From positions 1 through 46,276 of the IMG/VR virus record IMGVR_UViG_3300009159_005417: a stretch of 46,276 bases of DNA; one strand, 5' to 3'. The notes beneath the pieces were generated by a model that did not search any database, had not been told where the DNA came from, and saw only the letters and a program-made list of their open reading frames with translations. The stretch's first letter is position 1, and each line of letters begins with the position of its first letter. Shown piece by piece: positions 1-46,276 of the stretch. The position numbers and the translations under genes were made by a program. The DNA comes from a virus.

Positions 1-332
1 AACCCTGTTGTAGATATCGCCAATAATAAAATTGGTTCTGTTGTTCCTGTTTTATAGTTACCCGTTGTAATTGGATTTTTTACATTATTGTAGTTTGGTT
101 GATCATAACAAGCTTGGTAATCAGTCATTAAATAATAACTTCCAGCGGTTAGTGTTCCACCTGTGGCGAATGAATATAAATCATCGTAAGTTCCTTCGTT
201 ATAGTTTGAATTAGTGAAAGCGGAATACGATATATGGTATGTATCCCCACTCAACTCTACGGGAAATAATGTATCCGTTGTTACTTCCGAAAGGTATGTT
301 AATTCCCCAATTGTTTTTCCTGTTAATGCCAT
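1..332 (-). CDS. Partial virion/tail-fibre-like protein (5' end only)
   Basis: An open frame starts at an ATG at 332 and runs off the left edge, giving 110 codons that begin MALTGKTIGELTYLSEV. It is rich in Ser, Thr, Tyr and Asn with no signal peptide or membrane segment, as in phage fibre or adhesin proteins. I do not recognise a named family. It is the last visible gene of the minus-strand adhesin cluster, 59 bases downstream of the 572-residue stalk protein. A TATTTATA motif on its sense strand lies 13 bases before the ATG, as for other structural genes here, which supports this start. The virion role is inferred from context and composition. Confidence 0.7.
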   Translation of the reverse strand, partial: MALTGKTIGELTYLSEVTTDTLFPVELSGDTYHISYSAFTNSNYNEGTYDDLYSFATGGTLTAGSYYLMTDYQACYDQPNYNNVKNPITTGNYKTGTTEPILLLAISTTG

Positions 333-345
333 AATCTTTTTATTT

Positions 346-353
346 TATAAATA
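346..353 (-). promoter_or_regulatory. Candidate late-promoter motif TATTTATA
   Basis: The sense strand reads GATATTTATAAAAT 13 bases before the ATG at 332. The same octamer precedes several other structural genes in the window. Confidence 0.4.
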
Positions 354-391
354 TCATTAATTTTAGTTTATTGTTGGTATTAATTGAGTTA

Positions 392-2110
392 TTATAAAAT
401 ATATGGACTCGGTGTTGGGGTGGGTGTTGGAGTTGGTGTCGGAGTCGGAGTCGGTGTTGGTGTCGGAGTAAATGTCGGTGGATTAATAAAACTTAAAAAT
501 TGGTCAACTCCAACCGATATATAATCACCAATTGTTGTTAAAATAGCGTTAAAAATATTTTGTTCAGGATCAACAAACATCAAATATTCATTTTCACCAA
601 CACCAATATATTCATCGTTTTCAGTTATTATTGGGTTAATCAATTGTTCTGGTGTAGGAGTTGGTGTAGGAGTTGGTGTTGGGATTGGTGGATTAAAATA
701 TGTTAATATATTTATAGTATAAAATATTTCTTCATAATAAATAAGATCAAAATATGTAAATTCTGATTCTCCATTTAACAACGAATAATCAGTTCTACTA
801 ATATGTTGGGTGGTACCATAAGATTCGCCAATTGGGATATATATTGATTCTGTTATCTCAATAAAACTTCTTGGTCTTAAATAAAGTTTATTTTTAAAGT
901 ATAAAATAATATCATTATCCAACGGTTTATCAAGATATAACTCGTAAAAAGAGTTTATTGTTTCTGGATATATTCCTGGTGAGTATGTTGCAACTAAAAG
1001 AAATGAAGATCCTGAAAATGGTGGAATTATTGGAACTAAAGAATCTAAACATATATCTATTAATGTACCTGCTTGACCACCTGGTCCTGTTATTGTTAAT
1101 GATGTAAATGGAACTGAATTTGAAATTGTGAATGTTCCTCCACCACTATTTGGATCAGGTGACCCTGAAGGACAACCAATTGCAGTAATAATATTCCCAT
1201 TAATTGTTGCACAACAATAATCACAAGAAGATAAAACCGAGTTTCCAATATTTGTTGAAAAAGTAAATGATTCTGATCCTAAAATATTCATTGTATATCC
1301 AAGTAATCTTATATCAATATTATTTACCGGAGTACTAAAAGTTAATGTATAAGTAAATGATGATGTCTGACCTAAAAGTGTTGTATTTGAAGATGAATTT
1401 GGTGGTAATACACACCAAGAATTATAACTACCATATGGGTTAGGTATTATATCGCCAAAACCAGACGATGTTATTACTATACCATTGGCAATTACTGAAG
1501 AACCTGTAATAGGTAATTCACTAACCGCAGAACATGTTGAACAAACGGGTGTTGTTGTTGGAGTTAATGTTGGAGTTAATGTTGGTGTAACAGTTGGTGT
1601 TGGATAACAATATCCACTTGTTGCACTCGGAGTTAATCTCGGAGTTTTTGTTGGTCTTGGGGTTTTACTTGGTTCAGGACAACCACAAGGATTTGTACAA
1701 GTTGCACTTGGTGTTGGAGTATTGGTTGGAGTTTTTGTTTGTGTGGTGGTAACTGTTGGGGTTGGAGTCGGAACCTTACATGGATCAAAAGTTGGTGTTG
1801 GTGTAATTGTTGGTGTTACTGTTGGTGTTTGAGTTCTTGTAGTTGTTACTGTAGGCGTAGGCGTAGGTGTTGGTCTTGGTACTTGTAGTATGTTTGGACA
1901 ATTTGTTCGACAATTACCATCGTTACCTAAAATTAAAATTGTATATGTACCATATATTTCTCTTGGTGGAGATAGTAATGAGGCATTAAAGAAATAAGGT
2001 AAAACAACATTACCTAAATTAATAACAATATTTTCATTGTCAGGTTTAAATAAAACAGTTGCAATTTCACCATTATAATTAACACTTGCTATTAATATAG
2101 TTTGACTCAT
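392..2110 (-). CDS. Pro-Thr stalk protein A (virion fibre/adhesin)
   Basis: This 572-residue protein is probably an elongated virion-surface fibre. Residues 1-78 form a small beta-rich head related to those of the next two stalk proteins. A Pro-Thr stalk with Cys interruptions follows to about residue 190. Residues 190-358 form a beta-sandwich module with the motif YTLTFSTPVNN and a GPGG..GT.IDIC.DS ending, which recurs in the 985- and 1196-residue proteins. Next come a unique region and two short similar segments (YIGVGENEYLMF and YISVGVDQFLSF) separated from earlier sequence by another PT run. The protein ends in a PT tract and SPYIL, with no globular tip. Pro-Thr repeats are typical of rigid extracellular linkers; fibre function is inferred. 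It could instead decorate the capsid. Confidence 0.75.
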   Translation of the reverse strand: MSQTILIASVNYNGEIATVLFKPDNENIVINLGNVVLPYFFNASLLSPPREIYGTYTILILGNDGNCRTNCPNILQVPRPTPTPTPTVTTTRTQTPTVTPTITPTPTFDPCKVPTPTPTVTTTQTKTPTNTPTPSATCTNPCGCPEPSKTPRPTKTPRLTPSATSGYCYPTPTVTPTLTPTLTPTTTPVCSTCSAVSELPITGSSVIANGIVITSSGFGDIIPNPYGSYNSWCVLPPNSSSNTTLLGQTSSFTYTLTFSTPVNNIDIRLLGYTMNILGSESFTFSTNIGNSVLSSCDYCCATINGNIITAIGCPSGSPDPNSGGGTFTISNSVPFTSLTITGPGGQAGTLIDICLDSLVPIIPPFSGSSFLLVATYSPGIYPETINSFYELYLDKPLDNDIILYFKNKLYLRPRSFIEITESIYIPIGESYGTTQHISRTDYSLLNGESEFTYFDLIYYEEIFYTINILTYFNPPIPTPTPTPTPTPEQLINPIITENDEYIGVGENEYLMFVDPEQNIFNAILTTIGDYISVGVDQFLSFINPPTFTPTPTPTPTPTPTPTPTPTPSPYIL

Positions 2111-2115
2111 CTTTG

Positions 2116-2154
2116 TTTAAATATAAATACAATCTAAAATTATTTTAAATAAAA
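2116..2154. repeat. 39-base intergenic direct repeat, copy 1
   Basis: This 39-base stretch is identical to 4811-4849. It holds the TATTTATA motif and the upstream region of stalk protein A, so the promoter region appears to have been duplicated with the gene. Confidence 0.85.
2122..2129 (-). promoter_or_regulatory. Candidate late-promoter motif TATTTATA
   Basis: The sense strand reads TTGTATTTATATTTAAAC, 11 bases before the ATG at 2110. It lies inside the 39-base repeat shared with the gene upstream. Confidence 0.45.
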
Positions 2155-2155
2155 C

Positions 2156-4810
2156 TTATACGAAATAATTAGGATCAATAATAATTGGGGGGTTTGCACC
2201 TACTTGACGATAAATTAAAGCCGGATAACTTCCAGTCCATGGGATTGCCGCTGACGGATTAAAATTCCCAACATATATGTCAAAGCTTCTTGGGTCATTT
2301 ATATCAGTTCTATGTACGGCATACCTTGTAAGCGTAGATATAGAAACCAAATTTGGGTCAATTAATATATTTGGATCAGTAGGGCCATAAACTTGCGGTC
2401 TAGGACTCCAAAAAGCGGATTCACAACTAAGTGATAGAGGCAACCATGTTCCATTATCTGTTTGGATTTTATAAAATCCATCAGCACCCCCGAAGTCACA
2501 AGTTGTGGCAGATAAAGAAGGTATTATTGTTAATGGACTTCCTGAATATGGGTATGTTATAGTTGAATACCAAGGGAACTGCAAAGAAGTTACATCTTGA
2601 GCGTACATTACTGGACCACTAGGGATATTTACAACAGAAACTGTTCTTGCAAAAGGGTTAATACTTCTAAGTGCGGTATTAGAAGTTGAACTATAACTGG
2701 GATCAATATTATAACTTGGAGTTATAATATTTGCCACAAAATTTCCAGTTGTTGCCGAACAAGATGAAACACAAATAGGATTGCCACCACCGTAATTATT
2801 TGTTATCAAATTCATTGTTATTATCATTTGAAAATTTCCGGGAGCATTTGGTGTGGTTACCGAAGAAGATGGGTGAACATTCCAAGATCTAAATACAAAC
2901 TGATTGTCAGCACAATTTGAATTTATATTCAATGGTTGGTAATGATCTAAAACTATTGCCTTATAATAATTTAATGATGTGGATAATGGTGGTGTTGGTA
3001 ACCAACCAATTGCAGTTAATTGTGATTGGTATGAGTTAAAAAATGCGTCTCTATCTGTTAAACTTGAACACGTTATGGTAATTACATTATTAACTTTAGT
3101 TATACTTATTGTGTTAGGTGAATTAGTCGTACACAAAGTTGTGGTACCTGCACTAATAATAAGACAACCACCACCAGTTGGAGATAAAGGCATCGAATTG
3201 CTACCAAACCCTAAAAAATTATTATTTGTTATTCGATTAACCTGCGACTGGCCTCCACCACAACCACAGTTAGAACTCGGCAAACTATTTCTTGATGGTA
3301 AAAAAGGATTACTTAAACTTGAGAAATCTGAATGAATATATTTAAATATATCTTCAGTCAAAAGAGTTGATATATCACAACCATCAACTTGAAGAAGAAC
3401 AGTAAGTCTATTACAATCAAAATTAAATGTTGGTGTAATAGAAGAAAGTATAATTTGTTGACCATAAGGATATGGTATATAATTATTAATACAAGTTTCA
3501 CAATTAAAATTTTCTAAACACGTAAAATAAAAATCCCAACTTGTTTGATTTTGTGTTGAATTTGGTATAACTTCAAGGATTAAATAATCCCCACTATTTA
3601 TTACAAAGTTACTTAAATTTAGAATTTTATGAAAATAATTATTAGTTGCATTTATTGAATCAAACACATATTTTTTTGGTAAAGCGGCAACCCTATAATC
3701 AATACCTTTATCTAATGCTGGTGGACCTGATGAACAAGATAATCCACCTATATCTATGAACTCAACAACAATTGGGGTATTTCCGTAATTTGATCCCATA
3801 AATGTTATTTTCAATGTATCAAGAATAAGATTCCCTCTAAATGCTAATGCAAAATATTTTTTACTTGGATCCATATTGAAATGTGAATACATACTTGAAG
3901 GTGGAACTGCAGATCCAGGTCCTGCGGTAAATTGTACTCTATGTTCATAATTTCCTGTTAGTGTTCCATTACTACAATTAAATGATTCTACAGTTAATTG
4001 TGAAGAGTCAAAACAACTCATCAATGCCGCAGTTGTTCCTGATATTCCTGTTGAGGTATAAGTTGTTCCAGCAATTGTTACCGCTTGAAGTATTGGGGTA
4101 TATGTATCTGGTGGTAACATTGGTGAGTTAAAAACCGTCATTGGGTGGTTATAATTATAAGAACCAACAAATGAATATGGCGTTCCAAATCCTGATTTCA
4201 AGGCAATATTACCTAACGAGTCATACCAAAAAATTGTGTATGCCGTAATACTACCACATGATCCGGTTAGATTGCCACAGATTATTTGACCCACAGTATT
4301 TTGTATATAATTAGATAACCCTAAACTACAAGGTGGTATGCACAAATTTATTGATCCAGTACTTGGTGTTATAGTTGGTGTTGGGGTATTTGTTGGCGTA
4401 AACCCAAAAGATGTGGTTGGTGTTGGTGTTGTTGTTTTTGTTGGAGTATTTGTTGGAGTATTAGATGGTGTTGGAGGAGGATCTGTTGAGGTTGGTGTCG
4501 GTGTCGGAGGAGGATCTGTTGAGGTTGGTGTAGGTGTGGGTGTAGGAGTTTTTGTTGGTGTAAGTGTGGGAGTATTAGTTACGGTTGGTGTAGGGAATTC
4601 CACAATTAAATCACATGGACATGGAATATTAAAATCACAGTATATGGAAAATCCCGAAAAATACAGACTATATGATCCCTCATAATTATCACTCACATAA
4701 TCATATGGTAATAAATGAGTTCCTAAATTTATTGTCCCTCCACTACATGGAGAAAAAATTATTTCTGCGGTTTGACCACTATAATATGGTGAAGTTATTC
4801 GTGTTATCAT
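2156..4810 (-). CDS. Pro-Thr stalk protein B (virion fibre/adhesin)
   Basis: This 884-residue protein has three parts. Residues 1-73 are the shared head (IIFSPCSGGTINLG...LPYDYVSDNYEGSY). A Pro-Thr stalk with two TSTDPPPTPTP-type units runs to about residue 155. A Cys-rich C-terminal region from about 156 to the end is collinear with the C-terminal half of the 985-residue protein, sharing INLC.PPCSLG, a GTTYTSTG.SGTT segment, W-D-YFTCLE.FNCE and a GSPLT.IPSLSATTC segment. Both end in a D.NYF(V/I) tail. Unlike A and the 985-residue protein it lacks the YTLTFSTPVNN module. It is probably a surface fibre with a globular receptor-binding or decoration tip. This is inferred from architecture and from its place in the adhesin cluster. 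Confidence 0.75.
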   Translation of the reverse strand: MITRITSPYYSGQTAEIIFSPCSGGTINLGTHLLPYDYVSDNYEGSYSLYFSGFSIYCDFNIPCPCDLIVEFPTPTVTNTPTLTPTKTPTPTPTPTSTDPPPTPTPTSTDPPPTPSNTPTNTPTKTTTPTPTTSFGFTPTNTPTPTITPSTGSINLCIPPCSLGLSNYIQNTVGQIICGNLTGSCGSITAYTIFWYDSLGNIALKSGFGTPYSFVGSYNYNHPMTVFNSPMLPPDTYTPILQAVTIAGTTYTSTGISGTTAALMSCFDSSQLTVESFNCSNGTLTGNYEHRVQFTAGPGSAVPPSSMYSHFNMDPSKKYFALAFRGNLILDTLKITFMGSNYGNTPIVVEFIDIGGLSCSSGPPALDKGIDYRVAALPKKYVFDSINATNNYFHKILNLSNFVINSGDYLILEVIPNSTQNQTSWDFYFTCLENFNCETCINNYIPYPYGQQIILSSITPTFNFDCNRLTVLLQVDGCDISTLLTEDIFKYIHSDFSSLSNPFLPSRNSLPSSNCGCGGGQSQVNRITNNNFLGFGSNSMPLSPTGGGCLIISAGTTTLCTTNSPNTISITKVNNVITITCSSLTDRDAFFNSYQSQLTAIGWLPTPPLSTSLNYYKAIVLDHYQPLNINSNCADNQFVFRSWNVHPSSSVTTPNAPGNFQMIITMNLITNNYGGGNPICVSSCSATTGNFVANIITPSYNIDPSYSSTSNTALRSINPFARTVSVVNIPSGPVMYAQDVTSLQFPWYSTITYPYSGSPLTIIPSLSATTCDFGGADGFYKIQTDNGTWLPLSLSCESAFWSPRPQVYGPTDPNILIDPNLVSISTLTRYAVHRTDINDPRSFDIYVGNFNPSAAIPWTGSYPALIYRQVGANPPIIIDPNYFV

Positions 4811-4849
4811 TTTAAATATAAATACAATCTAAAATTATTTTAAATAAAA
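4811..4849. repeat. 39-base intergenic direct repeat, copy 2
   Basis: Identical to 2116-2154. It spans the region upstream of stalk protein B and includes the stop codon of the 985-residue stalk gene. Confidence 0.85.
4817..4824 (-). promoter_or_regulatory. Candidate late-promoter motif TATTTATA
   Basis: Sense-strand TATTTATA only 6 bases before the ATG at 4810, the tightest spacing seen. If it is a promoter, the message would be leaderless or the true start lies downstream. Confidence 0.35.
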
Positions 4850-7797
4850 TAATTACTATCAACAACATTACCACTTGGGAAAGATGCATTTCTCTCATAG
4901 ATTACGGTTCCGTTTGATAAACGTAATTCATAATATGTTGGATTAAGAGGGTCCGTTAAAACAAAATAATACTCAAAAAACGTTTCTGCAAAATATTGAG
5001 ACTCGTTTCCATTAGTTGAATCAATTTGATTTATAAAATTCATCCAACTAAAGTTACAAGTTGTTGCAGATAAAGTTGGTATAAAAGTTAATGGACTACC
5101 CGAATAAGGTAATGTTCTTGTAGAATAATACGGTATTGCTAACCTTGCGTTCCCCATCCAAGTACTTGGTGTTGTTGGTGTTGGAGGAGAATACATATGG
5201 CTATAACCAACAAATGGTATGTCCCACTTTAACCCATTTGTTGTGGTAACATTAACATCATAAATAGGGTTGAAATCATTAACAACATTAACTATATTGT
5301 CTGCAACTGAATAACAATTAACACAATTTAATTGTGGATATTGATTTGTTATCGTTGATGAATTTATGGTTAATACCCAAGCACCAATACTTCCACTTGT
5401 TGTTAAAATTGAACTTGGGTGAATACGATACGTAGTAACATTATATTGTGCATCACCACAAGTACTATTAGTTGATAAAGGTTCAATATTTTTAAAGTAA
5501 ATAAATTTATAATAATTAATATTAGTTGGAGATGGAGGTGTTGGGGTCCATCCTGGTAAAATATTATATATTGACATATATGTGTTATAAAAATTATCTC
5601 TAGTTGTTAGAGAAGAACAAGTAATTGTTATTGTTGGTCCTGATTTTACAAAATTTATAACTTCACCAGGATTTGTAAGACAATTAGGGGTAATTGAAGT
5701 TCCTAACTGTTGACAAATAGGGTTAAAAGATAACCCCCCAGTAAGACCGTATCCACCTAATCCTTGGTACGATGATTGACCAATTGTAGTATAAAAATTA
5801 GTATCTAATGATTGACCTGATACTGAGTGCATATATTTAAAAATATCTTCACTACCATATGAAGGACATCCTATGGCATTTGCATTAAAAGTAAGTACAT
5901 TACATATGTCTAATGATGTACTTATTGAAGACTCAAGAATTTTAAATATTGGATTTGTCTCCAAACAACTTTCACAATTAAATGTTTCCAAACACGTAAA
6001 ATATAAATCCCAACTTGTTTGAGTTATTCCTGTGTTTGGAATAACTTCTAATATTAGATAGTCACCATTATTTATTGTAAAATTAGTTAAGTTAATTGGT
6101 TTGCCATAGTATGCGTTTGAATTAAAAGTCTGAATTCTTTTAGGTATTGTAGAAACCCTCCAATCGGTATTTCCAATAACGTATTGACCAACTTCAATAT
6201 ATTCAACAACAATTGGATCACTATAATTTGTTCCATCTTGATTAACAAAAGTTATTTTAAATTTATCGGGAACTACTTCTCCGTTAAAAGAGTATGCAAA
6301 ATAAGGTTGTGTTGGATCTAAATTAAATGTGGTTGACAATGACCCTGGAACTACATTGGATCCTGGTGTAGTAGAGTATGATTTTCTACATTTATAATGT
6401 CCAATTTCGGTGCAGTTTTCACAACTGAATGATGATACAACAACATCAATATTATTAAGACAATCTAAATTTGATATTGTGGTACCACTTAAACCTGTTG
6501 AGGTATATGTTATTCCCGCAATTACAATTGCTTGTAATACTGGTGTATATGTTCCCGAAGGTATTGGAGGAGATGAAGAGCCTGTTAATGGGTGGGTAAC
6601 GGTATATGTTGTGTAACCCGGAATTAATGGACCATAACCACTTACTAATTGGACAATTCCATTTAAATCATACCAATAAATAACATAAGATGTTATAAAA
6701 CCACATCCACCTGTTATACTACCAACAACTAATTGACCAACTGTGTTTGAACTATAACTGTCAAAACCTAAACTACAAGGAGGTAAACATAAGTTTATAG
6801 TTGGTGTTGATGGAATAATAGAATCCGCACAAATATCACATATGGTTCCACCTAAACCTCCTGGTCCAATAATGGTTAGAGTTGTATAAGGTAATGTTGA
6901 AGAAATTTTAAAAACCCCACTACCATAATTATATTGACCAGAGTTAAAAGTACACGGTGCCCCTGAACCACTATAAACAGATAACGTATTACCATTAATA
7001 TCCATAGTTACAGCATTAGCTGTAATTGCCTGTGTTCCACCACCATTTGTTGTTAATGTAAAACTTTCAGCATAAGGGGGTAATTGACCACCATTACAAG
7101 TACCAAATAGACAGGCATCATACCCAAGTAGTCTTATTATAATATTATTTACTGGTGTACTAAAAGTTAATGTATATGTAAAGTTTATTGGGGTAGTAAA
7201 ACTACTTCCAAGAATTATGGTACCGAAAGCAGAATTTCCACCAATAAGTGGTACGCAACTATATTGTCCTGAACCTGGAAAACTGGCAACACCTCCACTA
7301 CCTGACGCTGTAATTGTTACCCCATTATATGTTACAGAATTATTAAGAATTGGTAATATACTAGGTGATAAACAATAAAGTGTTTCTGGTGTTGGTGTTG
7401 GTGTTGTAGGTAACCCTGATGTTATGGTAGGTGTAGGTGTTGGGGGTGGATCTGTTGATGTTACGGTTGGTGTTGGAGTTTTTGTGTTAGTTGGTGTTGG
7501 AGTTTTTGTGTTAGTTGGTGTAGGTGTTAATGTTGGGGTAGGTGTTAATGTTGGGGTAGGTGTTATAGTAGGTGTTATAGTTGGGGTTGGAGTAATAAAA
7601 GTGTCGGGAAAAGTAAAATTACAACATTCACTAGACGCCGTAAAACAAACAATATATTGACCATAAACATAATCCGCAGTATAATAATAAGGGATAAGTT
7701 GAATACCGATAGGTACGGTACCACCAGTTTGAGGATAAAAAGTTATATCTCCATATTGATTTAAATAACTAAGTGAACTTATAAGTACTGTTTGCAT
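4840..7797 (-). CDS. Pro-Thr stalk protein C (virion fibre/adhesin)
   Basis: This 985-residue protein is the fullest of the three paralogues. It has the shared head at residues 1-70 and a Pro-Thr stalk with TNTKTPTP repeats to about 142. The beta-sandwich module at about 143-327 contains YTLTFSTPVNN and GPGGLGGT.CDICADS. From about 335 to the end comes the Cys-rich region collinear with stalk protein B. It therefore combines the middle module of A with the C-terminal region of B, which suggests module shuffling between neighbours. Lower identity than expected for a recent duplication suggests older divergence. No catalytic motif was seen. A fibre or adhesin role is inferred from the architecture. 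Confidence 0.75.
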   Translation of the reverse strand: MQTVLISSLSYLNQYGDITFYPQTGGTVPIGIQLIPYYYTADYVYGQYIVCFTASSECCNFTFPDTFITPTPTITPTITPTPTLTPTPTLTPTPTNTKTPTPTNTKTPTPTVTSTDPPPTPTPTITSGLPTTPTPTPETLYCLSPSILPILNNSVTYNGVTITASGSGGVASFPGSGQYSCVPLIGGNSAFGTIILGSSFTTPINFTYTLTFSTPVNNIIIRLLGYDACLFGTCNGGQLPPYAESFTLTTNGGGTQAITANAVTMDINGNTLSVYSGSGAPCTFNSGQYNYGSGVFKISSTLPYTTLTIIGPGGLGGTICDICADSIIPSTPTINLCLPPCSLGFDSYSSNTVGQLVVGSITGGCGFITSYVIYWYDLNGIVQLVSGYGPLIPGYTTYTVTHPLTGSSSPPIPSGTYTPVLQAIVIAGITYTSTGLSGTTISNLDCLNNIDVVVSSFSCENCTEIGHYKCRKSYSTTPGSNVVPGSLSTTFNLDPTQPYFAYSFNGEVVPDKFKITFVNQDGTNYSDPIVVEYIEVGQYVIGNTDWRVSTIPKRIQTFNSNAYYGKPINLTNFTINNGDYLILEVIPNTGITQTSWDLYFTCLETFNCESCLETNPIFKILESSISTSLDICNVLTFNANAIGCPSYGSEDIFKYMHSVSGQSLDTNFYTTIGQSSYQGLGGYGLTGGLSFNPICQQLGTSITPNCLTNPGEVINFVKSGPTITITCSSLTTRDNFYNTYMSIYNILPGWTPTPPSPTNINYYKFIYFKNIEPLSTNSTCGDAQYNVTTYRIHPSSILTTSGSIGAWVLTINSSTITNQYPQLNCVNCYSVADNIVNVVNDFNPIYDVNVTTTNGLKWDIPFVGYSHMYSPPTPTTPSTWMGNARLAIPYYSTRTLPYSGSPLTFIPTLSATTCNFSWMNFINQIDSTNGNESQYFAETFFEYYFVLTDPLNPTYYELRLSNGTVIYERNASFPSGNVVDSNYFI

Positions 7798-7813
7798 TTT
7801 ATATTTATATATA

Positions 7814-10800
7814 TTAAGGACAAATGTTTTGTATTGCAGTTATTATGCTAGTAGGATTAAATCCAATTGTTACAGACCCATTAGTTCCTGTTGCTAAAGT
7901 ATTGAGAGCAGTACTTGTAGTATAGGATGTCATTAACAATACTCTTATATTCTGAGCAAACAATTGGGGTATTAACCCATTAATAAAGGTTACGTCTGTT
8001 GAATTGTAAACATCATCGTCACCACTAGGTGGAGCATCAGTTATTAATATTATTAATTTTGAAACCCCTGGTCTAAATGTACCAGCAATATATTCATATC
8101 CTAAATAATTATTAGTTGATATCAAATCTACTCCCATATCACTTGGCTCTGGTTGCCCTGATCCACTACCTAACGGGACTATACCGTTTAATTTATTTAA
8201 TTGTGTTGTAAATGTTGCAATATTATTAGTTCCCATTTTTTCCCATGCGGTTATCCATTGATAAATTCCTGATGAACCAGTATTAATTTTTCTTTGTGAA
8301 ATAGGTAAAGAAGTGTATTCAAAATTTGAACCATATCCGTACACACCAGGACCAGGATATTCATCAAATGTTACCAAACCAAGTCTGTAATTATTATTTG
8401 ATTCTGTTTGAATTGTATTAACAATTGATATTATCGAAGATTTAATACTGTTAATTCCACCCCCCATACTTCCCGTATAATCAAGTAAAAATACTACATC
8501 CATACCATCTGTACATGCTGCTGGATCTCCAGGAACCTCCGGTACAGTACCAATAGTTGGTGTTGGTGTAGGGGTTAGAGTTGGAGTTGGTGTAGGAGTT
8601 GTGAAATTTAAATCACATATTTTTAATAATGTTCCACCACCTCCGCCAGGTCCAGAAATTGTTACTGTAGTATAAGAAGTTGCTGCCGCAATTGTAAATT
8701 GTCCAGATCCACCAAATTTTGATGGGGATAGGTTTCGACACCCTGTTCCGGGAGGTCCAACAGTTATTAAATTATTTGTTATGTTATAACAACACCCATC
8801 ACAAGGAACGATAGATGGGTTTGCAGTATTTGTGGTTATTGTAAATGTTTCAGGGGTGGTATAGTCGATTAAATGTATTAATAAATTGTTAACTGGACTA
8901 CTAAAGGTCATTGTATATATGAAATTTGTGGGTCCGGTATATGGTGGAGAATCGTCACCAAGTTCTACAGTATTTGTATATGTGATAAGATTTGTTTCAC
9001 AAGTTGCCGCCACTGGAACTGAAGTTGAGAAAGGAGTTATTCTTCCTGTACCTGAACCAGTTATAGTAATACCATTTATAATAACACTACTATTTGGAAG
9101 AGGAGCTTCATAATTGACAACACAACATGTGTTAGATGTTGGAGTTGGGGTTGGACTTGGAGTTGATCCAGGTATAATTTCATAATCTATATCACAAACA
9201 GGGAACTTAAAATCATTGGTTTTACATTCAATAGGGTTGCAATCAGGACAATCAGGATCAAACATACTAAATTTGTCCTTTAATATTTTAAAATTATGTT
9301 TTATTTCGGGAGCGGTTAATGGATCAACATACATTCTAAATTGTGAAATACCTCCTTCAAAAGTACCACCAAAATTTTGTTCTAATAAAATGTTTGTCCT
9401 CATTCCCGCAAATGTAGTTCCACTAAGAACATTTTCAGGAAATAATTCGGGGTCTTGAATATAATCTGTGTAAGGTAAAGTACATGATGAAAAAATTAAA
9501 TTTTCATGTAATCCTTGAGTTCCACCACCCCAAGACATATTAAATGGTACCCCAATTTGTCTTTCTTTATCGGTATCTAATGCTCTTGGAATAACTTCTT
9601 CAAAGTTCTCAATAGTAAAAAATGGTTTTCCATTAACATAGATTTTTAATCTACCCATTCTATATTCTAAATCATTTAACCATTTTTGGTTAAGTTTTAC
9701 TAATTCTATTTGTTCGGGGTCAATACTACAATTTTCATGAGTATATGGAGGTTTTATTAATTTAGTGGTATCATTCACTAATGAATCCAAATATTTTAAT
9801 TCTGTTATATCACCTAATCCTCCTCTCCATTGTAAATCACAAGTATCAAGCCAAGTATATCTTCTCCATACAACATCAATCAACATCCATTTTTCTAAAT
9901 CAAAAAATGAATCACATCTTGTTAAACAATAATCATAAATCCCATTTGGGGAACAATAAGTATCAATTGTATATCCTGTCATTTGTGTTATCCCTGTTGT
10001 TGCACAACTTCCTGTTGTAACACAATCACCGGTAAATCTTAATACTTTAACACATATTTTTGGATTTTTTGGGTCTCCTGAAAATTTAACAGAAAACGCA
10101 TTAGATAATGAATCCCATAAAGGATCTTTTTCGCAAGTATCTTCTATTGATGTGTAACCTGTGGTTGCACAAGTAATACAATCAATACATTCATCACACG
10201 TATCACAATCAGGACAAGGTGCATCACAAGTAGGGGTTACTTCACAATAAACGGGTGATGGGGTTGGAGTTGGTGTTGGTGTAGGGGTTGGTTGACAAGG
10301 TTTACACAATAATGGAACAATTGGCATTGGTGTTGGGGTAACTCCCGTTATAAGAGCACAAGGGTGAGTTTTACATTCCCATCCACATGTACCACAAGGT
10401 TCCTCACCACAATCACAACCACAATAACGTTTTTGTTCCTTACAGACATCACATCCATAATTAATATGGTAGTCGTGGATTCCATCAACAGATCTTGGTG
10501 GGTAAACAAAAATACATCTACTATTTGTTACTCCTTTGTTACAACATGCACACGTTACTAAACAATCTGTTAATCCTGATGTTACTCTTGTATAACCTGT
10601 AAAACATTTTGGATGTCCATCGGCATGGTGATAAAACTTATTTTCAGCTCTTGTACCTAAATAAAAAAATGTATTTTTATTCTCAGGATAAATTTCATTT
10701 AATGTTGTGTTACCTAAACTAGGAATTCTATCGTTAATAATTCTTGGTTTTAATACCATTTCCACCGACCAACCTTTATTGGTTCTTTCGGGTAATGCTT

Positions 10801-11404
10801 CATAATCATAACCAAATAATTTATAAAACCCTTGATAGAAACCACCATATAACTTATGGTATTTACCAACATTAGGTTCTACGGTGCTTTCAATTTCATA
10901 TAAAGTATTTTTAGGTATTCCTGAAAATCTATTATATTGTGAAGTATATCCCGTAACTTGGAACATTTTCATTCTTCTATCAAAATAAGTTCTTTGAAAT
11001 TTTTCTGTTTGATTAAATAATCCATTAGTAAATGTGATTGTTTGACCAACTAAAGATGTTACTAAACCATTATCCATTCCAACTAAACCTATGTCACAAG
11101 CACTCTGAGCACTAAAACAAGTAAGATCTAAATTATCTGGATTATAATAGTTTTCAGAAACAACTAAATTTCTATAATCATATTGACCATATGTAAGTGT
11201 TAAATTTTGTGTTGTGTTTGAACTATTAAGGTCATAATAAACAGGTAATCTATTTCCATATGTTTGGGCAATAAGGTATGGTGAGAATACAACCTCTTGA
11301 TTGTAATCTACCTCATCAGAAGATATTGACATATCTGACGCATCTAAAGCAAAACTTATTTTTAGTTTTGGGTATGCGTACTGATTAATGTTCTGTTGTG
11401 CCAT
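7814..11404 (-). CDS. Large multidomain virion protein: lectin-like, Cys-rich, Pro-Thr and von Willebrand A parts
   Basis: This is a 1196-residue protein. The N-terminal region (to about 660) contains a concanavalin/LamG-like fold suggested by GWSVEMVLKPR and later RLKIYVNGKPFFTIENF and EGGISQFRMYVDPLT. A very Cys-rich insertion of about 170 residues (roughly 262-440) with a short PT run interrupts it. Residues about 759-935 are the same YTMTFSSPVNN sandwich module found in stalk proteins A and C. After another PT linker, a C-terminal von Willebrand A domain (about 960-1196) has a MIDAS-like DYTGSMG and an LIILITDAPPSGDDD segment. vWA domains bind ligands through a divalent metal. A surface adhesin or tail/baseplate protein is the likely role. 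It starts the minus-strand cluster and diverges from the gene at 11455. Confidence 0.75.
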   Translation of the reverse strand: MAQQNINQYAYPKLKISFALDASDMSISSDEVDYNQEVVFSPYLIAQTYGNRLPVYYDLNSSNTTQNLTLTYGQYDYRNLVVSENYYNPDNLDLTCFSAQSACDIGLVGMDNGLVTSLVGQTITFTNGLFNQTEKFQRTYFDRRMKMFQVTGYTSQYNRFSGIPKNTLYEIESTVEPNVGKYHKLYGGFYQGFYKLFGYDYEALPERTNKGWSVEMVLKPRIINDRIPSLGNTTLNEIYPENKNTFFYLGTRAENKFYHHADGHPKCFTGYTRVTSGLTDCLVTCACCNKGVTNSRCIFVYPPRSVDGIHDYHINYGCDVCKEQKRYCGCDCGEEPCGTCGWECKTHPCALITGVTPTPMPIVPLLCKPCQPTPTPTPTPTPSPVYCEVTPTCDAPCPDCDTCDECIDCITCATTGYTSIEDTCEKDPLWDSLSNAFSVKFSGDPKNPKICVKVLRFTGDCVTTGSCATTGITQMTGYTIDTYCSPNGIYDYCLTRCDSFFDLEKWMLIDVVWRRYTWLDTCDLQWRGGLGDITELKYLDSLVNDTTKLIKPPYTHENCSIDPEQIELVKLNQKWLNDLEYRMGRLKIYVNGKPFFTIENFEEVIPRALDTDKERQIGVPFNMSWGGGTQGLHENLIFSSCTLPYTDYIQDPELFPENVLSGTTFAGMRTNILLEQNFGGTFEGGISQFRMYVDPLTAPEIKHNFKILKDKFSMFDPDCPDCNPIECKTNDFKFPVCDIDYEIIPGSTPSPTPTPTSNTCCVVNYEAPLPNSSVIINGITITGSGTGRITPFSTSVPVAATCETNLITYTNTVELGDDSPPYTGPTNFIYTMTFSSPVNNLLIHLIDYTTPETFTITTNTANPSIVPCDGCCYNITNNLITVGPPGTGCRNLSPSKFGGSGQFTIAAATSYTTVTISGPGGGGGTLLKICDLNFTTPTPTPTLTPTPTPTIGTVPEVPGDPAACTDGMDVVFLLDYTGSMGGGINSIKSSIISIVNTIQTESNNNYRLGLVTFDEYPGPGVYGYGSNFEYTSLPISQRKINTGSSGIYQWITAWEKMGTNNIATFTTQLNKLNGIVPLGSGSGQPEPSDMGVDLISTNNYLGYEYIAGTFRPGVSKLIILITDAPPSGDDDVYNSTDVTFINGLIPQLFAQNIRVLLMTSYTTSTALNTLATGTNGSVTIGFNPTSIITAIQNICP

Positions 11405-11413
11405 CTTTTTTTA

Positions 11414-11441
11414 AATAAATACCACAAATGAAGTATTTATT
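11414..11441. promoter_or_regulatory. Divergent promoter region with perfect 9-bp inverted repeat
   Basis: AATAAATAC at 11414-11422 and GTATTTATT at 11433-11441 are exact reverse complements, separated by 10 bases. Each arm places TATTTATT on the sense strand, 9 bases before the ATG at 11404 (minus) and 13 bases before the ATG at 11455 (plus). This fits back-to-back late promoters, or one operator shared by both directions. Confidence 0.5.
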
Positions 11442-11454
11442 GTAAAAAATACTT

Positions 11455-12414
11455 ATGATGAGTAAAATTAGTGAAGGACTTAAAAAATATAAAAATGCTG
11501 CAACTAGTGAGGCAAAAGAAACTAGATTGTTAGTAAAAATATTAATGTCTGCAGCAAAAGAATATAAAAAAGATAGAAAGTTTAAATTAGACACTGAAGA
11601 AGTTCAATTTATTAAAGATCAATCTCAAGACATTTTAAAATTAATTCCTTTAATTGTACTTCAAATATTACCTGGTTCTATGATCGCAACACCATTTATT
11701 ATTGAATTAAGTAAAAAATTAGGAATTAAGTTAAATAGTAAAATACCCAAAAAACATCAAGAAGAAAAAAATGATGGTGAAATATCAGAACTTGTTAATG
11801 CTGATGGGTCAATGGTTGGAAAAAGTACACCAATACTTCAGTTAGACATGCACCCAAGAAAAACAATGGACCAAACTGTTGTTGCAACAAGACAAACAAA
11901 TAATCCAATGGTTAGAGGATACCGAACTTACTACGGTGAATCTGAAGAAAAGGATGATGAAAAAATATTAGACGAGTATAATTTGAAACCTACGTTTGCT
12001 TATGATGAAACAGAAGATGTTTCAACATATGACGAAGCAGATGAGGTATTAGTTGATTTAGGAATAGAAGATCCTTTTGAAAGACACGAAAGATTGGAAA
12101 CATTGGGGTTTGATCCTCAATTGGACAAACAATTAAAACAAGAAAAGAAAAGAGGTGAATGTAAAAATTGTTTTACCAAAAGAAGATTGTCGGAATTAGA
12201 AAACCAAAAAATGGTTAGAATGATTGATGAAATATTATTGGGTAAAAAATCTAATTCAAATGAAGTTGTTAAAAAAACTAAAGAAGAAGATGAAGATGAG
12301 AAATCACCAATTAGTAAAATATTAATGAGAAATATTGAATCAATTAAAAAAATAGCAGAAAGAGAAGGATTATCATTAAATAAATTAATCAAACATTTTA
12401 AAGAAAGTGAATAA
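11455..12414 (+). CDS. Phage protein with LETM1-like hydrophobic segment
   Basis: This 319-residue protein is charged apart from residues about 61-92, where DILKLIPLIVLQILPGSM leads to an IELSKKLGIKL stretch. That hydrophobic, proline-punctuated pattern resembles LETM1-family segments, but the resemblance is weak. The middle is acidic (DEYNLKPTFAYDETEDVSTYDEADEVLVDLG). Near residue 237 a GECKNCFTKRRL motif gives a CxxC pair, and the C terminus is a basic/acidic helix. Two ATGs in tandem open the frame; the first is taken, 13 bases after a TATTTATT motif. It leads a run of five closely packed plus-strand genes and may be a virion or assembly protein; the function is unknown. Confidence 0.65.
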   Translation: MMSKISEGLKKYKNAATSEAKETRLLVKILMSAAKEYKKDRKFKLDTEEVQFIKDQSQDILKLIPLIVLQILPGSMIATPFIIELSKKLGIKLNSKIPKKHQEEKNDGEISELVNADGSMVGKSTPILQLDMHPRKTMDQTVVATRQTNNPMVRGYRTYYGESEEKDDEKILDEYNLKPTFAYDETEDVSTYDEADEVLVDLGIEDPFERHERLETLGFDPQLDKQLKQEKKRGECKNCFTKRRLSELENQKMVRMIDEILLGKKSNSNEVVKKTKEEDEDEKSPISKILMRNIESIKKIAEREGLSLNKLIKHFKESE

Positions 12415-12874
12415 GGAGCTATACGATAAAGTAATACCATTACCAAAAGAATTGGTGGAGTACTTACAGCAATGTTTTGATCAAGTCCCAAACTCGGATG
12501 CTTCCGTTGAGGGTCACAAAAGAAATGAATTTTTGCGTGATAAAAAACAAGCAACCTTTCAACAATTAGAAAGAATTGAAAATTGGTTTAAATATTATGA
12601 TGGTCAAAAAGAATCCGCACCATATATATTAAACGGTAGTGATTACATGAGAAGTTGGGTGACTCAAACTATTGATGGTTTAAGAAGAGGAACAACGACA
12701 CCTGAAATAGTAAATGATGTTATGCCTGATGATGTTAATGATGATCTTGTTGATGATATGGGATGGTTATCAAATATGAATAGAGACGTTAAATCACATA
12801 AAGATGTGAATGATGATATAAAAATAACAGAAACCTTAAAAAGGATAAACGACATAATGAAAAAAATAATTTAA
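12407..12874 (+). CDS. Conserved-looking phage protein, unknown function
   Basis: This 155-residue frame begins at a GTG (12407) and overlaps the end of the previous gene by 8 bases, which suggests translational coupling. Composition is ordinary for a soluble protein, with a helical middle (QLERIENWFKYYDG, YMRSWVTQTIDGLRRG) and a Lys/Asp-rich C-terminal helix. No motif was recognised. There is no in-frame ATG near the 5' end, so the GTG start is favoured. Placement between a possible membrane-associated protein and small virion-like genes suggests a structural or assembly role. Confidence 0.6.
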   Translation: MNKELYDKVIPLPKELVEYLQQCFDQVPNSDASVEGHKRNEFLRDKKQATFQQLERIENWFKYYDGQKESAPYILNGSDYMRSWVTQTIDGLRRGTTTPEIVNDVMPDDVNDDLVDDMGWLSNMNRDVKSHKDVNDDIKITETLKRINDIMKKII

Positions 12875-12875
12875 T

Positions 12876-13163
12876 ATGCCAGTTACAGAACCACTTAATT
12901 TTAATCAACCCGACAATGAGTTATCTCAAATTGCGGTACAACAAAGATCTAAATTATTCCCAAAGAATGATTATAAAGATACTAATAAATATTCTGTCAC
13001 AAATCCTGACGCAATTTCCGATGGAGATGATGCGGGTAAAGGAACTGGAATATTTTTAGATACAGCTAATGGAGGATCTTCAATTGATATTCTTGAAAGA
13101 AAGAACGAAATTAAAATAAATGAATATCAACCAAATAAGCCTTATACGACACCATCGGCATAA
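12876..13163 (+). CDS. Small phage protein, unknown function
   Basis: A 95-residue polar protein with few hydrophobic residues and many Asn, Asp, Lys and Pro, starting MPVTEPLNFNQPDNEL. It is probably largely extended or disordered. It starts one base after the previous stop, and its last base is the first base of the next ATG (TAATG), so the block is translationally linked. Not recognised. Confidence 0.6.
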   Translation: MPVTEPLNFNQPDNELSQIAVQQRSKLFPKNDYKDTNKYSVTNPDAISDGDDAGKGTGIFLDTANGGSSIDILERKNEIKINEYQPNKPYTTPSA

Positions 13164-13816
13164 TGAAACTTTACAATACTTTAAAAGATGTTATTCTTGA
13201 GGTAGTCGCCGTTAATTCAGTTACAGACACAATTAAAAAGAAACAAAAAATTGTGATGTACTATGATGGTGACGAACCAGGGGGTAAAGGTTTGCGTTTA
13301 ATTGAACCAGTATGTTTTGGGTATAGTAAGTCGGATAATCCGGTATTAAGAGCTTGGGATTTAGAAGGAGCTTCTCATACCGCTTACAATGGAGAACAAC
13401 CTTTACCTGGTTGGAGATTATTTCGATTGGATAAAGTACTAACCTATAAACCATCGGGAGAAAATTTTACCTCACCAAGACCTGGATATAACCCTAAGGG
13501 TGATAAAAGTATGAATAGAGTTATTATTAACTCTGTTTTTGACCAAAATGAGGAAGAAACAATTGAAAGTTCTATTAATGATATTGTAACAGACGTGGTT
13601 AATTCAATGATAAACGGAATAATTCAAAAAAATGGTGTGGATTATTTAACTAACATTGATTTATCAAAAGCTGCAGAATCATATAAACAAATTTATCAAG
13701 AGTTGGAAAAAAGATTAAATAGAAAATTAAGTACTGAAGATAAAGATAACTTTAGACAACAAATACAAAATTTAATCCAACAATCACAAAGTCTAATAAT
13801 AAATAATTTAAAATAA
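13163..13816 (+). CDS. WYL-like domain protein
   Basis: Residues about 28-97 of 217 resemble a WYL (Sm-like barrel) domain. The pattern is KIVMYYDG, then GLRLIEPVCFGYS, then VLRAWDLEGASH, then WRLFRLDKVLTY, matching the family order of I.Y..., r.ieP, lraw and FRLDRI. WYL domains bind nucleic acids or nucleotides and act as ligand sensors in bacterial regulators and some defence systems. No N-terminal HTH is present, unlike the usual regulators. The C-terminal 90 residues are helical and polar. It could be a phage regulator or a virion protein that reused the fold. The assignment is by pattern only. Confidence 0.5.
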   Translation: MKLYNTLKDVILEVVAVNSVTDTIKKKQKIVMYYDGDEPGGKGLRLIEPVCFGYSKSDNPVLRAWDLEGASHTAYNGEQPLPGWRLFRLDKVLTYKPSGENFTSPRPGYNPKGDKSMNRVIINSVFDQNEEETIESSINDIVTDVVNSMINGIIQKNGVDYLTNIDLSKAAESYKQIYQELEKRLNRKLSTEDKDNFRQQIQNLIQQSQSLIINNLK

Positions 13817-13817
13817 A

Positions 13818-14408
13818 ATGGGATCTGAACAAGAACTAATCGAAAAATTAATGATTTCCAAAAAAATTATGGACAAACATAATAATATGGGTAGAGGTCA
13901 ATCACAAGGAAATGACCTAACAAGTCCTATGGTGGAAGAATTTACACCAATAAAAGGACAATACAATTTACCACAAGAATTTTTATCTGAAGAAAGTGCA
14001 ATACCAAGACAAACTAACAACGAATTACCAACATCCGAAAGAATACTCAATTCAAGATTACCAGATGAAATAAAAAGATTAATGATGGAACACCCAATAC
14101 AACAACCAACTATGGGTACATCTACAGGTTCTGTATTATCTAACGAATTGATTGAGAAAGCAACAAGATTGATGAATAATACACCAAAGGGAGAAACAAA
14201 TAAACAACAACACCCACAACAAAAAATTAATGAAAGTGTTTCTAATTCTAATTTAAAAGATATTATCAGAGAAACAATGGAAGATGTTTTAAAAGAAAAT
14301 GGGTTATTGGTTGAGTCAGAAACAAGCAGTAATGATTTATTTAAGTTTAGAGTTGGTGAACATATTTTTGAAGGTAAAATTTTAAGAGTTAAAAAAGTAA
14401 GTAAGTAA
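13818..14408 (+). CDS. Phage protein, unknown function
   Basis: This 196-residue protein starts one base after the previous stop. The N-terminal two thirds are low-complexity and Gln/Asn/Pro-rich. Residues about 146-196 are ordered: an amphipathic helix (LKDIIRETMEDVLKENGLL) and a beta segment (LFKFRVGEHIFEGKILRVKKV). The helix resembles C-terminal helices seen in other phage proteins of this window. It is the last gene before a strong terminator. No family is recognised. Confidence 0.6.
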   Translation: MGSEQELIEKLMISKKIMDKHNNMGRGQSQGNDLTSPMVEEFTPIKGQYNLPQEFLSEESAIPRQTNNELPTSERILNSRLPDEIKRLMMEHPIQQPTMGTSTGSVLSNELIEKATRLMNNTPKGETNKQQHPQQKINESVSNSNLKDIIRETMEDVLKENGLLVESETSSNDLFKFRVGEHIFEGKILRVKKVSK

Positions 14409-14426
14409 CCAATATTTTAATTTATT

Positions 14427-14458
14427 AACCCCCATTCTTATTTAGTTTGGGGTTTTTT
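14427..14458 (+). terminator. Rho-independent terminator
   Basis: AACCCC at 14427-14432 pairs with GGGGTT at 14449-14454, followed by a T run. It closes the 11455-14408 gene block and isolates the homing endonuclease gene from it. Confidence 0.75.
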
Positions 14459-14513
14459 ATTTTATTGTCTTTACCTTTTGATAAAATAGGACTATTATTA
14501 ATAAAAAAATATT

Positions 14514-15419
14514 ATGGACGATAAGATAGAAAAGAAAATTATACTAGAATATAAAAATGGTAAGAGTAGTATAGACATTGTTAAAATTGTTGGATTATCA
14601 AAACCCACAATCCTTAAAGTTTTGAATAAACATAATCTAATTAGAAAAAGAGACAGGTGCTCAAGTTTAAATATTAAAAAAGATGGTGATAAATATTATG
14701 TTTTAAGAAAATGTCCTTCGTGTGAAAATGAAATTAAAACATATTCAAAGGATAAAGTAATTGCATGTAGAAATCATTTTAATAAAATTAATAATAAATC
14801 TTTGTGTAGAACTTGTATGGGTAAAAATAACATAGGTGAAGGTAATCCATTTTTTGGTAAAAAACATAATAAAGAAAGTATAAAAAAAATATCTAATAGT
14901 AGAACAGGTAAAGGAAAGGGTGAAAATAATTCAATGGCTAACCCAAAGTGGAGAAATAAAGCATCTATTAATTTAAAGAAAAAATGGAATAGTGGTGAAA
15001 TGGAACACGTTAGGAAAATTATGTCTGACACATTAAAGAAAACAAGGTCTTCAGGTAAAATATGTTCGGTGATTAGATCAAAACAAGAAAAAAATATTGT
15101 AACCGAAATAAAAAAATTAGGTTATGATGTAACTCACTCATTAAGAATTGGAACTAAAATATTTGACATATTTATACCTTCATTAAATTTAGTCATAGAA
15201 TATAACGGAGATTATTGGCATTGTAACCCAAATAAGTATGAAAGTGATTATTTTCATGTGGTAAAACAAAAAACCGCACAAGAACTATGGGATTACGACA
15301 AAAATAAAATTGACTTATTAAAAGAATATGATTATAATTTAGAAGTGGTTTGGGAATCCGATTATAAAAAAGATAACACCATAATAAATAAATTAATAAA
15401 AAAATATGACACAAGATAA
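14514..15419 (+). CDS. Free-standing homing endonuclease, Vsr-like nuclease domain
   Basis: This 301-residue protein probably cuts DNA near its own insertion site and spreads by recombination. Residues 1-45 contain a helix-turn-helix (SIDIVKIVGLSKPTILKVLNKH). Cys 67, 70, 85, 98 and 101 suggest a zinc-binding region. Residues 107-150 contain NUMOD3-like DNA-binding repeats (GEGNPFFGKKH, GENNSMANPKW). Residues 189-301 form a PD-(D/E)xK/Vsr-type domain, with D218, E229, D233 and H236 in FDIFIP...LVIEYNGDYWH. The gene lies just after a terminator, with a TACCTTTTG box near 14470 that may be its promoter. Its last 14 bases overlap the start of the glycosyltransferase gene, a typical insertion position for such elements. 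The family is clear; activity is inferred. Confidence 0.85.
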   Translation: MDDKIEKKIILEYKNGKSSIDIVKIVGLSKPTILKVLNKHNLIRKRDRCSSLNIKKDGDKYYVLRKCPSCENEIKTYSKDKVIACRNHFNKINNKSLCRTCMGKNNIGEGNPFFGKKHNKESIKKISNSRTGKGKGENNSMANPKWRNKASINLKKKWNSGEMEHVRKIMSDTLKKTRSSGKICSVIRSKQEKNIVTEIKKLGYDVTHSLRIGTKIFDIFIPSLNLVIEYNGDYWHCNPNKYESDYFHVVKQKTAQELWDYDKNKIDLLKEYDYNLEVVWESDYKKDNTIINKLIKKYDTR

Positions 15420-16653
15420 CCCCTTGAATGGCCGTGAAAGAATCAGAGTATTGGTTCTTCCAAGTGACCGTTCGGGGGTTGGCTGAGGTAAATTTAGATC
15501 AGTTGACCCCCACATTATGTTACAAAATATGTACCCTGATGATTTTCACGTAGATATTGATTACGAACCAAAAATTAACGATATAAATTATTGGAAAAAA
15601 TATCAGATTGTACACGTACATAGAAATATTGGACAAACTTATGAGGAAACTCCTAAGATTATTGAATGGTTAAAGTTAAATGGTATCGTTGTGATTGTTG
15701 ATATTGATGATTATTGGTTACCGACAAAAGAGCATCCTATTCATCAATTAATTATACAAAATCAAATTCATAAAAAAATTGTTGATAATTTAAAAGTTGC
15801 ATCATATGTAACAACAACAACCAAAATATTTGCTGACGAGATTAGAAAATTTAATAAAAACGTAGAAGTTTTTGCAAACGCAATTAATCCTAAAGATCCT
15901 CAGTTTAATGAGCCAACACTACCCTCAAATAAAATTAGAGTGGGTTGGTTAGGAGGTTCATCACATCTACACGATTTAAGATTAATGAATGGTTTTATAT
16001 CAAAACTAAGTCCACTACAGGATAAACTACAATATTTTATTTGTGGTTTTGATATAAGGGGGTCTGTTACTGAAATTAATAAAGAAACTGGAGAACAAAA
16101 ACAAAGACCAATCAAACCTGAGGAAACTGTTTGGGCGAGATATGAAGAAATCTTTACTGACAACTATAAAATTGTTACTCCAAAATACAAAGAATTTTTA
16201 AGTAAGTTTGAGGAAAAAGAATTTTTTGGTTGGGAGAATGAAAACTATGTTAGAGTTTGGACAAAACCTGTAACAACATATGCAAAAAATTATTCTAAAT
16301 TTGATATTTCATTGGCTCCAATTCAGAATCACATTTTTAATAGAATGAAATCTCAATTAAAAGTTATTGAAGCTGGATTTTATAAAAAAGCGTTAATTGC
16401 TTCAAATGTTGGTTCTTACACAATTGATTTAAAACATGCCTTACACCAAGGTCAATTTACTGATGGAAATGCGTTGTTAGTAAACGACTCCAATAATCAC
16501 AGTGATTGGGCTAAAAATATTAAAAAATTAGTTGAGAATCCAAATATGATTGTTGATTTAGGTGAAAGACTTTATGAAACAGTTAAAGACAGATATGATC
16601 TTAATAATGTAACAAAAGAAAGAGCAGAATTTTACAAATCCTTAATTAAATAA
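15406..16653 (+). CDS. GT-B glycosyltransferase with an in-frame TGA at codon 27
   Basis: Read from the ATG at 15406, the frame is 415 codons with one internal TGA at 15484-15486. The first residues, RIRVLVLPSDRSGVG, look like the first beta strand and glycine loop of a GT-B glycosyltransferase, and the frame continues with KFRSVDPHI after the stop. So the upstream part is real coding sequence, not leader. Later motifs include IVVIVDIDDYWLP, IRVGWLGGSSHLHDL and KVIEAGFYKKALIASNVG, as in GT1/GT4-type enzymes. Starting at the internal ATG 15517 would give 378 residues lacking the N-terminal strand. The homing endonuclease gene overlaps its start, and it is first in the sugar operon. Readthrough, ribosome bypassing, sequence error or inactivation are all possible. 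Confidence 0.7.
15474..15511 (+). promoter_or_regulatory. Hairpin enclosing the in-frame TGA of the glycosyltransferase
   Basis: GGGGGTTGGCTGA (15474-15486) can pair with TCAGTTGACCCCC (15499-15511) over 13 bp with three G-U wobbles, leaving a 12-base loop. The TGA forms the loop-proximal end of the 5' arm. The segment is G-rich for this genome. AACCCC at 15418-15423 could compete for the same G run. A canonical bacterial SECIS is not apparent. A role in recoding is inference. Confidence 0.5.
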
Positions 16654-16656
16654 AAA

Positions 16657-17376
16657 ATGATAAATATACCGATTACAAAAATTTTATTCCTTGACATCGA
16701 AACGGTGGGGATAACAAAAGATTATGATTCTTGTGTGGAATTATATCCAAGATTGTCTGAACAATTTGACAAATATTTCGATTGGTTCTTAAAAAGATTC
16801 CCTGAGGATGCACTTGAGGGTAAGAATGAAAGTGAACGTAAAAATTTAATTTTTGCAACAAGAACTGCGTTGGTACCTGAGTTCGCTAAGATTGTTTGTG
16901 TGAGTGTTGCATTTGTTATGGACAACAATGAAATTAAAAAACAAACATTCTCAGGTGATGATGAAGGAAAAGTGTTAAAAGATTTACAAACTTTATTAAA
17001 TCGTTGTGGTAAATTGGATTTTCACTTATGTGGACACAACTTAAAGAATTTTGATATCCCAATGATTGCTAAAAGAATGATCATTAATGGATTAAAACCA
17101 TCTTCAATTTTACCTTCATATGATACAAAACCTTGGGAAGTTAAGGCAATTGACACAAAAGACGTATGGCAATACGGAGCGTATACCGCAATTGGATCAT
17201 TAGATTTAATGTGTTCTTGTTTGGATATACCAACACCAAAAGGTGGAGCTGTGACCGGAGATAAGGTACATGATTGTTATTGGAACAAAGGTATGTTAAA
17301 AGAAATTGGAGAATATTGTGAACGAGATGTTGACGTATTGATTGACGCAATCATTAAATTAAAACAATTAAAATAA
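16657..17376 (+). CDS. 3'-5' exonuclease of the PolB-exonuclease-like family
   Basis: This 239-residue protein has the RNase H-fold DEDD exonuclease motifs: ExoI at D13-I-E15 (LFLDIETVG), ExoII in CGHNLKNFDIPMI (about 128-140) and ExoIII in EYCERDVDVL near the C terminus, the Y-x-x-x-D form. It matches stand-alone exonuclease domains related to DNA polymerase B, so it probably degrades or proofreads single-stranded DNA ends. It follows the glycosyltransferase by 3 bases and shares one base with the dUTPase start (TAATG). The pair looks like a DNA metabolism insert within the sugar operon. Confidence 0.8.
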   Translation: MINIPITKILFLDIETVGITKDYDSCVELYPRLSEQFDKYFDWFLKRFPEDALEGKNESERKNLIFATRTALVPEFAKIVCVSVAFVMDNNEIKKQTFSGDDEGKVLKDLQTLLNRCGKLDFHLCGHNLKNFDIPMIAKRMIINGLKPSSILPSYDTKPWEVKAIDTKDVWQYGAYTAIGSLDLMCSCLDIPTPKGGAVTGDKVHDCYWNKGMLKEIGEYCERDVDVLIDAIIKLKQLK

Positions 17377-17975
17377 TGGATAAAAATAAGGTTAGTGAGT
17401 TTGAGGATATGATGAAACGAGTTAGTTCTCTTGAATCATCATTTGATGATGAGGAATTTGATTATAATCTTATTATTGAAGAGTTTGGATTGGACATTGA
17501 AGAATTAGAAAGAACAATGGAATCTATGCAACCAACAATTAAAGTTGGATATCGTAAATCTTCGGATCATGCAATTGAACCATCTTATTCATATCCAACA
17601 GATTCAGGAATGGATTTATTTTCAACTGAAACAATTACCATTAAATCTTTTGGTCGAGAACTAATCCCAACGGGAATTCATTTTGATATTCCCGAAAATT
17701 ATGAAATACAAGTTAGGTCAAAAAGCGGATTAGCAATTAATCAAGGACTAATGGTTTTGAATTCTCCGGGTACAATAGATCAAGGGTATACGGGAGAAAT
17801 TAAAGTTATTATTTTTAACACAACAAATGGTGAAGTTATTATTGAAAAAGGACAAAAAATTGCTCAAGCGGTAATGACTCCAGTTGTTTGTGGTAAATGG
17901 ATTCAATTAGTTAAGGTTAATGATATATCAAATAAAGATAGAGAACATAATGGTTTTGGTAGTACTGGCATATGA
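17376..17975 (+). CDS. dut: dUTPase (deoxyuridine 5'-triphosphate nucleotidohydrolase)
   Basis: It hydrolyses dUTP to dUMP and pyrophosphate, keeping uracil out of phage DNA and supplying dTMP synthesis. All five trimeric-dUTPase motifs are visible: DSGMDL, RSKSGLA, the GTIDQGYTGEI strand with the catalytic region, GQKIAQ and the C-terminal GFGSTG arm. The protein is 199 residues against about 140-150 for the usual core. The extra 50 N-terminal residues are acidic (EEFDYNLIIEEFGLDIEELE) with no known domain. The stop TGA is followed at once by TAA, and the next gene starts 4 bases inside (ATGA overlap). Confidence 0.93.
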   Translation: MDKNKVSEFEDMMKRVSSLESSFDDEEFDYNLIIEEFGLDIEELERTMESMQPTIKVGYRKSSDHAIEPSYSYPTDSGMDLFSTETITIKSFGRELIPTGIHFDIPENYEIQVRSKSGLAINQGLMVLNSPGTIDQGYTGEIKVIIFNTTNGEVIIEKGQKIAQAVMTPVVCGKWIQLVKVNDISNKDREHNGFGSTGI

Positions 17976-19480
17976 TAACAATAATTTATTCAACACATAA
18001 AGACGAAATATATAATAACAAATTTAAACAACATTTGTTACAAACGGTTGGACTTAAAGATGTTCAAGTATTAGAATATGTTAATCATAATCAATATTCA
18101 CTTTCACATGTTTATAACAACGGAGTAATAGAATCAATTTATGATGTTGTTGTTTGTTGTCATAACGACATTAAACTTGAGAAAAATTGGGGTAAAAAAT
18201 TATTGGAGGATTTTTCTAATAACCCCGAATTCGGTATAATTGGAAAAGCCGGGTCTTGTTATTTCCCTGAGTCAGGTGTTTATTGGGAAAGAATGAATTT
18301 AACTATGGTTGGTCAAGTTTATCACCATCCCGAAGGACAGAAAAAATGGATTAATAGATATTCACCTAAATTACCTTTTTTAATACCGGTTGTAACCATA
18401 GATGGTTTATTCCTCTCGTTTGATAAAACAAAAATTAAACATGCGTTTGATGAAACAATTGGTAAGTTTCACTTCTACGATCATTTATTCTGTGTTCCAA
18501 ATTATTTAGATGGAGTTAAAATTGGAGTTACCTCATCATTTGAAATTACTCACGAATCTGTGGGAAGACCAAATCAAGAATTTTGGGAAAGTAAAGAAAA
18601 GTTTATTGAGAAGTGGGGGTCTAATTTACCTTTAGATTTAAAACCAGAGTACCCATATGTTCCAATTATAAAAACAAAGCCAATAAAGAATGTTGGTAAA
18701 GTTGCAGTTATTATCCCAACTAAAGGAAATTTAGAGTTATTGTTTAACTGTGTTGATTCATTATATGAACATTGTGATAAAAATATGTTTGATGTTTTTA
18801 TTGCCGATACAGGATCTACTGATGAAGAAAAAAACAAAATTAAGGAAAAATATTTAAATTATAATATTAATTTAATAGAGTATGATTATTATAATTTTGC
18901 AAAAATTAATAATGACGTTGTTAAAAACCATATTGGTAAAGATTATGAATTTTTATTATTTTGTAATAACGATATAAAGATTTTAAATAATGTTATACAT
19001 GAAATGGTTAGGATCTTAAAATTAAATACTAAAGTTGGAATTGTTGGGTCACGATTACATTATGAAGATAATACATTACAACACTCCGGAATCTTTATTT
19101 ACCTCAACCAAATCGATAAAACTATAAATGTAACCCATAATAATTCAAATTCATATTTCAATTACGTAGTTGAAAATAATGAAGTTGCTGGAAATACAGC
19201 GGCCTTAATGATGACACGTAAAGATTTGTTTATAAATATTGGAATGTTTAATGAGTTATATGACTATTGTTGGGAGGATGTTGAATTAAATCTAAAATGT
19301 ATTTTAAAAGGATATATTAATATTATATCAGGTAAATCAGTGGCATTTCATTATGAATCAAAAACAAGAAACATTGATAAAGAAAATACTGAAATAACTT
19401 CCCAATATTTCAATATATTAATACCATTTATTCAAAAAAATGTTGATAAATTAAAAAAATATTTTTTTATTAAACAATAA
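17972..19480 (+). CDS. Two-domain GT2-type glycosyltransferase
   Basis: This 502-residue protein carries two glycosyltransferase-like halves. Residues 1-230 start MITIIYSTHKDE and include a VVVCCHNDIKLEKNWG segment and TIDGLFLSFDK, as in family 2-like domains. Residues about 240-480 are a second GT2 domain: VAVIIPTKGNLELLFNCVDSL, ADTGSTDEEKN, a LLFCNNDIKIL metal-binding loop, AGNTAALMMTRKDLF and a CWEDVELNLKCI acceptor-site segment. This matches O-antigen or capsule chain-building transferases that use nucleotide sugars on the cytoplasmic side. Overlap with dut and the 2-base gap to the next gene indicate one operon. Confidence 0.85.
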   Translation: MITIIYSTHKDEIYNNKFKQHLLQTVGLKDVQVLEYVNHNQYSLSHVYNNGVIESIYDVVVCCHNDIKLEKNWGKKLLEDFSNNPEFGIIGKAGSCYFPESGVYWERMNLTMVGQVYHHPEGQKKWINRYSPKLPFLIPVVTIDGLFLSFDKTKIKHAFDETIGKFHFYDHLFCVPNYLDGVKIGVTSSFEITHESVGRPNQEFWESKEKFIEKWGSNLPLDLKPEYPYVPIIKTKPIKNVGKVAVIIPTKGNLELLFNCVDSLYEHCDKNMFDVFIADTGSTDEEKNKIKEKYLNYNINLIEYDYYNFAKINNDVVKNHIGKDYEFLLFCNNDIKILNNVIHEMVRILKLNTKVGIVGSRLHYEDNTLQHSGIFIYLNQIDKTINVTHNNSNSYFNYVVENNEVAGNTAALMMTRKDLFINIGMFNELYDYCWEDVELNLKCILKGYINIISGKSVAFHYESKTRNIDKENTEITSQYFNILIPFIQKNVDKLKKYFFIKQ

Positions 19481-19482
19481 AG

Positions 19483-20043
19483 ATGGAAAATATTATAACT
19501 TTTATTATACCCTCATTAAATAGATTTACTATCGTTGGTACAATTAAATCATTAATAAATCAAAGTAACCCAAATTGGAGATGTGTTATTATTTATGATG
19601 GTGTGGATGGGACACCATTTGATGATGAAAGAATAACAATAATTAAAATTGATAAAAAAGGGTTAGTTGGTCCAAGTAACGGACAATCAGGTTTAGTTAG
19701 GAACGAAGGAATAAAATTGTGTGAAACAGAATGGATTGGATTTTTAGATGATGATGATACAATCCATCCTGATTATGTAAAAACATTATATGAGAAATAT
19801 TCTAACTATGATTTTGTTGTGTGGAGAATGAAATATCAAAACGGATTAATTTTTCCTGAACCACATAGAACCAATTTAGTATTTGCTAGAGTTGGGATAT
19901 CTTTTTGTTACAAAAATAAATTTGATAACTTATTATTTGATAATAATAGAGATGGTGAAGATTTTGATTTTTTATCCAAATTAAAAAATTTAACAAGTAA
20001 TTGGGTTATTACCCCTGAAGTATATTATAATGTAAGACACTAG
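19483..20043 (+). CDS. GT2-family glycosyltransferase, short
   Basis: At 186 residues this is a minimal GT-A domain. It has ITFIIPSLNRFTIVGTIKSL at the N terminus, a GLVRNEGIKLCETEWIGFLD segment and the metal-binding DDDD at 89-92. A short ending (DGEDFDFLSKL) probably contributes the base and acceptor site. It transfers a sugar from a nucleotide donor; donor and acceptor are unknown. It is shorter than most GT2 enzymes, as often seen in phages. It ends in TAG, one of only a few TAG stops here, and sits 1 base before the next gene. Confidence 0.85.
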   Translation: MENIITFIIPSLNRFTIVGTIKSLINQSNPNWRCVIIYDGVDGTPFDDERITIIKIDKKGLVGPSNGQSGLVRNEGIKLCETEWIGFLDDDDTIHPDYVKTLYEKYSNYDFVVWRMKYQNGLIFPEPHRTNLVFARVGISFCYKNKFDNLLFDNNRDGEDFDFLSKLKNLTSNWVITPEVYYNVRH

Positions 20044-20044
20044 T

Positions 20045-20674
20045 ATGAAAATAACGGAATTTTTTGATAAAACATATTGTATTAATTTAGAGCGAAGGTC
20101 AGATAGATGGGAAGAATGTCTTAATGAATTTAAAAAATACGAGTTAACAGGAATTGACAGGTTTATTGCGGTAGACGGAAAAAAGTTAAACCAAACCTCA
20201 TCGGGATTTATGACACCATCAAGGTTGGCATTAGTTAAAACTAATGTTAATATATTGGAGGACGCGATTAAAAATAATTATAATTCAATATTAATTTTAG
20301 AAGATGATGTTGAATTTACAGATCAAGTTAAAAATATGGAATCATTCTTTAAGTCATTACCTGAAGATTGGGATATGTTATATTTTGGAGGAAACCATAA
20401 TACTCATATGGGAAAAAAACCACCTAACTTAGTTAACGACAAAGTTTGTAAATTACATTACACATTTAGTACTCACTGTGTTGCAATAAATAAAAAATCA
20501 TTTGTTGAAGTTTTAAATAGAATAAAAAAATATGATAACGCTTTAGATGTTATTTACGTTGAGTTACAAAAATTATTAAATGTTTATTCTTTTTATCCAT
20601 TAATTGCAACCCAAAGAGTTAGTTTTAGTGATATAGAAAATAAGATGACAGATTATAAATGGTTGATAAAGTGA
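20045..20674 (+). CDS. GT25 family (LPS-type) glycosyltransferase
   Basis: This 209-residue protein shows the GT25 signature: YCINLERRSDRW at 11-22, FIAVDGKKL, then SILILEDDVEF with EDD at 86-88, WDMLYFGGNHN and a THCVAINKKSF segment. GT25 enzymes add galactose or glucose to lipooligosaccharide in many bacteria. The stop codon is TGA, and the next gene's ATG is 3 bases downstream in the same frame, so readthrough would yield a GT25-GT11 fusion. Probably two separate cistrons. Confidence 0.88.
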   Translation: MKITEFFDKTYCINLERRSDRWEECLNEFKKYELTGIDRFIAVDGKKLNQTSSGFMTPSRLALVKTNVNILEDAIKNNYNSILILEDDVEFTDQVKNMESFFKSLPEDWDMLYFGGNHNTHMGKKPPNLVNDKVCKLHYTFSTHCVAINKKSFVEVLNRIKKYDNALDVIYVELQKLLNVYSFYPLIATQRVSFSDIENKMTDYKWLIK

Positions 20675-20677
20675 TTT

Positions 20678-21466
20678 ATGAATTTTATAACAACAAATCA
20701 TAGGGGTGGTATTGGTAATGTAATGTTTAAACTTGCGGCATCAATTAGTATGTCAATTGATAATGAGGTTAATTATGTTTTTTCTAAAGAATTTATAAGA
20801 CCTATCGATCCTGATTATAAAAATTACGGAGATAACCTACTAAGAAATATTAATTTTATTGATAGGTTACCACAAAATTATTTTGTTCATACTGAAACCC
20901 AATTTAATTACCAAGAAATAAAATACAATCAAGGAATTAATTTATTATTAGATGGATACTTTCAGAGTGAAAAATATTTTATAAATAATAAACAAAGTAT
21001 TATAGATATTTTTAAACCAACGGAAGAAATTAAAAATGAGATATTAAAAAGTTTATCTGAAGTTAATAATTATGTTTCTATACATATTAGAAGAGGTGAT
21101 TATTTAAAATACCCGAATCATCACCCACAACAATCTGAAGAATATTATAAAGAGGCAGCAAAAATTATTGGTATAAATAATACTTTTTTAATTTTTAGCG
21201 ATGATTTAGAGGGGATTAAAAATATGTTTGATTATTTACCCAATAAAATATTCTATACTTCGGGTAAAGATTGGTTAGATTTATATACGATGAGTTTATG
21301 TAAAGATAATATAATTTGTAATAGCACATTTAGTTGGTGGGCAGCATATTTAAATCCAAATAAAGACAAGAAAGTAATAACAACAAATAAATGGTTTGGA
21401 CCTGCAAATGCTCATCTTAACACATCAACTTTATTCCCATCGGAATGGATAATCCTTAATAAATAA
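20678..21466 (+). CDS. GT11-type alpha-1,2-fucosyltransferase
   Basis: This 262-residue protein has the GT11 hallmarks. Near the N terminus is GGIGNVMFKLAASIS, at 136-142 the GDP-fucose-binding HIRRGDY, then FLIFSDDLEGIKNMF and a C-terminal NSTFSWWAAYL with KVITTNKWFGP. These enzymes move L-fucose from GDP-fucose to galactose or related acceptors. Gmd, encoded about 4.5 kb downstream in the same operon, makes the intermediate needed for GDP-fucose. The reductase step (fcl) is not in this window. Length is slightly below typical (about 290). Confidence 0.88.
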   Translation: MNFITTNHRGGIGNVMFKLAASISMSIDNEVNYVFSKEFIRPIDPDYKNYGDNLLRNINFIDRLPQNYFVHTETQFNYQEIKYNQGINLLLDGYFQSEKYFINNKQSIIDIFKPTEEIKNEILKSLSEVNNYVSIHIRRGDYLKYPNHHPQQSEEYYKEAAKIIGINNTFLIFSDDLEGIKNMFDYLPNKIFYTSGKDWLDLYTMSLCKDNIICNSTFSWWAAYLNPNKDKKVITTNKWFGPANAHLNTSTLFPSEWIILNK

Positions 21467-21469
21467 GAA

Positions 21470-21880
21470 ATGGAAAAAATATACTCAAAAGTAGAAACGG
21501 ACAAACTATTACACGTAATTAATAGATTGGATGATATTAATGGTAGAACAGAAGTTATACCTGAAAATAATTTTATTCAATGTGCAACATTAAAGATGGA
21601 AAAAGATAAAACATTTCCACCACATAAACATATTACTAAAGATAGACACTATACGGAACAAATTGCTCAAGAATCTTGGGTTGTTATTAAAGGTAGTGTT
21701 AGATGTATATTGTTTGATATTGATGATCAAATTATTGCGACCCCAATTTTATATTCAGGAGATGCAAGTTTTACCCTTTATGGTGGTCACACATATGAAA
21801 TACTTGAAGAAGATACGATTGTTTATGAATATAAAACAGGACCATATGAGGGTCAATCTTTAGATAAAACATTCTTATAA
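21470..21880 (+). CDS. Cupin-fold protein (WbuC or sugar-epimerase-like)
   Basis: At 136 residues this is a small single-domain cupin. Motif 1 is seen as FPPHKHITKDRHYT with two to three His ligands. It is followed by QESWVVIKGSVRCILFDIDD, a YSGDASFTLYGGHTYEI segment carrying the second motif's His, and EYKTGPYEG. It resembles WbuC-type cupins found in polysaccharide clusters. The function could be sugar-nucleotide isomerisation, metal binding or regulation. The His pair and neighbours support a sugar role, but this is not certain. Confidence 0.7.
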   Translation: MEKIYSKVETDKLLHVINRLDDINGRTEVIPENNFIQCATLKMEKDKTFPPHKHITKDRHYTEQIAQESWVVIKGSVRCILFDIDDQIIATPILYSGDASFTLYGGHTYEILEEDTIVYEYKTGPYEGQSLDKTFL

Positions 21881-21881
21881 A

Positions 21882-22421
21882 ATGATAAATATTATAGGTA
21901 ATGATGTTATGGTGGATTCCGATGTTTTAATTAAACAAGAAACTGTTATTAAAGGATCACATATTGCAATTGATAAAGGATTTTATTGCACTACAAAAAT
22001 TGATATAGGGGATTATGTTCACATAAGCCCATATGTTACTGTTATAGGTGGTAAAGATTCTGAGTTTATAGTAAAAGGATTTAATAATATTATGGCGGGT
22101 GCTAGAATTATTTGCGGATCTGACAGATTTGATGATAGTGGTTTATTTGGTGCCATGATACCAAATGAATTAAAAGGCAATCAAATTATTAAACCTGTGA
22201 TAATGGAAGAATTTTCTAACATAGGTACTAATGCAATTGTTTTACCTGGATCTTTTTTACGAAGAGGTGTATTGTTAACTGCGGGTAGTCTTTTAATTGG
22301 TGATACGGAAGAGTGGGGGGTTTATAAGGGTAATCCCGCTGTGTTAGTTAAAAAAATTGACCCCACAAAAATAATTGAGAATGCTAAAAAATTAGGTTAT
22401 GATTTATATAATAGGAGATAG
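21882..22421 (+). CDS. Hexapeptide-repeat acyltransferase (O-acetyltransferase)
   Basis: This 179-residue protein shows left-handed beta-helix hexapeptide turns across most of its length (IDIGDYVHISPYVTVIGG; the VIMEEFSNIGTNAIVLPG run; GVLLTAGSLLIGDTEE). It ends with the typical YKGNPAVLVKKI motif of the maltose/chloramphenicol O-acetyltransferase superfamily. It probably acetylates a sugar hydroxyl or amino group using acetyl-CoA. The loop after the first coils (ICGSDRFDDSG) is where such enzymes hold catalytic His or Asp residues; a clear catalytic His was not pinpointed. It overlaps the SGNH gene downstream by 23 bases. Confidence 0.85.
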   Translation: MINIIGNDVMVDSDVLIKQETVIKGSHIAIDKGFYCTTKIDIGDYVHISPYVTVIGGKDSEFIVKGFNNIMAGARIICGSDRFDDSGLFGAMIPNELKGNQIIKPVIMEEFSNIGTNAIVLPGSFLRRGVLLTAGSLLIGDTEEWGVYKGNPAVLVKKIDPTKIIENAKKLGYDLYNRR

Positions 22422-23073
22422 TCACGTTTCAGTTTTTTCTGGAACAGATAAAACATATGATGGTAAACGACATATTCAACCAGAGTTTGGAACGTGTTAC
22501 ACTTTATCTTTAGGTCAATTAAAAGAACACATTAATCGTTTCGAACAAAAGATACCTTACTTTTGCCCCATAAAAATAGGGTCAAATACGGCATATAATT
22601 CTTTTAATAAATTACAAAGAATTGAACAAGCAATAGAAGAATATAATGTAACTAAAAACGATTATGTTTTTTTATGTTTTGGTGAGATAGATATTAGAAA
22701 TCATATTGGGTTTAACGTAATTAAAAACAATATTAGTATTGTTGAGGGGATAAAGATTTGTGTTGATAGGTATATGGAAACGGTTTTATATTTAAAAAAT
22801 AAAAACATAAATGTAGGTGTATATGGGTCACCCCCATCCTCAGTGGGTAATTTATCACCTATTGACTTTGGGGATGTAATAAAAAGAAATGAAATGACAA
22901 TAGAGTTTAATAAATATCTTAAAACAAAGTGTTTAGAAAATAATATACCATTTAAAGATATATCAAAAAAGTTAATGTTACCTGATGGGGGTACAGATCC
23001 AAAGTATATAATGGATGACATACATCTTTCTCAAGAATCAATGCCATTTATACTACAGAATTTTCTGACATAA
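22399..23073 (+). CDS. SGNH-hydrolase-like protein 1
   Basis: This 224-residue protein has SGNH-type blocks: IIGDSHVSVF with the nucleophile Ser8 near the N terminus, FLCFGEIDIRNHI in the middle (replacing the usual GxND), and a C-terminal MDDIHLS with the DxxH pair. The start at 22399 puts strand 1 right at the N terminus, which favours it even though it overlaps the acyltransferase by 23 bases. Such proteins are esterases or acetyl-transfer partners; next to an acyltransferase it may trim or shuffle acetyl groups on a glycan. This is inferred. The block III Asn is not conserved. Confidence 0.7.
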   Translation: MIYIIGDSHVSVFSGTDKTYDGKRHIQPEFGTCYTLSLGQLKEHINRFEQKIPYFCPIKIGSNTAYNSFNKLQRIEQAIEEYNVTKNDYVFLCFGEIDIRNHIGFNVIKNNISIVEGIKICVDRYMETVLYLKNKNINVGVYGSPPSSVGNLSPIDFGDVIKRNEMTIEFNKYLKTKCLENNIPFKDISKKLMLPDGGTDPKYIMDDIHLSQESMPFILQNFLT

Positions 23074-23093
23074 TAAATAATAATTTAATATAA

Positions 23094-23735
23094 ATGTTAC
23101 AATTTCACACATATGGGGATAGCCACGCATCAGAACATGGTGGTTGGAAAAGTATAAATATTGATGGGTTAACTATAGTGGTTAATTGGTTAGGACCTAA
23201 ATTAATGTATAGTTTTGGTAGGGATAAAAACATAATAGTTAATAATAATCGAATTAATGTTGGTGACTATATTTGTTTTTGTTTTGGTGAAATAGATTGT
23301 AGGGTCCATATAAACAAATATGAACCTAATTGGATGGGGACTATTGATAATTTAGTAACTGAATATTTTATTGCAATATCTAAAAATGTATCGGGGTTAA
23401 ATGTAAAAACTTGTGTATATAACGTGGTACCACAATTAGAAAGATCTTTACCTGAAAATAGATGGATAACTAAGTGGGATGAAGAAAATTGTCACCTACC
23501 CGATATATTACCCGCTCAAGGTACAGATGAAGACAGAGTTAGGTATAGTCTTTATATGAATGAAAAAATTAAAGAAAATTGTATAAAATACGGATATATA
23601 TTTTTCAATATATATGATAAATACATAAATGAAAAAGGATTTTTAAATCCTGAATATTCAGACACTAATTGTCATATAAAAGATCCAATTTTCATAAAAG
23701 AAAACTTAATAAAATTAATTAACAATGAATTATAA
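23094..23735 (+). CDS. SGNH-hydrolase-like protein 2 (paralogue)
   Basis: This 213-residue protein parallels the previous gene: TYGDSHASEHGGW near the start, YICFCFGEIDCRVHI in the middle and a C-terminal TNCHIKDP. The last element has its Asp four rather than three residues before the His (DTNCH), so the catalytic pair may be altered. The two adjacent copies point to a tandem duplication with divergence. It may act on acyl groups of the same glycan, or be an inactive binding version. It overlaps the next gene by 11 bases. Confidence 0.65.
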   Translation: MLQFHTYGDSHASEHGGWKSINIDGLTIVVNWLGPKLMYSFGRDKNIIVNNNRINVGDYICFCFGEIDCRVHINKYEPNWMGTIDNLVTEYFIAISKNVSGLNVKTCVYNVVPQLERSLPENRWITKWDEENCHLPDILPAQGTDEDRVRYSLYMNEKIKENCIKYGYIFFNIYDKYINEKGFLNPEYSDTNCHIKDPIFIKENLIKLINNEL

Positions 23736-24528
23736 TTTAAAATTTGTACCCCTTTTTCCTGAGTCACCAATTTCAGGTGTGGGTATGGCGGGTAATATAT
23801 TAATAGTTATTAATGAACTATTAATAATGAATGAAGGTGATGGGGTGTGGGTAGATATGGGGTCCTATAAATCTATTTGTTACGATAACTTAGATTATAC
23901 TAATAATGCTTGGGAATACTATTTTACCCAAAACAAAAATTTTGAGGGTGGTAAGGAAATATTATTGAAACCACCTAGACCCGCTATGATTAATTACAAC
24001 TATCCGTACACACAAATAGATAGTTTAATTATAAGATCTAAAAAGTTGTTCTACGATAATTTTAAAATAAAAGATGATATATTAGATGAGGTGAACCAAT
24101 TCTTTGAAATAAATTTAAAAAATAAAATAACATTAGGTTGTCAGATTAGATTGGGGGATATGGTTAAAACTCATGACGTACCAAATATTGAGGGTTACTG
24201 GAATAAAATTTTAAATATTTTAAAAGAGAATCCTCAGATAGAACAAATTTTTTTGGCTACCGATGATGACGAAGCAATAGAATTTATATCTAAAAAAACA
24301 CCAATACCAATACTTTACCAAAAAAATATTTATAGAACTTCAAGTGAATCCCCTTATGAGAGACTTAATTCTGAAAGAGAAAATCACGGATATAATCTAT
24401 GTAGAGAAGTTTTAATAGATATGTTATTATTAACTAAATGTGATTATTTTTTAAGATCTAAAATATCTGCGGTTTCCTTAATCACTACAATTTTATCTGA
24501 AAATATAAAAAAAATATACAACACATAA
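23725..24528 (+). CDS. Fucosyltransferase-superfamily protein (GT23/NodZ-like)
   Basis: This 267-residue protein contains ITLGCQIRLGDMVKTHD, similar to the GDP-fucose-binding HxRxGD element of GT11/GT23/GT65 enzymes, but with Gln in place of His. It is followed by QIFLATDDDEAIEFISK, matching the second Rossmann half (FLATDD.....), and CDYFLRSKISAVSLITTIL, similar to the end of such folds. The N-terminal part is unfamiliar. It is likely a fucosyltransferase or another GT-B deoxysugar transferase; the His-to-Gln change leaves doubt about the donor. Confidence 0.65.
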   Translation: MNYNLKFVPLFPESPISGVGMAGNILIVINELLIMNEGDGVWVDMGSYKSICYDNLDYTNNAWEYYFTQNKNFEGGKEILLKPPRPAMINYNYPYTQIDSLIIRSKKLFYDNFKIKDDILDEVNQFFEINLKNKITLGCQIRLGDMVKTHDVPNIEGYWNKILNILKENPQIEQIFLATDDDEAIEFISKKTPIPILYQKNIYRTSSESPYERLNSERENHGYNLCREVLIDMLLLTKCDYFLRSKISAVSLITTILSENIKKIYNT

Positions 24529-24530
24529 TA

Positions 24531-25331
24531 ATGGGTAGAGTTAAAATTAATATGATTGGTGGAGGTTTCCAACATAGTATCTCAACAAACGATTTACCCC
24601 CAAAATTTATCGAATGGACTAAAGATGGGTCCGCAGAAATTTCTATTCACATTGATAAAAGTATTCCTATACCAACAAACCCATTAAAAAAAAATTACGC
24701 TTGGTTGTGCGAATCAAAAACCATAATTGGTCCTTTATATATTTGGTGTCAAAATAATATTGAGTTTTTAAAATTAAATTATATAAAAGTTTTTACTCAC
24801 GATGTGTGGTTATCAAGTATATCAGATATTTTTGAATTGACATTATGTAGTGGTAAATCATATTTTTCCCACGGTGAAATATATCCAAAAACTAAATTGG
24901 TTTCTATGATTGCATCAAACAAAACTATGTGTTCGGAACACATTTATAGACAACAAATTATTCAAAAATTTTCCAATAAATGTGATCATTTTGGTAGAGG
25001 TTATAACCCCATAAATAATAAAGAAGATGGGTTAAAAGATTATTGTTTTTCATTTGCAATGGAGAACGCAACATATTCAAATATGTTTACGGAAAAAATT
25101 ACAGATTGTTTTATGACAGGAACGATTCCAATTTATTATGGGATTAGTAATATTGGGAATTACTTTAATACGGATGGAATAATAATATTAGATGATAACT
25201 TTAAAATTGAAGATTTATCATTTGAACTGTATCATAGTAAAATAGATTCGGTTATAGATAACTTTAAAAGATCAATTGACTTTCCCCTTGCGGAGGACTA
25301 TATTTTTAAAACCTTCATTGAAGGTAAATAA
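24531..25331 (+). CDS. GT10-type alpha-1,3/4-fucosyltransferase
   Basis: This 266-residue protein has the GT10 donor-binding block near its C-terminal third: YCFSFAMENATYSNMFTEKI followed by TDCFMTGTIPIYYG. This is the clearest family signature (F.FENS....YVTEK....L.AG..PIY.G). The N-terminal half is less conserved, as usual for the acceptor domain. It should transfer L-fucose from GDP-fucose, typically to GlcNAc. It is the third fucosyltransferase-type gene of the operon, consistent with the presence of gmd. It is shorter than bacterial GT10 enzymes such as Helicobacter FucT. Confidence 0.85.
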   Translation: MGRVKINMIGGGFQHSISTNDLPPKFIEWTKDGSAEISIHIDKSIPIPTNPLKKNYAWLCESKTIIGPLYIWCQNNIEFLKLNYIKVFTHDVWLSSISDIFELTLCSGKSYFSHGEIYPKTKLVSMIASNKTMCSEHIYRQQIIQKFSNKCDHFGRGYNPINNKEDGLKDYCFSFAMENATYSNMFTEKITDCFMTGTIPIYYGISNIGNYFNTDGIIILDDNFKIEDLSFELYHSKIDSVIDNFKRSIDFPLAEDYIFKTFIEGK

Positions 25332-25349
25332 AAATAAAAATATTTTATT

Positions 25350-25949
25350 ATGTCATTTGAAATTATATCTAATTTTGAAAAATCAATCTCTAATTTTTTT
25401 GGGTCTCCTTACGCAATTGCCGTTGATAGTTGTACTCACGGGATTGAGTTATGTTTAAGGCACACTAAAGAAACAAAAATAAATGTACCAAAAAGAACTT
25501 ATCTATCTGTACCATTTTTAGCTGAGAAGATGGGTTTAGAACGAGAATGGAGAGATGAGGAGTGGGAAGATTACTATACATTAAATTATAATGAAAAAAG
25601 AATAATTGATGCTGCAGTTCTTTGGAAAAAAGACAGTTATATTCCAAATACATTTATGTGTGTTAGTTTCCAATATCAAAAACACCTATCTTTAGGTAGA
25701 GGTGGTGTTATTTTACTTGATAATGAGGATGACTATCTTACCTTAAAAAAAATGTCCTATGACGGAAGACTACCTAACATTCCATGGCGAGACCAAGATA
25801 TTGATACAATTGGGTTTCATTACTATATGACCCCTGAAACCGCAAAGTTAGGTTTAGATAAATTAGAAGATGCAATCAATACACCACCAAGAAAATGGTT
25901 TGTAACAGATTGGCCTGACTTAACAGAAATGAAAATTTTTAATAAATAA
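25350..25949 (+). CDS. Truncated DegT/DnrJ/EryC1-type sugar aminotransferase
   Basis: Only 199 residues against about 370-400 for complete PLP-dependent DegT-family enzymes. The N-terminal half holds the fold's start (FEKSISNFFGSPYAIAVDSCTHGIELCLR). Then comes a CVSFQYQKHLSLGRGGVILL block that contains the region where the family's PLP lysine lies, and a final THxxY-like YYMTPETAKLGLDKLED. The C-terminal domain is missing and no frame continues it before gmd. It may be a minimal single-domain enzyme, a partner subunit or a relic. With gmd it would fit GDP-4-keto-6-deoxymannose amination (perosamine route) if active. A tandem AAAT stretch follows at about 25946-25963. Confidence 0.75.
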   Translation: MSFEIISNFEKSISNFFGSPYAIAVDSCTHGIELCLRHTKETKINVPKRTYLSVPFLAEKMGLEREWRDEEWEDYYTLNYNEKRIIDAAVLWKKDSYIPNTFMCVSFQYQKHLSLGRGGVILLDNEDDYLTLKKMSYDGRLPNIPWRDQDIDTIGFHYYMTPETAKLGLDKLEDAINTPPRKWFVTDWPDLTEMKIFNK

Positions 25950-25974
25950 ATAAATAAATAACAAATATAAAATA

Positions 25975-26952
25975 ATGAAAAAAGCATTTATCACAGGTAT
26001 AAACGGACAAGACGGATCTTATTTGTCGGAATACTTATTAGACTTAGGATATGAAGTTCATGGTATCATTCGTAGAAATTCAGTCCCTGAAAACCAACAA
26101 AGTAGATTAACAGATGAAATTAGAAATAAATTACATATATACTATGGTGACCTTTTGGATCAAGGTAGTTTAGAAAGATTAATGAGTGATATACAACCAG
26201 ATGAAATATATAATTTAGCAGCTCAAAGTCACGTTAGAATTAGTTATGATATTCCACAATTTACCGTTCAAACAAATGCTATCGGGGTCATTAACATTTT
26301 AGAAGCATATAGAAGATCTTGTCCAAATTCAAGATTTTATCAAGCGAGTTCATCAGAAATGTTTGGTAGTTCAGTTGATGACGATGGGTTCCAAAGAGAA
26401 ACTACAATTATGAACCCTGTGTCACCATATGGTTGTTCAAAAGTGTTTGGATATAATATTGTAAGAAACTACAGAAAGGCATATAAATTACATGCGTCAA
26501 ATGGTATTTTATTTAACCATGAATCACCAAGAAGAGGGTCAAATTTTGTTACAAATAAAGTTGTTAAAACTGCGGTTGAAATTAAACTTGGATTAAATCA
26601 TAAATTAGTTTTAGGTAATTTAGATTCTTATCGTGACTGGGGTCACTCAAAAGATTATGTTAAAGCAATGCATTTAATTATAAATAACGATGTCCCTGAT
26701 GACTTTGTTGTTTCAACAATGGTTACACATTCAGTAAGAGATATGGTTGAGTATGTATTCGAAAAATTAGATTTAGATTATACAAAATATATAAGTCGGG
26801 ATCAAAAATTTATAAGACCTGAAGAATTAGATTATTTAAAAGGAGACTCAACAAAAATTAGAACCCAATTGGGTTGGGAACCTGAGTATACATTTGAAAC
26901 AATGTTAGATGAAATGATTAAATTTTGGTTAGAATATTATGGAAAAAAATAA
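25975..26952 (+). CDS. gmd: GDP-mannose 4,6-dehydratase
   Basis: This 325-residue SDR enzyme converts GDP-D-mannose to GDP-4-keto-6-deoxy-D-mannose using NADP(H). It shows the nucleotide-binding ITGINGQDGSYLSEYLLDLG, IIRRNS, a DQGSLERLM strand, the PDEIYNLAAQSHVRISYD block typical of Gmd, catalytic SPYGCSKVFGYNIVRNYR (the YxxxK) and NHESPRRGSNFVTNKV. The C-terminal substrate region has VGDSTK-like KGDSTKIRTQLGWEPEYTFE. Length matches slightly short Gmd proteins. The gene is central to the operon's deoxysugar supply. It overlaps the next gene by 14 bases. Confidence 0.95.
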   Translation: MKKAFITGINGQDGSYLSEYLLDLGYEVHGIIRRNSVPENQQSRLTDEIRNKLHIYYGDLLDQGSLERLMSDIQPDEIYNLAAQSHVRISYDIPQFTVQTNAIGVINILEAYRRSCPNSRFYQASSSEMFGSSVDDDGFQRETTIMNPVSPYGCSKVFGYNIVRNYRKAYKLHASNGILFNHESPRRGSNFVTNKVVKTAVEIKLGLNHKLVLGNLDSYRDWGHSKDYVKAMHLIINNDVPDDFVVSTMVTHSVRDMVEYVFEKLDLDYTKYISRDQKFIRPEELDYLKGDSTKIRTQLGWEPEYTFETMLDEMIKFWLEYYGKK

Positions 26953-27382
26953 AATTGTAGGTATTACTTGTAGTACGTTTGATCTGCTACACACAGGACA
27001 TATTATTATGTTAGAAGAATGTAAAAGACATTGTGATTATTTAATATGTGCATTACAAAACGATCCAACAACAGATAGAAAAGATAAAAATAAACCAATC
27101 CAATCTCTTGTAGAAAGATATATACAATTGGATGTGGTAAAATATGTTGATAAGATAATCCCCTACAACAATGAAGAAGAGTTAGAAGAACTTTTTAGTT
27201 CTTTGGATTTGGATGTCCGAATAATTGGTGAGGATTATAAAGACAAAAACTACACAGCAAAAAGTATTTGTCAAAAAAGGGGAATTAGAATTATTTACAA
27301 TAAACGAGAACATAATTATTCAACATCAAACCTTAGAAAAACTATTTATGATGAAGAATGTAAAAAAAGATTTATTAGGTAA
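26939..27382 (+). CDS. Cytidylyltransferase-like nucleotidyltransferase (TagD type)
   Basis: This 147-residue protein has the HxGH motif at 18-21 in TFDLLHTGHIIMLEECK and a C-terminal YSTSNLRK that resembles the ISTS/T..R motif. This is the glycerol-3-phosphate cytidylyltransferase/HldE family; a YKDKNYTAKSICQKRGIRI segment is also characteristic. It probably activates a phosphosugar or glycerol-phosphate with CTP (or ATP), providing a donor for the transferases around it. The substrate cannot be told from sequence. Size is typical for a single-domain member. Confidence 0.85.
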   Translation: MEKNKIVGITCSTFDLLHTGHIIMLEECKRHCDYLICALQNDPTTDRKDKNKPIQSLVERYIQLDVVKYVDKIIPYNNEEELEELFSSLDLDVRIIGEDYKDKNYTAKSICQKRGIRIIYNKREHNYSTSNLRKTIYDEECKKRFIR

Positions 27383-27385
27383 AAT

Positions 27386-28132
27386 ATGGCAATAAGAAAA
27401 AAACCAGATCCAATAATTAAATTGGAATCTAAAGATTCTAAACCTTTCACAAAAAAGGATTTAATCAATTCGATAATTAAACGAAAACAAAAAAACAAAT
27501 TTTTATCTAAACACCAAGAAGATTATTATAACATTTTAAAGAATAATCAAATTACGGTTGCTTCAGGACCTGCAGGTGTTGGTAAGAGTTTTATTGCAAT
27601 GAAGGCGGCGGTTGATCTTTTGGTAGATACAAATAACTCATATGAGAAAATAATCATTGTTAGACCGGCAGTTGAAGCAGAAGAGAAATTAGGTAGTCTT
27701 CCTGGAGGTCTTGAAGAAAAGTTAGACCCATATATTTTCCCATCTTATTATTTATTAAATAAAATTATTGGTAAAGAATCTAGAGAAGAATTAAAGAAGG
27801 CAGAAATTATTGAGGTATTCGCATTAGCTTATATGAGAGGTATGAATATAGACAACTCAATCCTTATTTTTGAAGAGGCACAAAATTCAACCCCTAACCA
27901 AATGAAATTGTTGTTAACAAGAATTGGGTATAATAGTAAATTTTTTATTTCTGGAGATCTTGAACAGACTGACAGATATAAAGATAAAAAACAATCAGGA
28001 TTATACGATGCAATACAAAAATTTGCTAATGTTCCCGACATTGGTGTTTATGATTTTAGGGACGCTAAAAACGTTAGAAACCCATTAATTACTAAAATAT
28101 TATCAGAATATGACAAAGAGAGTAGGGATTGA
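27386..28132 (+). CDS. phoH: PhoH-family ATPase
   Basis: This 248-residue protein has Walker A GPAGVGKS at 61-68 and Walker B ILIFEEAQN with a following LLTRIGYNSKFFISGDLEQTD segment, the standard PhoH set. PhoH-like proteins are common in phages and probably couple ATP hydrolysis to RNA or nucleotide handling; their phage role is not settled. Residues 1-50 are a basic N-terminal extension. The gene ends with TGA and is overlapped by the next gene by 23 bases. Confidence 0.92.
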   Translation: MAIRKKPDPIIKLESKDSKPFTKKDLINSIIKRKQKNKFLSKHQEDYYNILKNNQITVASGPAGVGKSFIAMKAAVDLLVDTNNSYEKIIIVRPAVEAEEKLGSLPGGLEEKLDPYIFPSYYLLNKIIGKESREELKKAEIIEVFALAYMRGMNIDNSILIFEEAQNSTPNQMKLLLTRIGYNSKFFISGDLEQTDRYKDKKQSGLYDAIQKFANVPDIGVYDFRDAKNVRNPLITKILSEYDKESRD

Positions 28133-28790
28133 GATTAATGGGGTATTAAGAGACACTATTGGAAAGTTTACAGAACTTTATGAAAAACATATGATCGATA
28201 AGAATCATTATGAATCAACGGATAAAACATATCAAATAGAATTTTCCGGAGATACTGAAGAAATTCTTGAACTTAATGAAAATACCAATGATAATAAATT
28301 TGAATATAAAATTTTAAGTCCTGTAACATCTTTAGATTTAGAAAACCATTTTTTGTTTAAAGATAAAGATGAACTTTATTCTTTTATGTATGAGGATTAT
28401 ACTATGGAGTTATTTGGTCACGCACCATCAACAGAAATGATGACCTTTAATTTATTAAACGACATATATTATAATTTAAGAGATACTCACGATTTAATAA
28501 TTGTGTCTGACGAAATTGGAAGGTCAAAACCATCTTCATTATTTTTCTTATCTAAATTTGGATGTTTAGTTGAAAAAATATTTTTTTATAGTGAAATAAC
28601 AAAAAATAACATGTGGAATGACATAGACATTTTACTTACAGCAAATCCTAACCTATTATTAAATAAACCATCAAATAAGATAGTAATAAAATACATAACT
28701 CATTTTAATAAAGACATTGAATCTGAGTATAGTATTTCATCTCTATCCGAATTTGAAGATAAATTAAAAAAAATAATAAAAAATGTTTAA
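28110..28790 (+). CDS. HAD-fold protein lacking the nucleophile aspartate
   Basis: This 226-residue protein resembles phage 5'-nucleotidase-like HAD proteins. It starts with VGIEINGVLRDTIGKF at the position of the DxDGVLRD motif, with E8 and N10 in place of the two aspartates. Later a LIIVSDEIGRSKPSSLFFLS segment matches motifs II and III, and WNDIDILLTANPNLL matches motif IV with its Asp. A YSFMYEDYTMELFGHAP segment forms a cap insertion. Loss of the nucleophile Asp suggests it binds rather than hydrolyses phosphate, or has lost activity. The start overlaps phoH by 23 bases and places strand 1 at the N terminus. Confidence 0.65.
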   Translation: MTKRVGIEINGVLRDTIGKFTELYEKHMIDKNHYESTDKTYQIEFSGDTEEILELNENTNDNKFEYKILSPVTSLDLENHFLFKDKDELYSFMYEDYTMELFGHAPSTEMMTFNLLNDIYYNLRDTHDLIIVSDEIGRSKPSSLFFLSKFGCLVEKIFFYSEITKNNMWNDIDILLTANPNLLLNKPSNKIVIKYITHFNKDIESEYSISSLSEFEDKLKKIIKNV

Positions 28791-29052
28791 AATATTTGAT
28801 GAACACTACTATATAGATTTAGACTCAATTGAAGAATGTACAAGAATTAGGTCTAATGATGAATTATCAGGTGATACTGAAAATCAAATCCACGTTGTTA
28901 AATATGAAACCATTAAATTTTTATTGGAAATTATAATGACAGAAAATGAAGCAATAGATCAAAAATTGGGAATGAATTCAAATGATATAACTATACCATT
29001 TAAAATTGCATTTAATACCTTACTTTTTAAAAAAATAATAAATAAATTATAA
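28783..29052 (+). CDS. Small phage protein, unknown function
   Basis: An 89-residue, mostly acidic protein starting MFKIFDEHYYIDLDSIEEC, overlapping the previous gene by 8 bases. Residues 40-70 form an amphipathic helix (ETIKFLLEIIMTENEAID). No motif recognised. Its place between the HAD-fold gene and a glycosyltransferase suggests a small partner or regulator, but nothing in the sequence decides this. Confidence 0.6.
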   Translation: MFKIFDEHYYIDLDSIEECTRIRSNDELSGDTENQIHVVKYETIKFLLEIIMTENEAIDQKLGMNSNDITIPFKIAFNTLLFKKIINKL

Positions 29053-29056
29053 ATAT

Positions 29057-30118
29057 ATGAACGAAGAACAAATAACAAAATTAGAAAGATCAATCCAAAA
29101 TATGAAGGATAAATCTTCAAGAATTTATTTTGTGGTACAAGATACCAAAGGAAATGCTAAGGCATCGATAAAATACATTTATCAGATGGCAATGGCACTT
29201 AAATCTGATGGATATAATCCAATAATTTTACATGAAAAACCTGATTATTTTGGGGTATCCGATTGGTTAGGTGAAAAATACATGACAGATTTAACACATA
29301 AATCAATTGAGGGTAATAATTTAGAAATTTCTCCTGATGATTTAATTATTATTCCAGAAATTTTTGGATTTGTGATGGATCAAATAACTAAATTACCTTG
29401 TGGTAAAATTGTTTTATGTCAAGCATATGATCATATTTTTGAAACTTTACAACCGGGACAAACATGGTCACAATTAGGGTTTAATAAATGTATTATAACA
29501 TCTGAAAAACAAAAAGAGTACGTTAATTCCGTAATGAGAAATATGTCATTTAGTATTATTGAACCGGTAATTTCTGAAGTATTTGAAAAACAAGAGTTAC
29601 CACCTAAAACAATTATCTCAATTCATACAAGAGAGCACAGGGATACTGTAAATTTAATTAAAACTTTTTACTCTAAATTCCCACAATATAGATGGATTAC
29701 TTTTAGAGATATGAGAGGTCTATCTGAAGTTGAGTTTGCAAACGCAATGAAAGAAAGTTTTGTATCAGTGTGGGTGGACCCAACGAGTGGGTTTGGAACA
29801 TTTCCTTTAGAGTCAATGAAGATGGGTATCCCCGTAATTGGTTTGACACCTAATTTAGTTCCGGAATGGATGAATGAAGATAATGGAATATGGATCAATA
29901 ATGTCAATATGTTACCAGATGTAATTGCGGATGTAATACAAAATTGGTTAGAAGACAATTTAAATCCTGAATTATATAATGAAATGGAAAAAACAATAAC
30001 TAAGTATACAGACGTTACTAACTTCAATGATGTGGTAATTAAAATATTTAGTGAAATGATAAACAACCGTCTTAAAAACTTTGAAGACCAATTATCTAAA
30101 TTTATAACAACAGAATAA
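29057..30118 (+). CDS. GT-B glycosyltransferase (GT4-like)
   Basis: This 353-residue protein shows a GT-B arrangement. The N-terminal part is RIYFVVQDTKGNAKASIKYI with SDGYNPIILHEKPDYFG. The C-terminal Rossmann half carries SVWVDPTSGFGTFPLESMKM followed by GIPVIGLTPNLVPEWM, the E-x7-E-like nucleotide-sugar block of GT4-type enzymes. The Ser-Gly-Phe-Gly-Thr run is characteristic. Donor and acceptor are unknown. Translation continues directly to the next gene (1 base gap). Confidence 0.82.
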   Translation: MNEEQITKLERSIQNMKDKSSRIYFVVQDTKGNAKASIKYIYQMAMALKSDGYNPIILHEKPDYFGVSDWLGEKYMTDLTHKSIEGNNLEISPDDLIIIPEIFGFVMDQITKLPCGKIVLCQAYDHIFETLQPGQTWSQLGFNKCIITSEKQKEYVNSVMRNMSFSIIEPVISEVFEKQELPPKTIISIHTREHRDTVNLIKTFYSKFPQYRWITFRDMRGLSEVEFANAMKESFVSVWVDPTSGFGTFPLESMKMGIPVIGLTPNLVPEWMNEDNGIWINNVNMLPDVIADVIQNWLEDNLNPELYNEMEKTITKYTDVTNFNDVVIKIFSEMINNRLKNFEDQLSKFITTE

Positions 30119-30119
30119 T

Positions 30120-30926
30120 ATGAAAAATAAAAACACAATCTCAGTAATTTTACCAATTAAATCGGCAGTAGCTGGTTTTTTTGAAGAGTATCTAAACAAA
30201 GCAATTGAATCGATAAAAGTTCAAAAAGAAAAATTTGACGAATTAATTATTGTCCACACAGATGAAAGTCTACTAACTAAAATTTTAGGTGAGTTTGATT
30301 TTGGGGATTTAAATGTTAAATTAGAATCGTGGTCTAAAGAACCAAATTTTGCCGATCAAGTTAATCATGGTGTTAATGTGTCAACATCAGAATGGATTTC
30401 TATTTTTGAATTTGACGATGAATACGCAAATATTTGGGTTAAAAATGTAAAAAAATACATAGATACATATCCAAATACTGGAGCATTTTTACCTATTGTG
30501 GTTGATGTTGACGATAAGGGAGTGTTTGTTGGGTTTACTAATGAAGCATCTTTTGCCTCAAATATTTCTGAAGAAATGGGAATTTTAACAAATGAAACAT
30601 TACATTCATACCAAAATTTTCAAATTTCTGGAATGGTTATTAAAAAAGACATATTTATTGAATACGGTATGATTAAAAGTAATTTTAAATTAACTTTTGG
30701 ATACGAGTTTTTATTAAGAATGACTCAAAATTCTGTTAAGTTTATTACAATACCAAGAATCGGATACAAACACAGTAATTTACGTGAAGGTTCTATTTTT
30801 TGGAATTATAAAAATGGGGAAAACCGTTTAACTGAAGATGAGGTTAAATTTTGGATTGATTCAGCAAAAAAAGAGTATTTTTTTAATGTACAAAGAGAAA
30901 TAAATTATGAACCACAAGAAATTTAA
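30120..30926 (+). CDS. GT2-family glycosyltransferase
   Basis: This 268-residue GT-A protein begins ISVILPIKSAVAGFFEEYL and has the metal-binding FEFDDEYANIW region near residue 100, then FQISGMVIKKDIFIEYG and a PRIGYKHSNLREGS ending. It resembles GT2 enzymes that extend surface polysaccharides. Its last base is the first base of the sigma-factor gene (TAATGG), linking sugar genes to late-gene control in one transcript. Confidence 0.82.
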   Translation: MKNKNTISVILPIKSAVAGFFEEYLNKAIESIKVQKEKFDELIIVHTDESLLTKILGEFDFGDLNVKLESWSKEPNFADQVNHGVNVSTSEWISIFEFDDEYANIWVKNVKKYIDTYPNTGAFLPIVVDVDDKGVFVGFTNEASFASNISEEMGILTNETLHSYQNFQISGMVIKKDIFIEYGMIKSNFKLTFGYEFLLRMTQNSVKFITIPRIGYKHSNLREGSIFWNYKNGENRLTEDEVKFWIDSAKKEYFFNVQREINYEPQEI

Positions 30927-31720
30927 TGGATAATAATGAAATTGTTATCCAGGATAGTAACAAAATTGTTGCCGAGGATAGTAATAAAATTGTTATCCAG
31001 GATAGTGATGAATTAAAAAAGAAAGGTAGAAAACCAAATCCAAATAATTATTTTGCCGAAGTTGAGGAAAATGCAGTTAGAGAATACTTAACGGCAACAA
31101 CAATGGATCAAAAAAATAAAATATATAACAATTATTTGAAAATACCTTTAGATAAAATGATATCGTCAATTATAAGACGATATAAATTATACAGAAAAGA
31201 CATGAGTTTTGAAGAAATTCATGTAGACACACATTCATTTTTAATGACTAAAGTTGATAAATTTAAACCTTCAAAGGAAAAAAAAGCTTATTCATATTTT
31301 GGTACTATTTGTAAAAATTATTTGATGGGTCAAATAATGAAAGACCAAAAAGAAACTAACAGAAAAATATCATACGAAGATATATCTTCAGATTTACAAC
31401 ATACTCCTGATATGATATATCATATAGATGATGATACATTAACAACTGAAGAAACAATTAAAAAGTTTTTAATTAAATTAAAAGATTCTATGGCCGAAAA
31501 ATCCATTACTGAACAAGAAGTAAAATTAGGTCAAGCATTGTATGATATTTTTGAAAATTATAATGATATTTTTTTAGACACAAGTAATAATAAATTTAAT
31601 AAAAATATCATATTATTTGAATTAAGGGAAATGACAAATTTAAGTACAAAGGAAATTAGGTCCTCAATTAAAAGATATAAAAAAGTTTATTTTCAATTAG
31701 TTCAAGATTTATTAAAATAA
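30926..31720 (+). CDS. gp55: T4 gp55-like late sigma factor
   Basis: This 264-residue protein matches phage late sigma factors. A YLKIPLDKMISSIIRRYKLY segment precedes FEEIHVDTHSFLMTKVDKFK and a region-2-like KKAYSYFGTICKNYLMGQIM. In T4, gp55 directs host RNA polymerase to late promoters with the core TATAAATA, aided by the sliding clamp. Residues 5-28 are three 8-residue repeats (IVIQDSN-type). The C terminus is helical and basic. Genes downstream and the opposite-strand head genes carry TATTTATA-type motifs, candidate targets. The family assignment is by pattern. Confidence 0.75.
   Translation: MDNNEIVIQDSNKIVAEDSNKIVIQDSDELKKKGRKPNPNNYFAEVEENAVREYLTATTMDQKNKIYNNYLKIPLDKMISSIIRRYKLYRKDMSFEEIHVDTHSFLMTKVDKFKPSKEKKAYSYFGTICKNYLMGQIMKDQKETNRKISYEDISSDLQHTPDMIYHIDDDTLTTEETIKKFLIKLKDSMAEKSITEQEVKLGQALYDIFENYNDIFLDTSNNKFNKNIILFELREMTNLSTKEIRSSIKRYKKVYFQLVQDLLK
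30938..31009 (+). repeat. Three tandem 24-base repeats in the sigma-factor gene
   Basis: In-frame units at 30938-30961, 30962-30985 and 30986-31009 encode EIVIQDSN, KIVAEDSN and KIVIQDSD. The first and third DNA units are nearly identical, implying slippage or a recent duplication. The repeats lie before the sigma core. Confidence 0.85.
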
Positions 31721-31732
31721 AAAAAAAACAAA

Positions 31733-31740
31733 TATTTATT
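31733..31740 (+). promoter_or_regulatory. Candidate late-promoter motif TATTTATT
   Basis: Sense-strand TATTTATT 6 bases before the ATG at 31747, after an A-rich run. A weaker copy of the TATTTATA motif found before other structural genes. Confidence 0.3.
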
Positions 31741-31746
31741 AGTTAT

Positions 31747-32118
31747 ATGCCAAGACCAACTAAAAAAACAATTAATTTAACTAAAGATTCAATGTTATCT
31801 TTAATGCAAGAAATCTACAATGAGTTGGTTGAGCAAAGAAATACTGCCATTAGAATACAAAATAAAATGTTAACAATGATGAAAGAACCAGAAGATATGA
31901 CACTTATTGGTCCTGTTATTGAAAAACAACAAAAAATAATTAATGATTGTGTTGAGAAAAAATTAACTTTATCTAAATTACAATCTACAATATGGCAAAA
32001 ATCTACGGAGAAAGAAGAAGATTTTACGCTTTCTGATATGGATTTAGATGACGAAACTATTCAAAATTTAATACAAAAAGATATTTCTGATGATAAAAAT
32101 TACAAAATGAAGAAATAA
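31747..32118 (+). CDS. Small coiled-coil phage protein
   Basis: A 123-residue protein, nearly all helix and charged residues, beginning MPRPTKKTINLTKDSMLSLM. The stretch QEIYNELVEQRNTAIRIQ and the following IEKQQKIINDCVEKKLTL look like coiled coil. Its last base is the first base of the next ATG (TAATG). Not recognised; probably an assembly chaperone or small tail component from its place before the baseplate genes. Confidence 0.6.
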   Translation: MPRPTKKTINLTKDSMLSLMQEIYNELVEQRNTAIRIQNKMLTMMKEPEDMTLIGPVIEKQQKIINDCVEKKLTLSKLQSTIWQKSTEKEEDFTLSDMDLDDETIQNLIQKDISDDKNYKMKK

Positions 32119-34052
32119 TGGCATTAGATACAGAAGATGGTTATGATAAAATAAAAAAGAGTGTAAGTGTAAGTAAAAAATATGTCGAAGTAAAAAAAGA
32201 TATAAAAAAACTTAAAAAAAAAACTGGGGATTCCTTTGAAGAGTGGGGTGGTGGTTTAGAAAGTAAATTTGGTAAATACGCAAACAAACAATTATCTTCA
32301 GCGGAAAAAAACGTACAAAAATATTCAAAATCAATTAAAAGTCAATTTGATCAAATGTTGGAAATTAAATTTTTAACAGAAAAAAAAGGAGACGGAAAAA
32401 CAAAAAAATATTTAAAAAAAACATTTGTTTCAGCACTTGAACAGATAAAACCTCAAATATTTGATATTATTTCAGAATTAGGGGTTAAAGCTGTTGGATG
32501 TGAATCTGAACAAGAATTTCCTGCTAATACAAGCGTATACATAAAAGTAGGTGCAATTGATTTAGTTGGATTATTAAAAGAAGACCCAAGTGGAACAGTT
32601 GGAAAAATATCGTACGAAAAAAACCCTATTGTATATAGTTCATCACCATTTTCAATGAATAAAGAGTTATACAATAGAATACAAAATATTAATGTACCAT
32701 ATTCATCACCTTCGTTTGCGGGAGTTGATTATGTAGGTCCGTCGACCCAAAATTTATTTGATATAACATATGTTGAAAGTTACGTAGACATCCCAACAGG
32801 TAATATAATTAACGGTAATTTTTTTAAAGTTGATCTTAAACCTAGATCTAGTAATACCAATAAAGTTTCTGAATTTTTTAAAGACTACTATTCATCAATT
32901 GATATTATTGATTACCAATATTTATTCACTAATTTAATTAATCAATTAACGGGGGCAATATCAATAGAAAAAAAAGACGGGAAAGAAAAACTCATCGATT
33001 TTACTAAATTATTGTTAATTATGAAAAGAATTTTTGGTATGTGTTTTGATAATACAAAAGAAATTGATGTTTCAGGAATTGCAAAAATATCAGAAACAGA
33101 TGTTGTTGACGATGCGTTTTTTGAGTTTAGTGAGGTTGACTTAAGATATATTGATATGATCGTATCCAATATAAAATCAGGAGTGGTTGAGTTTGAAGAT
33201 TGTGATAATGTTAAATTACCTGTTGATGTAAACAGTGTGTTAGACACTTTAAGTAGTTTAATATTTACACCTGGAACTAACAATAATAATGAAATTAATA
33301 ACGCAGCAGAAAATGTGACAAAACCCTTTGAAAGAAGAGGACTTAATTTAGATCTAAGTTTTTTAAAGGAATATCCAAGAGCATTGTTAATGACAATCCT
33401 ATCACCTAAAGTAATTTTACCAATAATGATTATGGCAAAATCATTAGGACAAAACACCATAGACTCAATTGGTTCAATGGTGGAATTCGCCAAAAAATTT
33501 AAAACATATTTTGTGGAATTAGTTTCTAAAATTATGGCATTATTTGTTAAAATATTATTTAACATTATTAAATCAGATATTATTGAATTAACCAAATCAA
33601 TAATATCTGATATAAAAAGTGAGTCTATTGTAAAAAAATCATTATTAATTTTGTCTTTAGTTGCGTTAATTGTTAAACTGATTCGTGATTTTAGAGAATG
33701 TAAAAGTATTATAGATGAACTACAAGCTATTTTAAGTATGGTTCAAAAATCATTAAAAGATCAAAAAAAATCATTACCATATCCCTTATTAGTTGCGAGT
33801 AGAGTTTTATCTGGATTCTCAAAAACAAGAGCAATGATAGGGGTTATTGAAAAATTTGAGGCTTTAGGACTACCAACCGGACCTATGCCTGATGGAAGTC
33901 CAAATTTATTTTTAGCCGCTGCGGACGCAATTATTGGTGCGATAGATGAAGAAGAAACAAAAAATGGACAAGTTCAAATTGCTGTAGACCCATTAAGTCT
34001 TTTACCAATTGGAGTTACAGTACCACAAGTTGTATTTGGAAAAAAATTATAA
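32118..34052 (+). CDS. Large probable baseplate/tail protein with hydrophobic C-terminal helices
   Basis: This 644-residue protein starts with a charged coiled-coil region (VSVSKKYVEVKKDIKKLKKK). The middle is mixed alpha/beta. From about residue 420 it has several hydrophobic helices (ALLMTILSPKVILPIMIMAK; LVSKIMALFVKILFNIIK; SLLILSLVALIVKLIRDF) and then a coiled coil. The C terminus has ALGLPTGPMPDGSPNLF. Placement between the late sigma factor and the gp5-like baseplate protein suggests a baseplate or tail hub part. The hydrophobic helices could serve membrane contact. No exact T4 equivalent is assigned. Confidence 0.6.
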   Translation: MALDTEDGYDKIKKSVSVSKKYVEVKKDIKKLKKKTGDSFEEWGGGLESKFGKYANKQLSSAEKNVQKYSKSIKSQFDQMLEIKFLTEKKGDGKTKKYLKKTFVSALEQIKPQIFDIISELGVKAVGCESEQEFPANTSVYIKVGAIDLVGLLKEDPSGTVGKISYEKNPIVYSSSPFSMNKELYNRIQNINVPYSSPSFAGVDYVGPSTQNLFDITYVESYVDIPTGNIINGNFFKVDLKPRSSNTNKVSEFFKDYYSSIDIIDYQYLFTNLINQLTGAISIEKKDGKEKLIDFTKLLLIMKRIFGMCFDNTKEIDVSGIAKISETDVVDDAFFEFSEVDLRYIDMIVSNIKSGVVEFEDCDNVKLPVDVNSVLDTLSSLIFTPGTNNNNEINNAAENVTKPFERRGLNLDLSFLKEYPRALLMTILSPKVILPIMIMAKSLGQNTIDSIGSMVEFAKKFKTYFVELVSKIMALFVKILFNIIKSDIIELTKSIISDIKSESIVKKSLLILSLVALIVKLIRDFRECKSIIDELQAILSMVQKSLKDQKKSLPYPLLVASRVLSGFSKTRAMIGVIEKFEALGLPTGPMPDGSPNLFLAAADAIIGAIDEEETKNGQVQIAVDPLSLLPIGVTVPQVVFGKKL

Positions 34053-34055
34053 AAT

Positions 34056-34283
34056 ATGGAAAATAGTAATGAAAAAATAAAAGTAACTTCTAATGAAATA
34101 TTGGAAATTATAAAGGAATACAAAACAAGACCAAATAAAGATTTAACTTTGGCTTTAGAATTTATTAACAAAGATTTTGAATTAACTAAAGAAAGTGTAA
34201 TTAAAATGACAAAACATTTAGATAATTTAGAAATTTCTTATAATACAATTTTAAAAGAATATAAGACAAGAAATGGAAAATAA
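34056..34283 (+). CDS. Small coiled-coil phage protein
   Basis: A 75-residue, highly charged helical protein (NEKIKVTSNEILEIIKEYKT, KESVIKMTKHLDNLEISYN), overlapping the gp5-like gene by 11 bases. It may be a small chaperone or connector for the neighbouring baseplate proteins. Not recognised. Confidence 0.55.
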   Translation: MENSNEKIKVTSNEILEIIKEYKTRPNKDLTLALEFINKDFELTKESVIKMTKHLDNLEISYNTILKEYKTRNGK

Positions 34284-35811
34284 TAAAATAATATTTTTTG
34301 GTAAAGTTACGGATGTTGATGATCCATTATTAATTGGTAGGATTAGAGTTGAACCAAAACAAGAAATTCAAGCTTTTATATATCCTGAAAATTGGAATGA
34401 ATCAACAGATAAATGGAAAGAAACAGATCCATTAATTTTTAATCCTTTAATACCTTATTATTTAAGTATAATTCCTGCGGTGGGAGAATATGTTCACATT
34501 ATTTATTCAAATAAATCAGAAACAGTTGACGCAAACAAATTTTATATTCAAGGACCGTTAAGTAGACCATGGAATAATAAAAAAGAAAACTATAATAATT
34601 CTCAATCAGTTTTAGCAAGTGGTGAAAATTTACAACAAGCTTATTCCCCTATAGACCCAAAGACAGGAAAAGTAATTATATCGTTAACAGGTGTTTATCC
34701 AACACATGGAGATAACGCAATCTTAGGTAGAGGAACCGCAGACGTTATTGTGAAAGAAAACGAAGTTTTAGTTAGAGCAGGTAAAACACTATCTTCTGGA
34801 AATAATAATATTCCCGTAGTTAGAAATGATTTAAGAAGTTTTTTACAAATATCAAGTTTTGAATTAGAAAATGTTAGTAGTGGGACCGAAGAAATAACTA
34901 ATGAGTCGTTTGAGGACATATCAACAAAAACATATGTACAATGGTCAATAACTAATTTAAATTCTACATCAATTACTTATGATGGTAAAGTAAGTGTATA
35001 TTCATTACCTGGTAATAACGATAACTATAAAGTTTCGGTTATTAATCAAAGTATTGATTTACTACTTGGGCAAACTATAAGTCCCATTTATGAAATTATA
35101 TTTACTGGTAAAACTTTAGAACAAAGTTCCACAATAATTAACAACTTAATCAAAGGTGTTAATGATGGTGAAATTTCTTGGGACCCTTCTTTAGGATACT
35201 CAAATCAAACTATATCTAATCAATTCCCATTTTTTTACGGACCTGATCAATCAACATATGAATATGTAGTAAGTGGATTTGCCTCATTAATAAATGCAAC
35301 ATCTAATATTTTACAATCAAGTAAAATAATGTTATTAAATAATAAAATATCTTTAAGTTATGCTTATGACGAAAGAGGTTTTGGGTTAGTATGGAAAAAT
35401 AATCCTTCAAAATTAGGAATACTAACCGAAATTAAAACCACTGAAGTAGATAAAAGAAATTATTTAGTTCAACCAATTACATACTCTGTTTTGGGTGGAG
35501 ATAAAGTTTATTTTTTAACAAACAAATCTGAGGGAAAGTTTAAAATAGATCTTAAAGATACTCTTTATGGTATTCCCCAATCCAAATTGGCAATAGAAAT
35601 ACATAAAAGTACAAACTCAATGGTAAGAGGTGAAGAACTTATGTTTTTATTAAATCAAATAGTTGATTTTATGTTAACACATGTTCATCCTTTTCCTGGT
35701 TTACCTCCAATCAAAGAATACCCAAATCAAGGGGTTTCAAGTAAAAAAATACTAGAAACAATTAATAATGCTGAAAATAATATTCTAAATCAAAATATCC
35801 GATTTAATTGA
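34273..35811 (+). CDS. gp5-like baseplate protein with OB-fold, no lysozyme domain
   Basis: This 512-residue protein begins with the gp5/VgrG-type OB fold: IFFGKVTDVDDPLLIGRIRV with a following DPLIFNPLIPYYLSIIPAVG and EYVHIIYSNK. The C terminus has MLTHVHPFPGLPP, a motif common in gp5-type baseplate proteins. A middle segment, ILGRGTADVIVKENEVLVRA, resembles the start of a beta-helix. T4 gp5 carries a lysozyme domain after the OB fold; none is seen here, so cell-wall cutting would need another protein. The gene ends TGA, 21 bases before the next ATG, which lies in the same frame. Confidence 0.75.
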   Translation: MENNKIIFFGKVTDVDDPLLIGRIRVEPKQEIQAFIYPENWNESTDKWKETDPLIFNPLIPYYLSIIPAVGEYVHIIYSNKSETVDANKFYIQGPLSRPWNNKKENYNNSQSVLASGENLQQAYSPIDPKTGKVIISLTGVYPTHGDNAILGRGTADVIVKENEVLVRAGKTLSSGNNNIPVVRNDLRSFLQISSFELENVSSGTEEITNESFEDISTKTYVQWSITNLNSTSITYDGKVSVYSLPGNNDNYKVSVINQSIDLLLGQTISPIYEIIFTGKTLEQSSTIINNLIKGVNDGEISWDPSLGYSNQTISNQFPFFYGPDQSTYEYVVSGFASLINATSNILQSSKIMLLNNKISLSYAYDERGFGLVWKNNPSKLGILTEIKTTEVDKRNYLVQPITYSVLGGDKVYFLTNKSEGKFKIDLKDTLYGIPQSKLAIEIHKSTNSMVRGEELMFLLNQIVDFMLTHVHPFPGLPPIKEYPNQGVSSKKILETINNAENNILNQNIRFN

Positions 35812-35819
35812 TATTTATA
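35812..35819 (+). promoter_or_regulatory. Candidate late-promoter motif TATTTATA
   Basis: The sense strand reads TGATATTTATATAATAAAAG, 13 bases before the ATG at 35833 and directly after the gp5-like stop codon. It suggests separate transcription of the next gene. Confidence 0.45.
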
Positions 35820-35832
35820 TAATAAAAGTATA

Positions 35833-37296
35833 ATGTCAATTAATAACTCATATTTTAGTAGAAATAATACTATCATTTATAATGATTTAACAAATACGGG
35901 AAGAAACCCCGTTACAGAATTATATTATGGTGAAGACGGGATTGTTAATCCAAGAGGTTTTAGTCGATTTATTTTTGATATTGATTTAAGTTTATTAATT
36001 GAAAAAGTTAATAATGGTATTGTTTCAACAGGGTGTACATCAGCAATGACTCACACATTGAATATGACCAACACATCATATTTTGATAAAGACTTTTTAA
36101 ACACATCAACATCACAAGGTAGATATCGGGCAACATCATTTGATTTATTCTTATTTAGAATACCCCCCAATAATAGTACAATACCCCCAACCCCACAAAT
36201 TTGGGATGAAGGAGTAGGGTATGATTTTATATCGGCAAATACCCCCATTCCTAATGATAAAAATTATTCAGATAGACCATCTAATTGGTCAGCAATTACA
36301 ACAATAGATACTTGGGAAGAACCGGGAATTTATAGTAACACTAATAGTGGTTCATTTAATTATAATTCATTACAAGTTATAGACACCCAACATTTTGAAT
36401 TTGGGGATGAAAATATTGATTTTGATATGACAAATGAAATAAACTCAATATTAAACGGATCAATTACAACACCTGTTGGTTGGGGTATTGCATACCTACC
36501 TCAAGTTGAAAGTTTATCAGGGACAACAGGAACTTATTCTGTTGGATTTTTTACTCGTCATACTCAGACATTTTACGAACCATATCTACAAACAAATTAT
36601 AATGATCTAATTGAAGACGATAGAAATATGTTTGTTTTGGGTAAAGTTAATAAACTGTATTTATATGTTTATGAAGATGGAGATTTTAAAAATTTAGATT
36701 TTGATCCATTTGTTGAATTACGGGACACATCTTGTACCGCAATACCAGGTTTAACAGGACTAACAACTTGTCGTAGATCAAAAGGGGTATATGAAGTTAT
36801 TATTCCCCCATTAATTGGTTACAAAACTCCTTGTACGTTTACTGATGTTTGGAGTAATTTATTTATTAATGGTTTACCATTACCTAATATTACAAATGAA
36901 TTTACAATCTACCCATTATATAAGTCTTTACAGATTGGTACTCTATCTCAAGACCCATCAATATATGGATTTGATTTCTATGGAATTAAACAAGATGAAA
37001 AGATTTTAAATACGGATATTCGTAAAGTGGGGGTAATTATTAAAAAGGCTTATACCACTAATCAACTATTACTTAAAGTAAAAGCATCGTATAGAATTTA
37101 TGTTAAAGAAGGATCTACGGAAGTTCAAGTTCAAGATTGGACAAAAATTAATAGAACACCTAATGAGTATTATTTTATGTTTGACACAAGAGATAAAATA
37201 CCTAATGAATATTTTATTGATATTAAAGTGTTATCAAGCGGAGAAGTTAATACTTATAAGAAACAAATAAAATTTCAAATAGTAAATAAAAAATAA
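35833..37296 (+). CDS. Tail/baseplate protein with DNRLRE-like beta-sandwich
   Basis: Residues about 12-260 of 487 recall DNRLRE-type domains of extracellular proteins. The start NNTIIYNDLTNTGRNPVTELYYG is followed by SRFIFDIDLSLL, a W....PSNW.......DTWEEPG series, FDMTNEINSILNG and finally FFTRHTQTFYEPYLQTNY. The family is usually a beta-sandwich for carbohydrate or structural contacts. Beyond residue 270 are further beta-rich segments (KLYLYVYEDGDFKNL; YRIYVKEGSTEVQVQDW). It has its own TATTTATA motif. A tail or baseplate surface role is inferred. Confidence 0.55.
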   Translation: MSINNSYFSRNNTIIYNDLTNTGRNPVTELYYGEDGIVNPRGFSRFIFDIDLSLLIEKVNNGIVSTGCTSAMTHTLNMTNTSYFDKDFLNTSTSQGRYRATSFDLFLFRIPPNNSTIPPTPQIWDEGVGYDFISANTPIPNDKNYSDRPSNWSAITTIDTWEEPGIYSNTNSGSFNYNSLQVIDTQHFEFGDENIDFDMTNEINSILNGSITTPVGWGIAYLPQVESLSGTTGTYSVGFFTRHTQTFYEPYLQTNYNDLIEDDRNMFVLGKVNKLYLYVYEDGDFKNLDFDPFVELRDTSCTAIPGLTGLTTCRRSKGVYEVIIPPLIGYKTPCTFTDVWSNLFINGLPLPNITNEFTIYPLYKSLQIGTLSQDPSIYGFDFYGIKQDEKILNTDIRKVGVIIKKAYTTNQLLLKVKASYRIYVKEGSTEVQVQDWTKINRTPNEYYFMFDTRDKIPNEYFIDIKVLSSGEVNTYKKQIKFQIVNKK

Positions 37297-37311
37297 AAAA
37301 AAACAAAAATT

Positions 37312-37509
37312 ATGGGACGCGAAGAAGGATTAACAACAATAAGTGCAAACACAAACACTACAATTTGTGTTCAAATATGTACTACTGGTGACACAGGTTC
37401 CACTGTAGTGTCAGTAGAACCACAACACCCAACTTGGAGTTCCCAAGATGGTGGTGATGTAGTACAATTAAACATGACCCTCATTGGGGGTAACGGATTA
37501 AATTCTTAA
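37312..37509 (+). CDS. Small phage protein, unknown function
   Basis: A 65-residue Thr/Ser/Gly-rich peptide (GLTTISANTNTTICVQICTT; PTWSSQDGGDVVQLNMTLI) with a CVQIC pair. Composition suits a small beta-rich virion protein. It starts 15 bases after the previous gene, and the next gene follows 3 bases later. Not recognised. Confidence 0.55.
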   Translation: MGREEGLTTISANTNTTICVQICTTGDTGSTVVSVEPQHPTWSSQDGGDVVQLNMTLIGGNGLNS

Positions 37510-37512
37510 GAT

Positions 37513-37974
37513 ATGAATTTAGATTATATTATTAGAAAAGTTATTAGAGAGACTCACGAAGAAAAATCTCAAAGATATATGTTCTTTTCAAATCTAGAAC
37601 AAATGAGAAGACAATGTGATTTATTATTAGATTTTGATCGTAGTATGGTTGAATCTATTTTAGATAATGGACATGATTGGGCTCAAGATCATATTTCTGA
37701 AGCTAAAAACAATATGGATCAAGTATTTGATTTCATGATGAATGAATCAAAAAAAGACGGTATGGAATCATCGACAAATGTTAATAATGACATTGTTATG
37801 TATGAAGGTCGTAAAAAAACGGGGACACCTCTTTGTGCGAGAGGTATTGCATCCGCAAAGGCAACATATGACGTATATCCAAGTGCTTATGCTAATGGTC
37901 ACGCTGTTCAAGTATGTAAAGGTTCGATTAAAGGTCTTGATGGTAAAACACATTGTTCGGGAGCTTATTGTTAA
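37513..37974 (+). CDS. Phage protein with C-terminal Cys motif (LCARG...CKG type)
   Basis: Residues 1-100 of 153 are mostly helical and charged. The C-terminal 50 residues carry a phage-type Cys motif: PLCARGIASAKATYDVYPSA, then YANGHAVQVCKGSIKG and a final THCSGAYC. This small domain recurs as a C-terminal tag in many environmental T4-like phage proteins; its function is not established (metal or nucleic-acid binding are possible). The neighbouring minus-strand gene carries a related CGR..YPKCR motif. Confidence 0.65.
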   Translation: MNLDYIIRKVIRETHEEKSQRYMFFSNLEQMRRQCDLLLDFDRSMVESILDNGHDWAQDHISEAKNNMDQVFDFMMNESKKDGMESSTNVNNDIVMYEGRKKTGTPLCARGIASAKATYDVYPSAYANGHAVQVCKGSIKGLDGKTHCSGAYC

Positions 37975-38003
37975 AAATATTTTTTTTATTCAAATAATTT
38001 ATA

Positions 38004-38011
38004 TATATTTG
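38004..38011 (+). promoter_or_regulatory. Bacteroidota-like -7 box (TATATTTG)
   Basis: TATATTTG fits TAnnTTTG, the Bacteroidota housekeeping -7 element, 22 bases before the ATG at 38034. A matching -33 TTG is not clear. Confidence 0.35.
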
Positions 38012-38033
38012 TACAAACAAACAATATATAGAT

Positions 38034-38462
38034 ATGAAAAACAAAATAAAAAGATTTTTTAATAGATTAAAACTTAAATTTTACATTTGGTCAAAAAGAT
38101 CTTCAAGTATTATACCAACTTATCAAAATGAAATCCTATCATATGAAAAGACGTGTTTTAAAATATGTCTTAAAATAATTCAACATAAAGATACGGAATT
38201 TATGATAGCCCCAATGTCTGATAAACGTTATCTTAAAAATGACGATATGAAAATTTTCATAACAATGACAGATCATAGGGTTGAGATCACTAATCACGTT
38301 TATAATTATAATGTTAAACTACATGATAGAGATTGGGAAAGATTAACATATATTTTTGATCTTGAAGCGGATAAGAGAAGACTTAATTATGAGGGTGAGG
38401 TTAATTCACAAATCACTAACTCTCTACACAATATCTTAGAAAGAGTTTCTAATTTCGATTAA
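38034..38462 (+). CDS. Conserved-type phage/Bacteroidota protein, unknown function
   Basis: This 142-residue protein starts with a strongly basic, aromatic helix (MKNKIKRFFNRLKLKFYIWS) and continues with FMIAPMSDKRYLKNDDMKIF, a beta segment ITMTDHRVEITNHVYNYNVK and a helical end LEADKRRLNYEGE. I have the impression of similar small proteins in flavobacterial genomes but cannot name a family. The TATATTTG box upstream suggests host-type early transcription, unlike the late motif of its neighbours. Its 3' end overlaps the convergent DUF5872-like gene by 27 bases. Confidence 0.6.
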   Translation: MKNKIKRFFNRLKLKFYIWSKRSSSIIPTYQNEILSYEKTCFKICLKIIQHKDTEFMIAPMSDKRYLKNDDMKIFITMTDHRVEITNHVYNYNVKLHDRDWERLTYIFDLEADKRRLNYEGEVNSQITNSLHNILERVSNFD

Positions 38463-39164
38463 AATTTTATCAACCAAAGAATCTACGGATTCTTTTTTTG
38501 TTTTATATGATGTCATTATTGGTTTTTGACCTTTTCCTGTTTGAGTATCTTTTTTCTCGGCGGTTCTTTTTTGTTTACATGCGGATCTTTTTTGTGAATC
38601 ACTCATTTTACCTGCAACTCCAGCCGCCCTACATTTAGGGTAAGATCCTTTAGATGTATCTTGTCGTCCACATGGAGGATGTTTACCGTCAACTTTACTA
38701 CAAATGTTAACCCAAGGACCTTTTGGTTGAGAAGATCCTTTAGACTTCTTCTTTTTACCAAACCAAACTGCAAGATCTTCTAATACCGTATCTTCAGTTA
38801 TTTCAACCCACTCCTTTATTGGAACAATTGTTAATTTTTTACCTGGCGTTTGATTTATAATATTACCATCCTCATCGCTTGATGTTGAGTTTGGGTGTTT
38901 TGTAATATAATTAGTGATTTTTTTGGCTTTAGATTCTATTTTTTTAATCTGTTTTTTTGTTTCATCCATAGATCCATCATAACTATCAAATTCTAACATA
39001 GGGTTATCGTAATTAGATACGGGAATTGTGAAAGGTCCATTTTCAGAATTTTTAAATTTTCGTACACCCGGTTGTAACGGAGCAACATATGAACCTCTAC
39101 CTCCAGAACTATCTGAAGTTGCTTCTTGTAATATTTTTTTAATAATTTTACTAAGTCTATCCAT
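38436..39164 (-). CDS. DUF5872-like Cys-motif protein
   Basis: This 242-residue protein has a C-terminal region with WVNICSKVDGKHPPCGRQDT then GSYPKCRAAGVAGKMSDSQK and a basic KQKRTAEKKDTQTGKGQK tail. This matches the DUF5872-type pattern (W...C...CGR....YPKCR) common in phage and giant-virus proteins of unknown function, perhaps metal or DNA binding. The N-terminal part is Lys/Asp/Ser-rich and probably flexible. It starts 12 bases after a TATTTATA motif and ends convergently over the previous gene, with that gene's terminator inside its coding sequence. Confidence 0.7.
   Translation of the reverse strand: MDRLSKIIKKILQEATSDSSGGRGSYVAPLQPGVRKFKNSENGPFTIPVSNYDNPMLEFDSYDGSMDETKKQIKKIESKAKKITNYITKHPNSTSSDEDGNIINQTPGKKLTIVPIKEWVEITEDTVLEDLAVWFGKKKKSKGSSQPKGPWVNICSKVDGKHPPCGRQDTSKGSYPKCRAAGVAGKMSDSQKRSACKQKRTAEKKDTQTGKGQKPIMTSYKTKKESVDSLVDKILIEIRNSF
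38476..38499 (+). terminator. Rho-independent terminator with UACG tetraloop
   Basis: AAAGAATC (38476-38483) pairs with GATTCTTT (38488-38495) around C(TACG)G, a stable UNCG-class loop, followed by a T run. It ends the plus-strand gene at 38462 and lies inside the opposite-strand coding sequence. Confidence 0.75.
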
Positions 39165-39176
39165 TTGATTATATTA

Positions 39177-39184
39177 TATAAATA
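39177..39184 (-). promoter_or_regulatory. Candidate late-promoter motif TATTTATA
   Basis: Sense strand for the gene at 39164 reads AGATATTTATATAA, 12 bases before its ATG. On the other strand the same bases read TATAAATA, 15 bases before the plus-strand ATG at 39200, so one motif could serve either gene. Confidence 0.4.
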
Positions 39185-39199
39185 TCTTATATTTTAATT

Positions 39200-39439
39200 A
39201 TGGAAAAAGAAAATATAAATTATGGTAATTTATTTGGAACAATTGATTTGATTAGCGAACAACACTTGGATATTATTCTCTTATCTATGGATAAAGACCA
39301 TTCAATATATTATTTAGTTGAGGCGGTTAAGGCAGCACATAAACGTGGGTCGTTTACAATTGGTGAATCTGAAGTTATATCAAAATCAATAAGAGTGTTA
39401 TCAAAAATTGAAGAACCTACACAAACTAATGAGAAATAA
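39200..39439 (+). CDS. Small phage protein, unknown function
   Basis: A 79-residue soluble helical protein (NLFGTIDLISEQHLDIILLS; YYLVEAVKAAHKRGSFTIGE). It lies between divergent and convergent minus-strand genes and ends just before a bidirectional terminator hairpin. Not recognised. Confidence 0.55.
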   Translation: MEKENINYGNLFGTIDLISEQHLDIILLSMDKDHSIYYLVEAVKAAHKRGSFTIGESEVISKSIRVLSKIEEPTQTNEK

Positions 39440-39440
39440 A

Positions 39441-39466
39441 AAAGGAGACAATTACTTGTCTCCTTT
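39441..39466. terminator. Bidirectional terminator hairpin
   Basis: AAAGGAGACAA (39441-39451) and TTGTCTCCTTT (39456-39466) form a perfect 11-bp stem with a 4-base loop. On the minus strand a T run follows the stem, so it mainly ends the capsid transcript. It also closes the plus-strand gene ending at 39439. Confidence 0.85.
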
Positions 39467-39488
39467 CTCTTATTCGGTATTTAATTGA

Positions 39489-41366
39489 TTATCTCAATTC
39501 TCTTAAATCGAATGTTCTAACACCATCAACGGTAATTCTTCCGTAAAATCTGTTGTTGACCATTTTTTTCGCGTATCTCGTCATTATTCCTTTGATCGGA
39601 GTAAAGTTGAACGGATTGTACATTGTAGGTGTTAATTGTAGAGGTACGTACGGTGCGTAGATGTAACCTGTGTCTAACAATGATGTTCCTTTGTGTCCAA
39701 TCAAAACTTGGTTTGGTGGGAAGTAAGGATCACGATAAACTTGGTAACGTCCTGCAAGAGTACCTACTCTTTCAATACCCATGTTATACTGATCTTGCTC
39801 AGGAGATGCGTTAGATACGTGGAAGTATTCTAAATCATCAAAGATTGCAGAAACCTCAGAAGAAACAACAATCCAGTTAGCTCCACCTCTCAAAGTTGAT
39901 TTGTGGATTTGTGCTGACAATTGGTTAATTGCTGTAATCAAAGTTTGATTCCAATCTTTTTGAGTATAAGATGTTGTTTGAGAAATTCTTCTCCATCCGT
40001 TGTAATCCCAACGTAGGTTCCAAGCCGCTCCACTTCTTAAATCACGAAGTATTTCACGGTCAATCTCAGCTGCAACTTGCTCAGATAACAATGCAGTTAA
40101 CTCAGCTTCAGCGTCGATGTTATGGAATGCTGCAACGTCTTGAGCTAACTCAGGAGACCATTGTGCTCTTAATTTTCTTTCTGTAACAGATACAGTAACT
40201 GAATCTAAGTCGAAAGAAACCTCACCGATTTGATCTGCAAATTCTAATTGTTCATATCGTCTAAATACTGAAACAAAAGAAGTACCAGATGCTCCTGAAT
40301 AAATAGTAGTACCTGTGTAACCATCTAAAGATGTTGAATCACAAGTAGCACATATAGGACAAGATAAATCAACTTCTAAGTAGATACACCCATCTGCAGA
40401 ACAGATATTTCTGAATGAACCACCATTTCCATCAGCTGGATATGTTGTTTGTGTTGTGTTACCGTATTGTACAATACCTTTACCATATTGTTGAGTAACA
40501 ACTCTGAACAACAATGGAACTGATACACCACCTGAACTAATAACATTACATGGAGTAGATGACGCAGAAAAAGCAGTTAAATCAGCATAAATTTTAAGAC
40601 TTGCTAAGAAAGTCTCAGAGTCCATTTCATTTCCATCAGGTCCGATTAATTTACCAGCTCCTGTGTCAGCGAAACCACACATTTTAAGGATTAATTTTCT
40701 TTGGTTACCAGCTGCGATTTGAACACCATTTGCTGGTACACCACCATTAACAGTTGCGTCAACTAATCCCCCGTTTGACCATGCTTGGATCAATGTACTT
40801 GCTGTAACTGCTGACCATTGACCTTTAGAGTAATCAAATAATCCTGGAGGATCTAAATCTGCTGCACTACCTTCATAAAATAAATCATAAAGATTTTTTC
40901 CGAATGCTCCTGTATTTGATCCGTATCCTGCTCCTGGTCCTGAGTTACCTGTACCACCTGCTGTAGGTCCGTTCGGTGCTCCGATTGGTTGATAGTGAGT
41001 TCCAGACGCATTTGCCGTACCACCACTATAACCTTGAATTTTAGGTACAAAGAAGAACAATTTACCAATTGGTAAGTTCATTGCTTGTACAGATACTATT
41101 TCGTTAGCCAATAATTTAGAGAAAACTCTTCTTACGATAGGGAAAACAACTGTTTCAAATGCTCCATTGGAACCTTCAGAAGTTGCTTCGTTAATCAAGA
41201 AAGAAGCTTGGTTTTCATATAACTGTGCTACATTTTCTTTTAGGTGACCTCTAAGGCCTTCAAGGAATCCTAATTTATCCCATTTGTTAATTGTGTCTTC
41301 TTTGATAACTTTAAGGTGTTTTAACCCGATATTACCAACAAGACCTGATTCTAATAATGCTCCCAT
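39489..41366 (-). CDS. gp23: Major capsid protein, T4 gp23-like
   Basis: This 625-residue protein forms the capsid shell hexamers. It has gp23-type features: an N-terminal assembly region, ANEIVSVQAMNLPIGKLFFF (the conserved start of the HK97-fold core), SPELAQDVAAFHNIDAEAEL, then ASPEQDQYNMGIERVGTLAG and QVYRDPYFPPNQVLIGHKG. The C terminus carries TPTMYNPFNFTPIKGIMTRY with MVNNRFYGRITVDG. T4 gp23 is 521 residues; here extra insertions occur in the middle (Gly/Thr/Asn-rich GAPNGPTAGGTGNSGPGAGY; a CPICATCD Cys pair). The N-terminal 60-odd residues could be removed by the gp21 protease, as in T4. A T-rich tract separates it from the scaffold gene. Confidence 0.93.
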   Translation of the reverse strand: MGALLESGLVGNIGLKHLKVIKEDTINKWDKLGFLEGLRGHLKENVAQLYENQASFLINEATSEGSNGAFETVVFPIVRRVFSKLLANEIVSVQAMNLPIGKLFFFVPKIQGYSGGTANASGTHYQPIGAPNGPTAGGTGNSGPGAGYGSNTGAFGKNLYDLFYEGSAADLDPPGLFDYSKGQWSAVTASTLIQAWSNGGLVDATVNGGVPANGVQIAAGNQRKLILKMCGFADTGAGKLIGPDGNEMDSETFLASLKIYADLTAFSASSTPCNVISSGGVSVPLLFRVVTQQYGKGIVQYGNTTQTTYPADGNGGSFRNICSADGCIYLEVDLSCPICATCDSTSLDGYTGTTIYSGASGTSFVSVFRRYEQLEFADQIGEVSFDLDSVTVSVTERKLRAQWSPELAQDVAAFHNIDAEAELTALLSEQVAAEIDREILRDLRSGAAWNLRWDYNGWRRISQTTSYTQKDWNQTLITAINQLSAQIHKSTLRGGANWIVVSSEVSAIFDDLEYFHVSNASPEQDQYNMGIERVGTLAGRYQVYRDPYFPPNQVLIGHKGTSLLDTGYIYAPYVPLQLTPTMYNPFNFTPIKGIMTRYAKKMVNNRFYGRITVDGVRTFDLRELR

Positions 41367-41392
41367 TTTTTTGGTTTTTTATTTTTTTTAGT

Positions 41393-41418
41393 TTATTTTT
41401 ATTTTTATTTTTATTTTA
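41393..41418. repeat. T-rich short repeat between capsid and scaffold genes
   Basis: Several TTTTTA units fill the short gap upstream of the capsid gene start. On the sense strand this is an A-rich leader, as seen before strongly expressed Bacteroidota genes. Confidence 0.5.
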
Positions 41419-42868
41419 TTTTTGACATTAAATCTTTCATTCTTAAGAATTGAGGATTTTCATATGTTTTAGATTCAATTAAATTAACCGCAGATCCCGA
41501 TGTTGGGGTTTTTTGAACGGTTCTTTCAAATGTCTCATTAACAAAATGACTCTCTTTACCTACGTTTGAAAGTTCGTCTTTTACTACTTTATACAAATTT
41601 TTAGATTCTTTAAGTGTTTCAACGGTATCAAATCTTTTTAAGATATTAATTTTTTCTTGTTTTGTTGTTGAGTGTTCAGTAAATAAACGAGTGGCATAAG
41701 CCAAGTTTGAATTAAACACCGCAACTTCATTTAATTTATCTCTAAATACATTCAATGCGTTTCTGTACTCTTCATTTTTTTCTCTAAGAATTTGTAATTC
41801 GGAATTACTAACACTTTCATGAGTTCTAACTCTTAATTTAGGTAAACTTTTTCTGTTCGGACTATTTCTACTTCCATTACCTAACGTACGTGCAGATTCT
41901 TTAGTTTCAATTTTCTTAACAGGTGTGTTTTTACCTTTTTCCATGTTTTCACCTTCCTTATATTCAAATTTTGGTTTACCCATACCAACACCTCTGGTTC
42001 CTTGTTTCATTTTTGTTTTGAACCCGTCACCTTGGTTTGGTTTTTTATCATATTTAAATTTTGATGAATTACCCATTCCAATACCTTTTGATTTAAATTT
42101 AGATTTAGATTCAACAACAAATTCGTCATCATCATCATCATCATCATCATCATCACCAAATAGATCTTCATCATCTTCATCTTCAGGATCGATTTCCATA
42201 TTAAAACGTTCCATCATTTCAGGATCAAATATTTCATCATCTTCCTCTTCTTCTTCTTCATCAAAGTTATTACCCATATTAAAACGTTCCATCATTTCAG
42301 GATTAAATTTTCCTTTTAAATGACTTTCATACGAATCTTCATCATCAGTATCATCTAGTTCAACTTCATAGATAGTTTTAGTATCTTTGTCTTCGTCTTC
42401 GTCTTCGTCTTCTTCATCAAGATAGAATTTATCATCATCTTGCTCAGATTCACTTAGTTGTATAACATACTCAACGTCGTTATTTTCATCAGATAAATGT
42501 ATCATTCCTTCTTCTTTTTTTACAATTACCCCATCTTCAGGACCCATAGCTCTAAACACTTTTAAAACGTCTTCGGTCGATGCGTCTGTTAGGTCAATTG
42601 TTTCATCGTCTGCATCTAGGTCAAGTTCATCTCCCATATCTACATCCAAATTATCAACGTCATCATCAGATACGTCAGTATCATCAAATTCGGCATCTAC
42701 TTCAATCTCATCTTCGTCTTCTTGTTCGTTAAGAGATTCTTTTACTAATGATCTGATTTCTTCCTTCATTGTAGAAGCAAGTATTCCTTTTGCATTTTCG
42801 TTAATAACTTCTTCCAAATTTCGCATTTGTAAGAAAGTATCTTCAACTAATGATTTTTGTTTGTTCAT
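41411..42868 (-). CDS. Prohead core/scaffold protein (gp22-like), acidic
   Basis: This 485-residue protein sits where T4 gene 22 lies, between the gp21-like protease and gp23. The N terminus is helical (LQMRNLEEVINENAKGILAS). Residues about 50-260 are very acidic, including a run of about 10 Asp. FNPEMMERFNM and FDPEMMERFNM are internal repeats, and a Lys/Gly-rich linker with repeated GMG units follows. The C-terminal 130 residues form a coiled coil (LQILREKNEEYRNALNVFRD), the likely assembly part. Such acidic, cleavable proteins form the internal core on which the head assembles. It is longer than T4 gp22 (269 residues). TATTTATA lies 21 bases upstream. Confidence 0.75.
   Translation of the reverse strand: MNKQKSLVEDTFLQMRNLEEVINENAKGILASTMKEEIRSLVKESLNEQEDEDEIEVDAEFDDTDVSDDDVDNLDVDMGDELDLDADDETIDLTDASTEDVLKVFRAMGPEDGVIVKKEEGMIHLSDENNDVEYVIQLSESEQDDDKFYLDEEDEDEDEDKDTKTIYEVELDDTDDEDSYESHLKGKFNPEMMERFNMGNNFDEEEEEEDDEIFDPEMMERFNMEIDPEDEDDEDLFGDDDDDDDDDDEFVVESKSKFKSKGIGMGNSSKFKYDKKPNQGDGFKTKMKQGTRGVGMGKPKFEYKEGENMEKGKNTPVKKIETKESARTLGNGSRNSPNRKSLPKLRVRTHESVSNSELQILREKNEEYRNALNVFRDKLNEVAVFNSNLAYATRLFTEHSTTKQEKINILKRFDTVETLKESKNLYKVVKDELSNVGKESHFVNETFERTVQKTPTSGSAVNLIESKTYENPQFLRMKDLMSKIK
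42127..42156. repeat. (TCA)10 microsatellite in the scaffold gene
   Basis: Ten TCA/ATC triplets encode a poly-Asp run on the minus strand. It is a slippage-prone tract, so its length may vary between genomes. Confidence 0.85.
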
Positions 42869-42889
42869 TATAGTTTGGTTATTTTACAA

Positions 42890-42897
42890 TATAAATA
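42890..42897 (-). promoter_or_regulatory. Candidate late-promoter motif TATTTATA
   Basis: Sense strand reads CACTATTTATATTG, 21 bases before the scaffold ATG at 42868. It lies just downstream of a terminator hairpin, which suits a separate scaffold-capsid transcript. Confidence 0.45.
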
Positions 42898-42938
42898 GTG
42901 TGGTTTTCAAAAAAATTCGATTTTTATTAATTTTATTG

Positions 42939-42970
42939 CAAAAAAAATGGAGATATTTAAAAATACCTCC
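42939..42970 (-). terminator. Rho-independent terminator on the minus strand
   Basis: The minus strand forms a stem from GGAGGTATT and AATATCTCC (one G-U pair), followed by a run of eight T. It would end the transcript of the gene at 42998-43213, before the scaffold promoter motif. Confidence 0.7.
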
Positions 42971-42997
42971 AATTTAAAAAATTAATTAGTTTAAAAT

Positions 42998-43213
42998 TTA
43001 TTTAATTACTTCATCAATTTTACTTTCAGTTATGGATGTGATTCTCCAATCCATTGTGTAATGTTCATAAACTTTTGTTACTTTAGATTCGACATCAGTA
43101 GGGGAGTAACCCAATACTAATTTTTCTTCTCTAACTTTTTTAACTTTTCCTGATTCGTTATCTAACAAATCTGATGTGATCTTCGCCACAAAATACTTTT
43201 CTCCTTGTTCCAT
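42998..43213 (-). CDS. DUF4494-like small protein
   Basis: A 71-residue protein whose order resembles DUF4494, a small Bacteroidota family: KYFVAKITSDLL, then VREEKLVLGYSPTDVESKVT, YTMDWRITSITESKID. The function is unknown. Its presence in the head operon between the scaffold and protease genes hints at capture of a host gene and supports a Bacteroidota host. The terminator and scaffold promoter motif follow it. Confidence 0.55.
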   Translation of the reverse strand: MEQGEKYFVAKITSDLLDNESGKVKKVREEKLVLGYSPTDVESKVTKVYEHYTMDWRITSITESKIDEVIK

Positions 43214-43227
43214 AGTTTAATTATTTA

Positions 43228-43959
43228 TTATTTTTTTAAATAATCGGATAATCTTTTCATTAAGTCAAGCGATTTGTTACCAGAATCCCCAATATTTCTT
43301 TCAACGGACATTTTTTTTTCTTCATCTAAGTTTTCTTCATAATTCATTCTCTCATTTTTATCTAAGAATAGATACGCTCCAGGTGTTGATGGAGACGAAA
43401 CTAAATCAAAACAAATTAATTCAAAATCATCTTGAACCTCATTTTGGTCACCCACTTTTTTAAGTGATCCTACACCACGAGAAGAAATACCTAAAGTAAC
43501 ACCTTGTCGTAAATAGTTTGCTGCCAGATCTCCCTTTGTTGATACGATTCCTCTTTCATGAAATCCAGGACTTGTAAGTAATTTTAATTTCCCCAACAAT
43601 ACAGGACCCTCCCACCATACTTCAGTAATTAGGTGAGAAACTCTATCTAAATCAATTAAAGATGACTCAGGGTGATTAAGTTCAGATAAAGAAGTTCCTT
43701 TCTCTATCATCTTCTTATAATTTTCAGATTCTCTTTTTAATATTTTTTCAGGATATATTCTACCATTTCTATTTGGTGTATCGTATTTTTGTAATACGGC
43801 ATAGAATTCAAATGGTTTAGAATGGTCAAGCATATTTCTTGACTCATTTAATGTACTTAAATTACGACTCTCATTTGGATTAATATAACCAGCGTCATAT
43901 TCAATAAGAATTCCTTTTTTATTAGATTCTTGTGGACCTAAAATTTTATAACCGTTCAT
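43228..43959 (-). CDS. gp21: Prohead core protease, T4 gp21-like
   Basis: This 243-residue serine protease cleaves the scaffold and capsid precursors before DNA packaging. The N-terminal part YAVLQKYDTPNRNGRIYP is typical of phage prohead proteases. The catalytic His is H96 in SELNHPESS; the serine is in TLGISSRGVG (S159/S160), followed by FELICFDLVSSPSTPGAY. Length is close to T4 gp21 (212). The C terminus is a helical tail. It lies directly after the 155-residue gene, and TATTTATA is 13 bases before its start. Confidence 0.9.
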   Translation of the reverse strand: MNGYKILGPQESNKKGILIEYDAGYINPNESRNLSTLNESRNMLDHSKPFEFYAVLQKYDTPNRNGRIYPEKILKRESENYKKMIEKGTSLSELNHPESSLIDLDRVSHLITEVWWEGPVLLGKLKLLTSPGFHERGIVSTKGDLAANYLRQGVTLGISSRGVGSLKKVGDQNEVQDDFELICFDLVSSPSTPGAYLFLDKNERMNYEENLDEEKKMSVERNIGDSGNKSLDLMKRLSDYLKK

Positions 43960-43972
43960 AATATTTTTTTAT

Positions 43973-43980
43973 TATAAATA
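43973..43980 (-). promoter_or_regulatory. Candidate late-promoter motif TATTTATA
   Basis: Sense strand reads AGTATTTATAATAA, 13 bases before the gp21 ATG at 43959, immediately after the stop codon of the gene upstream. Confidence 0.45.
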
Positions 43981-44448
43981 CTAAACTTTTTCGGTTTTTA
44001 CTTTAATAGGTTTAACATTGCCTGTTTTTGTTAAATAAAATTTAAAGTATTCATTATTATATAAGATATCATTATATATTCCTTTTATAATTTCTTTTAA
44101 TTTACGTTTAAGTAATAAACCTTTAAAATCCATTTCATTAATTAAATAAATATTTATTTCTACATTCATAAATGATTTCTTTTTTATTGATAGTCCACTT
44201 GTTCTAAGATCCGTATCAACAATAAACTTATCATCAAAAAAATTTTTATCTATGTGATTATATATTGAATGCTTTATAGACCTGTTCATATTTAAAACCA
44301 CTCTTGCCCAATTTTCAACATCATATTTTGGTTCGACCCAAGTCTGTAAATTTAAGTAAAGTGATTTAAAGTTTTTGGAATCTACTGTTCCATAAGTAAT
44401 TTTTGAGTTTTTGAATCCACTCATTTTTGCGGTTTTTCCTTTTTTCAT
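43981..44448 (-). CDS. Head-module protein, unknown function
   Basis: A 155-residue basic protein (KKGKTAKMSGFKNSKITYGT; WARVVLNMNRSIKHSIYNHI; LKEIIKGIYNDILYNNEYF). It lies between the portal-side gene and gp21, where T4 has genes 67 and 68, but no similarity to those is visible. It ends in TAG. A head or assembly role is inferred from position. Confidence 0.6.
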   Translation of the reverse strand: MKKGKTAKMSGFKNSKITYGTVDSKNFKSLYLNLQTWVEPKYDVENWARVVLNMNRSIKHSIYNHIDKNFFDDKFIVDTDLRTSGLSIKKKSFMNVEINIYLINEMDFKGLLLKRKLKEIIKGIYNDILYNNEYFKFYLTKTGNVKPIKVKTEKV

Positions 44449-44541
44449 TTGTATTTTTCATAAAAACAATGTTTATTTTATAATAATAATAAGCATTTAT
44501 CTGATATATATCAAATATAAAATAAAATATAAAATTAATAT

Positions 44542-44730
44542 ATGTTAATAGTACATGTTAAAAAAAATGGGGGGATTGAAAGGGCTCTTAAAGAATTAAA
44601 GAGTAAGATAATTAAAACAAGACAAAATTCTAATTTAAATAAAAGAAAAGAATTTACTAAAAAATCTGTGAAAAATAGGGAAGTGTTAAATAAAGCCACT
44701 TATCGTCAAAAGTTAAAAGATAACGATTAA
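44542..44730 (+). CDS. rpsU: Phage-encoded ribosomal protein bS21
   Basis: This 62-residue protein matches bS21 in size and pattern: MLIVHVKKNGGIERALKELK, then KTRQNSNLNKRKEFTKKSVK and NREVLNKATYRQKL, giving the conserved short strand, helix and basic helix with the R/KREFTKKSV-type centre. bS21 sits near the mRNA exit on the 30S subunit and influences initiation. In Bacteroidota it is reported to help hide the anti-Shine-Dalgarno sequence. Phage copies may replace the host protein to favour phage mRNAs. The gene is alone on the plus strand inside the minus-strand head module and overlaps its neighbour's 3' end by 4 bases. Confidence 0.8.
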   Translation: MLIVHVKKNGGIERALKELKSKIIKTRQNSNLNKRKEFTKKSVKNREVLNKATYRQKLKDND

Positions 44731-45443
44731 AGATTTTCATTTAATTGTTGTAGTTTAATATAGTTTAAGGTATCAAATGATTCGGTACTAATTTTTTCAA
44801 TTGTTTCATCGATTCTTTTTATAACTTCTTCATCATTATCATCTTCTTGAAGTTTTTCTAACTTAGAAATTATTTTATCTTTTAATGAATCATAGTTTTC
44901 TTTTAATTTATTTGTATCGGAAGATAAAAGTGTTTTTAATTTTTTTTGGTCAGATTCATTAAGATTGGTAATATAATCTTTAATTGTTTTATTTGCAATG
45001 TTTACCATGGTATTTAATGGTATATTAATAGGTTCTTTTTTATCCTTTGGTATTTTTGTTATATTTTCTAAAATTATTTTTTTACTTGTAATTTTTTCTT
45101 CTAATTTAGTAATACCATTTGAAAATAAATCATCAATTACATCATATTCATTATTATAATCAGATCCATAAACCCAATCTGTTATGGGTTTAATGTCCTT
45201 ATTTGATATTTTATTTATTGTGTTTTCATAAATACTTATACTCTTATTAATAAATTCGTTAGCAATTGATTCACTCAATCCCTTGTTTGAATTTAATTCA
45301 TCATAAAGATAAAAAAGTTTGGATATGTTTTTATTTTTTAAAACAACTGAATTAAATTTTAATATTTCAGTCTTAGTTGTGTTGTTTTTATACGACTCAA
45401 CTAACTTATTTTCTATTTTTGATTTTAATTTTCCGAATCTCAT
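44727..45443 (-). CDS. Head-module protein, unknown function (helical)
   Basis: A 238-residue, Lys/Asp/Asn/Ile-rich helical protein, with possible coiled coils (EEKITSKKIILENITKIPK; LKENYDSLKDKIISKLEKLQ). It follows the portal gene (18-base gap) and precedes the 155-residue protein. Position suggests a core or assembly component. It begins 11 bases after a TATTTATA motif, and its 3' end overlaps rpsU by 4 bases. Not recognised. Confidence 0.6.
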   Translation of the reverse strand: MRFGKLKSKIENKLVESYKNNTTKTEILKFNSVVLKNKNISKLFYLYDELNSNKGLSESIANEFINKSISIYENTINKISNKDIKPITDWVYGSDYNNEYDVIDDLFSNGITKLEEKITSKKIILENITKIPKDKKEPINIPLNTMVNIANKTIKDYITNLNESDQKKLKTLLSSDTNKLKENYDSLKDKIISKLEKLQEDDNDEEVIKRIDETIEKISTESFDTLNYIKLQQLNENL

Positions 45444-45454
45444 AATTTTTTTAT

Positions 45455-45462
45455 TATAAATA
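45455..45462 (-). promoter_or_regulatory. Candidate late-promoter motif TATTTATA
   Basis: Sense strand reads GATATTTATAATAA, 11 bases before the ATG at 45443 and next to the portal stop codon. Confidence 0.45.
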
Positions 45463-46276
45463 TCAATCTCTTAGTAATTTGCTCAATTCATTTTCCATTG
45501 AACCTAAAGAATTTTTACCTTTAGATAAGTCAATGTACTTATCACCATAAATATCATCATTCTCTAATAGAATACTTAAATTATCATTTTTTTTATTTTC
45601 AGGTAATGTTTCTTCTGCGGGTGGAGCTGGTTCAGAAGGTTCTGCCCCACCACCAAAATCAGGTAACGAACCACCACCACCACCACTTGGAGGAGGAGTA
45701 GGAGCATCTGATGGAGGGTTTTCGGTAGATCCCGATTTAGTTTTATATAGTCTATCTACAATATCAAACATACCGGTATGTGTAATAACTGTTGCGGTAT
45801 TTACCAATTCTGCTGCAACAGCTCTTTCTAATCTTTGTTGTTGAGTATCTAATTTAATATCTTCATCAGAGAATCCAAAAATGTGTTTCTTAGCCCAAGT
45901 TGCTGAGGTTGGTGATAATGTATTTGGTATTTCAGTTACCAAATCTTTATACAACAAAACTTTTTCTTTCCAAACATCAATCATTAATAAATCTGCTTGT
46001 TTTGACGGGTTTGTTAATCCTAATGTAAAGTTTTGTAATTCATCTTCAAATCCTAAAATAAATAAATGTACAATTGCAATTTTATTCATTTCTGAAATCA
46101 TTGCTTTTTGAATTTTGTTAATTGTTCTTGCAAATCTTATATCTTGTAAGGATAAATTTTTACCGTCACCAACAACCTCCTCAAATCCTAAATAAGCTTT
46201 TGGAACCCGTAAGGCGGTAACCAACTTTTTTTGAATATATTCAATATCCGCAATTTCAGATAAATTTGTTGCTCCA
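45463..46276 (-). CDS. gp20: Portal protein, T4 gp20-like (C-terminal part, 5' end off the window)
   Basis: The frame is open to the right edge. The visible 270 residues start GATNLSEIADIEYIQKKLVT and run through ALRVPKAYLGFEEVVGDGKN, the conserved portal region before the crown, then ARTINKIQKAMISEMNKIAI. A TTG at 46224 could be taken as a start, but upstream codons are coding and portal-like, so it is not. The C-terminal 90 residues include an unusual Pro/Gly linker (PPSGGGGGSLPDFGGG). The portal is the DNA channel and packaging-motor dock. The stop is TGA, followed in frame by TAA two codons later. Confidence 0.85.
   Translation of the reverse strand, partial: GATNLSEIADIEYIQKKLVTALRVPKAYLGFEEVVGDGKNLSLQDIRFARTINKIQKAMISEMNKIAIVHLFILGFEDELQNFTLGLTNPSKQADLLMIDVWKEKVLLYKDLVTEIPNTLSPTSATWAKKHIFGFSDEDIKLDTQQQRLERAVAAELVNTATVITHTGMFDIVDRLYKTKSGSTENPPSDAPTPPPSGGGGGSLPDFGGGAEPSEPAPPAEETLPENKKNDNLSILLENDDIYGDKYIDLSKGKNSLGSMENELSKLLRD

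Follow-up and report, generated by a model that had tools for sequence, protein, structure and literature searches.

The glycosyltransferase gene described here carries a stop codon at codon 27 and is very probably expressed by programmed translational bypassing, carried by a mobile homing endonuclease cassette. The case is built on what can be read from sequences, namely the stop codon, the spacing of the site, matched codons, frame changes, a covarying stem-loop, purifying selection, mobility and the insertion site. These strongly indicate that ribosomes would hop over the stop codon between matching codons, aided by a conserved RNA hairpin. As part of the same reading, and held with the same high confidence, the cassette comprises the endonuclease gene plus a rebuilt start of the target glycosyltransferase gene. 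In this rebuilt start a stop codon stands between Gly or Ser codons that match, and the take-off codon is directly preceded by a long 5' stem-loop. The gene was found in the window, which is the whole stretch of 46,276 nucleotides analyzed, derived from a tailed phage with genes for a head maturation protease and for a major head protein of the T4 type (phrog_138). The features of the locus, by position in the window, are:

13818..14408, + strand: gene X, the neighbor flanking the empty site, about 150 nt upstream of the glycosyltransferase gene in cassette-free phages
14467..15503, + strand: mobile cassette, approximate extent, from comparison with the near-identical phage L046
14514..15419, + strand: homing endonuclease gene with a NUMOD3 motif and a PD-(D/E)XK-like domain containing VIEYNGDYWH; the glycosyltransferase gene begins 14 nt before its end
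15406..16653, + strand: glycosyltransferase gene, GT-B fold, interrupted at codon 27; predicted bypass product 26 + 387 residues
15406..15480, + strand: first 25 codons, specific to the cassette (MTQDNPLNGRERIRVLVLPSDRSGV); the 5' stem-loop is encoded in the same stretch
15418..15480, + strand: 5' stem-loop of 63 nt ending at position -1 of the take-off codon, -27.0 kcal/mol, covarying and conserved
15474..15511, + strand: take-off hairpin (13 bp, 15474-15486 with 15499-15511), a subgroup feature
15481..15483, + strand: take-off codon GGC (Gly)
15484..15486, + strand: stop codon TGA, the 3-nt coding gap of the window phage (TAA in other members)
15487..15489, + strand: landing codon GGT (Gly), after which reading would restart at AAA 15490

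The frame from ATG 15406 reads MTQDNPLNGRERIRVLVLPSDRSGVG-stop-GKFRSVDPHIML..., with GGC TGA GGT as codons 26-28 at 15481-15489. Downstream it stays open as far as TAA 16651-16653 and matches the phage glycosyltransferase family phrog_7162 (E 3.5e-42). The initial annotation had reported these three codons, with the TGA as the sole break in a glycosyltransferase-like frame and a homing endonuclease gene directly upstream; all of this was confirmed, and the 3' end of the endonuclease gene overlaps the ATG. GGC is a rare Gly codon in the window (13/869), and AGC is also rare in this phage, accounting for 14 of the 292 AGY Ser codons. The rarity of the take-off codons GGC and AGC may reflect hairpin pairing or slow decoding. 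Other glycosyltransferase-like genes and nucleotide-sugar epimerase genes belong to the same cluster (17972-19480, 20678-21466, and 25975-26952), which suggests that the phage makes or modifies a surface glycan.

A search of IMG/VR with the glycosyltransferase gave 58 loci, and pattern scans, for TGA first and then for TAA, added more. Most of the 58 loci were uninterrupted (...SDxSGVGKFRSVDPH...), while the window and eight loci read ...SGVG*GKFRS.... Two types of site were thereby found among related uncultivated phages: 40 local variants are uninterrupted, and 40 are interrupted by a stop at exactly this codon. The latter, not counting the window, are present on 55 contigs from 53 metagenome samples. 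All 40 distinct uninterrupted homologues have GV[GS] (one has GCG) followed directly by [KRYFH][FYW]R. The spacing expected for related enzymes in the initial annotation (SGVGKFRS) was thus correct, and no homologue was found with two extra residues. When a scan was made that allowed any inserted codon, all 33 glycosyltransferase contigs retrieved had a stop (33/33); the other two matches, L179 and L180, encode an unrelated protein. No sense codon was found inserted at the site among all glycosyltransferase loci collected. The type of stop varies between TGA and TAA, with TAA in 13 of the first 30 variants, and one or the other is located immediately 3' of the take-off codon in every variant. 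A glycosyltransferase search of bacterial and archaeal genomes gave no confirmed match.

The stop codon is not a sequencing error, because it recurs on so many contigs from separate samples. A G-to-A error or a dead gene had been offered as the simpler explanations of the interruption, and any single case does resemble a nonsense mutation. Both are contradicted by the recurrence and by purifying selection. The frames downstream are intact in all interrupted genes, a few of which end at a contig edge, dN/dS between interrupted genes is 0.04-0.14, and the stop persists after loss of the endonuclease. We consider the chance of a dead gene or an assembly error to be practically negligible.

Members with a longer gap or an out-of-frame continuation were found through relatives of the endonuclease, a covariance model of the upstream RNA and a further pattern scan. 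The resulting catalog of 40 variants (39 if the truncated L087 is grouped with L097) contains hops of +5 (1 variant), +6 (31), +7 (2), +8 (4), +9 (1), and +13 (1). Those other than +6 are:

+5: AGT-TG-AGC (L135)
+7: AGC-TGAA-AGC (L144) and AGC-TGAT-AGC (L182)
+8: AGC-TGACA-AGC (L139), AGC-TGAAA-AGT (L185), AGC-TGATA-AGA (L187), and GGC-TAATT-GGT (L200)
+9: AGC-TGACTA-AGC (L129)
+13: GGC-TGAATTTAAA-GGA (L112 and three others)

The rest of the gene is in a different frame in eight variants, and in every catalog variant the hop would restore GV[GS]-[KYFH][FY]R. Take-off and landing codons specify the same amino acid except in L137 (AGT/GGC) and L187 (AGC/AGA), where the two codons differ by one or two nucleotides; those of L137 can be paired with a G-U. 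Relaxed pairing would be required for landings from GGY on GGA (7 variants) and for the AGT/GGC and AGC/AGA pairs, and this counts against bypassing. The match is found at the level of the codon box (GGC/GGT, AGC/AGT, and GGT/GGA), as expected for re-pairing of an anticodon and not for slippage on identical nucleotides. A hop of 6 nt from GGC to GGT had been proposed for the window; it would restore the ancestral protein exactly, but an in-frame hop applies to only some of the members.

The same observations bear on readthrough of the stop by a Trp or other near-cognate tRNA, by a suppressor tRNA, or by selenocysteine insertion with the hairpin as SECIS, any of which would give GVG-X-GKFRS. 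The window taken alone is compatible with this, having a TGA in frame and within a hairpin. Readthrough does not account for TAA at the same site, and in the eight variants that continue in another frame it cannot restore the enzyme; its two extra residues are present in no homologue. No tRNA gene was found in the window, where TGA and TAG also terminate other genes. The TAA members and the out-of-frame continuations exclude, as general explanations, both readthrough as Trp (SGVGWGKFRS), one of the options raised earlier, and selenocysteine. As a class, readthrough is extremely improbable.

The most conserved element of the interrupted loci is the 5' stem-loop, which is present in all 39 full-length variants and in none of the uninterrupted homologues. 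Pairing of the 12 nt before the take-off codon with the cassette-specific leader has a predicted energy of -12.2 to -21.3 kcal/mol in 29/29 interrupted variants, compared to -0.8 to -7.1 kcal/mol for the same helix in 39 uninterrupted homologues, so that the ranges do not overlap. Across interrupted variants the helix ends at position -1 or at most two nucleotides from there. The complete 66 nt fold as one long stem-loop of -23 to -33 kcal/mol. For each of 29 variants it was compared with 300 synonymous recodings, every one of which was less stable; in uninterrupted homologues the energies were no better than -1.4 to -9.5 kcal/mol.

Aligning the leaders by sequence put registers out of alignment, and covariation was therefore judged on a model-based alignment and by an alignment-free comparison of own and cross-member pairing. 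In the latter, leaders form stronger pairing with the take-off strand of their own locus than with strands taken from elsewhere in the family (0/100,000 permutations). In the model-fitted alignment of 39 loci, which leans toward the structure, the covariation score exceeded 500/500 shuffles and all slid controls, and 51 cells were changed on both sides compared to 25.5 in shuffles and at most 24 in slid controls. Examples of compensatory change are ACUCCGG/CCGGAGU in L088 and CUCACCCCAGU/ACUGGGGUGAG in L129. The stem-loop tolerates G-U pairs, an indication that it acts as RNA and not as DNA. The leader is 26-29 codons long, take-off codon included, throughout the full-length cassette loci, and it replaces the ancestral start MxKINVLVLPSD. 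The leaders share a conserved basic stretch before VLV, where constraints on RNA and protein overlap.

A second structure, the 13-bp hairpin that contains the TGA, had been singled out in the initial annotation. It is present at 15474-15486/15499-15511 (-22.6 kcal/mol, z -5.0, 0/200 shuffles as stable) and is real in about a dozen close relatives, the best dozen of the TGA subgroup having z of -3.5 to -7.6. However, it is absent in many other members, which counts against bypassing, and as a key element of the whole family it was rejected; the relevant element there is the long 5' stem-loop, which had been overlooked in the initial annotation. The two structures are mutually exclusive because the GGGGTT strand is common to both.

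A structured RNA with a linked nuclease could also mean that the ribosome never meets the gap, which RNA processing, transcriptional slippage or a programmed DNA change would have taken out of the nucleic acid beforehand; the comparative data say only that the product should be without the gap. Against this, take-off and landing sites match as codons of one tRNA or codon box and not as identical nucleotides, and the stop codon always starts directly after the take-off codon. An Rfam search gave no match, and hence no intron or ribozyme family, and we know of no RNA machinery that excises 5-13 nt in such a setting. Gap removal is very unlikely.

The interrupted genes remain under purifying selection, judging from the substitution patterns. 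For the first 12 codons after landing, pN/pS was 0.16 in interrupted and 0.17 in uninterrupted genes. The uninterrupted enzyme of L046, modeled with AlphaFold (pLDDT 90), matches GT-B glycosyltransferases; in this model the interrupted site falls where the loop that follows strand 1 meets helix 1, and G16 and R21 are invariant. From VLVLPSD onward the predicted bypass product has the layout of the ancestral enzyme and no extra residues. The stop could instead end a short leader peptide, with a shorter glycosyltransferase made from an internal start such as ATG 15517, which the window does contain. Such a start cannot explain the conservation, because the next in-frame ATG is not conserved in position: between loci its distance downstream varies from 8 codons to more than 97. 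The codons that precede it (KFRSVDPH) show purifying selection equal to that in uninterrupted genes, their motif precedes helix 1 of the predicted fold and contains the invariant G16 and R21, and reinitiation would not need matched codons. A split gene is consequently highly improbable.

The endonuclease consists of an N-terminal region, a NUMOD3 motif and a restriction-endonuclease-like C-terminal domain. It gave profile matches to phrog_3339 (homing endonuclease) and phrog_559 (HNH endonuclease), and a search of solved structures gave no useful match. The distance from the end of gene X to the site is about 100-230 nt in uninterrupted loci without the endonuclease and about 1,070-1,110 nt in most cassette loci. 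An endonuclease gene was located directly upstream in 31 of the 39 interrupted loci whose flank was long enough and in 10 of 40 uninterrupted loci (p 1.4e-6); as several routes had led to these loci, the counts represent a convenience sample. Between phage L046 and the window, identity is 98.9% over 11000-14466 (3.5 kb upstream) and 96.5% over 5.3 kb downstream. The site itself is clean in L046, and all that this phage has of an endonuclease is a short remnant akin to the 3' end of the gene. Divergence between the two is concentrated in the cassette, and unbroken identity resumes from GTTGACCCCC (about 15503).

The interrupted state requires 18 changes on the glycosyltransferase tree, at least 11 of them forced by well-supported branches, compared to 3 on the endonuclease tree, the two trees differing in number of tips. 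On these reconstructions the interruption follows the endonuclease tree and not the glycosyltransferase tree. Four lineages (L130-132, L135/136, L139-141, and L144) still have the original gene start, which lies ahead of the endonuclease gene and about 0.9-1.05 kb upstream of the bypass site. These starts have their own ATG and an unbroken GVG-Y, GVS-Y, or GVS-F, and they end one or two codons beyond the take-off position. The endonuclease thus entered the gene where the bypass gap now sits, and it carries a rebuilt 5' end. Judged from sequence, the cassette is inserted one or two codons after the GV(G/S) motif. Weak covariance-model matches upstream of the endonuclease in L130, L135, L139, and L144 were rejected as elements, being remnants of the original gene start.

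Eight variants without an endonuclease gene upstream keep the bypass, and two more (L012 and L032) retain only an endonuclease remnant. Because it is kept after endonuclease loss, the bypass would appear to be functional and hard to lose. In L097 and L075 unrelated genes replace the endonuclease gene between gene X and the site, and the bypass element is retained. Related endonucleases without bypass or stem-loop were found directly upstream of the same gene in L118-L128 (except L123, which has the bypass), L133, L134, L138, L143, and L148-L152. One endonuclease family thus coexists with its target in at least two ways, and loci of this kind count against the bypass cassette reading. For the endonucleases of L153-L178, which do not adjoin this glycosyltransferase gene, no stem-loop element was found. 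The Ser-type clade has an in-frame intein of about 370 aa between GGS and SHL (L129:4896-7271, and the glycosyltransferase genes of L131, L135, L139, and L144), and that of L182 apparently has another at a different site, after NKMK. The glycosyltransferase gene is a hotspot for mobile elements.

For the bypass movement we propose the following, taking T4 gene 60 as the model. The ribosome would stall when GGC occupies the P site and the stop codon the A site, and the peptidyl-tRNA-Gly would dissociate from GGC. The 5' stem-loop would act as a motor, re-zipping as the mRNA exits the channel and pulling about 6 nt of mRNA; as the stem reaches the take-off codon, the mRNA has to advance before the basal pairs of the stem can form. 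The tRNA would then re-pair on GGT 6 nt downstream (5-13 nt in relatives), and decoding would restart at AAA. The presumed benefit is protection from cleavage: the inserted nucleotides would break the endonuclease's own target, so that the cassette could not cut itself and the host gene would remain functional. The position of the insertion point at the bypass site in four lineages is indirectly in line with such protection.

To our knowledge, T4 gene 60 has since 1988 been the only phage gene for which programmed bypassing is well established, and essential features could not be learned by comparison from a single case. The T4 mobA cassette is reportedly the subject of a paper by Bonocora et al. 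from 2011. That the window has a gene 60-like bypass with a linked endonuclease was the central proposal of the initial annotation, and it is supported, as stop type and hop length vary while matched codons and purifying selection persist. Gene 60/mobA and the phage element have in common matched Gly take-off and landing codons with a stop directly after take-off (PMC5009743; PMC11194080), a 5' stem-loop able to refold behind the ribosome, a position near the gene start just downstream of a homing endonuclease gene, and mobility as a cassette. In gene 60 the stem-loop 5' of the take-off site is considered to be the motor, re-zipping as the mRNA leaves the exit channel (PMC5009743; PMC11194080).

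The two systems differ in several respects. The target is a glycosyltransferase here and a topoisomerase in T4, and the endonuclease families are apparently different (NUMOD3 plus a restriction-like domain here, whereas MobA is by description an HNH enzyme). The coding gap is 2-10 nt compared to 50 in gene 60, and the 5' stem-loop is longer and, unlike that of gene 60, directly abuts the take-off codon. Hop length and even the take-off amino acid vary among members, which represent many lineages compared to one for T4. The element is analogous to T4 mobA/gene 60 and probably of independent origin. What differs is the gene, the endonuclease, the RNA anatomy, the gap size and the breadth of distribution; the presumed working mode is the one already known from the T4 gene 60/mobA cassette.

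Other reported hops are described in a 2016 review. Synthetic stop-hops in E. coli (Weiss et al., 1987), in which 9 nt give one amino acid, likewise skip a stop flanked by matched codons but are constructs, and no natural in-frame stop-hop was known to occur according to the same text (PMC5009743). The byp elements of Magnusiomyces capitatus mitochondria are similar in that short blocks are bypassed at many sites, some with imperfect codon matches; they are mitochondrial and apparently independent of mRNA context, whereas the phage element has a covarying stem-loop and a linked endonuclease (PMC5009743). The bypass proposed for the terminase of Streptomyces phage Hau3 also concerns a short coding gap in a phage gene but is centered on a UUA codon, and the passage on it mentions no stop codon or endonuclease cassette (PMC5009743). 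A search of open-access full texts found no description of the phage element.

Altogether, we hold it quite likely that mobile bypass cassettes are widespread in tailed phages. These would be endonucleases equipped with an RNA-encoded hopping device that makes hops of 5-13 nt from a changeable take-off amino acid, keeps the invaded gene functional while destroying the target and can outlive the endonuclease itself, and they would include the first natural stop-hops. About 40 natural variants are now available that differ in gap length, frame, stop and take-off amino acid and have in common one compact stem-loop ending at -1. The stem-loop motor model and the codon re-pairing rule can thus be tested on short, simple constructs. 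Gene finders will call such genes truncated, and more may therefore be hidden. The linkage between bypassing and homing endonucleases is suggested to be a recurring solution and not an oddity of T4.
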